64,000 bases of DNA, from positions 46,718 to 110,717 of the forward strand of contig JALIHJ010000065.1 of the NCBI GenBank assembly GCA_022984795.1. Reading direction: 5' to 3'. Below are positions 1 to 64,000 of the stretch, in pieces. The first letter of the stretch is position 1. Every line of letters starts with the position of its first letter. Under the pieces are notes generated by a model. That model was not told where the DNA came from, made no database searches, and was given only the letters and a program-made list of their open reading frames with translations. Source of the DNA: Fabrea salina. Its lineage: Eukaryota; Ciliophora; Heterotrichea; Heterotrichida; Fabreidae. Both the position numbers and the translations under genes were made by a program.

Positions 1-405
1 CACAATTATCAAACCCAGCATAACTAACACTAACGAAAGAACAGGAATGAACAAACACTGAGAAAGCCCTTCTTTAAGTGCTCCTTTTGGCGTGCAAACT
101 TTTTTGATGCTGACTTCCATCTCAAATTCACTAAAACAGAGTTCGCATTTGGACTCAGTAACTTCTTTTTCTTGTGACAGTATCCAAACTTTCAAGCATT
201 CTTCGTGAATAAACTCCATAGACCCTTTGCATTTGCATGGAGTTATTAAAATGTACTCTTCGGACTCTGGTTCCATGCAAATCCTGCAAGTTTTGTTTTC
301 GTCTTTTGGTGAAGAAATTACAAGGTTCTTTGTAGGCACCACTTTCGACTGGCGATGAGTAGCATCAGCAGGGTCTGCTTCAGTGCTTTGAATTTGACTC
401 TCCAT
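1..405 (-). CDS. RING-CH (MARCH-type) E3 ubiquitin ligase, 3' end cut by window
   Basis: Membrane-type ubiquitin ligase of the RING-CH (RINGv/MARCH) class. The first 135 codons are in the window and the frame is still open at base 1. A complete C4HC3 zinc set is visible: C40, C43, C57, C59, H67, C70, C87, C90. The Cys at position 4 of the set followed by His is the signature that separates RING-CH from ordinary RING and PHD fingers. From about residue 115 a hydrophobic stretch begins that reads as a first membrane span, as in MARCH proteins, which usually have two or more. The ATG at 405 is the first in frame. The next gene upstream on the same strand (HUS1-like) ends at 453. Substrate unknown. 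Confidence 0.85.
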   Translation of the reverse strand, partial: MESQIQSTEADPADATHRQSKVVPTKNLVISSPKDENKTCRICMEPESEEYILITPCKCKGSMEFIHEECLKVWILSQEKEVTESKCELCFSEFEMEVSIKKVCTPKGALKEGLSQCLFIPVLSLVLVMLGLIIV

Positions 406-452
406 TAGTGCTATTTATTACTAAATCTAAATCAATCCTTAACTATTAAAAA

Positions 453-1376
453 TCAAGAAGCTTCTACAAAAGCAGGAATTATAAACTTGACATGGAGATC
501 GTCTCTTTTAGTCAAAGAAACGGTTAATCCTTCGTTGTTAGTTATCCCCAAAACAACTTTGTCCCATAAACTGAAAGTGACTCTTTGTATGATTTCAAGC
601 AAGTGCCTTACCCTAACACTTGACTGTATAGTGTGCAAACTACACAACCCAGGTTCCAAAACTATGTTTCTGAAGACACTTACCACGTGCACAGGGTCAG
701 CTTCTATAGTTCTCAGAGTTAACTTTCCGCAGTTCTCAACTTCTACTTTGGCTCTGGAGTGGTCGCATCTAAACACGTATTCATAGTCGTCTTGGTTGAG
801 TTTTTTGCAAGCACCGCACTTCTCCACAGTAAGTCCAACCTGCAAAAAGGCTTCGCTGTTAAGAGGCTTGAGTACTTGCTGGAGAACTGGCAAGAAGGTT
901 AACTCAGCATCAACAGTACCGGGCATTTCTGAAATCAGGTCTTCAGGTTCCCTGATAAGCACACTGTCTACTTGCTTGACGAAGTTAAACCCTTCGTCTT
1001 TGACTGTGCAGTTGAAACTTAAAAAGGCCATTCCTTGAGTCCCTGTGGTTTGTTTGCCTAGTTTAATAGTCACGTCTGTGTTTGTGAACGAGTCACAAGC
1101 TTTAAGGGCTTCAACTAGTTGGAACTTAACAACTTCCAAAACTATTAGGTTGTGGGGCTTCTTGGACTGCACAATGTAGTTTTTGAAGAGGTTGAGGTCT
1201 TTAAGGTTGATTTCGATCCAGGAATTCACTCCCGCCATTTCAGAACCTGTGTCTTTGATGTAGATTTCTTCGTCAGTAAACATTATGTAGACGTTGCCTT
1301 CTCCTGGACAAGCTAGTCTCACTGCTTTTTCGATGAAAAGCATGGTTTCTTCTTCGCACTCCAGTACTATTTTCAT
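453..1376 (-). CDS. HUS1: HUS1-like subunit of the 9-1-1 checkpoint clamp
   Basis: 307 aa, a usual length for HUS1, which with RAD1 and RAD9 forms the PCNA-like ring loaded at DNA damage. The C-terminal part is the best match: a segment like the HUS1 second sliding-clamp lobe ending in a KFIIPAF motif, comparable to the YFLPAI-type end of HUS1. The N-terminal half is diverged. The only alternatives are RAD1 or another clamp-fold protein. The stop is TGA, the only TGA stop I find in the window. If TGA were read through, the frame would run on to a TAG at 411, so this stop is worth checking. The gene precedes the RING-CH gene on the same strand with a 47-base gap. Confidence 0.7.
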   Translation of the reverse strand: MKIVLECEEETMLFIEKAVRLACPGEGNVYIMFTDEEIYIKDTGSEMAGVNSWIEINLKDLNLFKNYIVQSKKPHNLIVLEVVKFQLVEALKACDSFTNTDVTIKLGKQTTGTQGMAFLSFNCTVKDEGFNFVKQVDSVLIREPEDLISEMPGTVDAELTFLPVLQQVLKPLNSEAFLQVGLTVEKCGACKKLNQDDYEYVFRCDHSRAKVEVENCGKLTLRTIEADPVHVVSVFRNIVLEPGLCSLHTIQSSVRVRHLLEIIQRVTFSLWDKVVLGITNNEGLTVSLTKRDDLHVKFIIPAFVEAS

Positions 1377-1388
1377 CTTTATAAGTTA

Positions 1389-3440
1389 TTAGTAAAGCAA
1401 GCAAGTTTGTTTTGAGCAAAGTCTAGAGCAAGTGCCTCTTTTGGGGTCTTTGTGGTATTCAGGGAACTCAATGTAGTGCATTTTTTGGGAGTCTTCTTGG
1501 GGTTCTTCTTGAAGTTCCTTTTGAAGTTCCTTTTGGAGTTCTTCACTTTCCAAGTCTTCAAAATTTTCACTTGGAATCTTAACAACTTCATGGCACTCCT
1601 CTTCACTCTCAACTTCGCCTATGTGTATGTTGAACCTTATTCTTCCCTCTTCAAAGTTATTAGTAATGTTTACTCCTAAGTGGCTTTTACCATTGGTGTC
1701 TGAATTTAAAATACCAATTTCCACAAAAGGTGTTTGACTGACCAAAATGTCACTTTTAGGTACTGCTCGTTGCAAAAGGATTTGGGGTTCTTCTTCGCTT
1801 GAAATGTTGCTAGTTTCTGCTTCAACTTGGGAATGGATGTTACTGTAAGACCCGTCCAAAGCTAAGTCCACCATTCTGAAGTCAGAAGGCAACTCTGAAC
1901 CACTTGAGTCCAGGCACTTTATGAACTGAACTAGTTGAGAACACCAAGGATCCGAAACTCCAAAGCTAACAAAGGTCTCTTGAGTGACTTGTTGGTTTGT
2001 CAAACTCACGTTTTCATAGAACCCTTCTGGGTTCTCTTTTAAGTACTTAGACCTGATGTCTAGAGCTCTTTCTATACTGACAAATATCCTGAAAGCCTCT
2101 TCAGAACCCAAACTCCCTGACTTCAAGTTGTCAAGCACTTCAAAACAAAGCTGGAACTTCTGGTTGACGTTTTCAGGTATTAAAACAGCCAAGCCTATTT
2201 TCAAGTCAAGCAAGTCAACATAGTCGTCACCTAGTTGGTCAAAAGTAGTGAAGAAGTTAACAGCCAACTCCTTAGGCCAAACAAATTCTTTTGTAGTAGT
2301 TAGCACAAACATTGCTCTAGAAACTTTGCCTTCTGAAGCTACTGTGTCCAGCACACCAATTAAGCTTTCTGCTTCTTCGTAGCGGAAAAGAGGGTTCTTC
2401 TTCTGAAGCAGTGCTTTTGTTTGCCTTAGTCTTTCGACTCTTTGGTTAACATCTCTTTCGAGTTCCTCAGCCTCTTCAAAATAAGACCTGTAAACAAGGG
2501 CTTTGTACTTCTTTTTAGAAATACTTTTCTTAATAAGGCGTTCTACAGGCAACTTCTCAATTTTCCTAAAAAGCCTTTGCTTAGAGAAGTTCCCAGAAAC
2601 TATCAAAGCGTCCACACTAGGTCCTATTCCTAGAGCTTTAGTTTCTTGCTTTATGTTGTTCCTCAGAAACTTTTCGTTTCTACTCAGCAAAGCCAAAGCA
2701 AACTTCTGAACAAACTCAAAACCGTAAACCAAAAGGTTGTCCCAAACCCTCAGTAAGTCTGAACTAACTAAAAAGGAAGCATACAGAGTTCTGAACCAAG
2801 TTTCACCTATTCTTTTGACTGTCCACACAAAAGGAGTAATGTCTTTTTCACGGAGGTTTGAACCAGAAGGTTTGAATATAGCTTGCAAGGACTTCACTAA
2901 GTCAGGTCTGATTTGCTCAGCCATACTTGAAAGCACTCTTAACTCTCTGTGCATAACTAACTCTCTGTCCTCTGCACTGAAAAACCTCTCTGGAAAAACA
3001 TTTTCTATTATGTGGCAAAAAACTATAAAAGCGTCGCTTTCCATACTAAAAACAGAAAAAAGCACTCCAGCAATGTAGTTCATTCCTTCTTGGCAGCCAA
3101 TGTCAGGTCTTCTAAAGCAAAACAAAGATAACAAAGTTGTTAGTTTTTGCTGGATTCCGTGAACCTCACTAAGGGGCCCTGATAACTTGTGAACACTTGC
3201 TTTTATCCCCTGGACTGTTTCTGGAGCAAGCTTAACTTGCCCTTTAGAAGTGGCTTCTTTAAAAAAGTTATACACAGAGATTCCGTATTCCCGGTTAACT
3301 AGTTCAACCCAGACCCTGGACCTTTTGTTTCCAGGGTTAGTCAAACTGAGGTTTGAACTTCTGAGCAACTCAAGTTTTTCAGTCTGAGTAAGTTCAAGCT
3401 CCAAAAACTCGTTCCAGCTTTTTAAGTTTTTAGTGCTCAT
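1389..3440 (-). CDS. TBC-domain (Rab GAP-like) protein, catalytic fingers replaced
   Basis: 683 aa. Residues about 30-270 form a TBC domain: an RSRVW motif (motif A, RxxxW), then a segment ending GMNYIAGVLF and a later WTVKRIGETWFRTLY-like block. Rab GAPs use an Arg in IxxDxxR and a Gln in YxQG. Here the equivalents read IKASVHK (Asp to Ser, Arg to Lys) and CQEGMN (Gln finger to Glu), so GAP activity may be lost. The region at about 350-460 looks like the EF-hand-type helical region that follows TBC in TBC1D8/9 proteins. The C-terminal 150 residues are acidic and end in Glu-rich repeats. It lies 12 bases upstream of the HUS1-like gene on the same strand. Family call firm; loss of activity is inference. 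Confidence 0.8.
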   Translation of the reverse strand: MSTKNLKSWNEFLELELTQTEKLELLRSSNLSLTNPGNKRSRVWVELVNREYGISVYNFFKEATSKGQVKLAPETVQGIKASVHKLSGPLSEVHGIQQKLTTLLSLFCFRRPDIGCQEGMNYIAGVLFSVFSMESDAFIVFCHIIENVFPERFFSAEDRELVMHRELRVLSSMAEQIRPDLVKSLQAIFKPSGSNLREKDITPFVWTVKRIGETWFRTLYASFLVSSDLLRVWDNLLVYGFEFVQKFALALLSRNEKFLRNNIKQETKALGIGPSVDALIVSGNFSKQRLFRKIEKLPVERLIKKSISKKKYKALVYRSYFEEAEELERDVNQRVERLRQTKALLQKKNPLFRYEEAESLIGVLDTVASEGKVSRAMFVLTTTKEFVWPKELAVNFFTTFDQLGDDYVDLLDLKIGLAVLIPENVNQKFQLCFEVLDNLKSGSLGSEEAFRIFVSIERALDIRSKYLKENPEGFYENVSLTNQQVTQETFVSFGVSDPWCSQLVQFIKCLDSSGSELPSDFRMVDLALDGSYSNIHSQVEAETSNISSEEEPQILLQRAVPKSDILVSQTPFVEIGILNSDTNGKSHLGVNITNNFEEGRIRFNIHIGEVESEEECHEVVKIPSENFEDLESEELQKELQKELQEEPQEDSQKMHYIEFPEYHKDPKRGTCSRLCSKQTCLLY

Positions 3441-3458
3441 TTTTGTACTTATTAACGA

Positions 3459-4619
3459 TTATTCTGTGGTAAGGAAACTTGTGTTCCTAAAGTCGTCAAA
3501 CAGAGGCCTGTAGCCTGTTTTGGTTTGGGTCCAGTCCTTTTTGGCGTACTTAGACATGAACTTGTGGGCTTTCATAGCCATTGCGGGTCTTCCTGTGGTG
3601 TGTCTGTGGATTTGTTGGAGCAGTCTGAAGTCTGTGGGAAAGAATATGTCAGCTTCTCCAGTGTTTACTAAGTAAGTTCTGTAGTCTTTTTTTTCGTGGG
3701 ACTCTTTTCCTTTCTGGGACACTATAGGAGCGTACTTCCCAGGCAGCGTGTTGGGCAAGTAGTCGAAGTCTGCTAAAATGTAGTGGGGCTTCTCAATCCA
3801 GTTTTGGAGGTGCTTCATGAACATAAGTGTTCCTGTAGGAAGGTACATAAGGTTGCTTCTTTTTGTAGACTTAAAGAACTTCATCAAGTTGTAAATGATT
3901 CCTTCTTGGTACTCAGCTTCTTTTTCTATGTCTGTTTTAGGAGGCATTTTTTGGTAGATCCCCAAACACTCCTGTATGAGTGGGTCTGTGATAGGTTGTT
4001 TTTCTTCTTGAAGGTCCTCTGTAACTACAGTTTGGTACTTCCACTCTGAGTCTTCTTTGTAAACTTTGTCGTGAGGCATGTTGTCCAGAACTTCAAGACC
4101 CACTATAAACACTTCTTGCTTCAAAGACTGACACCAGTCCATAACTCCTGAGTTCACTACCTGGACTTGTCCTTTCCTGACTAGTTCGGGGTGTGCTTCT
4201 TTGAGTCTTTTCTGTGAAATCTCTGCAAGGACTGGTGAAATCTCGCACAAGTAATACTGCAAAGAAGTGTATGTTTTCAAGTGGTGGTTTTTGTAAAAGT
4301 CCAGAATAGACAGGGCCCCTGTGCCTGTGCCACTGCCTATCTCTATGAACTTCAAGGGGTGTGACTTAGCTACTTGCAAGCAGTAGTTACCTATGGTGTG
4401 TCCGTACCAAGGCTGGAATATTTCTACAGGAGTTAAAAAGGCAAACTCCGGGTAGCTGCTGCCCAAAACTTCTAAGTAAGAGTTGAGCCCAGATATGTCG
4501 TGGTACCTAAGAGGGCTGCTTAGTTGGCCTAGTTGGTGAGTTTCTTTCATAAAGTAACCCTTTGAAGAGTTATACAGTCTGTCATGGATAAACTCCCTCA
4601 CTAAGCAAGGATACTTCAT
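3459..4619 (-). CDS. NDUFAF7: NDUFAF7/MidA-like SAM-dependent methyltransferase (DUF185)
   Basis: 386 aa. A class I methyltransferase fold is shown by FIEIGSGTGTGALSILDFYK (SAM-binding glycine loop), followed by LCEISPVL, the acidic residue expected at the end of the next strand, and VGLEVLDNMPHDKVY, equivalent to the NEFFDALP-type motif in the family. NDUFAF7 dimethylates an arginine of the NDUFS2 subunit during assembly of mitochondrial complex I. No obvious mitochondrial presequence is visible, though the N-terminus is short. It lies 18 bases from the TBC gene start and 17 from the coiled-coil gene stop, all on the minus strand. The family is clear; assignment to complex I assembly rests on known homologues. 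Confidence 0.75.
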   Translation of the reverse strand: MKYPCLVREFIHDRLYNSSKGYFMKETHQLGQLSSPLRYHDISGLNSYLEVLGSSYPEFAFLTPVEIFQPWYGHTIGNYCLQVAKSHPLKFIEIGSGTGTGALSILDFYKNHHLKTYTSLQYYLCEISPVLAEISQKRLKEAHPELVRKGQVQVVNSGVMDWCQSLKQEVFIVGLEVLDNMPHDKVYKEDSEWKYQTVVTEDLQEEKQPITDPLIQECLGIYQKMPPKTDIEKEAEYQEGIIYNLMKFFKSTKRSNLMYLPTGTLMFMKHLQNWIEKPHYILADFDYLPNTLPGKYAPIVSQKGKESHEKKDYRTYLVNTGEADIFFPTDFRLLQQIHRHTTGRPAMAMKAHKFMSKYAKKDWTQTKTGYRPLFDDFRNTSFLTTE

Positions 4620-4636
4620 AATATTTATAGTTTAAC

Positions 4637-6055
4637 TTAACTTGGAGAGCTAGTTTTTTCAAGTAAAGCAAGTTTAGCACGAATAGAAGAAATAAGCATG
4701 TCGTTGACTTGACTACTAGCTTCAAGTGCCTTTTGGTCCTGTGACTTGTAGGCTAGGATCTTAGCTTCCTGGCGTCTAGCTTGTTTTTCGACTTCTGCGG
4801 CTTTTTTACGCAGCTCTTCAGGGTCAGTGTTGCTTGCAGAGTTAAATTCCTGTTCAAGGTCTATTTTCTTAAAAGCAAAACTCATGTTTTTTTGTTGGCT
4901 TTCTCTGACTTTGCGTCTTTCAGCTAAGTAGTCTACTTTCTTAGGTTCGGGTCTGGGAGGTGGTTCAGGTACCATAGGGTTTTTTTTCCACTTGCGTTTT
5001 TTGATTTGGGCAGCAGCTCTTTCGGTTTCGTTGGAGTTCATCATGCTGGGGCTGGGGTTCCAGCTTTTAGCACTGGGGTTCTGGCTTAGGGTTTGTCTCC
5101 TGGCTGAAGGGTGTTTGAGTCTTTCCTTTGCAAGTTCGATTTCTTTTCTTTTGAGTTGGTCAACAGTGGGCTGGAACATTTCTTTTACTAGGTCGGCGTA
5201 CTGTCTTTTCCTTTCGAGAAGGCGTTTTCTGTCTTCTTCAGCTTTTCTTTGTTCTTCTTTTTTGCGTTTTTCTTCTTCGATAGCGGCTTCCATGAACTTA
5301 GAGCGGTTTTCTTGGCTGACAGAGTTGAGTTTGTAGTCGAGTTGTTTTTGCTGGAGTTCTTTGAAGCGTTTGGCTTCTTGTTCTTGTTTGATTAAGTCGA
5401 CTTTTTTGGCGTGTTCTTGTATTTCTTTGGAGTCGATAGGTTGGTACATCATTCTTTTTTGGGCAAGTTGGGCTTTTTTCTTTTCGAGTTCAGGCATTAA
5501 AACTTGGTTGTTGAATTTTTCTTCGAGTTTTTTGTAGAGTGGTTTGTAGTTAGTGGCTTTTTTGTACTCTTGGTTGGTGAGTTCTTTCATTTCTTCGAGT
5601 TGTTTTTTCCGTTGTTCAGCTTTGGCTTTGAGTTCTTGGACGCGTTTTTGTTTTTCTTCTTCGAAAGTTTTGAGTCTGTTTTCGCGGAGTTTTTGTTCTT
5701 CTTCGATTTCTTTCATGATTTTGTCTCTTTGTTCCTTTTCTCTTTCTTGGTGTCTGCGTTTTCTTTCGGCTTTTTCTTCGTTGAGTTTTTTTGTGAAGTC
5801 TTTGGTTTCTTCGACTTTTTTGTAGTGTTCTTCTTTGAGTTTACTTCTGGTTTCTTTGTCTATTTTGGGTTTTTCTGGAGAGGGTTCTTTGTGCGGCGAC
5901 TTCGCTTTGAACCGTTTTCTTTTTCCGAGTGAAAGAGTTTTGGTCCGGAAGTCTTCTACAACTGCTGAGTATGCTCGTTGGGTGGCTTTTTCCACAGAGT
6001 TGAGGATAGTTTCTTCGAAACCAGCTAGTAAGTTTTGGAAGTACTCAGTGGCCAT
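4637..6055 (-). CDS. Highly charged coiled-coil protein, function unknown
   Basis: 472 aa, very rich in Lys, Glu, Arg and Gln, and predicted to be one long helix or coiled coil from about residue 60 to 330. It carries a short basic segment near residue 45 (GKRKRFK), a proline-rich patch (PEPPPRPEP) near 370, and a Ser-rich end. This composition is common among ciliate cilia and basal-body proteins, but no named family is recognisable. Its start codon faces that of the 6061 gene with only 5 bases between, so both promoters must lie largely in coding sequence. Long reverse-strand open frames at about 5500-5930 are by-products of the biased codons. Confidence 0.75.
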   Translation of the reverse strand: MATEYFQNLLAGFEETILNSVEKATQRAYSAVVEDFRTKTLSLGKRKRFKAKSPHKEPSPEKPKIDKETRSKLKEEHYKKVEETKDFTKKLNEEKAERKRRHQEREKEQRDKIMKEIEEEQKLRENRLKTFEEEKQKRVQELKAKAEQRKKQLEEMKELTNQEYKKATNYKPLYKKLEEKFNNQVLMPELEKKKAQLAQKRMMYQPIDSKEIQEHAKKVDLIKQEQEAKRFKELQQKQLDYKLNSVSQENRSKFMEAAIEEEKRKKEEQRKAEEDRKRLLERKRQYADLVKEMFQPTVDQLKRKEIELAKERLKHPSARRQTLSQNPSAKSWNPSPSMMNSNETERAAAQIKKRKWKKNPMVPEPPPRPEPKKVDYLAERRKVRESQQKNMSFAFKKIDLEQEFNSASNTDPEELRKKAAEVEKQARRQEAKILAYKSQDQKALEASSQVNDMLISSIRAKLALLEKTSSPS

Positions 6056-6063
6056 ATATAATG
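6053..6063. promoter_or_regulatory. Divergent start-codon junction, 5-base spacer
   Basis: CAT-ATATA-ATG: the minus-strand start (6055) and plus-strand start (6061) are separated only by ATATA. Any core promoter must be this AT box plus sequence inside one or both genes. That it acts as a promoter is inference. Confidence 0.5.
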
Positions 6064-6711
6064 GGGTGCTCTAACTCTCGAAACTCTCAACAAGACCAAG
6101 AAAACACCCTTAAAAGCTTCGAGTACCAACTGCGCCTCCACAAAAAGCACTTTAAGCAAGTCCTTCCAGTTATCAACCAAAAAGCCCAAAACCCAAGCAT
6201 TTCTGAAAAGGAACTTAGAGAAATCATAGGCGAGTTAAGGTTTCCTGTGGAGCACACAGTTAAGTACTTCAAGTTAGTTTTTGAAGAAGAAGGACAGATT
6301 CCTAAAAAATCAGTAAAAATAGCCAGTATTCTGTTATCTGTTGCCAGCAAAACTGAAAAGTCATTAGCTTTGTTTGAAGTAATTGACCCTAACCAAACCT
6401 ACCATGTTAGCATGGACGAGTGCATCCAAACCTTCACCCAAATAGCAAACCTCTCTGCTAAGCAGATTCCTAAACTAGCACAAGAAGCCTTTACAGAAGA
6501 CTTAAGAAAGTACTTAGAAAAGTTAGAAGAAAGCATCCCTAGAACCATCAGAAGCTTGTCCCAAGAACTGATGAAGGGCAAAGGCTCAGTTTCTAGAGAC
6601 TACTTTGTAGGGGCTTTAGAAAAACAACCTTTAAGTTGCTTGCTTAAGCCTGAAAACTTAAGGAAGCTCCTTTACCAAACTAGCTTATCAGGACCTAAAC
6701 CATGGCATTAA
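6061..6711 (+). CDS. Probable N-myristoylated EF-hand-like protein, unknown
   Basis: 216 aa. It begins MGCSNS, a classical N-myristoylation start (Gly2, Ser6) with Cys3 available for palmitoylation, so it is probably membrane-anchored. The middle (residues about 100-125, ALFEVIDPNQTYHVSMDECI) resembles a degenerate EF-hand: Asp and Asn ligands are present but the loop is not canonical. The overall helical pattern recalls other myristoylated EF-hand proteins, but no family is certain. The ATG at 6061 is only 5 bases from the opposite gene. The stop (6709-6711) is 6 bases before a 48-codon small ORF. Confidence 0.7.
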   Translation: MGCSNSRNSQQDQENTLKSFEYQLRLHKKHFKQVLPVINQKAQNPSISEKELREIIGELRFPVEHTVKYFKLVFEEEGQIPKKSVKIASILLSVASKTEKSLALFEVIDPNQTYHVSMDECIQTFTQIANLSAKQIPKLAQEAFTEDLRKYLEKLEESIPRTIRSLSQELMKGKGSVSRDYFVGALEKQPLSCLLKPENLRKLLYQTSLSGPKPWH

Positions 6712-6717
6712 TAAACA

Positions 6718-6864
6718 ATGTTTGCTTCTTTAGCACAGAAAACCAAAGTCCACATGTACAGACCTTACAAACAAGTTTCGGCTTATTTCCGGCCTCGGTG
6801 GAACAGGAAACATGTAAAGAAGTACAAAATGCAAGAAATAGTAAAGAAGTTTAAGCTGCATTAA
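6718..6864 (+). CDS. Small basic 48-aa protein, possibly mitochondrial
   Basis: Short open frame with an ATG at 6718 and TAA at 6862-6864. The product is very basic, with aromatic and Arg/Lys clusters (YFRPRWNRKHVKKYK), and starts MFASLAQKT, which could be a mitochondrial presequence. That pattern recalls small mitoribosomal proteins, but I cannot name one. Support comes from context: it exactly fills the space between two genes, and its stop abuts the stop of the ribosomal protein gene on the other strand with no base between. The gap is 6 bases from the gene before. Confidence 0.5.
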   Translation: MFASLAQKTKVHMYRPYKQVSAYFRPRWNRKHVKKYKMQEIVKKFKLH

Positions 6865-7287
6865 CTAAGCACCCACCACACATTCTCCTCCAGCCTCTTC
6901 AATTCTCTTTTTAGCCTTGTCTGAGAAAATGCGGGCCCTCACCTTCATTGCCTTAGCAGGCACGCCTCTGCCTAAGACCTTAAAGTAGCCATGTGCACCT
7001 ACGTCAAGTTCGGGTTTGTCTTGCTTTTTCTGTTCTTCAGAGAGTAATAAGTGAAGTGAGTCAAGGTTAATGGTAGGACACCACTCACGGTTTTTAACGC
7101 GATGGAAGTGACGCATACCCACTTTTCCAAAGTAACCAGGATGGAACCTGTCAAACCAGATTCGGTGGTGATGCTGACCTCCTGCGTTACCGCGCCCACC
7201 TGGGTGCTTCCTGTGTTTGCCGATTCTGCCGTGTCCGTGACTAACGTGTCCTCTGAGTTTCCTGGTCTTTTTGAACCTTGCAACCAT
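6865..7287 (-). CDS. RPL27A: 60S ribosomal protein uL15 (L27a/L28)
   Basis: 140 aa, nearly full family length. Strongly conserved start [20 protein letters not shown], then the Gly/His-rich stretch [22 protein letters not shown], both hallmarks of eukaryotic uL15 (L27a), which binds the large-subunit rRNA. The C-terminus ends GECVVGA. The stop is TAG at 6865-6867. On the other strand the small ORF ends at 6864, so the two stop codons touch. The following minus-strand gene (RFC-like ATPase) ends 21 bases upstream of the start. Certain. Confidence 0.97.
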
Positions 7288-7308
7288 CTTGTTTATTACA
7301 CCACAGAT

Positions 7309-8097
7309 TTACGCGAATGGATAAGCCAACTCTATAAGTAACAGGGAGTCTGCTATAAACTCTATAGGCTGTTCTAAGGCCTTGAAGTGCTTCAGTGGAG
7401 TTTGTGGAAGTTCTTCTGAGAAGAGTTCGAAAGGAACTTGCATAGAAGAAAGGATGTAGTTAAGGTTCCTTTTGAAGTAAGAAATTCTTAACTCTAACTG
7501 GCAACTAGGAATTTTGAGGTTTTCTAACTTGTTAATGACTTCTAGGTGCAGAAGAATAGTTTCTTTGCTGGGTCTGTTCACCTTAACTTGCTGGACAAGT
7601 GGAGTGTTTAGTTTCTGAGGAATGTTTTCACAGGTAAAAATAATAGGGATTTTGGACTTTTTGACTAAGCTGAGCAAGGCGCTGTGCATTGCTTTGTCAG
7701 GTTCTAGTTGAATGTCTACATCGTCTATGATCACACAAACTGCTTTTTGGTTTACACAGGTGTTTACTACAATGTCTTTTAGCATAGACTTGAGACTTAG
7801 AGAGTCTCTGTTTAAAGAACTGTTGAGTTCCAAAGGCCAGTAGCCCAGAATGGAAACTGAACACCTAGCTAAACACGTTTTTCCAGAGCCACTAGGACCG
7901 TGCAGCAGCAAAGCTTTTGAAGAGCCAGACTCTAAGTAACTTTGAATAGCTTTGAACTCACAAGGGTGCATTAACTCAATTAGGGACTTAGGAGAGTACT
8001 TCTGAGGCAAAGGCAAAACCTCAGACCTAAACCTGAACTTAAAAAGACTCTTTGTAAACTCTTCAGAAAGTCCGAACTTAAAAGCTACTTCAAGCAT
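7309..8097 (-). CDS. RFC1/ATAD5-like AAA+ ATPase, short
   Basis: 262 aa, AAA+ fold: Walker A HGPSGSGKTC (residues 66-75) and Walker B VIIDDVD (122-128), followed by KIPIIFTCENIP, close to the sensor-1 strand of clamp-loader large subunits (RFC1, ATAD5, CTF18 use IP-I-TCN). Upstream, KYSPKSLIELM fits the KYxPxxLxEL motif before Walker A in that group. At 262 aa it lacks the BRCT and C-terminal domains of RFC1 and much of the helical collar, so it is either a minimal clamp loader large subunit or an orphan. Note Asp-Asp-Val-Asp in place of the usual Walker B DE. ATG at 8097 is preceded by an AT-rich stretch. Confidence 0.6.
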   Translation of the reverse strand: MLEVAFKFGLSEEFTKSLFKFRFRSEVLPLPQKYSPKSLIELMHPCEFKAIQSYLESGSSKALLLHGPSGSGKTCLARCSVSILGYWPLELNSSLNRDSLSLKSMLKDIVVNTCVNQKAVCVIIDDVDIQLEPDKAMHSALLSLVKKSKIPIIFTCENIPQKLNTPLVQQVKVNRPSKETILLHLEVINKLENLKIPSCQLELRISYFKRNLNYILSSMQVPFELFSEELPQTPLKHFKALEQPIEFIADSLLLIELAYPFA

Positions 8098-8111
8098 CCC
8101 CTTAAATTATA

Positions 8112-9857
8112 CTAATTAGTTTGAGGTCCTTGGTTTAAGCGCTGTTCCATTTCGTTGAGTCTTTTTTCACGTTCATCAAGGCCTTGTTCCCTGGTAGTTA
8201 AGGCTTTGCTTTCTTCTTCTAACTTGTGTACTAAATTAATGAAGTTCTTTTTATCAGACTGCAACTTTTCTTGGTCAGACTGGAGTTTTTTCCTTTGGAC
8301 GTCGAGTTCTCCGTATATTTTTTGGAGCAACTCAGAAGTCCTTTCAATATCCTCGCGGTCTTTTTCTAGGGTTTCCCGCATAGAGTTGATTTCTGTTTCT
8401 TTTTCTTCTAAAGCTTTCATTTTCTCGTCTGAGTCTTGGACTTCGTAAACTTTGGGTTCTTTAACTTTGTTTTCGCGTTCTTGGAGTTCTTTTTCTTTGA
8501 GTTTGAGTTCTTCAAAAAGCTGTTTGGACTGTTTGTCGCGTTCGCTGAGTTCTTCTTCCATTTGTTCGTAAGCAGACTTGACTTTGTTCATGCTGTCTTG
8601 TAAGTTTTCGATTTCTTCTAAGTGTTGCCACCTTTCGTCCATTTCTTTTTCTTCTTCTTTGAGTTTTTTAAGCACTTCTTCGATTTGGCTTTCTTTTTGG
8701 GCTAGAATTTGGATTTTTTCTTGGGCTTGTTCGTTGGTTTGCATGGCTTCTTCGATTTTGTTTTTATAGAAGCTTTGGAGTTTCTTTTCTTCTTCAGATA
8801 TTTTTTCTTTTTGGTCTATTAAAGACTGTTTGAGGGACTCTACTTTCTCAAGTTCTGAGTTGAGTTTTTTAAGGGTGTTGTCTATTTGGGTCTTTTTGGT
8901 CTGGAGTTCTTCTTCTTGTGACTGGAGGTGCTTTGCTGACTGTTCGTTTTGGAGGCTGTATTCTTGTTTGAAGTTACTTAAAGTTTGAGTCATTTCTTCA
9001 AGTTCTTGTTTTTGCTGTTCAATGGCTTCTTCTCTTTCTGTTAAGTTTTTTTCCACCTCTGCGAGTTTTTCAGCTTTTTCTTGGGTTTCTTGGAACACTT
9101 GGTTTTTTTCTTTTTCGAACTCTTCAATGGCTTCGTTTAGGTTTTTTTCGCGTTCTTCGATGTTGCCTAGGTCAATCTTTTCGTAGGCACTTAAAGCGCT
9201 TCTGATTTCTGAGTACTTTTCTTCTAGTTTGATCATTTGTTCTTGGACTATTTTCTTTTCTTCGTAAAGTTTAGAGAACTCGCTCTGTAAGGTGCCTCTG
9301 TCGGTTTCAATTTGGGTTTTCATTTCTTGGACTTTTTTGAGTTCTTCAGTTAAGTGGTTTTCTTGTTGGGTCAAAGCTTCTTCTTTGGACTTCAAAAGCT
9401 CTTGGAACTTTTTCAAGTTGCTTTGCGTTGACTCAATTTTTGAGTACTCACTTTCCAGTTCGTCTGAGCCACAGTGAACGCAGGCAACTGGCTTGGCCCT
9501 TTCGCTTTCTAATAGTTGCCTTTCGTAAATAACTTTGTTGGCGGCTTCTCTGATCCTTGCTACACACGTTTCTAAACTCAATTCTTCTGGCTCTTGGTGT
9601 CTGAGTTCGAGTCTCATCATGTCGGCTTCAAGGCCCTCTATAAGTGCTCTCCGACTGTAAGAGCGCTCTCTAGGTTGGTAGTATTGGCTTTGTATACTTT
9701 GCAGGTCTCTTTCTGTTTGGGCGTATAGTGAATCAAAGTCAAACCTGCCAAGCGGGTACCTTGAAGGCGGGGTTTGCAGAGGGGGTGTTAGGTAGTTCCT
9801 AGAGTAACTTTTTTGAAGACCAGTGCGGTTCCCTGGGTAGTTTCCTGAGTAACTCAT
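8112..9857 (-). CDS. Long coiled-coil protein, unknown
   Basis: 581 aa. Residues about 1-75 are Tyr/Ser/Arg-rich and unstructured (SYSGNYPGNR at the start). From about 115 to the end is an almost unbroken coiled coil rich in Glu, Lys and Gln. One CVHC motif (VACVHCGSDE, about residue 125) interrupts it, but there is no second Cys pair for a full zinc finger. A structural or cytoskeletal role is likely but cannot be named. Stop is TAG. It lies 14 bases from the ATPase gene and 7 bases from glycerol kinase, all minus strand. Confidence 0.75.
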   Translation of the reverse strand: MSYSGNYPGNRTGLQKSYSRNYLTPPLQTPPSRYPLGRFDFDSLYAQTERDLQSIQSQYYQPRERSYSRRALIEGLEADMMRLELRHQEPEELSLETCVARIREAANKVIYERQLLESERAKPVACVHCGSDELESEYSKIESTQSNLKKFQELLKSKEEALTQQENHLTEELKKVQEMKTQIETDRGTLQSEFSKLYEEKKIVQEQMIKLEEKYSEIRSALSAYEKIDLGNIEEREKNLNEAIEEFEKEKNQVFQETQEKAEKLAEVEKNLTEREEAIEQQKQELEEMTQTLSNFKQEYSLQNEQSAKHLQSQEEELQTKKTQIDNTLKKLNSELEKVESLKQSLIDQKEKISEEEKKLQSFYKNKIEEAMQTNEQAQEKIQILAQKESQIEEVLKKLKEEEKEMDERWQHLEEIENLQDSMNKVKSAYEQMEEELSERDKQSKQLFEELKLKEKELQERENKVKEPKVYEVQDSDEKMKALEEKETEINSMRETLEKDREDIERTSELLQKIYGELDVQRKKLQSDQEKLQSDKKNFINLVHKLEEESKALTTREQGLDEREKRLNEMEQRLNQGPQTN

Positions 9858-9864
9858 TTTTAAA

Positions 9865-11373
9865 TTAATTAATCCACTTCAAAGAACGCAACATAGCTTC
9901 TTGGTACTTTTCCCACTTAGCTTTTCTTTCAAGTTCGCTTATATTGGGGTAGAACCTTCTCTCAATGTTTTTAGGGAGTTCTTTAATACTTTCAAGGGAA
10001 AGCACTCCACTTCCCAAACCTGCTGCATAAGCTGCTCCCAAAGCAGTTAAGTCTTTTTCTTGAGGCACCTCAATTTCTACCCCTGCAATATTTGCTTGGA
10101 GTTGCATTAGTAGGTTGTTAGCAGTCATTCCTCCGTCTACAGACAAAACTGGAACTCTTAAGCGGGAGTCCTGGTACAAAGCATTCATCACTTCCCCCGT
10201 TCTAAAGCACACTCCTTCTAGCACTGCTCTTATCAGGTGAGGACGAGCAGTGTGGTGGGTCAAACCTATTATCAACCCTCTTGCGTCTGTGCGCCAGTGA
10301 GGAGCAAACAGCCCACTAAGGGCTGGCACACAGTACACTCCTCCTGAGTCTTCAACTTGGCTAGCTAGTTGTTCAATCTCGCCTACAGAATTCACAAGCT
10401 TCAGCTGGTTAGTGATCCAAGTCATCATGCTGCCTGCAGCTTCGACCGCACCTTCTAAAGCATACTGGATTTTTCCTTCCTTGCTGAACTGCCCGTAAAC
10501 CGTAGTAAGTAGTCCATGAGAACTAGTAACTAGTTTGTCTCCAGTGTTCATCAAAAGGAAACTCCCAGTGCCAAAGGTGTTCTTAGTAGAACCTGGCTCT
10601 AAACAATGGTGGCCTAAAAGAGCTGACTGTTGGTCGCCCAAACTTCCACAAATCGGTACCCCGTCTAAAGCCCCTCCATCCATGTAGCCGTAAACTTCAC
10701 AGCAACTTTTAATCTCAGGAAGACTTTCCTTGGGAATCCCTCCTATTTCCATGAGTTCGCTGTCCCAGTGACCTTCTAAGTTCATGAGTAAAGTCCTAGA
10801 AGCGTTGCTGATGTCGGTTACGTGGACTTTTTCTTTAGTTAAGTTGTACAAAAGCCAACTCTCGACAGTCCCGAACATGCATTTCCCTTGGTCAAGAGCT
10901 TTCTGGACATCTGGAACATTTTGCTTGAGCCAGATCATCTTACTCAGAGAAAAGTAACTGAACACGGGCAACCCTGTCTTAGATTTAAAGGTTTGACTAT
11001 AAGGACTCAAGGACTCGCATATAGAAGTAGTGCGCGAATCGTCCCACACAATGGCTTTTGAAAGAGGCTCTCCTGAGTCGCGGTGCCAAGCTAGGGTGGT
11101 TTCTCTCTGGTTGGTGATTCCGATCCCAGCTACCTGGGACTTTGAAACTCCTGATTTTTCAACAACGCTTTCTATACACTGCCGAGTTAAGCGAACGTAC
11201 TCGTAAGGGTCCTGCTCGTGCATGTCCCTCCCGGGGAAGTACTGGGTCATCTCTATTTGGTGAGAAGACACGCTCTGTCCCTCAGTAGTGAAAAGAATGA
11301 ACCGAGTAGACCCTGTGCCCACGTCAATAGATCCTAGGTACTGACTGAATAGCCTTAGCGCCCTTTTTTGCAT
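9865..11373 (-). CDS. GK: Glycerol kinase
   Basis: 502 aa, the usual length. FGGY-family kinase converting glycerol and ATP to glycerol 3-phosphate. Motifs: LGSIDVGTGSTRFILF (phosphate 1 loop, near residue 15), ITNQRET, PICGSLGDQQSALLG, KNTFGTGSFLLMNTG and VDGGMTANNLLMQLQANIAG (phosphate 2/adenosine motifs). A 12-residue basic N-terminal extension (MQKRALRLFSQYL) could target it to mitochondria, where many eukaryotic glycerol kinases attach. The start ATG faces the SR protein start with 29 bases between them. Function is certain; location is inference. Confidence 0.96.
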   Translation of the reverse strand: MQKRALRLFSQYLGSIDVGTGSTRFILFTTEGQSVSSHQIEMTQYFPGRDMHEQDPYEYVRLTRQCIESVVEKSGVSKSQVAGIGITNQRETTLAWHRDSGEPLSKAIVWDDSRTTSICESLSPYSQTFKSKTGLPVFSYFSLSKMIWLKQNVPDVQKALDQGKCMFGTVESWLLYNLTKEKVHVTDISNASRTLLMNLEGHWDSELMEIGGIPKESLPEIKSCCEVYGYMDGGALDGVPICGSLGDQQSALLGHHCLEPGSTKNTFGTGSFLLMNTGDKLVTSSHGLLTTVYGQFSKEGKIQYALEGAVEAAGSMMTWITNQLKLVNSVGEIEQLASQVEDSGGVYCVPALSGLFAPHWRTDARGLIIGLTHHTARPHLIRAVLEGVCFRTGEVMNALYQDSRLRVPVLSVDGGMTANNLLMQLQANIAGVEIEVPQEKDLTALGAAYAAGLGSGVLSLESIKELPKNIERRFYPNISELERKAKWEKYQEAMLRSLKWIN

Positions 11374-11402
11374 ATTTGAAGTTTTAGTAATTATTGGTTA
11401 AG

Positions 11403-11843
11403 ATGTCGAGATCACGCAGCCGTTCAAGGTCACCTGCAAACGAGGGCAACAACCTCTACATTTCAAACCTGAGTTACAAAATTAAAGACCAGGACTTGCA
11501 TGAGAAGTTTTCTCAATACGGGAAAATTAAATACTGCAAGATCATCAAAGACCCCTATACAAGCCAGTCCCGGGGCTTCGGATTCGTGACCTTCGAAACT
11601 GTGGAGGACGCTGATGAAGCCCTTTCAGCCCTAAACAAAACTGAGCTGGACGGGCGCGACTTAAGAATAGAAAAAGCCAAGCGCCCCAGACCTTACTCCC
11701 CAACTCCTGGAGTGTACAAAGGAAACCCTAAATACCGACGGAGCCCTCAAAGATCCCATAGATACTCCCGCCGCTCTCCACGCCGCAGATCCCCCAGACG
11801 CCGCTCTCCCAGACGTCGCTCTCCTTCTCCTAGATATCGCTAA
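11403..11843 (+). CDS. TRA2: Tra2-like SR splicing factor
   Basis: 146 aa: a short RS run, one RRM, then an RS tail. RRM motifs are LYISNLSYKI (RNP2, about residue 20) and SRGFGFVTFE (RNP1, about 58). After the RRM comes a KRPRPYSPTPGVYKG linker that closely matches the KRPHTPTPGIYMG-type linker of transformer-2. The tail from about residue 110 is RRSP repeats. Tra2 proteins bind exonic enhancers and help define splice sites, of interest in a genome with 15-base introns. I choose ATG 11403 over a TTG three codons earlier, since ATG is universal for the window. Followed by 181 bases with no gene. Confidence 0.85.
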   Translation: MSRSRSRSRSPANEGNNLYISNLSYKIKDQDLHEKFSQYGKIKYCKIIKDPYTSQSRGFGFVTFETVEDADEALSALNKTELDGRDLRIEKAKRPRPYSPTPGVYKGNPKYRRSPQRSHRYSRRSPRRRSPRRRSPRRRSPSPRYR

Positions 11844-12024
11844 TATGGTGCTGAACTGCTAACTGCTTTTCTTTTCTGTTGTGCTGTTCATACGCGTTAC
11901 TGTTAAATGGAACTTTGGATGTTGAGCTTCTTCAGTTAAGTCTAAAGCCCAGTACTTATTGGTGGTTACACTAATAATTAACTAAGTCGACCAGATCAAT
12001 GCATTCTTATGTTGCCTGATAAAA

Positions 12025-13881
12025 ATGTCAAGTCAATACTTTGCAGTCCAGCCCAAACTAGATTGCCCTCATGTAGGTTCTGTTAGCAATGACCCTCAAG
12101 AGTATTTAGGAGCTTCTTTAGACGAGAAGTGCAGTACTTGTTCTGGCTCTGAAAACTGGTTGTGCTTGTCCTGTCAAGCAATCAAGTGTTCAAGGTACCA
12201 AAACTCACATATGCTAGAGCACTACACTGAGTCAGTGCACCCTATAGTGTTTTCTTTGGTAGATTCTTCTTTTTGGTGTTACCTGTGCGACTCTTACATT
12301 CAATCCGAGTCTTTCAATGACCTGCATCACTACTTTTCTATGAAGAAGTACAACATTGACCCTCAGGTAGAAAACCTAAAAGAGTTGCAGGCAGCTAACA
12401 GTGCTTACGTGGTGGGGGGCATGTACGCAGTATCTCCTAAGTACGACTGCCCCCACATCAACAGTGACCACCTTATTGATGACTTTGGTGAGTTAGAACA
12501 GGTTAGTTTGGGACAGCAGTGTCCTGACTGCAAAAACGTAGGTGAAAACTGGGTATGTCTTAAATGCAAAACTGTCAAGTGCTCTAGGTATATAAACGAG
12601 CACATGCTTATGCACGCCCTAGAAACGACCCACGCACTCTGCTTGAGCTTTAGCGACTTAAGTTTTTGGTGCTACCACTGCGAGTCCTACATTGCAAACC
12701 CTAGCTTGCAACCTATTTACGGAATCTTTTCAATGAAGAAGTTTGGAACAACTAGAAGGTCAACTGCCCACATCTCAGAAGAAGAAAAAATAGAGCACTT
12801 TGACTCCGAAGAAGAACTGGACTACAAAGTTTCACAGTTAGCAGACTGGATCAGGGAGTCCCACTACTTCTCAGTGTTCACAGGAGCAGGCATTTCTACG
12901 AGTGCTGGAATTCCAGACTACCGCAGTGGCTACAACACCGTGCTTAAAACTGGGCCTGGCGCTTGGGAGAGAAAAGCCATGAACAAACCAGTTGAAGGGG
13001 AAGTTTCAAACGTGCCCATTGAAAAAGCACTCCCAACTAGGACCCACATGGCCTTTGTAAAGTTAGTTCATGAAGGCCTGCTTAAGTTTGTGAGCAGTCA
13101 AAACGTAGACGGACTCCACAGAAAAAGCGGAATTCCTATAGAAATGTTAGCAGAACTCCACGGAAACATGAACTTGGAGGTTTGCAAAACATGTAAAAAA
13201 GAATACATGCGGGATTACTGCGTGAGAAACAACCCCCATGTGCACTTCCACGAAACCTTTAGAAACTGTGATGACCCTGAGTGCAGAGGTGAGTTGCTAG
13301 ACACCATCATTAACTTTGGAGAGGACCTTGATAGAGAAATCATTATGAAAGCCTTTGCCAGCTCTGAAAAAAGCGACTTGTGTTTGGCAATGGGGTCTAG
13401 TTTACGCGTTACGCCAGCTGCACATATTCCTAGAGACGTTGCTGCCCACGGTAAGTTGGTTATAGTTAACTTGCAAAAAACTCCCTTGGATCAATTGGCC
13501 CACTTAAAGATAAACGCTATGTGCGACACTGTTATGGAAAAGCTAATGAGTAAACTAGGCTTAGAAATTCCTCAGTTCAAACTTGAAAGGCTGCTTAAGG
13601 TAACTGCTCGAGAAAACTCTGTGGCTTTCCAAGGAATAGACACTTATGGAAGTCCTTACTCTTTGTTTCCCAAAATAGAAGTGAAAACCCCCCAAGACTC
13701 AGTAGAACTTACCCAAGAACCCATGATCTACCAAACCACTCAAAAGCAACTAACTGCAGTAGTGCATTTTGAAGGACACTACGGAGAACCTCCTTTAGAA
13801 CTCCAAGTAAACCTTAGCGAAGGAGAAAAGGTGTACCACTTAGTTTTTGACTTATTGTCTAAGGCGTGGGAAGTAATATAA
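12025..13881 (+). CDS. Tandem ZnF-UBP plus SIRT6/7-type sirtuin fusion deacetylase
   Basis: 618 aa in three domains. Two ZnF-UBP (ubiquitin C-terminus-binding) fingers lie at about 8-110 and 140-245; both have CPH, a CxxC, WxCLxC, SRY(x)NxHM and WCYxC, like the HDAC6 finger. The Arg-Tyr that holds the free Gly-Gly of ubiquitin is kept in both. From about 275 to 520 is a sirtuin: FTGAGISTSAGIPDYRSG (NAD site, about 287), SQNVDGLH (357), catalytic His in ELHGN (377), a zinc set starting CKTCKKEY (386) with CDDPECRGE (415), and GSSLRVTPAAH (456). The SLRVTPA motif and zinc spacing suggest the SIRT6/7 class. HDAC6 joins this finger to a class II deacetylase; joining it to a sirtuin is unfamiliar to me. 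Role is inference: ubiquitin- or aggregate-linked deacetylation. Confidence 0.9.
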   Translation: MSSQYFAVQPKLDCPHVGSVSNDPQEYLGASLDEKCSTCSGSENWLCLSCQAIKCSRYQNSHMLEHYTESVHPIVFSLVDSSFWCYLCDSYIQSESFNDLHHYFSMKKYNIDPQVENLKELQAANSAYVVGGMYAVSPKYDCPHINSDHLIDDFGELEQVSLGQQCPDCKNVGENWVCLKCKTVKCSRYINEHMLMHALETTHALCLSFSDLSFWCYHCESYIANPSLQPIYGIFSMKKFGTTRRSTAHISEEEKIEHFDSEEELDYKVSQLADWIRESHYFSVFTGAGISTSAGIPDYRSGYNTVLKTGPGAWERKAMNKPVEGEVSNVPIEKALPTRTHMAFVKLVHEGLLKFVSSQNVDGLHRKSGIPIEMLAELHGNMNLEVCKTCKKEYMRDYCVRNNPHVHFHETFRNCDDPECRGELLDTIINFGEDLDREIIMKAFASSEKSDLCLAMGSSLRVTPAAHIPRDVAAHGKLVIVNLQKTPLDQLAHLKINAMCDTVMEKLMSKLGLEIPQFKLERLLKVTARENSVAFQGIDTYGSPYSLFPKIEVKTPQDSVELTQEPMIYQTTQKQLTAVVHFEGHYGEPPLELQVNLSEGEKVYHLVFDLLSKAWEVI

Positions 13882-13890
13882 TAACTTAAA

Positions 13891-15306
13891 ATGTCCGAAG
13901 CTTTTGAGTCTTACTTAGAAAAAGACAGACGTCTTGACTTTAAGCAGTTCGGAGATATTCCCGAAGAACCTTCCAACGAACCCAGTCAGTCCCTAACTAA
14001 CTCCATCAAGCACATCAACAGTAGTTTAAATTCGTACGGGTTCCCGCCAACAGGCAACCTGTTCAGCAATGACTCAGCTGAAGTAAGCCAAACAGTTAAC
14101 TGCATTTACGCAATGCTTAGACAAAGACACAGAGACGTGGGTTTTAGAAGCGAAATTTACGACAAACTAAACAGAGTCGAAAACGAAAGATCCAAACTCC
14201 AACAACAAGTTGAAAGACTCACTGAACAAAAAAGCAACTTAGAAAACGAAGTAAGCAAGTTCCAAAACCAAATAAAACAAATCAACTCCAAAAACAAAGC
14301 TGAAAAAGACAAGTTGCTCACTGAAAGAGACGAACTCAAAAGAGAAAACAACAGACTAAGTCACAAAGAAACTCAGTTTTTGCATGAACTCAAGAAAAAA
14401 GACTCAGCTTACTCTAAACTGCAAGAACAACTACGCAAGTCACTGGGTGAAAAAGAAGTTGCTGTAAGGAACCAAGCAGAACTAATATCCCCACTGCACA
14501 CTGAAGGCGCATTGTTATTTAAGAACGCAGACTCTGAATTTTCCTATATGATCAGTAGAGGTTATGAAGAGAATCAGAACGCACTGTTAATAGAAAACCA
14601 AGAACTCAGAAGTGCTTTTGAAATGCTTCAAAACGAACTCCAAGAAATGATGAAGCAACGCAGAGAAGCTTTCCAAAAAAGATATGGAGAACAACTGGGA
14701 GAACTAACTCCTGACTTCAAAGAGTTCACTATGCAACCCGTAAAAACAGAGGTATTTGGACTACCTTTCCAAGGGGTGAGTGAAAACGTTGTGAAAACCT
14801 TCCAAGAAAACTTAAGAGTCTTCAGAAACTTTATGGACAAAGCTGATGAAGCTGCTTTGGAAATCGAAGGCGATGAAGGCACTCCTAAAGTTAAGTCTAT
14901 TCAGGACTTACAAGAACTACTCAGTAAGATTTACTTAGAGAACTATAGAGCACTTATCAAGAACCAAGAAAGCCTTATGCAGAACGCGATCTTAGGAAGC
15001 CGTAATATAGCTACTGACCACGTGGGGTCTTCTGCAGCAAGGCTGCAAGTAACTTCTGACCAAGAAATAGAAAAAGCCAACCGGTTCCTGCAAGAAGAGT
15101 TCACTAAACTCGAAAGCAAACAACAAGAAATCGAAGAACAAAGACACAACGTCACTGAGAACTCTAAGAAACTTGAGGAAGAAAGACTCGAAGTCACAGT
15201 AAGACTCACTTAGAAAAACAGAGAACAACTCCAAGACGAAAGGGCTAGGTGGGAAAAAGCCCTCCAGGACGCTATGCGTCTGAACTCTGAAATAGTAGAA
15301 GATTAA
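13891..15306 (+). CDS. SSX2IP: ADIP/SSX2IP-like coiled-coil protein, with one or two 15-base introns
   Basis: Starts at ATG 13891, 9 bases after the sirtuin gene. The N-terminal part contains LTNSIKHINSSLNSYGFPP and a CIYAMLRQRHRDVGFR segment, resembling the start of the ADIP (afadin/actinin-binding, Msd1/SSX2IP) family, whose members sit at centriolar satellites and spindle poles. The rest is coiled coil. The frame meets a TAG at 15211, but 15199-15213 is a 15-base intron (GTAAGACTCACTTAG); removing it continues in frame for 30 residues (KNREQLQDERARW...) to TAA at 15306. A second, in-frame candidate intron lies at 14924-14938. Product 466 aa with one intron removed, 461 with both. The family call is moderate. 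Confidence 0.6.
14924..14938 (+). other. Candidate 15-base intron without a stop
   Basis: GTAAGATTTACTTAG lies in the ADIP-like gene. It has GTAAG, the A at position 10 and TAG like the forced introns, but it is in frame and has no stop, so the sequence alone cannot prove splicing. RNA-seq would decide. Confidence 0.5.
15199..15213 (+). other. 15-base intron in ADIP-like gene
   Basis: GTAAGACTCACTTAG, phase 0. Its last three bases are an in-frame TAG, so it must be removed for the reading frame to continue to 15306. A at position 10. Confidence 0.85.
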
Positions 15307-15309
15307 TAA

Positions 15310-15801
15310 TTATGCTAACTTTTGCACTTGAAACAGTGCAGACTTTAAAGAGTATACTAAGTCAGCTAGTTGTTCGCGAGTGCAAGTAAAGTCTATGTTT
15401 TCGAACTCAGAGTCTTTTTGAGTAGTTAGAGTGACGTTGGCGTGTGGCTCGTTTATAGTTCTAATAGTGGATGTTGATATTACGTAGTTGCTTGAACAAC
15501 TAGAGTCTACTAGCTTAGGGTAACACACTCCAAAGTCTAGTTTAGGCAGTGAGTCCCAGTTGTTTTTTAGGTGGTCAATGAAGTCACTGGGCAAGTTAGC
15601 TTTTTCTAAAAGAGTTTTGGCTTTGTTGAAGCTAGTTTTGTTGACTAGCAAAGCTTGGAACAAAGTATAGACTTCAGCTTCGTCTTCTGGAATACTTTTT
15701 TGGTTTTCAAGTACTTTAGTGAGTACTGAGTGTGCTTTTTGAGAAGTGACTTGGACAGACTGGAGTCGTTCTAAAAGGTCATTGCCAACTATTTCTGCCA
15801 T
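15310..15801 (-). CDS. COMM-domain (COMMD) protein
   Basis: 163 aa. The C-terminal half (about residues 85-163) fits a COMM domain: LPKLDFGVCYPKLVDSS, then NYVISTSTIRTINEPHANVTLT and FTCTREQLADLVYSLKSAL. COMMD proteins form the ring of the Commander complex that recycles membrane cargo and controls NF-kB and cullin ligases. The exact COMMD number cannot be given. It sits tail to tail with the ADIP-like gene with 3 bases between the stops. Stop TAA at 15310. Confidence 0.65.
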   Translation of the reverse strand: MAEIVGNDLLERLQSVQVTSQKAHSVLTKVLENQKSIPEDEAEVYTLFQALLVNKTSFNKAKTLLEKANLPSDFIDHLKNNWDSLPKLDFGVCYPKLVDSSCSSNYVISTSTIRTINEPHANVTLTTQKDSEFENIDFTCTREQLADLVYSLKSALFQVQKLA

Positions 15802-15813
15802 CTTATAAGTTAA

Positions 15814-16359
15814 TTACTTCTTAGTTTGCCAACTAAATATTGATAAGTCCAGTCGACTTTCAACTTTAGGGATTGAAGGAAGTTTCCTGGTTATCTTATA
15901 AAGTTTTGGAAAGTTGAGGAAGTGCCTTTCACTCCTCAGATAAGACATTCTTTTAGAAAGCGAAGTGAAAAGTGGAGGCCTAAAAGGGTTTTTAAGTCCG
16001 GAGGACAGCTCGTATATAGGTTTTTTTCCTTTCAAACAACTTTTGCTTCGTTTTTCGACAGCTTGGATTTCAATATAGTTCACCTTTTTAGGAGACAAAT
16101 AAGTGTTTTTTCTGGTAGATGGAGTTCTTAAGTCGTTAGCTGATTGGCAGTTAAAATACTTTTGTGAGCTTTTGTTAAGTAGCTGTTTGGACCTTTTTAA
16201 TTGTTTGCACTTAGTTTGATCGTAGTCATAAGCTACTTTTGGTAAGCTTACATGGATGTCTTTGGTTTTTTCGGAGACTTCGTTTAATTTGATCCTTTTG
16301 CTTTCGATTTGTATAGGTTTCGTTTTCAAGACGGGCAAACTCTGGATTCGTTTTCGCAT
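15814..16359 (-). CDS. Basic Lys/Ser-rich protein, unknown
   Basis: 181 aa, strongly basic, with many Lys, Arg and Ser and no hydrophobic core. It has a KRMSYLRSERHFLNF segment near residue 135, otherwise looks disordered. No family recognised. It lies 12 bases from the COMMD gene and its start is 14 bases from the CWC2 start on the other strand. Codon use resembles the neighbours, so it looks real. Could be a ciliary or nuclear accessory protein. Confidence 0.6.
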   Translation of the reverse strand: MRKRIQSLPVLKTKPIQIESKRIKLNEVSEKTKDIHVSLPKVAYDYDQTKCKQLKRSKQLLNKSSQKYFNCQSANDLRTPSTRKNTYLSPKKVNYIEIQAVEKRSKSCLKGKKPIYELSSGLKNPFRPPLFTSLSKRMSYLRSERHFLNFPKLYKITRKLPSIPKVESRLDLSIFSWQTKK

Positions 16360-16373
16360 GATTTGTGTTTATA

Positions 16374-17738
16374 ATGAAACTAAAACTTAAAGAAGGCACT
16401 GGAAACACTTTACTTAAGTTGGAAGTACTGCCTAACACCACCATTGCTGAAGTTGTTTCAGCAGTCAACGCTAAGCTCAACTACCCAATAGACAAAATCA
16501 ACCTTTTACTAAGCAACGACTTGCCTCTAGACATTGATAAGTCACTTAGTGACTACAACAACCCTTCTGAAGTGTTTGTGGCTACTCAGATTTGGTACAG
16601 TTACTTTTCAGAAGACCACCAAAAGCACTACTACTTTGACCCTTTGACAGAAAACACTCTTTGGGAACTTCCTGAGTGGGGAAAGGCTGTGCCCGGCCTG
16701 CAAGAAGACGACTTAGAACTCCTTAGCTGTATCAAGCCCCAACCCAAACAAGCTAAGTATTCACACTTCATAAAGCCTTCTGAGTGGCTTGAGGGCAAAA
16801 ACTACCTTGGAAGACCAGCTCGCAAACAGCTCGAAAAGTCTTACGAAAAAGAGTACTCTTACAAACAAGGCGACGACGAGTACAATATTTGGCACGACAA
16901 GTACATCAATGACAACCCTGTCAGAACAAGAACTCCAGCTGCCACTAGGTGTGATCCAGACCAAGACATAGGCTACACCAAAGCTGACCACTATGACCCC
17001 CACACTGCTTACTGGTGCCTTCACTTCGTAAGGGGTTGTTGCACAGAAGGAGCTAACTGCAGGTTCTTCCACCACATGCCTAGTTTCAAAGACTGTCAAA
17101 GAATACCTCTTCTCAAAGACATCTTTGGAAGAACAAGGCACTCTGAACACAGACAAGACATGGCAGGCATAGGTTGCTTCCAGAAAGAATGCAAAACTCT
17201 TTGTGTGGTAGACATCAAACTGCCCCCAGTGGAAGACCCCATAAAGCAAGTCAATGAAATGCTTTGGAAGCATTTTTCTTTGTGGGGCAGAGTTGAGGAC
17301 GTGTTGTTCATTCCTTCTAAAACACAAGCATTTGTTAAGTACTACCACAGATGCTACGCAGAAATAGCCAAAGAAGCAATGACCAACCAAACACTTGACT
17401 TCGACGAGATGCTAGGAATCAAGTGGGCCAATGACGACCCGGACCCAAGCAGAGAAAGTCAGTTCAGTGAAGCCTGGCACAAAGCCCAAATCCACAAAGA
17501 AAGACAAATCAAAGCCAAAACTAAACAACCCAAGCAAAAGAAAACTCATGACTACCAACTTCCAAAAAAGTTGCCTCCACCTGTCGACGTGACAGAGCTC
17601 GAAGCCCAAACAGAAGAAAACACCAAAGCCAAACAAGAGTCTGACAGGATGCAACAACTCTTAGACAGAATACAGCGTGAACAACCTGATGTGCTGCCTG
17701 AAATAATATTCCCTGCCAACTTGTTTGATAATAAATAA
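16374..17738 (+). CDS. CWC2: CWC2-like splicing factor with ubiquitin-like and WW N-terminus
   Basis: 454 aa. ATG 16374 is preferred to a TTG three codons upstream. Residues about 1-70 look like a ubiquitin fold (LKEGTGNTLLKLEV, then PSEVFVATQ). Residues about 75-110 are a WW domain (WYSYFSEDHQKHYYFDPLTE, with TLWELP). The rest matches CWC2/RBM22: GRPARKQLE, YNIWHDKYINDN, a CCCH finger (C-x7-C-x5-C-x3-H in CLHFVRGCCTEGANCRFFH) and DIFGRTRHSEHRQDMAGIG. CWC2 is in the PRP19 complex and contacts the U6 and snRNA catalytic core. The ubiquitin-like plus WW addition is unusual. The next small ORF begins inside the stop codon (TAATG). Confidence 0.85.
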   Translation: MKLKLKEGTGNTLLKLEVLPNTTIAEVVSAVNAKLNYPIDKINLLLSNDLPLDIDKSLSDYNNPSEVFVATQIWYSYFSEDHQKHYYFDPLTENTLWELPEWGKAVPGLQEDDLELLSCIKPQPKQAKYSHFIKPSEWLEGKNYLGRPARKQLEKSYEKEYSYKQGDDEYNIWHDKYINDNPVRTRTPAATRCDPDQDIGYTKADHYDPHTAYWCLHFVRGCCTEGANCRFFHHMPSFKDCQRIPLLKDIFGRTRHSEHRQDMAGIGCFQKECKTLCVVDIKLPPVEDPIKQVNEMLWKHFSLWGRVEDVLFIPSKTQAFVKYYHRCYAEIAKEAMTNQTLDFDEMLGIKWANDDPDPSRESQFSEAWHKAQIHKERQIKAKTKQPKQKKTHDYQLPKKLPPPVDVTELEAQTEENTKAKQESDRMQQLLDRIQREQPDVLPEIIFPANLFDNK

Positions 17739-17983
17739 TGATGAGTATCTTCGGCAAAAGACACACAGATACCCAATCTAGTGCCAAGAAGTACAAAGTT
17801 GCAACAAGGATCTTGTTTCTAAGCACCTTTGAAAAGCATTACCCCAAAAGACGCCTTTCTAAAGGCTTTACTTTGAGCAAACGCTTGAGAACAAACAACT
17901 TCAGAAGCTTTAAAGTGAACTTTTCGGTCAAAGACGAGTTAATTAGTTTTTCGAGGCCTTGTGAAGTCATCATTAAGGTTTAG
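17738..17983 (+). CDS. 81-aa basic protein, starts overlapping the CWC2 stop
   Basis: Open frame MMSIFGKRHTDTQ... to TAG at 17981. The first ATG uses the last A of the CWC2 TAA, giving TAATG; a second ATG follows at 17741. The product is basic, with runs such as KHYPKRRLSKGF and SKRLRT, no membrane span and no known family. Its 3' end overlaps the convergent KNL1-like gene by 11 bases (17973-17983). Real coding is likely from its length and codon use but not proven; termination-reinitiation from the CWC2 mRNA is possible. Confidence 0.5.
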   Translation: MMSIFGKRHTDTQSSAKKYKVATRILFLSTFEKHYPKRRLSKGFTLSKRLRTNNFRSFKVNFSVKDELISFSRPCEVIIKV

Positions 17984-18842
17984 AGTTAATTACTTTGAAA
18001 ATCCTAATGAAGTGCATTGGGACTTCGTACTTAGAAAGGTCAGAAATGTCACAGTTCAGAATGTGGTTAGAAGGCAACTTGTTAGTTAAAGGTTTGTAAC
18101 TAGTAACTTTGTTACTTAGTTGCATTTGGAATTCAAAGTCTTTATCTAAAGCAGTGCACTTAAAAAGCCCCTTTGAAACTTCCCAGGACTTTAAATGCAG
18201 TAGTGTTTCAAACATCTCCACAAGCTTAGACTTTTCAGTAGACAACTTTTTAAGGCTGTTTAAAGAGTCATCTTTTTTAAGGGACTCTAAAGAGTCCTCC
18301 AGTATCTGTTGTTCTACTTTGAGTTTGTGTATTTCTTTTTCGTTGGAAACTTGGCCTTTGTAAGAATCGACTTCTAAACTTTTGATTTGGTTCGAAAGCA
18401 AGTTGATTTCTTGGGTTTGGAACTGAATATCTTCTTCTGAGGGCGCAGAAGTGTCTATTCCTAGTTCTTTGACTGACTCAAGAGTCTTTTTGTAGTGCTT
18501 AGTGAAGTCATTGTAAAGGGTGTCTAGAGAGTCCTGCACCCTTTGGGATAAGTAGTTTACTGCTAAGAACTCGTTCTCGGCTTCTAGCAGCTGGGGTGGG
18601 GGAACTTCTATGCTTTCAGTTGGTTTCTTTAGAGGCGATATTTCGTACTCCTGCTTGCCTCCAAAAGAAACGCGCTTTTTAACACTCTCTCTTTTCTTGA
18701 AGTTGCTGTTCTGAGTGGACTCTTTTTCTGAGGAGGTTTCTTCTATTTGGGTGCCTAAAATGCTTCTTGTCTGTCTTTTAAGGCAGGTGATGTCTATCTG
18801 GGATGCTTGGACAGTAAAAGAGTTTTCTGGGGTGTTTTCCAT
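17973..18842 (-). CDS. KNL1/Spc105-like kinetochore candidate
   Basis: 289 aa. Near residue 58 it has KKRVSFGG, the RVSF PP1-docking motif found at the N-terminus of KNL1, preceded by RSILGTQ, similar to the SILK motif that precedes it in KNL1. A coiled coil runs from about 95 to 215 and the C-terminal 75 residues look like a mixed alpha/beta domain, in the place of the RWD pair of KNL1. It is far shorter than animal KNL1 and has no clear MELT repeats. Evidence is motif order only. Other PP1-binding coiled-coil proteins would also fit. Overlaps the small 81-aa gene by 11 bases at the 3' end. Confidence 0.4.
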   Translation of the reverse strand: MENTPENSFTVQASQIDITCLKRQTRSILGTQIEETSSEKESTQNSNFKKRESVKKRVSFGGKQEYEISPLKKPTESIEVPPPQLLEAENEFLAVNYLSQRVQDSLDTLYNDFTKHYKKTLESVKELGIDTSAPSEEDIQFQTQEINLLSNQIKSLEVDSYKGQVSNEKEIHKLKVEQQILEDSLESLKKDDSLNSLKKLSTEKSKLVEMFETLLHLKSWEVSKGLFKCTALDKDFEFQMQLSNKVTSYKPLTNKLPSNHILNCDISDLSKYEVPMHFIRIFKVINSKP

Positions 18843-18862
18843 AGTTATAATATTAAATCAGC

Positions 18863-21800
18863 ATGAAAAGAGCGTTATTTGCCTTTTTGGTAGTCAACAT
18901 CGTACAAGCAGTTTGCCCTGCTAATTGCAATAGCTGTGGATCAGGTGTGGACAGCTGCACAGACTGCTCTGGAAACTATTACTTGACCCAAGGCATGTGC
19001 ATCAATTACTGCCCCACTGGGTTCACGCAAAGTGCTGGACAATGCAATCTTTCAGATGACTTTGCATTCCACCTAGAGCTTGGAAACGTGATTGCCGATA
19101 TTGTGCGCGATAAGCGCAGTTCTATTCCAGTCTTAACTGGCAAAGACAACAAGTTTTACCCCAACTACGATGCAACTGACCCCATTGCCTCAAAAGGAAG
19201 AGGGTACTATTTTAATGGAGTTTCTAGCTATATGCAGTTGCCTCCTCATACTTATGATGAAGGCAAGCAATTATCACTAGCACCTAAGTTTACTATAGTA
19301 CTTTGGACTATGGTTAAGTCTTATCCAGCAGAGTTCCTTAACATAGAAAGGACTAGTGATACTCTTGCTCAGTTTTCACTTTATGGGTCAAGTGGGGGAT
19401 ATTTAAAACTGAAAATTCAGATGAATCAAGGCACTGTGGATACATTAACTGTTACTGGTGGAGTTGTTGACCAGTGGATGTTTTTAGTAGCTAGATCTTA
19501 TGTGGAAGGTCTTAACTACAAAGTATCCATTTCAACCGATGAAAATACTCCTGTAGTTAGAAACTTTGGAAGTGAGTTCTACCAAGATCTCACTACTAGC
19601 TACACTTCCATTTTTGGAGCTCACTACGATGGGCCTTCAATAATCCATTTTTTGCATGCTTTTGTATGGGACCTAAAGATCTACAATTCTGAGCATGACC
19701 CTTCAATTCTACTAAAGTCAACTGGCTGCACAGGAGGGTGCAGTTACTGTCCGGGTAACTCAGGCGAATGCTTGTCCACCTGCTCTATAGAAGAGTACTG
19801 GGATAAAGAAACTAGTTCATGCAAGCCATGCCACGCTAACTGCCAAAATGGTTGTGTAAGAAACGACCCTTCATGCAACTTATGCTACAGTGAAAGATGC
19901 AGTACCTGTGAAGACCCTTCTACCTGCTTGGCCTGCAGTGACACTAACTCCAGTCCTCCTTATTGCGACTGTAACCCTGGTTATTTTCCAGACCCTACTA
20001 CCCAAGTTTGTGAGCCCTGCATTGCAAACTGTCGATGCTTGCACTAACTCAAAGTTCAACCAGTGCACTGAGTGTTCAGCCAACTACTACTTAGTTAACC
20101 AAGTGTGTCACCCTTTCTGTCCTTCTGGCTACTCTGTTAGTAATGGAGTATGTGAGTTATCAGAGAGCTTTGTGTTTCACTTTGAGCCTCATTCTATAGA
20201 AGACATTGTAACCGACTCGAAGTCTTCAATACCTCTTTCAACTGGAGTTGACTCTTCTTTTTATCCAAAAACTACTCACGAAGATCCTTACCCGACACAA
20301 GGCAGAGGATATTTTTTCACCGGTGCTTCACACATGCAGTACGAATGCGGGGTAAACTGCGATCCTAGTCTTGTGATATCTCCTGAGTTCACTTTAACTG
20401 CTTGGGTCAAACCAACATCTAGTTCAGGAACTATATTTGCAAAGCAAAAAAAAGGCTCTTTTGCTAAAACAGTTTCACTTGGAATAGATTCAGACTATGT
20501 GAAACTAGACCTGGAGATTAAGGATTATGATCCAGTCTATAAATGCTTTTTCCCGGAAGGCTGGAACTTTGTAGCTGTTTCAACAAGCGTAAGCTCAGAA
20601 ATCGAAGCCCGTATCCAAACAAACACTACCTGCAGTGACTTAATTAGCTTGGGAGAGAACTGGCTAAAAGATGCCCAAGACAACTACTTCATAGTGATAG
20701 GTGCTAGTTTATCTGGGACCAATAGTTTCACTAACTTCTTTTCGGGATTCATATGGGAAATAAGGCTTTACAACCAAGCAAAGAACCCCAATGCTTTAGT
20801 GAAGTCTTCAGGATGTGAAGACTGTACTCACTGCCCATTTAGCCATGAGTGCCTATCAAGTTGTCCCCTACACCACTTTTGGAATGGAAGATTCTGTCAG
20901 AAGTGTAGATCTCAAGCGAACAAAGGCTGTGCAAATCCAACTTTTAAAGCTACTCTAACAGTGGAGACTGACAACTCATTAAGTCTAAAGTTCTCAGAAG
21001 ACTTAAAAGCGTCCTTAGAAAGAAGCGATTTTAGAATAGAGTTGCAAAACAAAACCATCAAATACGACTACAGTTTAGAAGAACTCAGTCTGAACGACTA
21101 CAAAATAAACATGGAATTCGATTCCTTTGTTTCAGAAGGAGAACCTGCTGAGCTAAGTTTCACAACTGAAGTTTTAAGCGAATTCAACAGCACTTTAGAA
21201 AAGAATTCAATCCAAACTGAACTTTATGAATATGATTTAGCTAGTGTCAAAACTCAACAGGCCAAAGAACAAGCACAAATTCTTAGTGCAGGATCAGGAG
21301 CAATCATGATTATTTTTAGCTTACTCAACACTAATCCTTCAACTTTATGGAAGTTAGCTAACACCCTAGATATTCTATACTACATAACTCTAAGCAACAA
21401 TCCCTTAACACCCAACACTAGGGGCTTCTTTCAAGGAATGGACTTACTAGAGTCCTTTAAAGCTTACCTAGAGTATGGCTTAAAAGCAGCTGTAAAAACC
21501 CAGCCTACAAAATACCTCCCTAATCTTCCAGTCTACTTATTTGTAAGGGTAGCTGCAAATAATATATTCGTTATGTTGGTTCTGTTAGCAATGATGCCTT
21601 TTGTATGGAGTTTATCAAAGCTAAAACTTGGAAAAGTCCAAATAAAACTTAAAAGCCTTTTAAAGGATTACAAGTATAACACCTTTATAAGGTACTGGAT
21701 GCAATCCTACTTGGATATGCTGATAGCTTGTTTCATCCAGTTGTTGGTGCTCCCAGATGGCTTGGAAATCCTAAGTTACCTACTGGCTTGCTTAGTAACT

Positions 21801-22451
21801 TTCTTAGCAGTAGTTACTCCAGTAGCTTTGCACTTCTTCAACAGAAAATACAAAAGCCAGATAATTACTCTAGGGGAAGAGTCTGTCTTTTACCTTACTT
21901 ACGGAACTTTGTTTTATGAATTCAAGCAGAAATTCGGGGCTGCATACTATTATTTTGTGTTTACCCTTATGAGACTAGGACTTGCCGCAAGTTTAATCTT
22001 TTTAAATGACTACCTCTACATTCAAGCTGCTGTTAACACTGGAGTAGTCCTGGTCCATACTATTTTCATCTGGATAGTGAGGCCTTACTCCGAGAAAAGC
22101 CAGCAGATCACAAGTGACTTAACTGAAGGAGCAGTTCTTGCAGTGTTTGCTTTAACAATTTCTTTTCTGAACAGTGAGTGGCAAAGCAGTTTCTACAGAG
22201 TAGAACAAGCAATTATTTACACTGTTACAGGAGTTCTTTTGTTTCAAACTTCAGTAGCTATGTTTGGCGTAGGCTACAGAGTTTATTCTTACTTTAAAAG
22301 CAAAAGACAAGCCAGAGTGGCTGACTTGAGACGTAGTAACTTTACAGCAATAGAGATGTTGGACTTAAATGGTGAACCACAAAGTCCAGAAGTAGTCAGT
22401 GCTGGTGTGAGGCCTCTAGAGTTCTTCAGAAGAAAAGATAATATAAGCTAA
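18863..22451 (+). pseudogene. Cys-rich/LamG-type membrane protein, duplicated module, one frameshift
   Basis: The frame from ATG 18863 (signal peptide KRALFAFLVVNIVQA) stops at TAA 20045-20047. A second frame continues the same domain from about 20034 to 22451. Skipping one base (C at 20033) joins them in frame, 1195 aa in total. The join restores a Cys-rich motif aligning with the first copy: ANCNSCGSGVDSCTDCSGNY versus ANCDACTNSKFNQCTECSA. Each copy continues with a LamG-like jellyroll (RGYYFNG and RGYFFTG blocks). The C-terminal half has several membrane spans, like the paralogue at 22658. Either a real frameshift, a programmed +1 shift, or a sequencing/assembly error. A GT-AG intron of 16 bases is not present here. 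Confidence 0.7.
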
Positions 22452-22657
22452 ATTGAAGTAAGACTTTAAAACTAGAAACTTTTGATTTAATAATAAGTAT
22501 TTATTTGTGATTTCTTTTGTCTCTTAATTTAACCCTTTATTGAGCATTTGCTCGAGAGAAAACTACTTGTTGAATAAATTCCAAAATGGGTTAACTACTA
22601 TTTCCAATTTTCATAGAACCCATTATAAGTAGTCAGAGCGTAATATTTGTAATTTAA

Positions 22658-25600
22658 ATGATTGGAGCATTTTTAGTTTTGTGCTTGATACTTCAAATTG
22701 AGTCTCTAGAGCTGTTAGGCTTTAAAACTTCTGGAAAGCTAATCACTCTAGACTCTGAAATTCAAGTGCCTTCAGAAGCCCAGATTCTAAAGACTGACTC
22801 TGTTAAACTGAAGGCTGTTCTAGAGTTGAACTCCACAAAGGTCTTTTACAGCCATGAACTCCTTAGGTCTGAAGTTTGTGACTCTTTAGAAGTAGAGCTC
22901 GGGAGTGGGATAATTGACTACAACTTAGATTTTACTTTAAGCTTAAGCAATAGCATCAGGGTGGACTGTAGTGGTCATAAGGCTAGAAAACTCTTGTCAA
23001 GTTCCAGAGTTGAGTATGGCAGGGTAACTGCCTTCGAAAGAAATAGTCCAACCAGAGTGTATTTTAGCCAAGCATTTGAGAGCCCCATAGTTATAGCAAT
23101 GGTTAACACTCACAATGGTAATGAGTCTGTGACCTGCAGAATAAACAACCTTAATTCTACTGGTTTTGACGTTTTTCTGCAGCCGGCTTTAGAAAAGCCT
23201 CAAATCCACTCAGAAGAAAAGGTTGGGTACTTTGTAGTGGACTTGGACTTCCTTCCCAGCTACATAGAAGCTGGAAAGCTTAGACTAAATGAAAGGCGTA
23301 GTTACAAAACGGTAAACTTTTCAAAAACCTACGATTCGGAGCCTGTTCTTTTAGCTTTTATCCAGAGTCTAAATAACTCTGGAATGATAGTAACTACTGT
23401 AAAGAACCATACCTCCAAAAGCTTTGAAATTGGTTTAGACAACTTAGAAACTGAAGACTCAATAGATAAAGATGAAGAAGTGGGCTGGGTGGCTGTTTCA
23501 GCTGGAGTTTATCACCACAACTTTGAGTTCGGAAGAACGGATAATAAAGTTACTCATGAAAAGTTCACTGTGGAAACTAATTACTCTTACCCAGGTGTAC
23601 TTACTGCTGTAGCTTCTATGAATACTTTGGATGGAGGAGACGGAGGTTACGTAAGAGGTTACTTCAGTGACTCTCAAAATACAATCCAGTTCCATGTAGA
23701 AGAAGATCAAGTTAAGGATGGAACAGGTCATACAACTGAAATAGTATCCTGGCTAGCATTCTACACCAGTGAATGCTACTACATTTATGGCGTGTGTCAG
23801 GCATTCTGCCCCACAGGTTTCACTGCCAACTTAAGTTCATGCATACAAGACTCGGCCTTTGTGTTTCACTTGATTTTAGAAGAACCAAGTGACACAATTT
23901 ACGACAAAGTGCAAAGCATTCCAGTGCACACAGGAGAAGACACTTCATTCTACCCACATTACGATGCCTCAGACCCCTGGGCAACCGAGCGCCGTGGCTA
24001 CTACTTTAGCGGTTCTGCTTACATGTGCACTGGAGACACCCCTCGACTTTCAATAGCTCCACACTTTACAATCATAGTGTGGATTCGTCCAGACAACGAC
24101 TTTAACAACCAGGTTGTTTTCTTGAAATCAACTGGAGCTCAGAGTATGCTAGAACTGAGCATTGATTCCGGGAGTCCCAAACTAAAAGTGTTCCCAGAAA
24201 ACGGAGAATACTACAGCTACACCCATAGTAACTCTTTAGAAACTAAAAACTGGAACTTTGTGTACGCAAAGAGTTATGTGCAGGATTACTTGTTGACTTT
24301 AAGTATAGGGTTCAATACCAATCAAGAAGAGTTAAGTACTTCAAGTAAAAACACTTGGTTCCAGGACATTCAAGAAGGGTATACAATAACAATAGGATCT
24401 AAAGTTGATTCAGAATTCTACACTGGGTTTATTTACGAACTCAGAATCTACAACGATAACTTTGAAGTTAGCTCTCTTTTCACTGACTCTTGCTCAGAGA
24501 GTTGTTCAGTGTGTCCAGAAAATGACTGCATAGTTTCATGCGACATAGATCAATGGTGGACTGGAAATGCTTACAATTCCTGTGAGTCTTGCGAAAAGTG
24601 CCCTGAGAAATGTCAAATGAACCCTAATTACTATGATGGAGGCTTGTGTGAATTCAGTAACTCTACATTCAATGAAACAAATTCTGATTTAGTTTGCAAA
24701 AATGGAACTTACTTAGAAGGCTCCCAATGCCTAGAATGCAAACCACTATGCGCTGCTTGCAACAACTCTGAAACCTGCTTAAGCTGTGTAAAAAACGCTG
24801 TGCTAACTAAAAACTCCACATGCAACTGCCAAGAAGGCTACAAAAGCAAAGGTAACTTCTGTGAAAAGCAGTACTTTTACGCAAACTTAAAAGTGACAAA
24901 CGGAAACTACCTGAACTTAACTTTTACTAGTCCACCCAGTAAAAACCTAACAAAAAAAGACTGCTTAGTTAAGCTTCTAAACGAAAGCATCGACTTCAAG
25001 TACTCCATGGAAAAAACAAACAACCAGTCTTACTACTTAAGTTTGGCTTTTGAGACTTTTGTGAACAAGAATGAAGTTGTTTACTTAGAGTTCCTCTCAG
25101 AAATAACTAGCTCAGATAAAGAATTTTTGTACAACAAAACTCTACAGGGACTCTTGCACGAATTCAACCCTAACGAGAAAAAAGCTAAGGAAGGAGCCAG
25201 AATAGGTGAAAACTTAATGACTGCAGCTCTAACCATGGGAATAGCAACAGCTATGGTGAACCCTAACCCTGCAAGTTTTTGGTCGCTCATCAACACTATC
25301 CAGGTGCTGCACTTTATTCCTATGGCAAGCATCCCTATAACTCCTATGCTTGCTGGGTTCTTTAAGTCTTTTGACCAGCTAGGGTTTGTTCCCAACCTCT
25401 TTGAATATATCTTTGAAAAAAGTCCTAACCAACACCAGAACTCCTTAGCTTACGGCTACGAGTCAAACTTATTCTTGCTGAACGCAGGCGAACCCATCTC
25501 TATGGTTTTGTTTATACTGTTGATATGGCCTTTTTTGTTTGGCTTATCGAAAATCAAGTGCCTTAAAAAAGGAGTTTCAAAGTTCCTAAACAACTACAAG

Positions 25601-26362
25601 TTCGGAGTGCCGCTAAGGTTTGTGATGAACGGGTACTTAGAACTGGCAATAGCTGTTTTCATCCAGTTCTACATTACTTCTATAAGCGGAGCAGTTAACA
25701 TTCTGAACTTATGTATTGCGGTGTGCTTTTGTGTGGTGCAAGTAGTGTTTCCTTTCTGGGCTTTTAGATTCACAACTAAAAGGAAAGTAGAAATCTGTAA
25801 ACTTTCAGAAAAGTCAGCTTTTTACAGGTTTTGGGGTTCTCTTTACTGTGAGTTTAAGGTAGAAGAAGCTTCTAAAGCTAAGTACTTTTACGTGGTTTTC
25901 ACTTTCCATAAACTATTGTACTCTGCCAACCTGGTATTTATGTATCAACTTCCTTTAGTGCAAGCATTTGTAAACTGTGGACTGATGCTGGGATTCTTTA
26001 TCTATATTTTTGCAGTGAAGCCTTACCCAGAACCTATTACTCAAGCATCTAACTCAGTGGTTAGTTTTGGAATATTTTTAGTATTCTGTTTGGTGAGTTA
26101 CTTCTTGTTTGAAGAAAGAAACCATGAAGAAGAATTTGAGTACACTATTCTCTACCTTGATGTAGCTTTGGTGCTTATACAAGTGCTAGCTTCACTCTTA
26201 GTGTCTTTAAACACCATATACCAGATTGTTAAGGAAAAGCAGCCTGAACAAGTTAAGTTCAGCACAGGCCAAATGGGGAGTGCCCCTATTTCTCCTGAAA
26301 CTGACTCAAACTACGAGTGCAGAGAACTAGACTTCTTCAGAAGAAGAAGACCTTTAGACTAA
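22658..26362 (+). CDS. Large signal-peptide, LamG-type, multi-span membrane protein
   Basis: 1234 aa, paralogue of the preceding gene. Signal peptide MIGAFLVLCLILQIESLE. About residues 100-370 form a repeated beta-type extracellular domain (FSQAFESPIVIAMVN, then FSKTYDSEPVLLAFIQ) resembling H-type lectin repeats, which is only a fold-level suggestion. Then CxxFCPTGFTAN, a LamG-like jellyroll with RGYYFSGSAYM, Cys-rich growth-factor-receptor-like repeats, and about eight hydrophobic spans in the last 400 residues. A cytoplasmic tail follows, ending ELDFFRRRRPLD. The preceding gene ends PLEFFRRKDNIS, a shared tail motif. Probably a surface receptor, adhesion or sensing protein. Function unknown. 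Confidence 0.8.
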   Translation: MIGAFLVLCLILQIESLELLGFKTSGKLITLDSEIQVPSEAQILKTDSVKLKAVLELNSTKVFYSHELLRSEVCDSLEVELGSGIIDYNLDFTLSLSNSIRVDCSGHKARKLLSSSRVEYGRVTAFERNSPTRVYFSQAFESPIVIAMVNTHNGNESVTCRINNLNSTGFDVFLQPALEKPQIHSEEKVGYFVVDLDFLPSYIEAGKLRLNERRSYKTVNFSKTYDSEPVLLAFIQSLNNSGMIVTTVKNHTSKSFEIGLDNLETEDSIDKDEEVGWVAVSAGVYHHNFEFGRTDNKVTHEKFTVETNYSYPGVLTAVASMNTLDGGDGGYVRGYFSDSQNTIQFHVEEDQVKDGTGHTTEIVSWLAFYTSECYYIYGVCQAFCPTGFTANLSSCIQDSAFVFHLILEEPSDTIYDKVQSIPVHTGEDTSFYPHYDASDPWATERRGYYFSGSAYMCTGDTPRLSIAPHFTIIVWIRPDNDFNNQVVFLKSTGAQSMLELSIDSGSPKLKVFPENGEYYSYTHSNSLETKNWNFVYAKSYVQDYLLTLSIGFNTNQEELSTSSKNTWFQDIQEGYTITIGSKVDSEFYTGFIYELRIYNDNFEVSSLFTDSCSESCSVCPENDCIVSCDIDQWWTGNAYNSCESCEKCPEKCQMNPNYYDGGLCEFSNSTFNETNSDLVCKNGTYLEGSQCLECKPLCAACNNSETCLSCVKNAVLTKNSTCNCQEGYKSKGNFCEKQYFYANLKVTNGNYLNLTFTSPPSKNLTKKDCLVKLLNESIDFKYSMEKTNNQSYYLSLAFETFVNKNEVVYLEFLSEITSSDKEFLYNKTLQGLLHEFNPNEKKAKEGARIGENLMTAALTMGIATAMVNPNPASFWSLINTIQVLHFIPMASIPITPMLAGFFKSFDQLGFVPNLFEYIFEKSPNQHQNSLAYGYESNLFLLNAGEPISMVLFILLIWPFLFGLSKIKCLKKGVSKFLNNYKFGVPLRFVMNGYLELAIAVFIQFYITSISGAVNILNLCIAVCFCVVQVVFPFWAFRFTTKRKVEICKLSEKSAFYRFWGSLYCEFKVEEASKAKYFYVVFTFHKLLYSANLVFMYQLPLVQAFVNCGLMLGFFIYIFAVKPYPEPITQASNSVVSFGIFLVFCLVSYFLFEERNHEEEFEYTILYLDVALVLIQVLASLLVSLNTIYQIVKEKQPEQVKFSTGQMGSAPISPETDSNYECRELDFFRRRRPLD

Positions 26363-26368
26363 ATAAAT

Positions 26369-27430
26369 ATGAAGAGTTCAGCTGTGCTGTTCGGCATAGC
26401 AGTGGCATGGCTAGTTACACTTGTTTACAATAAGCTAAACATAAGCTACACCAAACACAACTTTGGGTTAAACGAGTGCCAAGTTGCAAACATACCTAAC
26501 GCAGCTGAAGACTTAGAACTGTACAATGACTTAGTTATATCGGGAACCTCAGACCTAAGGAACCTTTTCTTCGGAGAAGGTTCAGCAGCACAAAGAGGAG
26601 GCCTGATTCAGTTTGATCCAGTCAGAAATATCTGGTCAGAAATTCCAATAGAAAACTTCCCTCAGGACTTGGATTTTAATCCTCACGGAATAAACTTATT
26701 CCACAACCAACTATACGTGATCAACCATGCCTACAAAAACCACAGTGAACAAGTCGAAGTGTTTGTTCTGAGCCAAGCAGACGGAGCTGTAAAAGCCACT
26801 TACGAAAAATCCATTGTGATTGGAGAGGAGTTCCTGGGCAGACTAAACGACTTAGCAGTGGTTTCAGACGGAGAGTTCTATATCACTGAGTGGACCACTG
26901 CAAGCCACTTGTCTTACTTGACTAGAGTGACCCAGTTTCTTTTAGGAATGTTTCTTAAAAGAACTAGACTTTTTTACTGCAAGGACTTGAAAGGCTTTGC
27001 TGAGTGCCAAGTTGTAGATAGAGGGCACATGATGAATGGGGTGATTACTTTTGAGGACCAACTGCTTGTTGCCGACACTCTTTCTATGAGTGTTTACTCC
27101 TACACTATTTTGGAGGACAAAAACCTCACAAACAAGCAAGTAGTCAAGCTTAACCACTTAGTGGACAACTTAAGCTTCTACTCCCCCAGAAAAATATACT
27201 CAGCTGGGGTAGTGAAGCCTTTAGAAGCTATAAGCGGCACAAGTGGAGTGGTTACAGGGGCTGTTAGTGAAATAGTTAAGGAAGGCCGCACTTGGAAAGC
27301 CAAACAAATACTGGAAGAAGACTTGATATCAATGCCAAGCACTGCCATTAGGTTTGGGGACAGCATCGTTATGTCAAGTCCGATTGACTACAAACTGGTT
27401 ACTTGCAGCCCAGCACCTTATAACTTGTAA
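26369..27430 (+). CDS. Paraoxonase/arylesterase-like (PON) protein
   Basis: 353 aa, six-bladed propeller lactonase type. Residues about 5-20 form an uncleaved signal anchor, as in PON1. Conserved calcium and catalytic sites visible: AEDLEL (Glu-Asp pair), FNPHGI (His, like PON1 His115), GRLNDLAVV (Asn, like 168), MMNGV (Asn, like 224) and LVDNLS (Asp-Asn, like 269/270). The family hydrolyses lactones and aryl esters in a calcium-dependent way. Starts 6 bases after the stop of the LamG gene and its stop touches the next ATG (TAAATG). Substrate unknown. Confidence 0.85.
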   Translation: MKSSAVLFGIAVAWLVTLVYNKLNISYTKHNFGLNECQVANIPNAAEDLELYNDLVISGTSDLRNLFFGEGSAAQRGGLIQFDPVRNIWSEIPIENFPQDLDFNPHGINLFHNQLYVINHAYKNHSEQVEVFVLSQADGAVKATYEKSIVIGEEFLGRLNDLAVVSDGEFYITEWTTASHLSYLTRVTQFLLGMFLKRTRLFYCKDLKGFAECQVVDRGHMMNGVITFEDQLLVADTLSMSVYSYTILEDKNLTNKQVVKLNHLVDNLSFYSPRKIYSAGVVKPLEAISGTSGVVTGAVSEIVKEGRTWKAKQILEEDLISMPSTAIRFGDSIVMSSPIDYKLVTCSPAPYNL

Positions 27431-28399
27431 ATGGAAAAGTACTGCGTAAGTTTAAACCTACCAGCAGTTCCTCACCTAGGGATCTACAACCCCTCAGAAT
27501 ACTCAATACTAACTATTGAGCACATAACTGAGGAACTTATATTCAGCAGTCTCCCTGTAATGCTGTCAAGGGAGCTGATCAAAATCCAAGAAACCCTAGA
27601 CCACTCAAAAGTAGACTATTTAACTACAGTCAACGATGGAAGGTGGCTAAAAAGTTCTTTTCCTCACAACGTGAATCTCAACATACTGTTCCAGCCCTAC
27701 GTGTTCCACGATGTGCCTCAAAACCAAAACCACCAAGCAACTATTAAAAGTTCAGTTTACAAAGCCGAGTCCTTAGTTTCCAAAACAGCTTTGAGTACTT
27801 GTGAAGACTGCATAAGCATTGACTCCCAAGACATTTACTCAAATGACCTTTTCACCTGCATTCACACAGGCAATCGAAACGAAATGTGCTGTTCTCCCAA
27901 CAACGCCAAGATAAAAGTGTTTACTTCTGTCCCTCTGCAAGTATTCTACTCACTCACTCTGGTTCCTTTTGACAGTCAAGTTAGCCGAGTGTTGGTGACT
28001 AAGCACATACTAGTTATAGACGAGAGTTCTGAAATCGGAGGTCTTGCTTACAGATTAGCACTCACTGAAGACACCTCTATAAGACTCAATATTCTAAATA
28101 GGGCAAATGAGTTACTTACCAACTTAACAGTTTCTAGTCAGGCTGTAAATGCCTTTGAAAACTTAATAGAGGTTATAGTTCCTAGTGAAGGTAGGGTGTT
28201 CTCTGTGAATGACTTTTGGAAAAACAAAGTTCTTTACTTCCTTGTGTGGAAGGCCAGTGGACGCCCTCAGGCAGACAACTTTGGTGAAGCAGAGTGGCAA
28301 AGGCTCCTCAACTTAAACTCTAAATGGAGCTGTGTTGCTGCAAAAGCTGTGCTGGAGAGTTTTGTTCACCAGGTCATTTCGTGGCTTTCCAAGCTTTAA
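27431..28399 (+). CDS. Unknown 322-aa protein
   Basis: Begins at ATG 27431, immediately after the paraoxonase stop codon. It has no clear signal peptide or membrane span. There are Cys pairs at about residues 121-124 (CEDC) and 156-157 (MCC), and otherwise alternating beta and helix. No family recognised. The zero-base link with the PON gene is probably just compactness of the genome. Codon usage is like neighbours. Its 3' end is 77 bases from the convergent channel gene. Confidence 0.6.
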   Translation: MEKYCVSLNLPAVPHLGIYNPSEYSILTIEHITEELIFSSLPVMLSRELIKIQETLDHSKVDYLTTVNDGRWLKSSFPHNVNLNILFQPYVFHDVPQNQNHQATIKSSVYKAESLVSKTALSTCEDCISIDSQDIYSNDLFTCIHTGNRNEMCCSPNNAKIKVFTSVPLQVFYSLTLVPFDSQVSRVLVTKHILVIDESSEIGGLAYRLALTEDTSIRLNILNRANELLTNLTVSSQAVNAFENLIEVIVPSEGRVFSVNDFWKNKVLYFLVWKASGRPQADNFGEAEWQRLLNLNSKWSCVAAKAVLESFVHQVISWLSKL

Positions 28400-28476
28400 T
28401 TAATTCTGCTCTTTTAGTGCTTTATAAGTATTTTCTTCGTACGAATTAACTAGTTGATGTTAGTTAAGTTAAGCCT

Positions 28477-31400
28477 TTATTGACTTCTATTTAGCAAAGC
28501 TTCCAGTTTCTCGTTGATGCCCTGGATTTCATTTTTAGTTGACTCTTGGATCTCCTTTTTGGCTTCTTGGATTCTCTTTTCAATTCTGTCTTCCATACCT
28601 TTGATCTTTTCTTTGATGTTTTGAGAATCGTCATAAAGCTTCCTGACTCTGCTTTCCCACTCTTCTTCTTGTTCTTCTCCTTTGTATTCTTGCACGAAGT
28701 GAAGGTATGTTTCTTGTCCTCGGTTTCTCTTCCAAAACATACATTTTTCTATCTCCAGAATCAACTGCAGCTTGATGGCAGTATCTGACTCTACTCTTCG
28801 GAAAGTTATTTTGTCAAAGGACTCCGAAATGATTGCAATTAGAAGGTTAAGCATAACTATTAAGTTCAGCACTGAGCCCAACACAAATAGAATCCACTGA
28901 ATGCTGTCGAAGTCTGAATCATCGAAATCCCCTACAAGTAGTTTGTAGGAAGTTGCAAGAGTGTCTGGCAGAGTTGAGTTCAAAGTAATCCCTGTTAAGC
29001 CACAGTAGGCAAGTATAAAGTAAACTAGTATCAGCAAGAAAGAAGCAGTGTCCTTGATCACTTCTTGGATAAGCCAAACGTAGTACCTGGTTGAGTCAAT
29101 AACTTTAAAGGCGTTTATTCCTTCTATCCAAAACAAAAGGCTAGTGATCAGTGTCAAGTAGTTAGGTGAGTTCAGGTTCTCGAATTCAGAGGTTAAAGAC
29201 AGTACTCCCCAGACATAACCCAAGACTATCCTTGCAATGTCTAAGTAGTTTTTAAGTGACTTGAAGTAATATCCATTTACCATTTGAATCAACTCAAACA
29301 CAGTGGAGAAGAAGTTGAGGAGTAGGAAGAAGCCAGCAAATATTTGCTTTGTTAACCTTTCAGTGTAGAAAGTCATACCCATAATAAAAAAGACATTCCC
29401 TAAGTTCATAATTCCTATAGCCAAAATAGTAGATTTAAACCTCCAAAACTTGTAGTCTGCCAAAGCTTGCACAAAGTCGCTGCGCAAGCAGTCAAGTCTT
29501 TTAGTGTCTAGAAAAGCTTTAAGGAGGCGCAAGCTATCCCAAGAACCTTCTTCAGAGTTGAATTTAAAGTAGGTGGTGCCTGCTTTTACGTTCTTGTACT
29601 CACTTGTTTTTTCTGCGTAAGCATTGAATGCTACTTGATCTCTGAAGTAGTGGGGTAGCTTGCTTGTTTTGATAGACTTGACTGCAGTAGAAGTAAGGGA
29701 CTCACATATAGAGGTGACCTGTGAGAAGTTTTCTTCTAAGAGTCTTGGGACGTCTTGAGTCATTTGGGAAAGGATAAATGACTTCCTTGGACCGTCATGT
29801 AACTCTGAAACGTATTTAAGAATCGTCTCAGTGCACTTCATGTTTCCAGCTTCAAGCGACACCGCGAGAGGAGTATTTCCTTTTGCTGACTTTAAGAATT
29901 GGCACCCTTGCTCAAGTGCAGTCTTGAGTAACTGGTCTTTTCCTTGGTAAGCCAACACGTGGAGAAGGTTGATGTTTTGGGAGTTGATTCTTAGGCTGTT
30001 CATGTTTCTGTTGTATTGAGAAGACTTAGAACCAACTATTTTGCTTATTTCGCATATTGCAAAAGCAAATCCTGGCGAGCCTCTATACTCAGAGGATAAT
30101 TTTGTGGCTCGGACTGTCTTATCCCTAGACCCAGAGAATAAATATTGACCTGACACTTTTAGACACTGGACACCCCCAGTATGGCCAGTGAGAGTTGTTT
30201 CTTCCTCTAGGGTCTCTAGACTCCAAACCTTGACTGTGCTATCGTCCGACCCAGAGGATAGGTAGTTGCTTGATATTTCTAAACACTGGATACTTTCAGT
30301 ATGACCGGTGAGAGTTTTTACTTCCTCAAAGGTTTCTAGACTCCACACCTTCACTGTGCTATCGTCTGACCCAGAAAATAAATACTGCCCCCATACCTTT
30401 AGGCACCAGATACTCCCAATATGACCGGCAAGAGTTTCTACTTCCTCTAGGGTTTCTAGGTCCCACACTTTTACTGTGTTATCGTCTGAACCAGAGAATA
30501 AATATTGAGCTGATAACTTTAAACACTCAATATAGTCAGTGTGGCCAGTGAGACTTGTTACTTCCTCCAGAGTTTCCAGACTCCAAACCTTGAGTGTGCT
30601 ATCGTCTGATCCGGAAAAGAGGTAGTTACTTGATAATTCTAGACACTGAACATTTCTAGTATGGCCAATGAGAGTTGTTACTTCTTCTAGAGTTTCTAGG
30701 CTCCAAACTTTCACTGTGCTATCACCTGATCCGGAAAACAGGTAGTTGCTTGATAATTCCAGACACTGGACCCAGTCGGTGTGACCATTGAGACTTGTTA
30801 CCTCTTCCAGAGTTTCCAGATTCCACACCCTGACTGTGCTGTCTTTAGAGCCCGAGAAAAGGTATTTGCTTGATACTTCTAAACACTGGACCCAGTCGGT
30901 GTGACCGGTGAGACTTGTTACTTGTCCGAGAGTTTCTAGATTCCACACCTTGACTGTGTTATCTCTAGACCCAGAAAAGAGGTAGTTGCTTGATACTTCT
31001 AGACACTGGACATTGCTAGTATGGCTAGTGAGAGTTGTTACTTCTTCTAGAGTTTCTAGGTTCCGTGCCTTGACTTTGCTATCATCTGAGCCAGAGAATA
31101 AATGTTGACTTGATACTTCTAAACACTGGACGGTCCCGATTTGATCAGCAAAAGTTGTTACTTCCTCCAGATTTTCCAGACTCCAAACTTTAACTGTGCT
31201 ATCTCCTGATCCCGAGAACAGGTAGTTTTTCGATACTTCTAGACACTGGACATTGCTAGTATGGCCAACAAGGGTTTTTACTTCCTTTAAGGTTTTCAGA
31301 TTCCAAACCTTCAGTGTCTTATCACCTGATCCGGAGAACAGGTACTTGTTCGATACTTGTAGACACTGGATATATTCAGTGTGGCCAGTGAGAGTTTTTT

Positions 31401-32184
31401 TCTCTTGTAAGGTTTCTAGATTCCAAGCCTTAACTGTGCTATCTCTAGATGCAGAGAATACATAACGTCCCCCTAGCTTTAAACACTCAATATAGTCAGT
31501 ATGACCAGTGAGGCTTGTTACTTCCTCCAGAGTTTCCAGACTCCAAACCTTGACTGTGTTATCTCTAGACCCAGAAAAGAGGTAGTTGCTTGATAATTCC
31601 AGACACTGGACCCAGTCGGTGTGACCATTGAGACTTGTTACCTCTTCCAGAGTTTCTAGATTCCACACCCTGACTGTGCTGTCTTTAGAGCCCGAGAAAA
31701 GGTATTTGCTTGATACTTCTAGACACTGGACCCAGTCAGTATGGCTGGTGAGACTTGTTACTTCCTCCAGAGTTTCCAGATTCCAAACTTTCACTTTCTT
31801 ATCTCTAGACCCAGAAAAGAGGTAGTTGCTTGATACTTCTAGACACTGGACCCAGTCTGTATGGCTGGTGAGAGTTGTTACTTCTTCCAGAGTTTCCAGA
31901 TTCCACACCTTGATCGTGCTATCCCATGATCCTGAAAATAAATACTGTCCCCATAACTTTAGACACTGGACAGTTTTAGCACCCCTTAGATCCTTGCTAG
32001 GTTTCAGTTCATCTATAGCTGCCTGGACTTCTTGCAAAGGGTTGTTGTCTTCAGGTTTTGCTTGGGGTTGTTTTCGTTCTTCTTGTTCTTCAGTTCGCGA
32101 GCTTATAAGTGACTTAACTTCGCCTTGAGCTACTTGGGGTTGTTTTTCTTCTTCCAGTGAGGGTCCGACTTTAAGACTTGACAT
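28477..32184 (-). CDS. WD40 (16 repeats)-ankyrin-TRP-like cation channel fusion
   Basis: 1235 aa. About residues 65-705 hold 15 full WD40 repeats plus a partial sixteenth, each 40 aa (120 bp), almost identical in phrases such as SGSxDSTVKVWxLETLEEV and HTxxVQCLEVSSxYLF; that would make two propellers. Next are helical ankyrin-like repeats (about 735-800: NLLHVLAYQGKDQLL, GNTPLAVSLEAGN). The C-terminal third has six membrane spans ending in LNLIVMLNLLIAIISESFDKI, the S6 signature of TRP and polycystin channels, with a pore-like KLLVGDFDD before it. A coiled coil closes the protein. Function inferred: cation channel gated or scaffolded by propellers. Start ATG 32184. Confidence 0.85.
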   Translation of the reverse strand: MSSLKVGPSLEEEKQPQVAQGEVKSLISSRTEEQEERKQPQAKPEDNNPLQEVQAAIDELKPSKDLRGAKTVQCLKLWGQYLFSGSWDSTIKVWNLETLEEVTTLTSHTDWVQCLEVSSNYLFSGSRDKKVKVWNLETLEEVTSLTSHTDWVQCLEVSSKYLFSGSKDSTVRVWNLETLEEVTSLNGHTDWVQCLELSSNYLFSGSRDNTVKVWSLETLEEVTSLTGHTDYIECLKLGGRYVFSASRDSTVKAWNLETLQEKKTLTGHTEYIQCLQVSNKYLFSGSGDKTLKVWNLKTLKEVKTLVGHTSNVQCLEVSKNYLFSGSGDSTVKVWSLENLEEVTTFADQIGTVQCLEVSSQHLFSGSDDSKVKARNLETLEEVTTLTSHTSNVQCLEVSSNYLFSGSRDNTVKVWNLETLGQVTSLTGHTDWVQCLEVSSKYLFSGSKDSTVRVWNLETLEEVTSLNGHTDWVQCLELSSNYLFSGSGDSTVKVWSLETLEEVTTLIGHTRNVQCLELSSNYLFSGSDDSTLKVWSLETLEEVTSLTGHTDYIECLKLSAQYLFSGSDDNTVKVWDLETLEEVETLAGHIGSIWCLKVWGQYLFSGSDDSTVKVWSLETFEEVKTLTGHTESIQCLEISSNYLSSGSDDSTVKVWSLETLEEETTLTGHTGGVQCLKVSGQYLFSGSRDKTVRATKLSSEYRGSPGFAFAICEISKIVGSKSSQYNRNMNSLRINSQNINLLHVLAYQGKDQLLKTALEQGCQFLKSAKGNTPLAVSLEAGNMKCTETILKYVSELHDGPRKSFILSQMTQDVPRLLEENFSQVTSICESLTSTAVKSIKTSKLPHYFRDQVAFNAYAEKTSEYKNVKAGTTYFKFNSEEGSWDSLRLLKAFLDTKRLDCLRSDFVQALADYKFWRFKSTILAIGIMNLGNVFFIMGMTFYTERLTKQIFAGFFLLLNFFSTVFELIQMVNGYYFKSLKNYLDIARIVLGYVWGVLSLTSEFENLNSPNYLTLITSLLFWIEGINAFKVIDSTRYYVWLIQEVIKDTASFLLILVYFILAYCGLTGITLNSTLPDTLATSYKLLVGDFDDSDFDSIQWILFVLGSVLNLIVMLNLLIAIISESFDKITFRRVESDTAIKLQLILEIEKCMFWKRNRGQETYLHFVQEYKGEEQEEEWESRVRKLYDDSQNIKEKIKGMEDRIEKRIQEAKKEIQESTKNEIQGINEKLEALLNRSQ
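30120..31995 (-). repeat. 120-bp tandem repeat encoding WD40 blades
   Basis: About 15 near-identical 120-bp units within the channel gene. Nucleotide identity between units is high enough to show recent expansion or gene conversion. For example, blades 2-3 and 9-10 are almost the same block of two. Edges are approximate. Confidence 0.85.
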
Positions 32185-33191
32185 TTATAAACTTGTAGTT
32201 ACTTTGACAGTTAGTTGTTTGATCAGAACCCGCCAGAACCCGTTACAAACTCATTACTTGAGCACTCACTTAGAGTCAGGGTACTTTTATATATGCTTTG
32301 TACTTACCAATACATTTAATTATGCTGCTTAAAGCTGCCACAAACCTTTAAGACCCAGATTAGATACAATGAACCTGCACTAGTGACCTTTTGCTGAACT
32401 AAAGGTTCTTTGACAAGCGAGCTTTGACAACACCCTCTTGCTGTAACCTGAAAAGACCAAAGGGTCCTTTTAATAGACAATGCAATAGATGATAAGAGAA
32501 CTAAGACATTGATTAGTGCCCTTCCTAGTTCGCAACTCACTGAGCTGCCTTGACAGATAATAGCTAATTCTTTGGGTGACTCCAAACTCACTTTGCTGAG
32601 TTTTCAGGGCAATCAAATAGTTGATGAAGAAGAAGTAATAATAGCTAACACCCTAACTTTCTACACACCTTAATTCTATAACCAAGACTTAACGCAAAAA
32701 TCAAACTTTTTAAATTATGCACTCTACTCATTCCATTTAAGACTACATGTGCCTACCGAGAACACCACACAGGGAAAGCCCGCATGAGAAAACAGCAGGG
32801 TTGTTATTGACTCAAGGCCATTTAAGAATTGAGAAAAGTCCCAACTTCTCGGTAATAGAGTCTTACAAAGCTTGTCTAGTGCATTTTAATACTACAGTTT
32901 AGAGTTATTGTTTAAGGGTTTACTCTTCAGTATTTCTTCTGTGCTTTCTTGTTCTAGACTCACAGACCTCATTGGGTTCTCTGTTTCAAAGTCTTCAGTT
33001 AGGTCCCAAGCACTTTTCCGATGGTGTTCTTTTTGTATTTTGAGTGAAGATCGTTTTCCACTTAGTTCCTAAAGTCTTTGTTGCGGCTTAAGCTGGCTTG
33101 CTTGAGTAGTAGCTCCGTTGGTGACACTTAAACCCTTAGGAACAAGTAGTTGTGCCACTAAGCAAATAGTTTGGAACAGTACCAGTCTAGT
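32185..33191. other. Gene-poor stretch, about 1 kb
   Basis: By far the largest gap in the window. I see no tRNA, no clear ncRNA and no gene. A minus-strand open frame at 32892-33068 (59 codons, no ATG at its start) has codon use like the local genes and reads LSGKRSSLKIQKEHHRKSAW near its beginning, perhaps a fragment of a former gene. A 91-codon minus-strand frame at 32316-32591 is not convincing. The rest is AT-rich with no repeated motif. Confidence 0.5.
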
Positions 33192-33623
33192 TTAGCTTAT
33201 CCTTAAAAGACCTCTGGCTAGCTCTTCTAAACTGAGTTTTCCGTCTTCATTAGTGTCAAAATCCTTGATGATGGTTTCAACTTCTTCTTCAGTCAAAGAC
33301 TCGCCTCCTTCACACAGGATTCTTTTGAGTTCATCCCTTTCAATGAATCCACTGCCATCAGTGTCGTACTGACTGAGTTCGTCTTTTAGCTTTTGCTCGT
33401 CTACGTGGTCGAGTTTGCTGCACTTTTTGAAGAGGCTTTGGAACTCTTCGAAGCCGATTTTGGAGTCTTGATTGGTGTCAGCAGTTTTCATGAGTTCTTG
33501 GACCTGTTCTTCAGAAGGATTCAAGCCTAAAGCTCGCAGGCCTAGTCCTAGTTCTTGTATGTCTAGAGTTTCAGACCCGTCTCTGTCTAGGTGTTCAAAA
33601 ACTTCTTTGATTTTGCTCTCCAT
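33192..33623 (-). CDS. Calmodulin-like EF-hand protein
   Basis: 143 aa with four EF-hand loops: residues 13-24 (DRDGSETLDIQE), 49-60 (DTNQDSKIGFEE), 87-98 (DTDGSGFIERDE) and 123-134 (DTNEDGKLSLEE). All four have acidic ligands at positions 1, 3 (Asp or Asn), 5 and 12, so all may bind calcium. The arrangement matches the calmodulin/centrin superfamily, but the spacer and N-terminus differ from true calmodulin; centrin or a calmodulin-like protein are both possible. It starts at 33623 and ends next to the gene-poor stretch. Confidence 0.85.
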   Translation of the reverse strand: MESKIKEVFEHLDRDGSETLDIQELGLGLRALGLNPSEEQVQELMKTADTNQDSKIGFEEFQSLFKKCSKLDHVDEQKLKDELSQYDTDGSGFIERDELKRILCEGGESLTEEEVETIIKDFDTNEDGKLSLEELARGLLRIS

Positions 33624-33685
33624 TAATATTATTGAAGTGCTTACTTTTACTAGGCCATCTTAACTTTACCGTTAAATTATAAAAA

Positions 33686-34063
33686 ATGAACACAAATTCG
33701 TTAGGTTCTGAGGACTGCTCACGCGCACGCTTTAAGTCCCACCTCGACAGCTTGGCTTTTTATGAAGAGATTCCAGTTTTGGAGTCTAACAGAAAAGCTC
33801 CAGACACCTCTTTACTGTCAAATATAGTTACTGTAAGACATATTTAGGGCAAAACAGGGTATAAAGACGTGTTCCCTAGACTAAAGCAATCCAAAGCCCA
33901 CAGAAGAAAAGCTAGGAAGTCACAAGAAGCCCTCAAAGACCTAGCTCAGACGTTCCAAACCTTGATGAACAAAGAAAACCAACACACACAACCAAGTAAG
34001 CCCAAACTAACCAAGGAACAGAAAAAAGTGTTTGAGTCCTACATTGTAAAATTCATTAAATAA
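33686..34063 (+). CDS. Small protein with 15-base intron, unknown
   Basis: ATG 33686 opens a frame that reaches a TAG inside an intron; removing 33833-33847 (GTAAGACATATTTAG) continues in frame to TAA at 34061-34063, for 120 aa. The product is basic and Gln/Lys-rich (QSKAHRRKARKSQEALKDL) with no known family. The split is only readable with the mini-intron removed, so a plain ORF search finds only the second exon. The Arf-like gene follows 6 bases later. Confidence 0.65.
33833..33847 (+). other. 15-base intron
   Basis: GTAAGACATATTTAG, phase 0, with an in-frame TAG. A at position 10. Removal joins MNTNS... (exon 1) to GKTGYKDVFPRL (exon 2). Confidence 0.85.
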
Positions 34064-34069
34064 CTCATA

Positions 34070-34594
34070 ATGGGAAACACACAAAAAGGCAAGTTACCCC
34101 AAGTACTAGTAGTAGGCTTGGAAGGAAGCGGCAAGTCTTCTCTAGTGTACTCTGAAGAAACAGAAAACCCTGAACCTACTCAGAGTTTCAAGTACTTCGA
34201 AAAAGAGTTTTTGCCTGGCAAGAGAAAACTGGGCATTTGGGACTTGTCTGGCAAAGACTGTCTCCAGTCACTCTGGTCTGCTTTTTACAAAAACATTCTG
34301 TTCCAAGGAGTTGTGTTCGTAATTGACTACAACAACCAAGGAAGCTTCGACCAAGCTGTGGAACGTTTTCACTTCTTAACTAACGAAGAAGAGCTCAGAG
34401 ACTCAGTGTTTTTAGTTGTTCTGAACGACTACAAAACTGACCGCACAGAAGTTTCTGAGGAACTCCAAAAACTAGTTAAAGCTGAAAAACTTCACCCTTC
34501 TGTTAAGTTCTCAGTTGCCAAAATGAATGTTAAAAAGTACAGCTCTGAGTTAGTAAGTGCCTTTGAGTGGCTTTACTCAAGTATTTCGGTTTAA
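34070..34594 (+). CDS. Divergent Arf-like small GTPase
   Basis: 174 aa. It starts MGNT (Gly2, myristoylation). P-loop GLEGSGKS (residues 16-23), switch I-type PTQSF, and G3 region WDLSGKD in place of WDVGGQ, so Gly and Gln of switch II are altered. The G4 motif is NDYKTD instead of NKxD. The order and position of these blocks point to the Arf/Arl family, a membrane trafficking or ciliary GTPase. The altered G3 and G4 suggest changed nucleotide cycling. No precise Arl number can be given. Confidence 0.75.
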   Translation: MGNTQKGKLPQVLVVGLEGSGKSSLVYSEETENPEPTQSFKYFEKEFLPGKRKLGIWDLSGKDCLQSLWSAFYKNILFQGVVFVIDYNNQGSFDQAVERFHFLTNEEELRDSVFLVVLNDYKTDRTEVSEELQKLVKAEKLHPSVKFSVAKMNVKKYSSELVSAFEWLYSSISV

Positions 34595-34622
34595 AATGCG
34601 ACTTTTAAGTAATTACTTAACA

Positions 34623-34694
34623 TCCGAGGTAGTATAGTGGTGAGTATTCCAGCCTGTCACGTTGGAGACCCGGGTTCAATTCCCGGCCTCGGAG
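34623..34694 (+). tRNA. tRNA-Asp (GTC), copy 1
   Basis: 72 bases. Acceptor stem TCCGAGG pairs with CCTCGGA, G discriminator. Anticodon stem CCAGC/GTTGG with loop CTGTCAC, anticodon GTC (Asp). T arm with GGTTCAATTCC. No intron. Six Ts at 34695-34700 serve as Pol III terminator. Identical to copy 2 at 36167. Confidence 0.95.
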
Positions 34695-34700
34695 TTTTTT
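34695..34700 (+). terminator. Pol III oligo-T terminator of tRNA-Asp copy 1
   Basis: T6 run directly after the tRNA discriminator base. The second copy has a T5 run at 36239-36243. Confidence 0.7.
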
Positions 34701-34955
34701 AAAGGCTCTAAAACTGAGCTTAAGCAGTTAGGATGTTGAGACTGTTCTTTTCTACCTAAGTCTCTTTTTTCTCGTGAATATTTAATCACTCAGTAACACC
34801 CCATGCATTCTAAGGCACTTAGAAAAGACTCTAGCAAACCCTGCATAAACTCCATAATGTTCAGAAACACACCCTAAGGGTCACCGTCAACCTAGATGAT
34901 TTATAAACAGTAAAAGGTTTAAAGCCAAATAAACCAAAAAACTGCTAGCGAATAA

Positions 34956-36062
34956 ATGGAAACAGTCTCTTCTTACGAGTGCAAGGTAATTACTCAGTTT
35001 ATCACGTCTGAAAATGCAAGTCAAGGCGATAGCACTGACTCAGTTTCTGAAACTATGATTACTGAAAAGCAACCTATAGTAGTTTCCAAGGAGAAATCTG
35101 AAATCCTGCACCTGCGCCAATGCATCATTTCTGAAGTTGAAAGAGCCACTTCAGAAAAACTCAATCAGATTGAGCACTCAAAACTCATAGACTCGAAAGA
35201 GTACTTGGACAGGCTTGTGAACTTTATCAAAAGCCTAACTCAGACTAAACTCGAATTCCAAGAATTAAACTGCAAACTAGACCAGCTGATCGAAAAGGCC
35301 AAAGAAGGAAGAATTACAGAAAAAGAAGTTCAAGAAGCTGCAAAGAAACTAGAGAGACTAGAAAACCCAAAAGAGGAAAAAGCAAACTGTTTAAAAAAGA
35401 TGGGATTTATCTACAAAGAGCTGGAATACTACAGAAAAGCAGAACAATGCTATTTAGGATGCTTGAGTATCCAAGAAGTAATCTTTGACTCCCAGCATCC
35501 TGACTTAGCCACTACTTACAGTTATTTGGGGGCACTCTATGACAGCGAAGACGACTTCGAAAAAGCTGAAAAGTACTACTTGAAGTGTCTGGGTATTAGA
35601 GAAGCAGTCTTGGACCCCCAACACCTTGACCTAGCCACTGCGTACAGTGATTTGGGACTGCTGTATTACCAAAACTCCCACTACAAGAAAGCTGAAGAGT
35701 GCTACCTGAAATGTCTGAGCATCAGAGAAGCAGTTCTTGACTCCCAGCACCCTGACTTGGCAACTATATACAACAATCTAGGTCTACTTTACAAGAAAAA
35801 AAATGAATACCAAAAGGCAGAAGATTACCTGACCAAGTGCCTAAGGATTGACGAAGTGGTATTTGATGCCAAACACCCTGACCTAGCTACTACTTACAAC
35901 AACTTGGCAATACTTTACGATGAAAACAAGCACTACGAAAAAGCAGAGGAGTACTATGTGAAGTGCTTGGAAATTCGAGAAGCAGTTCTTAGTTCCCGCC
36001 ATCCTGATCTAGTTGAAGTGCGGACTAACTTGAAGAACCTTCGAGATGATAAACGTTCCTAA
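34956..36062 (+). CDS. TPR protein (kinesin light chain-like repeats)
   Basis: 368 aa. From about residue 145 to 350 run five tandem 42-aa tetratricopeptide repeats of the kinesin light chain/TPR_12 type, with the phrase xxAExYYLKCLxIREAVLDxQHPDLAT repeating. Residues about 1-140 contain a helical, charged region. Such proteins usually act as adaptors; the repeats alone do not show which cargo or partner. It sits between two identical tRNA-Asp genes. ATG 34956 is preceded by CGAATAA. Confidence 0.8.
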   Translation: METVSSYECKVITQFITSENASQGDSTDSVSETMITEKQPIVVSKEKSEILHLRQCIISEVERATSEKLNQIEHSKLIDSKEYLDRLVNFIKSLTQTKLEFQELNCKLDQLIEKAKEGRITEKEVQEAAKKLERLENPKEEKANCLKKMGFIYKELEYYRKAEQCYLGCLSIQEVIFDSQHPDLATTYSYLGALYDSEDDFEKAEKYYLKCLGIREAVLDPQHLDLATAYSDLGLLYYQNSHYKKAEECYLKCLSIREAVLDSQHPDLATIYNNLGLLYKKKNEYQKAEDYLTKCLRIDEVVFDAKHPDLATTYNNLAILYDENKHYEKAEEYYVKCLEIREAVLSSRHPDLVEVRTNLKNLRDDKRS

Positions 36063-36166
36063 ACTCAGTTGAGTAATAACGTTAAATGATAACTCAACTA
36101 CTAATAACTCCGGCTGCCGTCACTTTAAGTTGTTATAAATAACTAAGTAAGACCCAAAGCTTAACA

Positions 36167-36238
36167 TCCGAGGTAGTATAGTGGTGAGTATTCCAGCCTG
36201 TCACGTTGGAGACCCGGGTTCAATTCCCGGCCTCGGAG
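36167..36238 (+). tRNA. tRNA-Asp (GTC), copy 2
   Basis: Identical 72-base copy of the tRNA at 34623, including flanking CATCC on the left, with a five-T terminator. Anticodon GTC. Separated from copy 1 by the TPR gene. Confidence 0.95.
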
Positions 36239-36274
36239 TTTTTATTTGCTTATTTTTAAGTTGTTATATTTAAC

Positions 36275-37309
36275 ATGGATAACCAAACCAAACGCACAAT
36301 TCACAAGTCACTAGGAACTCCCAACCCTTATACAAGTTCTTTCAAAAAAGTTCCCTCAAAAGAAATTTACAGGATCAAGCGATTCAACGACAGCTCCACA
36401 AAGAATTACTCTCCTCATGCAAAACAAATTAAGTCAGGAAGCCTAAGCAAGTCCAGGTCTTCTTCAGGACTCAGAGCCCGGAACGAAAGACTCACCCCCA
36501 AAGGACCTTCTTCTGGAATCTGGCGCAACTCTTCTAATCTTAGGTTCGAGGCACTGCAATACACTGGAACTAACTTAGAAGCTTCTTTCCAGTTGAAAAA
36601 ACGTTCCACAAGGTCCAAAATAAACGCTTCACCCAAAGGCTTTGAAGAAAACGAAGCTTCCAAACTACAGAAACAACTAAAATCCAAGCTTGAAAAAGCT
36701 AGCAACTTTTCCAACTTCGAAGTAATCAAAATATACTCCTCTGCTTTCGAAAAAGTTATTGAAAAGGACAAAAGTTTCGGACCTTTGCTTAAAAAGATCA
36801 AACAAGCCTACGACAAACTGATTTTTTCTGAAGACCAAACTAAGTTCAAAGACACTCTGGAACTCTTAAACGAGGAAAGGTCTAAAATACTGTCTTTGCG
36901 TGAAGAAGTCAAAAAACTCAAACTTGAAATCAAAAACTCAAACTATGTAATAGAAAACTACAAACAAGCCATTCTAACAGACGACCCTAAAGAAAACCTT
37001 GTTGCTAACATGGAACAAGAAATCAGAGCTTGGAAGGAACGCGAAATGAAGTACTTAAAGTTTTTGTCAGTCCTCAAAAGCAAAGGTTACCCTATTGAAG
37101 AAACTTTCCGGGAACTTAAGTCACGTAACCCTAGTAAAGTCCCTAACATTCAAAGTTTAAACGAAAGTACTAACTGCGCAGAATCTAAAGTCCCACAGCT
37201 ATCTCTTCCAAACAACACAGGTCCTGGGTTCCACGAAGAGTTCCTTTCCAAAGCACCTGAATTTTCTAAGTCCTGGCGCAAACAACTAGAAAAAGAATCT
37301 GTTAAATAA
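36275..37309 (+). CDS. TSNAXIP1-like coiled-coil protein
   Basis: 344 aa. N-terminal 100 residues are Ser/Lys-rich and disordered. From about residue 140 to 185 the phrase IKIYSSAFEKVIEKDKSFGP with IKQAYDKLIF resembles the TSNAXIP1 N-terminal (translin-associated factor X interacting protein) domain, which in ciliates and animals is found in cilia- and sperm-related proteins. A coiled coil follows (EEVKKLKLEIK). Match is by eye and moderate. It ends 9 bases from the convergent gene at 37319. Confidence 0.5.
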   Translation: MDNQTKRTIHKSLGTPNPYTSSFKKVPSKEIYRIKRFNDSSTKNYSPHAKQIKSGSLSKSRSSSGLRARNERLTPKGPSSGIWRNSSNLRFEALQYTGTNLEASFQLKKRSTRSKINASPKGFEENEASKLQKQLKSKLEKASNFSNFEVIKIYSSAFEKVIEKDKSFGPLLKKIKQAYDKLIFSEDQTKFKDTLELLNEERSKILSLREEVKKLKLEIKNSNYVIENYKQAILTDDPKENLVANMEQEIRAWKEREMKYLKFLSVLKSKGYPIEETFRELKSRNPSKVPNIQSLNESTNCAESKVPQLSLPNNTGPGFHEEFLSKAPEFSKSWRKQLEKESVK

Positions 37310-37318
37310 CTATTCCAG

Positions 37319-38428
37319 TTAAGTGAGTATTTCTTTGAGGAACTGCTTGTGGAGCATTTTCTTGCCTTCTTCCAGCTTTTCAACCCCTAAACTAGAAAAC
37401 CTTTTAACTAAAGTAAGGTAAATAGATTGGAGTTCCCCTTTTCTGTACTCGATGTCTCTGACGCTCATTGTGTATTTGCTTTCTTTGTTCTCTTCTGAAA
37501 CTAGTTCTTCAATAGTGTGTGTTAACTCAGTTAAGTTCTGACTGATGAACTCAAAGTTGTCCTTTCCGAAGTATAACACGTTTATCAAAGCTAGTTTTTC
37601 CATAACTACTTCTGAAGAGTCTGTTCTCACCAAAGAAGTTTGTCTAGGAGTAGTTGGAATTTCTAGGGTTAACTCGGATTCCTTCACAGACATAAAAGAG
37701 TCCACTTGTTTGTCTTGTAAAATACAAAACACAGATGAGTGCTTTTTAGTGAGTTCTTTAAGGTGGAAGTACAAGTTTACTTGCGAAGGCACAACAAAGT
37801 TTGAGTTCAGTGAGTAAGTTGCATAAAAAGGAGTTTGGTTTTCGAACTGAATGATGTCAGGGTTGAATCCCATTGTTTGAAAAGTCAGTGTGAAGATGTT
37901 TCTGAGTTGCTGCAGTGTGAAGTTAGCACTTATGTACTTGAAGTAGTCAAATAAGCACAAGTCCCCCAAGTACACTTGATTAAGCTCATGCTGGATGCTC
38001 CACATAGCTACATATGTTAGAGTCCTTTCAGAGAGTTTGTCTACTTGGAAGGAACCAAACTCAGCACTGGACTCCAAAAACCCTCTGCCCCAAAACAGTC
38101 CTTTGCTTCTCAAAATGTCTTCCATGGCTTTGTAAGTTTTAAAGCTAGGCAGCAACTTAGAAGGATGGACAGCAGAGTTGCCTAAAGGTTTTTGGTCCAA
38201 AAGAATAGCTTGAGGTTTAACGTAGTTGAGCATTTTGTACACTCCTAAACCCAAACAAGGACTAGAGAGTACATAGACTTCTGAGTCGTTTAAAGTAAAG
38301 CAACTAATTGGAGTGGGAGACGACTCAAGTGCAGGTTGTGCTTTTGCTGGGGAGTTGTCAGCTGAAATCTGAGTTATTCTGGCAGCTAGCATTCTTAGAG
38401 ATTCGTAAGTTTTAGTTCTGCTGTACAT
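37319..38428 (-). CDS. Unknown protein, weak TraB-like hint
   Basis: 369 aa. EVYVLSSPCLGLGVYKMLNY with PQAILLDQKPLG (about residues 50-85) faintly recalls the start of TraB/PrgY-type domains (VxLVGTxHxS ... PDVVxVEL), but catalytic residues are not clear. Remaining sequence is alpha-helical with no membrane span seen. Treat as unknown. Start ATG 38428 faces the poly(A) polymerase start with 24 bases between, which include TTATAA twice. Confidence 0.55.
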   Translation of the reverse strand: MYSRTKTYESLRMLAARITQISADNSPAKAQPALESSPTPISCFTLNDSEVYVLSSPCLGLGVYKMLNYVKPQAILLDQKPLGNSAVHPSKLLPSFKTYKAMEDILRSKGLFWGRGFLESSAEFGSFQVDKLSERTLTYVAMWSIQHELNQVYLGDLCLFDYFKYISANFTLQQLRNIFTLTFQTMGFNPDIIQFENQTPFYATYSLNSNFVVPSQVNLYFHLKELTKKHSSVFCILQDKQVDSFMSVKESELTLEIPTTPRQTSLVRTDSSEVVMEKLALINVLYFGKDNFEFISQNLTELTHTIEELVSEENKESKYTMSVRDIEYRKGELQSIYLTLVKRFSSLGVEKLEEGKKMLHKQFLKEILT

Positions 38429-38452
38429 TTATAAGGCCCTTATAAAAAAGAC

Positions 38453-39718
38453 ATGGAAAACATCAACCAGACTTACATTGACTGCTTAGTAAATGAAAAT
38501 GCGTTTGAAACTAAAAAGAACGAAGAAACTAGACAACAAGTAGTCGACAAAATAAGAAGTGCCTTCAAAGAATGGTGCCCAGAAGGCGAGTTAGTTGCTT
38601 TGGGGTCTTATAAGCTTGGAGTTCATTTCCCTGAAAGCGACATTGATTTGTTGTGTGTGGCTCCTAAGTGGGTTACTAGACTTAGTTTCCAGCAAGAGTT
38701 TTTGGATATTTTGTTAGGCTTGTCTGGAACTAGTTACTGCTATGGCGTGTTCAGAGCTAAGGTCCCTATTATTAAGTTGACCTGCGATAGTATAGACTTA
38801 GACGTGCTTTTCGCCAACTTTGACGGAGACTTACTTGAAGACGGAGGAATTGAGTGCTGTGACGATGCTACTTTGCTGAGCTTAAACGGCTTCAGAAATA
38901 ATGAAATGATTTTGCAACTAGTTCCTGATGTGGGCAGTTTCCAAACTGCTTTGAGGGGCGTGAAGTTGTGGGCTGTTAAAAAAGGAATATACTCAAACAT
39001 ACTGGGTTACTTAGGAGGAGCTACTTGGGCAATTTTAGTAGCTAAGATCTGCATGACTTTTCCTGACCTAAGTCCAGCTGAGTTAGTTCTTAAGTTTTTC
39101 AAGATTTTTGCACTGTGGACATGGGAAGTTCCTGTGTGTTTAAGTGGAAACAACTACTCACAAGACTACTCGTACATGACTATAGTGACACCTGCGCAAC
39201 CAGTTTTCAACACAGCTTACACGCTGACTTACAGTGGGTTCCAAGTAATACTTAAAGAACTTGAGCTTGCTGCTAAGGTCTGTGAAGACATTTCCGCAGG
39301 AGCAGCTACTTGGGAAGACCTTTTTTCAGAAGTGGACTTTTTCCAGGAGTTCTATTGGATGCTCCAAGTAGAAGTGCTGGCAGTGAACTTAAGCACCTTC
39401 AAAACCTGGCTGGGACTGGTGCAGAGCAGAATCAAGTATTTTGCCAAAGACATTGAAGCTGAGCACTCCAAGCTAAGAACAACCCTTTACACTAAGCTGT
39501 TTCAAACCGAAAACAAAAAGTTCCCTTTCAGTTCTTCTTACTTCATAGGACTCCTTTTTCCAAATACAACACAGAAAATTGACTTCAGAAACGCAGTGAA
39601 GAACTTTTGCGAAACCATGAGAGAAATCAACCCCTTAACTGGTCAGTGCGATATTTGCATCCGACTAAAGAGCAGAAACCAACTTGAACCCAAAGTCTTG
39701 TCTCAGCTGAAGGTGTAA
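38453..39718 (+). CDS. Poly(A) polymerase-type nucleotidyltransferase
   Basis: 421 aa. Pol-beta fold: LVALGSYKLGVHFPESDIDLLCV gives the GS pair (51-52) and the first two catalytic Asp (D63, D65); SIDLDVLFA gives the third (D117). Central domain follows (NGFRNNEMILQL, with TWAILVAKICMTFP). Order and motifs fit canonical eukaryotic poly(A) polymerase (PAP), which adds mRNA tails. It is shorter than the 600-750 aa of yeast or human PAP because the C-terminal RNA-binding part is reduced. A non-canonical PAP is possible. Confidence 0.85.
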   Translation: MENINQTYIDCLVNENAFETKKNEETRQQVVDKIRSAFKEWCPEGELVALGSYKLGVHFPESDIDLLCVAPKWVTRLSFQQEFLDILLGLSGTSYCYGVFRAKVPIIKLTCDSIDLDVLFANFDGDLLEDGGIECCDDATLLSLNGFRNNEMILQLVPDVGSFQTALRGVKLWAVKKGIYSNILGYLGGATWAILVAKICMTFPDLSPAELVLKFFKIFALWTWEVPVCLSGNNYSQDYSYMTIVTPAQPVFNTAYTLTYSGFQVILKELELAAKVCEDISAGAATWEDLFSEVDFFQEFYWMLQVEVLAVNLSTFKTWLGLVQSRIKYFAKDIEAEHSKLRTTLYTKLFQTENKKFPFSSSYFIGLLFPNTTQKIDFRNAVKNFCETMREINPLTGQCDICIRLKSRNQLEPKVLSQLKV

Positions 39719-39762
39719 ACTAAGTTCTGAACTAGTATAATTAACCAATGTTGTCAGGAAGA

Positions 39763-40044
39763 TTACTTACCTAAGCGTTGGAACTCCCAGTCTCTGTTGT
39801 CGAGAGGACACACATGTCTGGTTTTAAGCCACCGCGAAATGCAGTGGAAGTGGAAAGCATGGTTACACACTCCCCAGGCGACATTGCACTCTTCACTAGT
39901 TGTAGACTGCTGGTTAGCTTGGCAGTCTATACAGGGGTCAGAAATGTGTGCTCTGCAAATAGCACAGTTTTCGACTTCGATGTCCCAAGCCCACATAGCT
40001 ACTGCGTTCCACTTCTTAACTTCGAACCTTTTGACTGCTTCCAT
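39763..40044 (-). CDS. RBX1: RING-box protein RBX1
   Basis: 93 aa, the full-size RING-H2 subunit of cullin-RING ligases that recruits the E2. It has [38 protein letters not shown], then [20 protein letters not shown] and [16 protein letters not shown], with all the zinc ligands of the RBX1 type including the C-x2-C pairs and His pair. Sits 6 bases from ABT1 on the same strand and 44 bases from the convergent PAP. Certain. Confidence 0.97.
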
Positions 40045-40050
40045 TTATAC

Positions 40051-40578
40051 TTAGTCCTCAACAGGGTCTTTCTGGGGAAAGTCCCTAATGAATTTTTCTT
40101 CTTTTCTTTTGCGTTTCTTCTGGATGCCTTCGATTTCTCTGGACTTCTGGACTTGCTGGGCGTAGAACCTGTTGGCTTTTCGTGAAAGCGCTACTTCGTT
40201 GCGCACTTGTTTGTCTGCAAGCTGTTTGTCCAGTTCGATTTTGTGTGTTAGGTTTTCCCAAGTGAACTTAGGCAAGTACTTAATGTTCCAGATGTCTTCT
40301 CTGTAGAAGTTATGTTGCTTCTTGCCCCCTGTAATGACTCCGTTAAACATTAAGGCAACTCTTTTGGCTGCTTTTTTGTCGATGAACTCCACCCAGCCTT
40401 CTGTGAAGCACTTGCGTTTGTTGCCTCCAGCTTTGATTCGTTTTTGTCGGTTTATTTTGGGTTCTGGAGTTAAGTAAATTCGGTCAACTTCTCCATGGAC
40501 CATGAAGAGCTTTCGAATCTTTTTGTGGCCCATATAAGGAGGAATCCTTGATAGGTAAACTACTCCTCTTTGTTCCAT
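40051..40578 (-). CDS. ABT1: ABT1/Esf2-like ribosome biogenesis protein
   Basis: 175 aa. Single RRM-like domain starting GVVYLSRIPPYMGHKKIRKL with HGEVDRIYLTPE, then the insertion RQKRIKAGGNKRKCFTEGWV and AKRVALMFNGVITGGKKQHN, exactly the pattern of ABT1/Esf2. In yeast Esf2 assists the DEAD-box helicase Dbp8 and early 18S pre-rRNA cleavage. The C-terminus is a basic helix (RKRKEEKFIRDFP). Its start codon is 4 bases from the BTB-tubby start on the other strand. Very likely. Confidence 0.92.
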   Translation of the reverse strand: MEQRGVVYLSRIPPYMGHKKIRKLFMVHGEVDRIYLTPEPKINRQKRIKAGGNKRKCFTEGWVEFIDKKAAKRVALMFNGVITGGKKQHNFYREDIWNIKYLPKFTWENLTHKIELDKQLADKQVRNEVALSRKANRFYAQQVQKSREIEGIQKKRKRKEEKFIRDFPQKDPVED

Positions 40579-40585
40579 TATAATG
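40576..40585. promoter_or_regulatory. Palindromic divergent start junction, 4-base spacer
   Basis: CATTATAATG, a perfect palindrome joining the two opposing start codons (40578 minus, 40583 plus) with TATA between them. Promoter role is inference. Confidence 0.55.
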
Positions 40586-41977
40586 GATGACCTTCAGAAC
40601 TGCGACAAAAAAGTTGAGGTCAAAATACGGTCTATCCACCCCAACTTAGTAACTCCAGACCAAGAAGGACCTGAATACAGTAAGTAGCACCTAGACATGC
40701 TTACTTATTTAAAAGAGTACAACGCAAAAGTCCCTGTTAGCATACTGGTCAAGAGTGCTTTTTTCAAAAACATCATCACTAAGGACAAAAACATCTTGCA
40801 AAAGAACAAAGCAATAGACATCAAACTCACTGCAAGGAAACACCAAGTAAGCATTGAAGCTTTGCTTAGTTGTTTGGACTACCTTGACCACTCCGACTTT
40901 AAACTTATGGACTGCAACCCTTCGAACATGCTGTCTTTACTGGTCACAGCTAACTTTTTAGGAATTAGTGAGTTGGAACAAACCATCACTAGGTTCGTTT
41001 TGTCCAACCTCAAAGCTAACAACATTGTCCAGACAGTCAACATTGCTTTGCAAACTAACAACCACAAGTTACTTGACGAAGCTTACATGTAAGCTATAAA
41101 CAGCTTCATAAGGATTCTTTTGCTGTCTAGGTTCAAGCAGATGCCCTTGCCCAAACACTTCCAAGAAGACAAAAACCTTAGGTTCGACTCCCCTTTTTTA
41201 ATGTACTTTCCACAAAAAGGCAAACCTGTCAGAACTAACTTAGAAGTTTTCAAAGAAAAAGCACACCAAAGCATAATTGAAAGGGAGTTTTACCACAAGG
41301 TTCAGCCTCAGTACAACCTTATGTAAGCTCCACTCAGGCGTGTAGAAAGAAACCGGTCCCCAGAGAGCTTCACTGGAAGTGACTACCCACACACTTTTAA
41401 ACTCCTGCGCGACCACGACAACCAATTACTTTTGTACGCTGAAAGGTGGTCAGACTCAGGCCCAATAGTTATATCTAAGTCTCCGGCAGTGCAGTTCAGC
41501 GACGAGTACATAGGAGTGATTACTAACAACTTTTGGGGACACGAATTCTGGGTGTATGACCACGGAGTTGAAGAAAAAGTAGCCAAAAACTTTCCTTCAG
41601 GTTTCATAAAACAACGCGAAGAGCAACTATACATCAAGTACGAAACCAACATACTGGGGGAGGTGCCTCGGAGTCTCAAGTGTAAGTGGAAGAGTGCTGG
41701 GGAAACTTACTCACTGATAAACGTTCCTCCTAAGTGGAACGACAGAACTGAGTGCTACACATTGAACTTTTATGGGTGAGTTTTATGCAGCCGAGTAAAC
41801 AGAGCAAGTGCCAAAAACTTCCAAATGATAATGCCAGAAGACCCCGACACTATTTACTTTATGTTTGGAAAAGCTTCTAGGGACGCTTTCCACCTTGACT
41901 ACAGGTCGCCCTTGTCAATGCTGCAAGCTTTTTCTATTGGGCTAACTAGTTTAGCCAGGAAAAGAGTAGTTTCTTAA
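40583..41977 (+). CDS. BTB-tubby protein with four 15-base introns
   Basis: Read only after removing 15-base introns at 40680-40694, 41089-41103, 41323-41337 and 41776-41790. The spliced frame is 445 codons, divisible exactly, giving 444 aa. Residues about 35-160 are BTB/BACK-like (VPVSILVKSAFFKN, ANFLGISELEQTITRFVL). From about 210 to the end is a tubby C-terminal beta barrel ending NFQMIMPEDPDTIYFMFGKA and FHLDYRSPLSMLQAFSIGLT, near the canonical tubby end. Tubby domains bind PI(4,5)P2 and traffic ciliary proteins; a BTB partner would link it to CUL3. RBX1 lies next door, though that is probably coincidental. Confidence 0.85.
40680..40694 (+). other. 15-base intron 1 of BTB-tubby gene
   Basis: GTAAGTAGCACCTAG after a codon's first base (phase 1). 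Contains an in-frame TAG. A at position 10. Confidence 0.85.
41089..41103 (+). other. 15-base intron 2 of BTB-tubby gene
   Basis: GTAAGCTATAAACAG, phase 2. Exon 2 runs into a TAA here if unspliced. A at position 10. Confidence 0.85.
41323..41337 (+). other. 15-base intron 3 of BTB-tubby gene
   Basis: GTAAGCTCCACTCAG, phase 2. Removal links ...YNLM to RVERNRSP, in the frame of the tubby domain. A at position 10. Confidence 0.85.
41776..41790 (+). other. 15-base intron 4 of BTB-tubby gene (GTGAG donor)
   Basis: GTGAGTTTTATGCAG, the only GTGAG donor found here. Removal joins LNFYG to RVNRASAKNFQ, restoring the conserved tubby end. A at position 10. Confidence 0.85.
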
Positions 41978-42015
41978 ACACTTTGTGTAATTAAGTTATA
42001 CCAAAGATGTGACAA

Positions 42016-42528
42016 TTATATTTTGGGAAGTTTTATACGGCTCTTTTCATTAATTTTCTGTAGAGACCCTGGTTCGTTTAGGGTTTCTCTGATGTCTTCT
42101 AGACTTGCATTGGTTTTATCATTGAACCGGTTGTTTCTAATGATGTTTTTAACATTCAGGTCCACAATTCTCTTTTGCACAGATAAAAGATCGTTCCTGG
42201 CTGAGTAATTACGATTGAACAAACTTTCGAGACGGTTAAATTCACTCTCGAAAGAACAAGAAGAAGAATTAAGCGGAGAGTTGTCTTTGACTTTGAGAAA
42301 TGGAAGTCGGGGCTCAACTGAAGAAGTTTCTTTTCTTAGTTCTTGTCTGGCTTTAACTACCGATGTGCTTCTATCAGAGTCAGTTGGAGGAGGTGACTTT
42401 TTGTATGCTAATGAGTCACTAGAAGTGTTTTCAGGTGGAAGTATTGGAGAGCGGGAATTCCTGGCTTGGGGCTTTCTTTTCCGACGAGGTTTGTAAATAG
42501 AATTGAGTTTGGCTAGGTTTTTCTTCAT
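42016..42528 (-). CDS. Ser/Arg-rich unknown protein
   Basis: 170 aa. The N-terminal half is basic, Ser/Pro-rich and disordered (KPRRKRKPQARNSRSP). The C-terminal half is helical (NRLESLFNRNYSARNDLL). No family recognised. It is bounded by the BTB-tubby stop (38 bases away) and, on its own strand, by the pseudouridine synthase stop 14 bases upstream. Real coding is likely. Confidence 0.6.
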   Translation of the reverse strand: MKKNLAKLNSIYKPRRKRKPQARNSRSPILPPENTSSDSLAYKKSPPPTDSDRSTSVVKARQELRKETSSVEPRLPFLKVKDNSPLNSSSCSFESEFNRLESLFNRNYSARNDLLSVQKRIVDLNVKNIIRNNRFNDKTNASLEDIRETLNEPGSLQKINEKSRIKLPKI

Positions 42529-42542
42529 ATCTAACTATTATT

Positions 42543-43514
42543 TTAAGTTAACTTAGCCCATTCAGGTAAAGGTACCTTAAAGTCTAGGTTCGTGGTGAGC
42601 TTGTACCTGAAAGCGTGGAGCCAAATCTCCCTTTGCTTGGTTTTTTCTAAAGGCAGTCTGAATCCTTCACTGATAATTTTAAAAGTTTCTGGGGCTTCTA
42701 TAGGGTCTAAAGCGTCTCCACCGTAACAAATGTCGTTGGCTATGGGGTGGCCTAGGTGCCTTAGGTGTAGCCTTATCTGGTGGGTTCTGCCTGTTATGGG
42801 TCTGCAGTACACTACACTTTGCTGGGTGCTTTGGTCGAAAAACTTTTTGTAAAAAACAGTTCGGCTGGGTTTACCCTGTTCGTCCGTAGTGTAGATGCCT
42901 TCTTTTCTGCAGACAGCAGATATCCCCATGTCCACTTCTGTTGTTTCCCACTTAAAGTTCCCAGCTACTCTGGCCACGTACCACTTTTCTGTTTGGTTAT
43001 TCTTCATGAGCTGGGTAAGTGAGTTGGCTACCAAGCTGTTCTTAGCAAGTATTAAAAGTCCTGAAGTTAGTCTGTCTAGTCTGTGGATGAGTTTTAGGTC
43101 TTCATAACCAAACTCGTACTTCAAAATACTAAGTAAAGAGTTTTTATTGTAAGCACCTGTAGGGTGCACAGGCATTGAACCTGGCTTAGCTACTACAAGG
43201 ATGTTGGGCAAGTCGTAAGAAATAATTACTGGAGTGTTTAGCACAGGAGGCTCGCACCTTGTGACTTTGTGAACTAGTAAGTCGCCGTTGCGCACTATGT
43301 AGTTTTCCTTAACTTCCTGGTTGTTAACCAGAATCAATCCGTTTTCTATAGCGTGTCTGTAGTATTCTTCTGTGTAAGCTTTGAATTCTTTAGTGAACAC
43401 ATCTAGCAGGGGTCTGTCTCTCCACCTCATTTTACACCAAGTTTTGTACTGAAACACGTAAGGTACCACACACCGGAAACTTATTCCTTTGAAGTCCACT
43501 ATTTCGTATGCCAT
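42543..43514 (-). CDS. RluA-type tRNA/rRNA pseudouridine synthase (Pus9/Rib2 group)
   Basis: 323 aa. Motif II LIHRLDRLTSGLLILAK contains the catalytic Asp (HRLDxxTSG), and later GRTHQIRLHLRHLGHPIANDICYGG. An N-terminal S4-like part (residues about 45-95) is present, as in many RluA family members. In yeast the group includes Pus8/Rib2 and Pus9, which modify position 32 of tRNAs, and Pus5; RPUSD proteins are animal members. Which target applies here is not clear. The UTP15 stop touches the start codon (TAAATG). Confidence 0.88.
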   Translation of the reverse strand: MAYEIVDFKGISFRCVVPYVFQYKTWCKMRWRDRPLLDVFTKEFKAYTEEYYRHAIENGLILVNNQEVKENYIVRNGDLLVHKVTRCEPPVLNTPVIISYDLPNILVVAKPGSMPVHPTGAYNKNSLLSILKYEFGYEDLKLIHRLDRLTSGLLILAKNSLVANSLTQLMKNNQTEKWYVARVAGNFKWETTEVDMGISAVCRKEGIYTTDEQGKPSRTVFYKKFFDQSTQQSVVYCRPITGRTHQIRLHLRHLGHPIANDICYGGDALDPIEAPETFKIISEGFRLPLEKTKQREIWLHAFRYKLTTNLDFKVPLPEWAKLT

Positions 43515-44999
43515 TTAATATATTAAGTCTATTAAGCCGATGACCTCTAAAGCCTGGGTCTGCTGTGTGTATTCTGTCTGAAGGGCTTTTTGCAAGTTCA
43601 GAAAAGCTTTGTTCATTTCAGTGTGCATAAAAGAAACTGCTGAATACATGTCTGTGATTAGGTTTGCAAGGGGTAAAAGCGATGAGGAGTACTTGGGGTT
43701 GTGGAGTTTCGAAGCTACCCAGTTAAGAACCTTGGAAATCGACTGTGGGCTTCTGTTCTGGAGGGCGTTTAGCAGTCCGTTGCGTTGGGCAAGTTCGTGC
43801 AAAATAGAAATAATTACTTCGGGTTTGTCAAGTTTTAAAGCGTGGTCTAGTACCTCTGAGTACTTAAACTGCTTAAGCAGCACATCGTAGTCTTTGAGTT
43901 TTTTCTTCAACTCAATGCTGAGTTGGACCTCGTTTTCTTCAGGCTTGGAGTTTGCCCCTCTGTAAAAGTAACTATAGTTCTTAACCACTGACTGAGGCTG
44001 GGTTTTGCGGAACTCTTCCCACCTTTGCAAGTACATTTGGTCAACTGCGTCTAGGTTTGTTCTTCTGGTGGTCTTTGTGTTTTTTCTTTGTCTCACAGAA
44101 AACTTGCCGTCCGCCATGCCTACTACCAAGTGCGTGTTGTCTTTTGTGATTGCTAACGCAGTGACTGGGGAGGGGTACTTTATGCTGTGGAGCACGCTGA
44201 AGTTTTCTGTGGAGTGGAACTTAACGCTTCCGTCTAGGGACCCAGTGACTAGTCTTGTTTTGGTTTCGTCCATGGCTAAGCTAGTGATGTTTTTGCTGTG
44301 TGGAGTGTAGGTGCAGAGTTCTTTTGAGGACCTAATGTCCCAAACCTTGTAAGACACGTGGCCACTGGTTATGATGTAAGGGCTATTGCACAGAACTGCT
44401 GTAACAGGGACTCCTTGGAATAACTGTGCTGTGCACCCTGACCTGGAGTCCCAAAGTTTAACCAAGGAGTCATAGCCTCCAGTCACTCCAAGGCCCTCAA
44501 CACTCCCCACAGCTCTTATGTAGTCACTGTGTGCTTCCCACTCACTTATGCTTTTTTTGGCTGTTGTGTCCCAAAACCGCACTACTCCGTCGTCGCAGCC
44601 AGTAACTATTAAGTTGTTTTCAACAAACTTTTGTGCGTAGGAAGACTGGGGGTGCAGGTACTTCCTCAGCATGGTTTTTCTGTTGACCTCAAACAGGTAA
44701 ACTGAACCTTCAATGTCTCCAGCTACAAACAGTTCCCCGTCGTTGCGGAAGTCGCCCCCAATAGCTGTGTTTCTGAATTTAGAAATCGAAAAGTCATTGC
44801 TGTTGCCCATAGTGAAGAACCTTACTCGCGCAGAAGAAGTCACGGCGTAGAAGTCTTTAGAAGTGGAAATTTGGGTCACAGAGGAGTGGTCTTGCTTCAG
44901 CAAAACGTTTCTGAAGGACTTCCAGTATTTTTGTTCCCTTGTTTCTGCGGTTGCCTTTTTGGGAAACTTTGCGATTTCTAGAGGCTTGAAGTGGGCCAT
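43515..44999 (-). CDS. UTP15: UTP15, small-subunit processome WD40 protein
   Basis: 494 aa. The N-terminal WD40 propeller (about 45-300) has phrases such as GCDDGVVRFWDTT and GGYDSLVKLWDSRSG. The C-terminal part matches the UTP15 C-domain: DYDVLLKQFKYSEVLDHAL, EVIISILHELAQRNGLLNAL and the closing EVIGLIDLIY. UTP15 is part of the t-UTP complex that starts 18S pre-rRNA assembly and helps Pol I. The reading frame ends directly at the start of the downstream pseudouridine synthase. Confidence 0.93.
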   Translation of the reverse strand: MAHFKPLEIAKFPKKATAETREQKYWKSFRNVLLKQDHSSVTQISTSKDFYAVTSSARVRFFTMGNSNDFSISKFRNTAIGGDFRNDGELFVAGDIEGSVYLFEVNRKTMLRKYLHPQSSYAQKFVENNLIVTGCDDGVVRFWDTTAKKSISEWEAHSDYIRAVGSVEGLGVTGGYDSLVKLWDSRSGCTAQLFQGVPVTAVLCNSPYIITSGHVSYKVWDIRSSKELCTYTPHSKNITSLAMDETKTRLVTGSLDGSVKFHSTENFSVLHSIKYPSPVTALAITKDNTHLVVGMADGKFSVRQRKNTKTTRRTNLDAVDQMYLQRWEEFRKTQPQSVVKNYSYFYRGANSKPEENEVQLSIELKKKLKDYDVLLKQFKYSEVLDHALKLDKPEVIISILHELAQRNGLLNALQNRSPQSISKVLNWVASKLHNPKYSSSLLPLANLITDMYSAVSFMHTEMNKAFLNLQKALQTEYTQQTQALEVIGLIDLIY

Positions 45000-45067
45000 T
45001 TTGCGTAAAGTTTCTAAACTTCCAGAAGAACTTTTAAGTGTTGCTTAATCTAGTTATTCGTTTTAAA

Positions 45068-47273
45068 ATGTTTTTAGGGCTTTTACAGAGCTTACTGGTG
45101 TGGAACGCACTCAGCCAGGATGTTAGTTTTAAACTGAGTGAAAGGATGTCGCTAGGGTGGACTTTTGAGGAGCAAAACATTCGGTTTTACTTTACTGTAA
45201 TAGTTTATTTAGTGCGAAATCGGCTCTGATGGCTGGTGTGGTATTGGCTTTGGTCTGGATATGATTGATACTGATATGATCGTTTTATTGGACAACGGGG
45301 GAAAGGTCATTGGAAGGGACGTTCACTCTTTTTCGAACGAAAAACCCCACGCAGACATCTTAGTTGGAGGATACAATGACATTGCTTTGGAGTATGGATC
45401 CTCAGTTGACGGACTCCTAACTGGAACTATTTTGCGCCCACTGAACACCAACGACGAGTTAGACACTAGGCTTTACGAAGGAATAGAAACAGAGTTTAGT
45501 TTTGCTTATAATGACAGGGCGGGATTTATGTACCATGGGGATAGTTATGGTTACGGCAAAATCAAGTTTAGCAGAACTCAGAAAGAAAGTTACTTCGACA
45601 GGTGGGACAAGTACTTTGAGGAAGAGTATGAACACCATGGACTTGCGATGTCTATAGCTTGGCTAGGACTGGCTAACTTAGCTATTATTCCAGCTAGGTA
45701 CTTTAAATGGTTCAAGTTTTGGTTCTTGATCCATATGATTGTTAATGGGTTGGCTATTTTGATGACAACAGTAACTGTGTTTTTGATCTACAAACACAAT
45801 GAAAAGATGTACTACACCTACACTTCTGACCAGTTGTACCACTCCAGAGTAGGCTTGCTTATGGGGGGTTTAGTTTTGGGTCAGGTGCTTCTAGGAATTG
45901 CTTCTAGGCAGTACATCAAGCACTCCAAAAACCTGTACCCAATTATGCTCTGCAGAAGGGCACACCATATACTGGGCTGGGGACTAATGGGCTTAGCCTT
46001 TTTTAATGTGTACCAAGGCTGGAAACTCTATAACGGAGAAGAAAAGTTCTGGGTGACTGCTGTGATTGTGAGTATAGCTGGACTTTATGCACTACTGGAA
46101 CTCAATCACCGCTTTGGGTTTGTGCTGAGAATCACTCAACCTAAGTACTTAGTTGGAGACATAGACAGAGACTCCGAAGAAAGCAGACTACTTGTAGGCA
46201 AACTCAAAACCCACTTAGAAATATACAAGCACCTCCAGAACAAGTGGGAGCCCTGGGTGTTTTTTGACGAGTACGTGTTGGACCTATCAGGATTTTTGGA
46301 GAGCCATCCAGGCGGAAAGCACATGCTGATGAACATAATAGGCCAGGACGCAGGCAAGTATGTGAACGGTAGTATGTCTTACAGTGGTAGGTTTGCTCCG
46401 TTTTCACACCCTGAAGAAGTTTTTTCAGTAATTCAAAACCTTGTAATAGGCTACGTAGGCTTTGACCAAAGACTGGTGAAAAGTCCCAAAGGACTCCCTT
46501 ACGACAAAATGAAGTGGGAGATCACCGAAAAGTTCCTAATCAACAAAAACACTACTTGTTTGGTCCTCAAAAACAGGGACTTTGTAGTTTCCAGGCCTTA
46601 TGGAATCGACTGGATGGCCAAAAGCTTTGTGGTGACTAAAACTGAAAGGCTCCGAAAGGTCAGAAGGTACTACTCAATAGTAGTTGCGAACCTAGAAAAC
46701 TGGGCCCGGGAAGCCAAAAACAAGGGCTACAAACTCGAAAGGGAACCTAAAGTTACAGAAGACAGTCTGCATAATGTAAGACTCTACGTGAAGAAGTACG
46801 ACAAAGGCAAAGTTAGTTCTTACATTACAGAACTAGAAGTAGGCAGCGAAATAGAACTGAAAGGCCCTGTGGGTCCAGGGCTGTTAATTGACTTGCCCTG
46901 GGGAGTTTACTCAGCCTTTGTAGGAGGAACTGGACTCAACACTATGCTGGACTTGATTTACTTGATTTGGGAAGGCGGTGTTAAAAACTTCAAACTTTAC
47001 ATCTACGTTTCTTTTAGCAAGTACGAAGACAGTTATGCCTTAGACCTACTTAAAGCAACTGCTAGTGAGTATCCAGACAACTTCTCTCTTAAAGTCAACA
47101 TCAGTGAAGACCAGAAAGAAAGCGACGGAGTTTTGTCACCAATGAAGTTAAAGGAGTGGTTCCCCTTAGACATGGTGAGTCGCGCGTGGGTTTGTGGACC
47201 CCCAGGGTTCAACAGGTGGATCTGCACTTTGCTAGAGCCGCACTTACCCAGAGAAAAGATCATAATGGTTTAA
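45068..47273 (+). CDS. DOMON-b561-cytochrome b5-reductase membrane fusion protein
   Basis: 729 aa after removing the 16-base intron 45197-45212. Start ATG 45068; signal peptide MFLGLLQSLLVWNALSQ. DOMON domain (to about residue 140), whose line EIGSDGWCGIGFGLDMIDTD is only seen when spliced. Then a b561-like set of membrane spans with His in HGLAMSIAWLG, LYHSRVGLLMG and RRAHHILGWG. Next a cytochrome b5 fold with HPGGKH (about 410). The end is a flavin/NAD reductase with CGPPGFNRWI. Together it looks like a transmembrane electron-transfer or ferric-reductase chain. Starting at 45261 instead would lose the signal and half of DOMON. Its stop abuts that of PRP28. Confidence 0.85.
45197..45212 (+). 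other. 16-base intron in DOMON-reductase gene
   Basis: GTAATAGTTTATTTAG. Unspliced, the frame hits TGA at 45228-45230. Splicing continues the DOMON domain in frame. The A sits 6 bases from the 3' end, as in the 15-base introns. Confidence 0.82.
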
Positions 47274-48911
47274 TTAAAACAGTATTTGGTTATCAGGGTG
47301 CTTTACTTTAGGGTGGTTTGCAAGTTCTTTAGGGACACTTTGGGAGTTTTTTTCAAGAAAAGTTTTAAGAGGGTACAAAATGTCTTCGTCTTCTTTAGTG
47401 AGCAGAGTTGAAGCTACTCCTGAAGCACCAGCTCTGCCAGTTCTGCCTATTCTGTGTTCGTAGTCAGTGATGCTTTTAGGGCAGTCGTAGTTAATCACGT
47501 GGTTGACTCCTTTAACGTCTATTCCTCTAGAAGCAACGTCTGTAGCTACTAAAACGTTTACTTTCCCGTGTTTGAAGTTTTGCATTATTTGTTCTCTGAG
47601 ATGTTGGGGTTTGCCTCCGTGAAGCGAAGTTGCTTTGTACCTGTGTAAGTAAGAAGCTAAGTTGTCAGCTTCTTTTTTGTGGTTTACAAACACTATGACT
47701 TGTGGTTTCGTAGTTTTGAGTAACTTGAGCAAGGTTTCTTTTTTGACAAACTCAGAAACAAAAAACACCTGTTGAGTTATGAGTGAAGAACCTGAACCAG
47801 GGTCGCCTATTGAAACAAAACAAGGGAACCTTAGAAAACTAAGCCACAGCTTTTCAATGGACTGGTCCATGGTGGCTGAAAATAAGTGAGTAGTTAAGTA
47901 CCTTTTAGTTCCAAGTTTAGTTTGGAGTTCCTGGGCTTCAACTTCTTCTTTCGAGCCACCTTTAATGCTGTTGACTGGTAAGTAGTTAAAGATTTCTTGG
48001 AGGGTGTTTTGGAGTTCTAGTAAAATCATTTTGTCGGCTTCGTCAATTACTAACCAGTAGCACTGGTTCAGAACTAAGTACTGGTGAACTATGCAGTCCA
48101 AAAGCCTTCCTGGTGTAGCTATAACCAACTCAGCTCCACTCTGCAACTCCATAGACTGCGTTTCCATGTTATGTCCGCCTACTATCAACAAACACTTGAC
48201 TCCTGTGTTTCTGATTAGTTTTAAAGCTTCTTCGAATATCTGCTGTGCTAGTTCCCTTGTAGGGGCTAGTATTAGTGCGTAAGGACCGTCAGCAGAGGTG
48301 ACTTGGTTTAGTTCGGGAAGCTTAAGCATAAACTCAAGCATAGGAATCAGGTAGGCAGCTGACTTTCCGGTTCCAGTAGGTGCAAGTCCAATTAAGTCTT
48401 TCATTTGAAGTCCTACGGGAATAGCTTGCATCTGAATGGGCATTGGCCGAGCGTACCCAGCTTTGTTTATGTTTTCTTTGAGTTGGTTTGCAATGCCTAG
48501 TTCTTTCCAACTGCGAATGGGTGGCGGAATGGTTCCTTTTACGAAGATTTGGTTGTTTTCTCTGAAGATTTTCCAGTCGCGCTGGGTCATAGATTCCAAA
48601 GGTTTGTTTGAAAGGTCTGAGTTGCTGGTTCCTATGTCTTTTTGGAAGGAACGAGGAGGCGACAACCTGTTTGCGAAGAAAGGGTCTTGCGAGGTGTCTT
48701 CTTCTTGGTCCCAGTCGAACTTGTATTGCTTTTTAAGGGTTTCAGTGGGTTTAGGTTTGACTCCTAGTAGTTTGTTTTTGAGTTCTTGGTACTCAGGTTG
48801 GATTGGTCTGGGTGACCTTGACCTTTGGGTTGGTTTTTTCATAGGTGGTTTGGGTTCTTTTGGTTTTTGTCTTTCAGCCTTGCTTACAAACTTAGGCCTG
48901 AATTCTGACAT
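47274..48911 (-). CDS. DDX23: PRP28/DDX23 DEAD-box splicing helicase
   Basis: 545 aa; human DDX23 is 820. N-terminal part is short: FVSKAERQKPKE, YKFDWDQEEDTS and MTQRDWKIFRENNQI are the typical PRP28 blocks before the helicase core. Core motifs: APTGTGKSAAYL (I), PTRELAQQ (Ia), TPGRLLD, DEAD in WLVIDEADKM (II), SAT (III), HRIGRTGRAG (VI). PRP28 swaps U1 for U6 at the 5' splice site. The RS-rich N-terminal extension of the human protein is missing. Stop at 47274 abuts the reductase stop. Confidence 0.93.
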   Translation of the reverse strand: MSEFRPKFVSKAERQKPKEPKPPMKKPTQRSRSPRPIQPEYQELKNKLLGVKPKPTETLKKQYKFDWDQEEDTSQDPFFANRLSPPRSFQKDIGTSNSDLSNKPLESMTQRDWKIFRENNQIFVKGTIPPPIRSWKELGIANQLKENINKAGYARPMPIQMQAIPVGLQMKDLIGLAPTGTGKSAAYLIPMLEFMLKLPELNQVTSADGPYALILAPTRELAQQIFEEALKLIRNTGVKCLLIVGGHNMETQSMELQSGAELVIATPGRLLDCIVHQYLVLNQCYWLVIDEADKMILLELQNTLQEIFNYLPVNSIKGGSKEEVEAQELQTKLGTKRYLTTHLFSATMDQSIEKLWLSFLRFPCFVSIGDPGSGSSLITQQVFFVSEFVKKETLLKLLKTTKPQVIVFVNHKKEADNLASYLHRYKATSLHGGKPQHLREQIMQNFKHGKVNVLVATDVASRGIDVKGVNHVINYDCPKSITDYEHRIGRTGRAGASGVASTLLTKEDEDILYPLKTFLEKNSQSVPKELANHPKVKHPDNQILF

Positions 48912-48923
48912 TATTATTAAATA

Positions 48924-49901
48924 CTAGAGAAGAGTTACCTTCAGAGTTTTGAACAACTTAAGTGCGGCTTTTCTTTTTTCCCACTTGCAAGTAGAAATAG
49001 TGGACGTGCATTCTGGACTCAAGCAGTACCTGCAGACTGAGTTCTTCTCATTGACTTCCCATTCTCCTGAATGCAAATTATACAAATAGCTTTTCCTTTT
49101 GCCTACAAAGTGTAGTGTGTCTCCACACTGAACCCCATTGTTTTCAAAGCTTTCAGGCTCTGGCAGAGCAACAAGCACCTCTAAAGACTGTAACTGAGTA
49201 TCGAACCTGTAAGCATTGGCAACACTCCGCATTTTAGTAAGGGCAAACCTATACCCCCCTACAATGTAAACATTATCTCCAGAAACACAAGCACCCATTT
49301 CACGCATTCTGCTGGCAAACTCTAGTTGCAAAGCACTCCAAGTGCTTCCATCAAAGACTTCTACTCCACAGCCACTATTGTTTCCTCCAAAAACGTAAAT
49401 GCAGTTATCAACACTCACAGAAGTGTGGTTGGCTCTAGGGAAGTGCATGCTCTGAATCTCCACCCAGCTTCTGCCGTCAAACTTTTCAACGTTGGAAATC
49501 TCTTCGTTGAGGCTGACGTACCCTCCCATTACGTAGATTTCTCGGTCTAAGATGCAAACAGAATGATTGTACCTACCAATGTTCAGAGACGAGAACTTAG
49601 TAATGGTGCACCTGTACAAGTCTACTTTGTAGCAGTTCTTAAAAGGCCAGAGACCTGCACCGACAAGCAGAGGGACGTGGTTATCTGTAAAAATGACTCT
49701 TCCGGGGTAGATTGGCAAATTGAGTGCGCAGAACCTTTTCTTCTTAGGGAAGTAAAGCAAATTAGAGGAAATGTCAATTATAGGAGGTGCCTGATTGGAT
49801 TTCATACTATAAGATTTAGAGATTTCGAATATGTTACCTTCCCGTTTTTTTTCAACAAGTTCACTTGTAAGTGGCTTTTGGAAGCATTGACAAATTCCCA
49901 T
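48924..49901 (-). CDS. Kelch-repeat protein, probably myristoylated
   Basis: 325 aa. Starts MGICQCF (Gly2 myristoylation, Cys4/6 possible palmitoylation). From about residue 70 to 280 there are kelch repeats, for example IYVMGGYVSLNEEISNVEKF and IYVFGGNNSGCGVEVFDG with VYIVGGYRF, each with the Gly-Gly pair. Residues about 290-310 carry a Cys/His patch (CRYCLSPECTSTISTC). No BTB or F-box is seen. TAG stop at 48924. The downstream PRP28 frame follows in frame, 12 bases after the stop. Confidence 0.75.
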   Translation of the reverse strand: MGICQCFQKPLTSELVEKKREGNIFEISKSYSMKSNQAPPIIDISSNLLYFPKKKRFCALNLPIYPGRVIFTDNHVPLLVGAGLWPFKNCYKVDLYRCTITKFSSLNIGRYNHSVCILDREIYVMGGYVSLNEEISNVEKFDGRSWVEIQSMHFPRANHTSVSVDNCIYVFGGNNSGCGVEVFDGSTWSALQLEFASRMREMGACVSGDNVYIVGGYRFALTKMRSVANAYRFDTQLQSLEVLVALPEPESFENNGVQCGDTLHFVGKRKSYLYNLHSGEWEVNEKNSVCRYCLSPECTSTISTCKWEKRKAALKLFKTLKVTLL

Positions 49902-49917
49902 TTATAAACTAACTAAA

Positions 49918-50442
49918 ATGTCGGCGCTAAACAGAATAAATCTGCAAGTAGAGTCTTTAATGTCAGCCTATGGGCCAGTTTGCACAGGTAACTACTTCAG
50001 AGCCAAAAAAGTACCCTCTATATCCTTTTTGAATTACTTAGTTCGTCTTCAAAAGTTTATGCACTGTTCGGACGAGTGCTTCGTGGTGGCTTTGATTTAT
50101 ATCAAAAGGCTTAAAGAATCAGAGCCTCAACTGGACATGAGTCCTTTCACAATTCACAGAATCTTTTTGGCAGCAGTAGTTACTGCTACTAAGTTCCTGG
50201 ATGACCAGTTTTATTTAAATTCTTACTACGCTAAAGTTGGCGGGGTTAGTGTTCTAGAACTAAAGAACTTAGAACTTAGCTTTTTAAGCATTTTGGATTA
50301 TAACTTGAATGTTTCCCAGGAGGAATACCACACAGAATTCAGTGCTTTGTTCAAAGAAAGCTTTTTAAACTCCACAAAATCTTGTTATGTTCAACCTGGT
50401 GCTAACCAACTAGAGTTCAGTTCTACTGTATCTAATGCTTAA
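49918..50442 (+). CDS. PHO80/cyclin U-P-type cyclin
   Basis: 174 aa. A single cyclin box: FRAKKVPSISFLNYLVRLQKF, then DECFVVALIYIKRLKES, the typical HRIFLAAVVTATKFLDDQFY and ELKNLELSFLSILDYNLNVS. Short cyclins of this PHO80/Pcl and plant cyclin U (CYCP) type pair with CDKs of the Pho85/CDK5 group. Cell-cycle or phosphate/nutrient role is not decided by sequence. Its start is 16 bases from the kelch start on the other strand. Confidence 0.92.
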   Translation: MSALNRINLQVESLMSAYGPVCTGNYFRAKKVPSISFLNYLVRLQKFMHCSDECFVVALIYIKRLKESEPQLDMSPFTIHRIFLAAVVTATKFLDDQFYLNSYYAKVGGVSVLELKNLELSFLSILDYNLNVSQEEYHTEFSALFKESFLNSTKSCYVQPGANQLEFSSTVSNA

Positions 50443-50461
50443 TTAACTGTATAAACTCAAA

Positions 50462-53400
50462 ATGGCAAATTGGGTAGCTTATTTAGTATGCTCAGTGATC
50501 AGTTTGGTAGGGGTAAGCTCGTTCTACTTCTCTTCTAAGCAAACCAAAAAGGTTAGAAGCTTAACTTATGGAACAAGCTTTAGGTGCTTGTCTGAATGTG
50601 GTGTGCTTACCAAAAGAAAAATCTTTGGGCTGAACTCAAAAAGATTTATTCCATACGTAGCACTGATAAGTTCTAGGAGCCAGTCTTTGGAGCTTTCAAA
50701 GTGGAGTCAGCTTTTGCTTGTTTCTATATTTTACTCAGCTGTTCTAGCTGGGAACTTAGTTGCCGTTTCAGTTTTAGGCAATGAAAACTTCAGTTTGCTT
50801 CTTGCTTGCATGAATGCTTTTGCAGCTGTACTTGCAGCTTTTTTCACGACTATAGTGCTTACTAGACTCTACCACTCCAAACTGCTGGGGAAAGCAACCA
50901 CAGTCATTCCTGTAGAAGAACCTCATTCAACGAAAGCCCTGAAAAAAGCTTCGACTTTGGCTGAAAGCAACAACTTGGAGTTCCAAAAACCAAGCAAACC
51001 ACTGGTTTCTTTTGAAAAAACTAAGTACTTTGTAGTGCTTCTGATATTCATTCTTTGGTTCGTGAGCTTGAGAGCAGCTGGCGCTTTAAGTGGTCCAGAA
51101 ATTCAAGTAGCCTCTTACCAGTTTTTATTCGGAATACTGATAGACACTCCTATAAGGCTGTCAATAATTACTACCCTAGTATACTGCAAGCTTGCTAGGT
51201 TTTACAATAAAGAGTTTTATACAAACTCTTTGGAATGCAATAGGCTTTCGCCGCTTTACAGTACTCCTATGAGCTACGAAGAGTTTCAAAGAAGGTTTTC
51301 AGGTACTTACGAAATCCCGCCTAACACTCCTGATAAATTCCAGTCTAATTCTATTGTGCACGAAAGCGCACACGAAATAGAAAGCGAACCAGAAACCCTC
51401 AAGAACAAAGGAATTGAAGCCCAAGAAACTTTGTTCAGTCCGCGCTCAGATAGGAACCTTAAAGAAGACTCTGACCAGAACACTCCATCTGGAAGCCTTA
51501 AAGAAGACTCTGAATTCAAACCTGAAGAGGATGTGCACCACTCCAGAAATCCTGAATACGAAGACTTGAAGCAAACCATCCAAGAGCCAGAAAGCCCTCA
51601 ATACTCTCAAGAACTCAGCAATTCTTTCGAAGAAACTCTTAAACTAGAGGAGCAAAACACTATTAACAAAGCTACAAACCACTACCAGTCAGACCAAGAC
51701 GACCATAGTTTGTTTATAGCTTTAGAAGGGCTGTTTAGCAACTACTCCGAAAAAGAAGCAGTCCAAGAAGGCCAAGAAGAAGCAGCTGGAGAAGCAGCTG
51801 GAGAAGAAGCTGAACTAACTAAAGTCCAAGAAGAGGACTCTGAAGGCAATTTGCAAACTGTACTTATCCAAAAAGAACAAGAAAACTACCAAACAGAATA
51901 CGAAGAAAACTCTGAAGGCGAAATGGAACCTCTTCCTCCTAAAAAGCCAAAAGACTCAGAACTGGCTAACTTCAACCCAGACTTCTCTGAGTACGAATCT
52001 GAGTACTTGGAGTCTCCCAAAGGCAACCTCCAAAAAGTGCTTAAAAAGTCGCAACCAGAATACCTCGAAGAAACCGAATACGAACTAGACGACGAAGGAA
52101 ACTTACAAGAGATCCCAGGTACTTCTAAAGGACTTTCCAAAGACAAAACTAGATTCTTGTTTCCCCAGAAGATTTTAGGACCCGACGGAAAGGTGCACCA
52201 AATTGCCAGACAAAAAGACCACATTCCTAGGAACTACTACACCAAGAACTCCCAAGGCAAACTAGTTAAAAGACCCCAAAAAGTCAAAGAAATCAAAACC
52301 AAAGAAGGCAAAAAACTCAAGATTGCAGAAAGACAAAACAAAGTAGTAACTAAGCCTCCAAGGGGAAGGTACAAAAACTCTTCTAAAGGACTCCAACTAG
52401 ACAACCGAAAAACCCAAAACTGGGAACCTCTAAAGTCCACAGACTCAATTTCACCTGAAGACATCATTCACAGAAGAATTAAAGACGGCTCTGTGAAAGC
52501 CTTTAAAAGAGTCAAAATAAACTTTTCTAAGAAACAAGAGTACGTAATCGGACCCAACGGAGAGCGAATTAAAAAGCCAAATGGACAAGTAGACTGCTGG
52601 AACGAACTCTACGGACTAAAACCTAAAAGGAGACCTCCGAAGAAACCTTTGTTCGAAGAAGACTACGACCCCTCTTTAAGAAAAAACTACCAAAACCTCT
52701 CTGGAATCACTCCAACGATGTTTAAACGACCTAAAAGGAAAAAGAACAAGTTCAAAAAACTCCAAAAACCCAAAAAACAAGACGACCAAACCTTAAAGTC
52801 CCTAGAAAAAGTTTACGGAGTCTCAGCTAAAAGCAGGCCCCAAAAAGCTTTGTCTTCAAGTCCTAAAGCAATCAGAACTCCTGGGTTCTCTAAAAAAGAG
52901 AACTTGTTTGGACTCGACGAAGTCCAAAGTGAAGAAGAAGTCAGTGTGGTCGACCAAAAGAAAGTCAAAACTACTCATGAACAGTACCAACCTGACTTCC
53001 GGGACTTTTCTTTTTCTAGGATTCCAGACTCTACTTCCCTGAAACAAACTGAAAAACCAGACTTGCCTTCTGAACTCCCCAATAAGTACAAGTCAGACCG
53101 AATCAGAATCAACTTTAAGTCACCTAAACTCAAGTCTTCCCACAGCTCCAAAAAAGTCTCCAGTCCAAATGTTTTCCACAACACTGGATCCGCTATACTC
53201 GAAAATGCTCAACTCAAACCTGACTCAGAAGTTCCTAGACTCAGTATACACTATGAAGAAGACAGCCCCCAACCTATAGACGAAAGCCATGTAAACTTCA
53301 AAAGGCAATCTTTCAACGAGTCTTACTCAGACAACGAGAAGTATAAAAGGTCTGGTTCAGAGTTAAGTCACCAACTACTTTTCAGCCAAAGAGAAAGCTT

Positions 53401-53524
53401 AAACAAGTCCCGCGCTAAAAAACACCTTTATAAAGTAGACCGCACCTTTATGGACTACGACCACCCTTACAACGAATTGCTTTGGCTTCGCCTTGAAAAG
53501 CCCCGAACTCCTTCTAAGCACTAA
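50462..53524 (+). CDS. Membrane protein with long charged tail, unknown
   Basis: 1020 aa. About five hydrophobic spans occur in the first 250 residues (near 5-25, 80-105, 110-135, 185-210, 215-240). The remaining 770 residues are highly charged and low-complexity, alternating acidic stretches (QEGQEEAAGEAAGEEAELT) and basic ones (KPKRRPPKKP), probably unstructured. The tail contains repeated EYEDSE/PxKKP-like phrases around 450-560. No family recognised. It starts 20 bases after the cyclin and ends 4 bases before the dynein-stalk-like gene. Confidence 0.75.
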   Translation: MANWVAYLVCSVISLVGVSSFYFSSKQTKKVRSLTYGTSFRCLSECGVLTKRKIFGLNSKRFIPYVALISSRSQSLELSKWSQLLLVSIFYSAVLAGNLVAVSVLGNENFSLLLACMNAFAAVLAAFFTTIVLTRLYHSKLLGKATTVIPVEEPHSTKALKKASTLAESNNLEFQKPSKPLVSFEKTKYFVVLLIFILWFVSLRAAGALSGPEIQVASYQFLFGILIDTPIRLSIITTLVYCKLARFYNKEFYTNSLECNRLSPLYSTPMSYEEFQRRFSGTYEIPPNTPDKFQSNSIVHESAHEIESEPETLKNKGIEAQETLFSPRSDRNLKEDSDQNTPSGSLKEDSEFKPEEDVHHSRNPEYEDLKQTIQEPESPQYSQELSNSFEETLKLEEQNTINKATNHYQSDQDDHSLFIALEGLFSNYSEKEAVQEGQEEAAGEAAGEEAELTKVQEEDSEGNLQTVLIQKEQENYQTEYEENSEGEMEPLPPKKPKDSELANFNPDFSEYESEYLESPKGNLQKVLKKSQPEYLEETEYELDDEGNLQEIPGTSKGLSKDKTRFLFPQKILGPDGKVHQIARQKDHIPRNYYTKNSQGKLVKRPQKVKEIKTKEGKKLKIAERQNKVVTKPPRGRYKNSSKGLQLDNRKTQNWEPLKSTDSISPEDIIHRRIKDGSVKAFKRVKINFSKKQEYVIGPNGERIKKPNGQVDCWNELYGLKPKRRPPKKPLFEEDYDPSLRKNYQNLSGITPTMFKRPKRKKNKFKKLQKPKKQDDQTLKSLEKVYGVSAKSRPQKALSSSPKAIRTPGFSKKENLFGLDEVQSEEEVSVVDQKKVKTTHEQYQPDFRDFSFSRIPDSTSLKQTEKPDLPSELPNKYKSDRIRINFKSPKLKSSHSSKKVSSPNVFHNTGSAILENAQLKPDSEVPRLSIHYEEDSPQPIDESHVNFKRQSFNESYSDNEKYKRSGSELSHQLLFSQRESLNKSRAKKHLYKVDRTFMDYDHPYNELLWLRLEKPRTPSKH

Positions 53525-53528
53525 TTAA

Positions 53529-54824
53529 ATGGATGATGAAATTATATCGAGCCTTACTTTTGGAGGTCACTCTATCAAGGGCAAAATAAGACTAGAGGCT
53601 GTTTGTGCAGCCCTTAGAGAACCTTCTGACTTAGAAGTGCTCCTAAACTTTTTAAGCCAAGAACAAAGACTAAGCGCAGTCACAGACAAAGTGCTAGCAT
53701 TCAGAACATCTGAAGAAGAAGGTTATGATGACGGGTCTACTCTAGCCGCAGGAGAAAAACTACTCCACATGCTTGAAAGAATGAACGTTGAAAACATAGT
53801 AGTGATGATATTCTTTTGGGGACATCAACACTTAACTAAACCTCCAACTGAATTGTTTAAAATCATACTTGATGAAGCGCGCAAACTGCTTTTGGATATT
53901 CACGCTAAACTGGTTTCTATGAAAGTAAACACTGAACCCAGAACTGAAGTTACTAGGAACCAGACCAACTTTGAGTTTTCAGGGATACCCCAAGCTAAGT
54001 TTCACAACTCAAACACCAAAAGACTTAGAAGACCCCAGCACTTCCTTGCAGACAGACCTGAACCCAAACACTTAGAACTTGAAGAGTTAAAAGTAACTGA
54101 GACTGAAGTGTGCTCAGCCGTGACACAGGTAGAAAACTCTTTAAGAACTGTAGACCAGTCAGACGTAATGCACTTACGAGAAATGATAAGTCACCCTTTG
54201 GTTCAGAAAGTACTTCAAATGGCTTGTATACTCAAAGGGTACAGTGCTGCCACCATTCCTAACATCAAACAAATGCTGGACTCGCGGACCTTCAAAGTAG
54301 AGCTAAGCATGCTTGACATCAGGAAACTCAAGCACTCCCAAGTGAAAAAGGTCAGAGAAATCTTAGTTAAAAACAAGATCCTCAACGTAGACTACTTAAC
54401 TAAAATCTCAATTCCAGCAGCGACAGTACTTTCCTGGGTAGAAGGAGTGGTGACTTGGTTTGCAGGGAGACACCTAGTTAAGAACAACGATCCTTTCTCC
54501 CCAAAAAGTGGGTTAGAAAGCTTCCAAGACAGAAGACAGTCAGAGGTGTCCTCAATTTCTAAAATGAACAAAGAAGAAGAAGAACCCCAAATAGACCCTG
54601 AGTTAGAACTCAAACTAAAAGTTGCCAGACAGTACAGAATAGAAAACGAAGAAAGAATCGACAGAATACTGCAGAACAGACTTGAAGAAATAGACTTTGA
54701 AGGCGAACAAGTAGAGCTGACTGAAGAAGACTTCGCAAAGTACCTGAACGACCCTGAAATCCATGAACAGCCCACTTCTATTTTGCTAGCTTTAGTTGAC
54801 CGACTTAAACAAAAAAGGAGTTAA
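53529..54824 (+). CDS. Dynein-stalk-like coiled-coil protein, not a motor
   Basis: 431 aa. Residues about 215-310 contain HPLVQKVLQMACILKGYSA with RTFKVELSMLDIRKLKHSQVK and IPAATVLSWVEGVVTWF, the pattern of the dynein heavy chain coiled-coil stalk/microtubule-binding end (PP.V..VM.AVC.LLG.... F...L...D...). There are no AAA Walker motifs and the length rules out a dynein, so this is a free-standing relative. N-terminal residues 1-110 are helical. A role at microtubules is likely but unproven. Confidence 0.55.
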   Translation: MDDEIISSLTFGGHSIKGKIRLEAVCAALREPSDLEVLLNFLSQEQRLSAVTDKVLAFRTSEEEGYDDGSTLAAGEKLLHMLERMNVENIVVMIFFWGHQHLTKPPTELFKIILDEARKLLLDIHAKLVSMKVNTEPRTEVTRNQTNFEFSGIPQAKFHNSNTKRLRRPQHFLADRPEPKHLELEELKVTETEVCSAVTQVENSLRTVDQSDVMHLREMISHPLVQKVLQMACILKGYSAATIPNIKQMLDSRTFKVELSMLDIRKLKHSQVKKVREILVKNKILNVDYLTKISIPAATVLSWVEGVVTWFAGRHLVKNNDPFSPKSGLESFQDRRQSEVSSISKMNKEEEEPQIDPELELKLKVARQYRIENEERIDRILQNRLEEIDFEGEQVELTEEDFAKYLNDPEIHEQPTSILLALVDRLKQKRS

Positions 54825-54869
54825 TATGTAATTTGTGGAAAAATAAATGTGGCTTATAATTATTTAGAA

Positions 54870-55733
54870 ATGGCCAAAGTAGAAATGTTAATTTTATTGA
54901 ACAACTCGTCAGAGCGGAAACATCAGTGCGTCCGGTACAACGGGACCCAGTACAGCTGGATTCCAGTGTACTCTGGAGACGAACAAATATCAGGGGAACT
55001 TCAAATTAAGTTACCTAAGCCCCTCAGTCACCAAGGCGTTAAAATAGAACTTATAGGCACACTCGGTAAGTTCTAAATAGAAATTAAAAGCGAACGAGTT
55101 AGTAACCAGCAGTTGCTGTGCTTGTCCTCTTCACTAGCTCCTCCTTCAGTTTTTAATTCCTCGGTTTCGTTGCCCTTTGCCTTCAGCAATGTCGGCCAGG
55201 AGTTAGAAACCTACGTTGGGAACGAGTGTTTCTTACGGTTTTTCTTAAAAGCTGTGGTTAAACAAAAGTGGGTGCGTAACTATGTTACTGAGCAGGAAGT
55301 TTGTGTTTATAACTGCTCCAAAGAACAGATTGTAAAGGCACCTTCTAAGCAAACCATAGGCTTTAAGGAAGACTTGAGCCTTGAAGTTGAAGTGGAGGAC
55401 ACTTGTTTGCCCCTGGGTAAAGACATCCTGGGCAAACTCACTTTTAATGCACTTAAAGTTGAGTTGAAAAGTGTAATGTTGGAGCTTGTAAGGGTTGAAA
55501 CCTTTTATCACGGCTCGTTCACTTCGCAGTCTGAAAGCGTTGTGTTGAGTAGTGAGTTGTCTCCAAGTTCAAACTTCAGAATGCCTACTAATAGTGCCAG
55601 AGTCACTCCTTCGTACTCATGCATCAACGGGAAGGTCAAAGTTGAGTACTTCCTTAACTTTGTAATTGAAGACATCCACAAGAACCAGTACTTCAAAAAG
55701 CAACCTGTTGTTTTACGCAGAACCCATTTGTAA
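54870..55733 (+). CDS. VPS26: VPS26 retromer subunit with 15-base intron
   Basis: 282 aa after removing 55066-55080. The ATG at 54870 is chosen; a GTG in frame at 54849 is not a normal start. Exon 1 carries YSGDEQISGELQIKLPKPLSHQGVKIELIGTL, typical of the first arrestin-like lobe of VPS26; exon 2 carries FAFSNVGQELETYVGNECFLRFFLKAV and ends VEYFLNFVIEDIHKNQYFKKQPVVL. VPS26 joins VPS35/VPS29 in retromer, recycling cargo from endosomes. Slightly short of the usual 300-330 aa. The stop abuts the channel stop (TAATTA). Confidence 0.93.
55066..55080 (+). other. 15-base intron in VPS26
   Basis: GTAAGTTCTAAATAG, phase 1. It holds an in-frame TAA. Removal joins the two VPS26 arrestin-like lobes in frame. 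A at position 10. Confidence 0.9.
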
Positions 55734-57734
55734 TTACTTATCTAAAGATTGACTTCCAAACACAAAGTCGTATATTTTATCAATTCTATCGACGACGTCT
55801 TCGTACTTCATGCTTCTTTTGCGGGTTTGTTTTTCAGGGTGCATGTACTTTAGGATTTCACTTACTTTGTCCTTGAAAGCTCCTACGTCTATTTGGGAAA
55901 TCTCGCCTGATTTCTGCATACTTAAAAGTTCCTTTACTTCGACAAAGGCTTTGTCGCAGAACTTGTTTCTTTTAACTGCAGTTTCTCTCATTTCGTCCCA
56001 CAAACTCGGGAACTCTTGTGTTATAAGGTGAATTAACTGCCTGTTCATGATCAGAATCTCTGAGTCCCGCATTGCCCTAGCTGAGTACTTCCTTGAAACC
56101 TCTAAAAGTACTTCAATGTCTCCGAAGTAAGACCCTCGCTGCATAGACTTGATCACTACGTTTTGAGTTCCAAACACATAACTAATCCTCCCTCTTACTA
56201 TAAAGTAAATTTCATCAGCAAGTTCGCCTTTTTTATATACAAAGTCTTTTTGGCTCAAAAACATAGGGTGCAGCAAAGGCACAATAGAAGCAACTATAAG
56301 TGAGTCTTTGCTTCTGAAGAAGTTCAAGTGCTTAGCTGCGCCTTGGTGCATGTTCATGGCGACCTCGTAGCGCAGGGACTTTGGAAGCTCGTTGAAGATA
56401 CTTTGCTTGTCCGAAAAAGAAAACCCCTTTTTCTCAGTAGAGTACCTTAAAGCATGTCTTAGTCTGTGCTTTAGTTCCCTGTCGAGGTTGGATTCTTTAG
56501 AAAACTCATCAATCACTGCTAACTTAGACAGCAAAACGTTTTCTTTGGTGTCGAAAGAAGAAAGCATGGAAGCCAAACTGCCCACTGTGAAAGACAAAAA
56601 GTACAACCCGAAAAGCATCCACAAAGTAGCAATGATCTTTTCAAAGTTGGTGTAGGGTGAAATGTCCCCGTAACCAACAGTCGTCAGAGTAGTAAAAGAC
56701 CAGTACATAGAAGCGATGTATTTAGTAGTTGTGGTTTCGTCTGCATAACCTGCTCTCACCACCCAAGTGTCCGGGTGGAACCCTTCTAGCACTGAGGAGT
56801 AGTACCAAAAGCAAGTTACTAAATGCACACAAAGCATTATGGCCATAAAAGAGTTGATGAGTCTCATAGCACTGTGCTTGATGCTTAAGAAGTCCTGAAC
56901 TTTTTCAATGAACTCTGAGTGTTTGTAGTGCTTTATGATTTTAAGCAGTCTAGAAATTCTAAGCAACCTGTAAAGTCTGGGCAGTCGCAACAGTCTTAAA
57001 AGGTTATTGTAGTCTTTTCTGTTAGAAGACTCTTCTTCAGACTCTAGTTCGAGCAGCCCAAAAGGCATGCAAGCTAGCAGGTCAATTAGCATCCAAGACT
57101 TAGCATACCTGCAAAAAATCTTGCCTCTTTCCACTACTAAGTTGCCTTCAGGGTCATAAAAAGCTGTGAGTGTGTTGATTAAAACGTCCACTAAAAATAA
57201 CCCATCCAGCAAAAGGTCCAAGTAAAACCAGGTGTCAAAAGGCTCTGTTTCCACAAAAGCCATACTAAAAGGCATTACTGTTGCAGTGTAAATTAATAAA
57301 ACCGCAACTATTAAGTTCCAAAAAGACTTGAACTTTCCACCGGGGTGGAGTATGCACTTAGGAGTGGATTCTACTAGGTTTTCGCTAGTTAAGGTGTTGA
57401 TCAAGTTGCTAGGTTTAGCTTTAAGGATGAAGTTTTCGTCTATAGAGTCAGCAACTGAGAAACTGCTTCTCTTGCTATTTTGGCCTGAGTAAACTTTAAC
57501 CTGTTCGTTGAGTTGCTTCATAAGCAACTGGGCTCTTAACTTGACTCTGACTCTTTTCCAGACATCAGAGTACTTGCAGTCGGTCAAAGGTATGTCTCTT
57601 AAATTCTCAAAACTTAGAATGTTTAGAGTGTTGGATTTCTCAGGCAGTACTTTCTGGATTTTCTTTTTCTTTCTAAAAGAACCTTCTTTGGAGGTACTTG
57701 CTTTTTTCAGTAAACTCTACTTAGTGTTTACCAT
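55734..57734 (-). CDS. Cyclic-nucleotide-domain potassium channel, intron after ATG
   Basis: 661 aa. Six spans of the EAG/CNG type (HLVTCFWYYSSVLEG) and a potassium filter TTVGYGDISPYTNF, with S4 of RLLRLPRLYRLLRISRLLK. The cyclic nucleotide fold (about 455-560) contains KKGELADEIYFIVRGRISYV and YFGDIEVLLEVSRKYSARAM; the usual GE of the phosphate cassette is GD, so ligand binding is uncertain. The ATG is 57734, followed at once by a 15-base intron (57717-57731); without it there would be no ATG. Downstream the frame SLLKKASTSKEGSFRKKKKI has a basic N-terminus. Confidence 0.88.
57717..57731 (-). other. 15-base intron directly after the start codon
   Basis: Minus strand GTAAACACTAAGTAG, immediately after ATG (57734-57732), phase 0. 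Contains an in-frame TAA and TAG. A at position 10. Confidence 0.8.
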
Positions 57735-57758
57735 GAGCACTTAAATTATTAAGCTTAA

Positions 57759-58706
57759 ATGGCAGGAGTGCTTTTCAAACTATCTGTGTGTGCATTCTAC
57801 GGAGTGTCTTCAGCTGGTTTGAGCTTTATCAACAAAGTAGTGTTTAGTGTGTACAACTACCCACACCCCTTATTTGTAAAGCTAACTTAGGTGCTTTTGT
57901 TCCAGTTCATCTTCAACATAGCTATTACTTTGGCAGTCAAAGATTTTTTGCCCTACTTGTCTAAAGGTCTTTGGAAAGCCCCTAAGTTGTCTACTGCTAA
58001 CGCTAAGACTTGTGCAAGACTAAGTTTTACCTTTTTGCTGAACGTGCTTAGTGGAATGATTGCTTTGACCAAAGTTAACATTCCTATGTTTTTGGCTATA
58101 AGAAGACTTGCTAGTTTAGCTATACTGCTGAACAACGCTTTGTTTTTAGGCAAACAAACAAGTAGGACAGAGGTCTTTGCAGTAAGCTTGATTTCAGTTG
58201 GGGCTTTGATTGCAGGTGCTAACGACTTGAATGCTGACTTTATAGGGTACTTCTTCATTATTCTCAACAATGTTTTTACAGCTATTCACTTCCAACTTGT
58301 GAAGGCTGAGTCTGAAAAAAACCCTGAACTAGACGCAGCCTCCCAGTCCTTTTACGTGTCTTTGCTGACTATTCCAGCTCTTTTACTGATGTGTTTTTTC
58401 TTTGAGGACCCAAGTGTGCTCCAAATGTATGACAAACAACAAGGGTTCTTGTTTTACTTTGTGCTGTCTGCTGTGATGGGCTGTGTGCTTACTTTTTCAC
58501 AGAACTTGTGCACTATGGTTAACTCTCCACTAGCCACTTCTATCACTGGGAACGTAAAAGACGTTGCTTCTACCTTGCTTGGCTTGCTGTTGTTCCCTGA
58601 CGTCCACATTAACTTGTGGCTGTGTGTAGGTTTAGTTATTAGTTTGAATGGAGCAATGGTTTACTCTTACTCTAGACTCAAAGAACAACTAGACAAAAAC
58701 AAGTAA
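57759..58706 (+). CDS. Nucleotide-sugar transporter (SLC35D-like)
   Basis: 310 aa with about ten spans after removing the 15-base intron 57876-57890. It begins MAGVLFKLSVCAFYGVSSAGLSFINK, like the start of SLC35D/GDP-mannose (VRG4-type) transporters. It includes LLFQFIFNIAIT, IPMFLAIRRLASLAILL and ATSITGNVKDVASTLLGLL, which match the conserved blocks of the GDP-mannose/UDP-GlcA (SLC35D) group. Likely Golgi import of a nucleotide sugar; substrate not decided. Exon 1 has 39 codons. Confidence 0.85.
57876..57890 (+). other. 15-base intron in nucleotide-sugar transporter
   Basis: GTAAAGCTAACTTAG, phase 0. It has an in-frame TAG at its end. A at position 10. Confidence 0.87.
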
Positions 58707-58707
58707 C

Positions 58708-59577
58708 TTATCTAAAAAGTAACGAAGGCAGCTCTTCAGAGTTTACTTCTTCGACTTCCCATACGCCTGACCTCACTTCTCCGTCTAACTGAAGAGCACC
58801 CCAGCTAGAAATTCCTTGGAAGTCTACTTTTCGAAGACCTTCTCTAGGTTCCCTGCCTCCCAAGGCCAGGTGCTCGCTAACTGGAGTGGACCCTTCGAGG
58901 CCCACGTCTTCGTGTAGCGTGAATGTTCTGGACATCTCAACAGGGCCGCCTATTCTGATTTCAGAAGTGCTTCCTTGCACGTTTAGTCTTTTGTTAATTA
59001 CAAATCCTTCTGCACCGTTGACTGAGTACTTAGTTATCAAGACTTTGCTTCCATTGAAGATGCCTGATGAGATCCTAGGAGTGGCCTTTAGCAGGACTCC
59101 AGTTCTCAAGTTATTTACAGGGGCTCCAAAGCGTATAAGGGAAACCCTTACAGATCCGTCAATGAGTAAAAACCCTGGTCTGAGTCCGGTGTATAAACAA
59201 AACCCTCCTAAAACTAACACCACTAAAAGTATGGACTGCAACAGGGGCAGCCAAGCAAACCCCAACAAAAAGAAACCCAAAAGTAGAACTATAGAAGTCT
59301 TTTTGTCTTTAAGCAGTAAAAGCAAGGGGGCAGAGAAGTACACTAGTTGGTGCTTGGTTTTGAGTTTTTGGTTGTAGGGCTTTTTGCACACTTTGCAGGT
59401 CATTAAGTCCGTTCTACTGTAAGTCTGCGGAAAAGTAACTAAGTTTCTGAATTGAGTAGATCGCCACTTTTCCAGGCAAGAACTATGGACGTACTTCTGG
59501 CTCCCAGCGCAGCCACAAGGAGCTATTAGTTTGCTTTGGGAGTCTTCTTCAAAGCATATTCGGCAAGTTTCTTTCAT
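58708..59577 (-). CDS. RING-CH ligase fused to a YqgE/AlgH-like (DUF179) domain
   Basis: 289 aa. Residues 5-64 make a complete RING-CH finger: C5, C8, C21, C23, H31, C34, C61, C64. Then two or more spans (about 76-135: LLLLLKDKKTSIVLLLGFFLLG). Residues about 158-289 resemble the bacterial YqgE/AlgH (UPF0301) fold: GVLLKATPRISS, GFVINKRL (GLVINRPL in YqgE), RIGGPV, RTFTLHE and SSWGALQLDGEV with GVWEVEE near the end. I know of no other RING-CH protein joined to this domain. The domain is usually bacterial or plastid/mitochondrial; its function is not known. Confidence 0.85.
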   Translation of the reverse strand: MKETCRICFEEDSQSKLIAPCGCAGSQKYVHSSCLEKWRSTQFRNLVTFPQTYSRTDLMTCKVCKKPYNQKLKTKHQLVYFSAPLLLLLKDKKTSIVLLLGFFLLGFAWLPLLQSILLVVLVLGGFCLYTGLRPGFLLIDGSVRVSLIRFGAPVNNLRTGVLLKATPRISSGIFNGSKVLITKYSVNGAEGFVINKRLNVQGSTSEIRIGGPVEMSRTFTLHEDVGLEGSTPVSEHLALGGREPREGLRKVDFQGISSWGALQLDGEVRSGVWEVEEVNSEELPSLLFR

Positions 59578-59586
59578 TTATACATG
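59575..59586. promoter_or_regulatory. Divergent start-codon junction, 6-base spacer
   Basis: CAT-TTATAC-ATG. Minus start 59577 and plus start 59584. An A/T box lies between. Role as promoter is inference. Confidence 0.5.
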
Positions 59587-60414
59587 TGCATTACTGCAGT
59601 AGCAATTGACTCCCACGAAACCTACCCCTTTGTTATGGTGTTTAACAGAGACGAAACCTTTGAAAGGCCCACTGAAAGCATGCACGAGTGGACAGAAGAA
59701 ATGGAAGGCATCATTGCAGGGAAGGACGCTTACGGAGGAGGGACTTGGCTTGGAGTGAGTAAGGGCGGAAACTACTCTTGCGTTACTAACTTTTGGGAAG
59801 GAGGAGACTTACAAGCTGAGTTCTACAGTTGTCCAAGTCAGCCTATAGGCAACTCTGAAGGTTACTTAACTAGAGGAGTGCTTCCTCTCAGAGTGCTGAA
59901 AGCCAGCAGTGTTGAGTCTGAACTCAGTCAGATTTGGGAAAACAAACACAGGTACAAAAGCTTTAACATGCTGGCAGGCAACGTTAAAGGGGAGCATTTT
60001 TATTTTTCTGTGAACAGAAAAACCCAGTGCGATGGAGTGCAAAGACTTAATTCAGGCATTCACTGTGTGTCAAACATTGAACTTAATGGGTACTGGACTA
60101 AAATCCAAGAAATGCGGAAGAACTTAGAGAACTTCCTAACTTCTAAGCCAATCTTTGAGCCCCAAGAACTGTTTTGCTTATTAGAAGACAACAGAAAGTT
60201 TGGCTTTGTCAGGGAAAACACTGATACAGAAAGCTCTATTTTCGTATCGCCTTACAAAAAAACTGTGTTTGGGGATTTATCCACAATAGCTACAGTGAGT
60301 TCTACAGTGATTACTCTGGACAAAAACTCAACTATGAACGTAATAGAAAAAACCTGGGAAAAAGACCACACCAACTACTCAGTCAAAGAGTTTTCATTCC
60401 AAGTTCCTAATTAA
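59584..60414 (+). CDS. TANGO2: TANGO2-like (NRDE family) protein
   Basis: 276 aa. ATG 59584 begins MCITAVAIDSHETYPFVMVFNRDETFERPT, the family start with the Cys2 and the NRDE motif. It continues with GTWLGVSKGGNYSCVTNFW and ends VIEKTWEKDHTN. TANGO2 proteins are Ntn-hydrolase-like folds acting in mitochondria, ER/Golgi and heme/lipid homeostasis. An upstream in-frame non-ATG extension from 59536 would lie inside the divergent gene and is rejected. PPP1R11 follows after 3 bases. Confidence 0.9.
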   Translation: MCITAVAIDSHETYPFVMVFNRDETFERPTESMHEWTEEMEGIIAGKDAYGGGTWLGVSKGGNYSCVTNFWEGGDLQAEFYSCPSQPIGNSEGYLTRGVLPLRVLKASSVESELSQIWENKHRYKSFNMLAGNVKGEHFYFSVNRKTQCDGVQRLNSGIHCVSNIELNGYWTKIQEMRKNLENFLTSKPIFEPQELFCLLEDNRKFGFVRENTDTESSIFVSPYKKTVFGDLSTIATVSSTVITLDKNSTMNVIEKTWEKDHTNYSVKEFSFQVPN

Positions 60415-60417
60415 TAA

Positions 60418-60657
60418 ATGGAAAATAGAACCCGTACTGAAATAGAATCAAGTTACACGCTAAAACTAAAACCTCCCAAAAAGAAAGTCCACTTTACCGA
60501 AGAAACTGTGGACAACGAAGACATGGGGAAAAAGAAGTCCTCAGTCTGTTGTATCTACCGAAAAAAGAACCAACTAGAAGACTCTTCTTGTTCAAGCGAT
60601 TCTGACGCAAATGAGTACGAGCACCAACCCAGTTACAAAAAGCATAAAGATAACTAA
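60418..60657 (+). CDS. PPP1R11: PPP1R11/Ypi1, protein phosphatase 1 inhibitor
   Basis: 79 aa. The core KKKVHFTEETVDNEDMGKKK followed by SSVCCIYRKK matches PPP1R11 (inhibitor-3) and yeast Ypi1: the KVHF motif (residues 23-26) docks PP1, and VDNExMGxxxSxxCCIY is diagnostic. Usual length in animals is about 126, so it is compact at its ends. It regulates PP1 in the nucleus. The stop is 5 bases from the convergent gene. Confidence 0.95.
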   Translation: MENRTRTEIESSYTLKLKPPKKKVHFTEETVDNEDMGKKKSSVCCIYRKKNQLEDSSCSSDSDANEYEHQPSYKKHKDN

Positions 60658-60662
60658 TGTAA

Positions 60663-61037
60663 TTACTTAGTAACTTTGCCTTCCTTTTCAAGTATGTCTT
60701 GCATTTCTTGGAGAGCTCTGTTTTTTCGCTCAAAAGCATTTGCATTAGGGTTGTAGTGCACCGACTTAGGGTCGCAATAAGGGTCGAAGTACAGAGTTCT
60801 AAGAGTTGCGTAGGACACAAAAAGCACCCACCCCAGCATGAAGTCTTTGAAGAGCAGCTTTACGTTCCACTTTTTGAAAGGAGCTTGGTTCTGTGTGTTG
60901 TAGTAAGAAAACAAAAGCACAAAAGGAGTTGAAAACAGCATTGCAAAGGGAATAGAACCACAAACCATGTACCTGCACTTCTTCATTCCTAGTCCGCTTA
61001 TAAAAGGCACTTTTGAAACAAAACTATCTTCTTCCAT
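60663..61037 (-). CDS. Small two-span membrane protein, unknown
   Basis: 124 aa. Two hydrophobic spans at about residues 25-45 (CGSIPFAMLFSTPFVLLFSYY) and 63-80 (FKDFMLGWVLFVSYATLRTLYF), then a charged helix of 40 residues. Such profiles are common for mitochondrial respiratory accessory subunits in ciliates, but no family is recognised. It lies in the 5-base gap between PPP1R11 and the FHA-PP2C gene. Confidence 0.6.
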   Translation of the reverse strand: MEEDSFVSKVPFISGLGMKKCRYMVCGSIPFAMLFSTPFVLLFSYYNTQNQAPFKKWNVKLLFKDFMLGWVLFVSYATLRTLYFDPYCDPKSVHYNPNANAFERKNRALQEMQDILEKEGKVTK

Positions 61038-61049
61038 TATATTAATAAA

Positions 61050-62741
61050 CTAATTCTCAATTCCACACTTGAGTATTACTAAAATAGCTGTCACGTTGTC
61101 TGTAGTTTTTTCTTGAAAAATAGCTTCGTTTATAACTTCTCTGATCACTCTGTTGGGGTCTTGTTCGTCCGGAGGCATTGCCATGAGCTTCCTGCGGATA
61201 GTGTCCACTACTTGTTGGCTAGAGTAAGCTTCGTACAAGCCGTCACAAGCTATCAGCAAAAACTCGTCTTTTTGGGGGTCCATGAAGATTTGAGTTACTT
61301 CAGGTTCTGAAGAAACCAGTGAGCCTTTGAAGTTGGTTAGTTCAGGGTTGACTAGTTTAAAGTCAAAGTCTCCAAAGGCACGTGAGACCGACAACACTCC
61401 TTGCAAACGACCCATGTAAACGTGTCCTCCATGTTTAAGGATTCTGTCTCTTTCTTTAGAAAAGTTAGGTTTATGATCCACACTTAACTCTATAGCTGTG
61501 CCTTGTCTCGAAAGCACCGCCCTTGAATCGCCTAAATTCACAGTTAATATTCTGTCACCAACTACCAAGCAAACCAAGGCGGCAGACCCTACACTTCCAG
61601 CCTTGGTAGGAAACTCGTTGTAAAAAGCCATGTCTATTTCTTGGTAGGTCTCAGCTATGCTTTCTTTTATAGTTCCAAACACGTCTTGGGTTCTGTGTCT
61701 TTTTTCCAAAACTTTTTTTCTAAAGCACTCACTTAAGTTCTTTTTCAAAAAGTCAGCACAGTCCTGTCCGCCGTGCCCGTCAAACACTCCAAAGAAACTC
61801 ACAGCCAGTTCTTCGAATAAAAACAAGTTGTGAATCACTAGGTCTGCGTCTTCCATCTGGGAACGCTGACCTTGGGCCCCTAGTCTTCCAACGTTGAACC
61901 TAGTAGCTTCGAACTCTAGTGAACCTACCCGGAAGCTTATTCCAGGCAGCAGTGGACATTCTTCTGCTTCCTCTAGTTTTCTGTACACCCAAAAGCCCAC
62001 TTCGTCTAAGTTAACTAAAAAGTGCCACCCGTTTGTGTAAATTACTTTGCATATTACTCCAGCTACGTTTCTTAAGTTGATATCGCACTGGTCAGACCCA
62101 ATTGTAAGTTCTTTGTACCCTACTTCAAAGCAAACTTCTTCACTTATGAACTTGAGTTTCTTGATCTTGCGCGGAAGGTGCTTTAAATGTGTAAGTTTTT
62201 GGAAAAAGCTCACTTTAAGTACCTCTGGAATCAAAGAAGTGTCAAACTTCAACTCTAAAAACTCGTCCAAACTAACATCTGACTGGAGAGCAGTGCTGTC
62301 GAAGTCCAAAATATCCCTCCAACAAGAGTCGAGTGTGACTAAGTCACCTTCTCTTACAGCGAACTCTTGAGACCCTATCTTAAAAACGCACCCAGGTGTT
62401 ATTGGCTCTCCTGGCAAAAGAGTTTCCTTAACCTTCACCCAAGTTCCACTTTGAGTGTTTAAATCTTTTAAGAAGTAAGTGCCTGACTCCCTTTCAAAGC
62501 TAATCTCTGCGTGGAGTTTTTCTAAACCTGCGTTTTCTATGTATACTGAGTTGGCTTCGTATATCTCTGGATCCCCACTGCCTAAAGTCTCTCCCTAACT
62601 ATACTTTACGTTAGTTGAGACATAAAAAAACCTTCCTTTATACTTGCCGTCTACACAGCGTAAAACCAGCTCGTTTCTGCCTACTCCTATTTCGTCCAAG
62701 CATTCTACTTCTGGAAACTCAACAAACTGGAGTTCTTCCAT
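61050..62741 (-). CDS. FHA-domain PP2C protein phosphatase with 15-base intron
   Basis: 558 aa after removing 62595-62609; ATG 62741. The N-terminal part contains an FHA domain whose middle crosses the intron (LGSGDPEIYEANSVYIENAG, LHAEISFER, LKDLNTQSGTWV) and possibly a second one (LTIGSDQCDINLRNVAGVI). The second half is a PP2C: GAQGQRSQMEDADLV (first metal Asp), FGVFDGHGGQDCADF (metal Asp-Gly), LTVNLGDSRAVL, DHKPNFSKERDRI, and ACDGLYEAYS. Metal ligands are intact. FHA suggests recruitment to phosphothreonine partners. Stop is TAG. Confidence 0.9.
62595..62609 (-). other. 15-base intron in FHA-PP2C gene
   Basis: Minus strand GTAAAGTATAGTTAG, phase 0, with an in-frame TAG at its end. Removal joins RFFYVSTN to GETLGSGD in the FHA domain. 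A at position 10. Confidence 0.87.
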
Positions 62742-62750
62742 TTATGTAAA

Positions 62751-63122
62751 TTATTCAAATAGCTTTGTTGACTTGACTTTTTTGCGGAGCCAAAGTCTAG
62801 AATTGAGGGAACTGAACACTTGGTAGTACCTGCCTTTCCTGACAATAGGACTTGAAGAAGTTTTAGGGTAGTTTTTAAGCTCTGAGTAATCTGGTTCTCT
62901 CCGCTTGATGTTCTTTATGCACCTGTCGATCATTCTATCGTAAGGAGTTGGTGAGTACTTTTTGGCTTCGTTTAGTTTAGACTCTTCACCGATAGTCTTC
63001 AGCAGTTGATGATAAGGTTTTAGTAGGAGCTTGCTGCGCACTTGCTGTTCCCGATTAGGCGACTTTATGAGCGGTAGGTATGGTTTCTGGGTTTTGGGAA
63101 TGAGCAAATTCTTCTTTTTCAT
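62751..63122 (-). CDS. Basic Lys/Pro-rich unknown protein near the telomere
   Basis: 123 aa, starting MKKKNLLIPKTQKPYLPLIK. Very basic and mostly helical or disordered (PYDRMIDRCIKNIKRREPDY). No family recognised. It is the last gene before the telomere, 9 bases from the FHA-PP2C gene and about 180 bases from the repeats. Confidence 0.6.
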   Translation of the reverse strand: MKKKNLLIPKTQKPYLPLIKSPNREQQVRSKLLLKPYHQLLKTIGEESKLNEAKKYSPTPYDRMIDRCIKNIKRREPDYSELKNYPKTSSSPIVRKGRYYQVFSSLNSRLWLRKKVKSTKLFE

Positions 63123-63304
63123 GACAGACTTTTATAATTTAATGCAATTTAACTAAATGAGTTCAGTTACTTTAAATATCTCGTTACCCTGACTTAGAGT
63201 TACACTTATTAGTTAGGGCTGTTCACACTAACATTTGACATTTTGGAAAAAGTTGTTGAAATAATTAAAATATTGGCAGCTAGTGATTTTTATGCTCGGT
63301 GCCT
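63123..63304. other. Subtelomeric spacer
   Basis: About 180 AT-rich bases between the last gene and the telomeric repeats. No ORF, repeat or clear motif seen. Confidence 0.7.
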
Positions 63305-64000
63305 GGGTGTTAGGGTGTTAGGGTGTTAGGGTGTTAGAGGGTGTTAGGGTGTTAGGGTGTTAGGGTGTTAGGGTGTTAGGGTGTTGGGGTGTTAGGGTGT
63401 TAGGGTGTTGGGGTGTTAGGGTGTTAGGGTGTTAGGGTGTTAGGGTGTTAGGGTGGTTAGGGTGTTGGGTGTTAGGGTGTTAGGGTGTTAGGGTGTTAGG
63501 GTGTTAGGGTGTTAGGGTGTTGGGTGTTTAGGGTGTTAGGGTGTTAGGGTGTTGGTGTTAGGGTGTTAGGGTGTTAGGGTGTTAGGGTGTTAGGGTGTTA
63601 GGGTGTTAGGGTGTTAGAGTGTTAGGGTGTTAGGGTGTTAGGGTGTTAGGGTGTTAGGGTGTTAGGGTGTTAGGGTGTTAGGGTGTTAGGGTGTTAGGGT
63701 GTTAGGGTGTTAGGGTGTTAGGGTGGGTGTTAGGGTGTTAGGGTGTTAGGGTGTTAGGGTGTTAGGGTGTTAGGGTGTTAGGGTGTTAGAAGGTGTTAGG
63801 GTGTTAGGGTGTTAGGGTGTTAGGGTGTTAGGGTGTTAGGGTGTTAGGGTGTTAGGGTGTTAGGGTGTTAGGGTGTTAGGGTGTTAGGGTGTTAGGGTGT
63901 TAGGGTGTTAGGGTGTTAGGGTGTTAGGGTGTTGGGGTGTTAGGGTGTTAGGGTGTTAGGGTGTTAGGGTGTTAGGGTGTTAGGGTGTTAGGGTGTTAAA
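63305..64000 (+). repeat. Telomeric repeat, unit GGGTGTTA
   Basis: About 87 copies of an 8-base unit on the G-rich strand running 5'-3' to the end, as at a right chromosome end. The unit is the complement of CCCTAACA, which I recall as the telomere unit of heterotrich ciliates. Variants include TTGGGGTG (about 63385, 63409), a TTAGAGGG insert (about 63336), and short or long units near 63455, 63522, 63555 and 63790, consistent with long-read errors or telomerase slippage. Confidence 0.95.

Follow-up and report, generated by a model that had tools for sequence, protein, structure and literature searches.

Gene organization around the fusion gene

We analyzed 64,000 nt of the Fabrea salina contig JALIHJ010000065.1 (hereafter the window), which contains a gene whose product combines a RING-CH domain, a hydrophobic stretch, and a YqgE/AlgH (DUF179, UPF0301) domain (Table 1). 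The fusion was seen as one copy in one contig. Its frame has no internal stop and carries both domain halves, and an in-frame TAA directly precedes the ATG, so that the start cannot be moved upstream.

Table 1. The fusion gene, its encoded domains, and its two neighbors (positions are those of the window)
Feature	Position	Strand	Description
Fusion gene	58708..59577	-	289 aa, single open frame from ATG to TAA; RING-CH, predicted hydrophobic anchor, DUF179
RING-CH (RINGv) domain, residues 5-64	59386..59565	-	Pfam PF12906; PDB matches; eight ligands
Uncharged hydrophobic stretch, residues 94-132	59182..59298	-	Kyte-Doolittle; model helices; probably a two-pass membrane hairpin
YqgE/AlgH (DUF179, UPF0301) domain, residues 167-281	58735..59079	-	PF02622; HMM and shuffles; hhalign; fold match of the guided model
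Triose-phosphate/nucleotide-sugar type transporter	57759..58706	+	Convergent; second exon matches Pfam TPT, E 3.1e-10
TANGO2-family gene	59584..60414	+	Divergent; Pfam TANGO2, E 4.6e-46

The stop codon of the fusion gene lies 1 nt from that of the transporter gene, and its ATG lies 6 nt from that of the TANGO2-family gene; with packing this extreme, a promoter for either of these two divergent genes would have to overlap coding sequence. Many intergenic gaps in the window are as short as 0-20 nt, and because gene density is so high, the neighborhood says little about the function of the fusion. The window genes are eukaryotic and include, besides TANGO2, genes for a cyclic-nucleotide-binding ion channel, PP2C, Vps26, Hus1, poly(A) polymerase, an Rbx1-type RING-H2 protein, and a cytosolic-type uL15. 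Codon usage scores for 18 other genes of the window ran from -0.892 to -1.163. The RING part (-1.026) and, at the edge, the DUF179 part (-1.162) fell inside this span, whereas the hydrophobic segment (residues 76-135), which is short, fell under it at -1.265. In third-position G+C, none of the three parts lay outside the values of these 18 genes. On the whole, therefore, codon usage and third-position G+C argue against a recently acquired foreign piece or a chimera.

The transporter gene contains a 15-nt intron (GTAAAGCTAACTTAG, positions 57876-57890), removal of which eliminates an in-frame TAG and leaves one continuous frame. It is the sole intron demonstrated in the window, where its exact motif occurs once, and matches to it with up to three mismatches showed no clear excess (8 against 4.9 expected). 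The accessible text on the heterotrich Blepharisma reports introns of 15 and 16 nt together with short intergenic regions, and an A+T content of 66% (PMC9942806). The 15-nt intron and the dense packing of the window would therefore suit a heterotrich-like ciliate. Its G+C content, which at 39-47% by 2-kb blocks is higher than that of Blepharisma, and its uL15, whose closest match is not the chain 4v8p (a Tetrahymena structure), fit this less well. Stretches of 15 and 16 nt bounded by GT and AG also occur in the coding sequence of the fusion gene, yet its frame is already open, so that no intron is needed; a hidden-intron artefact was thus rejected.

Two further features of the window lie outside this neighborhood. 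At 34623-34694 and 36167-36238, about 1.5 kb from each other, lie two genes for tRNA-Asp (GTC) whose Rfam scores are identical. In addition, a single frame at 45261-47273 matches cytochrome b5, FAD_binding_6, cytochrome b561, and, under its cut-off, DOMON, and may encode a membrane redox fusion.

The N-terminal RING-CH domain

The Pfam RINGv model matched the N-terminus with an E value of 2.6e-13 and 50.3 bits (curated cut-off, 21.6). A PHD finger was rejected: PHD_NSD, which we take to be a finger of similar ligand order (PHD fingers are presumably also C4HC3), reached 14.2 bits, under its cut-off of 23.9 and against the 50.3 of RINGv. The other Pfam zinc-finger matches, zf-RING_2 among them, were all under their own cut-offs. 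Among PDB sequences, the closest to the N-terminus were 2d8s, DOA10 (2m6m and 8pd0), and ORF K3 (1vyx); 2d8s, titled 'cellular modulator of immune recognition', is presumably a MARCH protein. By sequence match, the solved structures most closely related to this region are thus those of RING-CH proteins, among which DOA10 is an ERAD ligase. All eight ligands claimed in the earlier note are present, in the order C5, C8, C21, C23, H31, C34, C61, and C64, that is, in the C4HC3 arrangement with Cys fourth and His fifth by which RING-CH is defined (PMC4021871). The RING was modeled with low confidence (pLDDT mostly below 50) in both AlphaFold models, guided and unguided, described below, and its assignment rests on the sequence evidence.

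Like MARCH, Doa10 (TEB4), and K3-type ligases, the fusion protein has an N-terminal C4HC3 RING-CH domain and, after it, a hydrophobic segment that probably inserts into a membrane; it differs from them in that its C-terminus is a DUF179 domain. Two-pass MARCH proteins carry putative PDZ-binding motifs at the C-terminus (PMC4021871, as far as its available text goes); the fusion protein ends in LFR, which is neither a type I nor a type II motif.

The C-terminal YqgE/AlgH domain

DUF179 is small and is best known in bacterial and plastid proteins. YqgE/AlgH is widespread: in a sample of 60 genomes from a single bacterial phylum we found it in 59, and among 14 named control genomes in 5. A significant match of the C-terminal part of the fusion protein to PF02622 had been set beforehand as the test of its assignment to this family, and Pfam gave such a match with an E value of 9.7e-12 and 45.6 bits against a cut-off of 27, covering profile positions 1-137 of 157. 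The GFVINKRL, GGPV, and WGALQLDGEV blocks pointed out in the earlier note are present and align with bacterial YqgE.

An independent HMM was built from 27 bacterial YqgE proteins, without the window sequence. Residues 136-289 scored 38.9 bits with this model (E 6.1e-11 in a set of 2003), and the whole protein scored 35.2; these scores are sums of pieces, the best single stretch giving 19.2 bits for the C-terminal part and 25.1 bits for the whole protein. The best of 2000 shuffled sequences scored 6.4 bits, and, when the window was read in all six frames, no other open stretch scored above 3.4 bits. With hhalign, residues 136-289 matched 12 bacterial proteins with a probability of 97.1% and 28% identity over 120 columns. 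Six YqgE models of NCBIfam also matched (E up to 4.4e-05), at scores far below their equivalog cut-offs (best, 36.2 bits against 254). Among PDB sequences, UPF0301-type entries were weak matches to the C-terminal half, the best being 2ew0 (E 0.034).

The earlier note had suggested structure prediction of this part. An unguided AlphaFold model was uninformative (mean pLDDT, 43; 22-35 by blocks of ten residues in the DUF179 part). A second model was guided by an alignment of 10 bacterial and viral-contig YqgE rows and had a pLDDT of 55-89 by blocks of ten from residue 151 on. In a Foldseek search, ranks 1 to 7 of the guided model were all AlgH-type structures (2ew0, 2haf, 2aj2, 2mui, 2gs5, 2gzo, and 2hrx; E 9.1e-06 to 2.0e-03), with modest TM-scores by target of 0.44-0.52 and rmsd values of 5.6-10.5; nothing else in the PDB reached an E value of 0.1. 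Of these, 2aj2, 2gzo, and 2mui are named UPF0301, and we assume that 2ew0, 2haf, 2gs5, and 2hrx belong to the same AlgH/UPF0301 family. Because the guiding alignment contained YqgE, the fold match is not independent evidence. Taken together, Pfam, NCBIfam, the 27-protein HMM, and hhalign, along with the guided-model fold within this limit, support the reading of the protein as RING-CH plus YqgE/AlgH with which the earlier note began.

A shortened domain with a conserved core

The C-terminus of the fusion protein shares with bacterial YqgE/AlgH a conserved core and, in the alignment-guided model, an overall resemblance. By its alignment, it is a shortened version of the bacterial domain: 27 aligned bacterial members are 173-205 aa long by the start-codon rule, whereas the domain in the fusion is about 130 aa and lies within a putative ligase. 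It has lost the tail, a segment ahead of the GxxxW block, and most of what separates VINK from GGPV; these stretches probably hold helices in the bacterial proteins, and with their loss a bacterial binding site could be gone, which counts against the docking role proposed below.

Of 20 near-invariant columns (one residue shared by 9 or all 10 of the comparison rows), 15 are kept. The five exceptions are S171 in place of D, K178 in place of V, E206 in place of P, L262 in place of G, and the loss of the tail W. One bacterial relative of the DUF179 part, from a Coxiellaceae metagenome-assembled genome (28% identity), was obtained by a scan of genome contigs; 27 columns were invariant in 12 bacterial rows, and 17 after this sequence and the fusion had been added (14 rows).

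YqgE/DUF179 genes were also observed on 14 IMG/VR contigs classed as viral (L033-L046), some of which could be misclassified host DNA. Three YqgE proteins from viral contigs matched no PHROGs family at E 0.001, and comparison of ten viral-contig proteins, three of them YqgE, with PHROGs gave no functional hint. On L046, the gene next to YqgE matches phrog_6880, a translation elongation factor. No relative of the whole fusion or of its RING part alone was confirmed in the viral contigs.

The hydrophobic segment and membrane topology

Residues 94-132 form an uncharged stretch of 39 residues in which Kyte-Doolittle windows reach a mean hydropathy of 2.43, and both flanks are net basic (K90, D91, K92, and K93 before it; R133, D140, R144, and R149 after it). 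From these properties the segment is predicted to anchor the protein in a membrane. The membrane spans proposed in the earlier note are therefore retained as a hydrophobic, predicted membrane segment, but as one uncharged stretch that could form a hairpin or a single long helix. Since 39 residues correspond to about two passes and both flanks are basic, we favor a hairpin with the RING and DUF179 domains both in the cytosol; such a topology, as in two-pass MARCH proteins, would be the most likely one.

It is quite unlikely that the segment crosses the membrane once, which would leave the RING in the cytosol and DUF179 in the lumen or outside, where it might receive misfolded proteins or external signals. 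Both AlphaFold models draw one continuous helix (residues 92-130 in the guided and 92-129 in the unguided model), as a single crossing would have it; however, neither contained homologues over this segment, and the one-helix models would thus be weak evidence against a hairpin. The 39 uncharged residues also exceed the length of one pass, and the basic charge on both flanks speaks against a single crossing. A precedent for a secretory DUF179 is offered by Arabidopsis DUF179-2, which has a predicted signal peptide; thioredoxin/PDI-type domains are listed in the legend to the figure that includes its family (PMC8889267). We assume that these domains are those of DUF179-2.

DUF179 proteins in plants

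DUF179/YqgE has been described as a domain without known function (PMC12075407), and the earlier note had said the same; this agrees with the description, but a context in the CLP system had already been printed (PMC8889267). According to the accessible part of that paper, the Arabidopsis plastid proteins DUF179-1 and DUF179-3 associate with CLPC1, a chaperone of the CLP protease: DUF179-1 is an abundant, trapping-independent interactor, and DUF179-3 was enriched 4.6-fold with the CLPC1 trap and falls in a coexpression module enriched for degradation by ubiquitin and autophagy. Its authors suggest that proteins of this group could act as adaptors or anti-adaptors; the coexpression link between the DUF179 family and the CLP core network is only a weak one. 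The same paper describes two lineages of the UVR1 family, one with a UVR domain and the other with an F-box, which provides a precedent for a domain family that takes part in both organelle and ubiquitin proteolysis. The ligase-linked copy would give DUF179 a context, as the earlier note had anticipated; as a proteolysis context, it would come second, after plastid DUF179 and CLPC1 (PMC8889267).

DUF179-1 and DUF179-3 resemble the fusion in placing DUF179 in a proteolysis setting, a likeness by description and not by sequence; they differ in being CLP-associated proteins of the plastid stroma for which the available text mentions no RING (PMC8889267). DUF179-2 (AT3G19780) is, like the fusion, a eukaryotic DUF179 protein; in the same text, it has no reported RING, is not a CLPC1 interactor, and may lie outside the plastid. 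The identifiers of DUF179-1 and DUF179-2 differ within the paper, being AT1G32160 and AT1G48450 in the text and AT1G33780 and AT3G19780 in Table 2 and the name list.

Possible function of the fusion protein

We tentatively propose, in a reading that may well prove wrong, that the fusion protein is an E3 ubiquitin ligase of the RING-CH type, anchored in a membrane like MARCH and Doa10 and equipped with a cytosolic DUF179 domain that docks clients. As in other members of its family, the N-terminal RING-CH would bind a charged E2, and residues 94-132 would be the membrane anchor, most likely a hairpin, with the two ends of the protein on the cytosolic side. The shortened DUF179 beside the RING could then serve for docking, by binding clients or a partner that carries them and so presenting them to the E2, and the RING-CH ligase would pass ubiquitin from the E2 onto the clients so brought. 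E3 activity, topology, and docking are all putative roles in this scheme. Docking is proposed by analogy, because plastid DUF179 proteins associate with CLPC1; the same link may also be counted against it, since what it offers is a physical association, in another compartment, with DUF179-2 not among the interactors and little coexpression with the CLP network (PMC8889267).

It is somewhat unlikely, though worth serious consideration, that DUF179 is instead a regulatory or oligomerizing module, or a sensor of a small ligand or of redox state, that switches the ligase, with clients being recognized by the membrane segment. Many MARCH ligases recognize their clients in the membrane, and DUF179 is not known to bind clients; the conserved core of the domain is compatible with such a role. 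However, the accessible literature gave us no ligand or regulatory activity of DUF179 beyond names like 'putative transcriptional regulator', and what has been reported from plants points instead to binding with a protease chaperone (PMC8889267).

That DUF179 is a degenerate passenger from a chance fusion, and that the ligase works without it, is highly unlikely. The missing inter-block stretches and C-terminal tail, the five changed or lost columns, and a codon usage at the low end of the window range all fit such a passenger. Against it, 15 of the 20 near-invariant columns are kept in an intact frame; drift after loss of function would be expected to strike these core columns too, although a single sequence is no proof of selection. 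A gene-calling or assembly artefact is hardly credible, since, even if neighbors only 0-20 nt apart could be confused and the middle segment has an outlying codon usage, that segment is short and leucine-rich, no stop separates the two halves of one shared frame, the values of the 18 genes span those of the RING and DUF179 parts in codon usage and of all three parts in third-position G+C, and the neighbors enclose the gene at 1 and 6 nt.

Returning to the docking reading, a wider and rather improbable extension of it would be that DUF179/YqgE is a general degradation module that binds clients or adaptors, in the plastid CLP system and perhaps in bacteria, and that it has here been wired into the ubiquitin system. 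In a literature search that covered few subscription papers, DUF179 and RING-CH never occurred in one paper, nor did DUF179 together with 'E3 ubiquitin ligase' and 'RING', and no title or abstract opening among the results listed by wider searches described such a fusion; a protein database may already contain the architecture without comment.

As a Rosetta-stone clue, the fusion of DUF179 to a putative ligase is in line with the reported association of plastid DUF179 with a protease chaperone. Together, the fusion and the plastid association suggest a concrete hypothesis, namely that DUF179 helps to select proteins for degradation, and the fusion would be of greater interest if orthologues exist and if its DUF179 part binds degradation clients.
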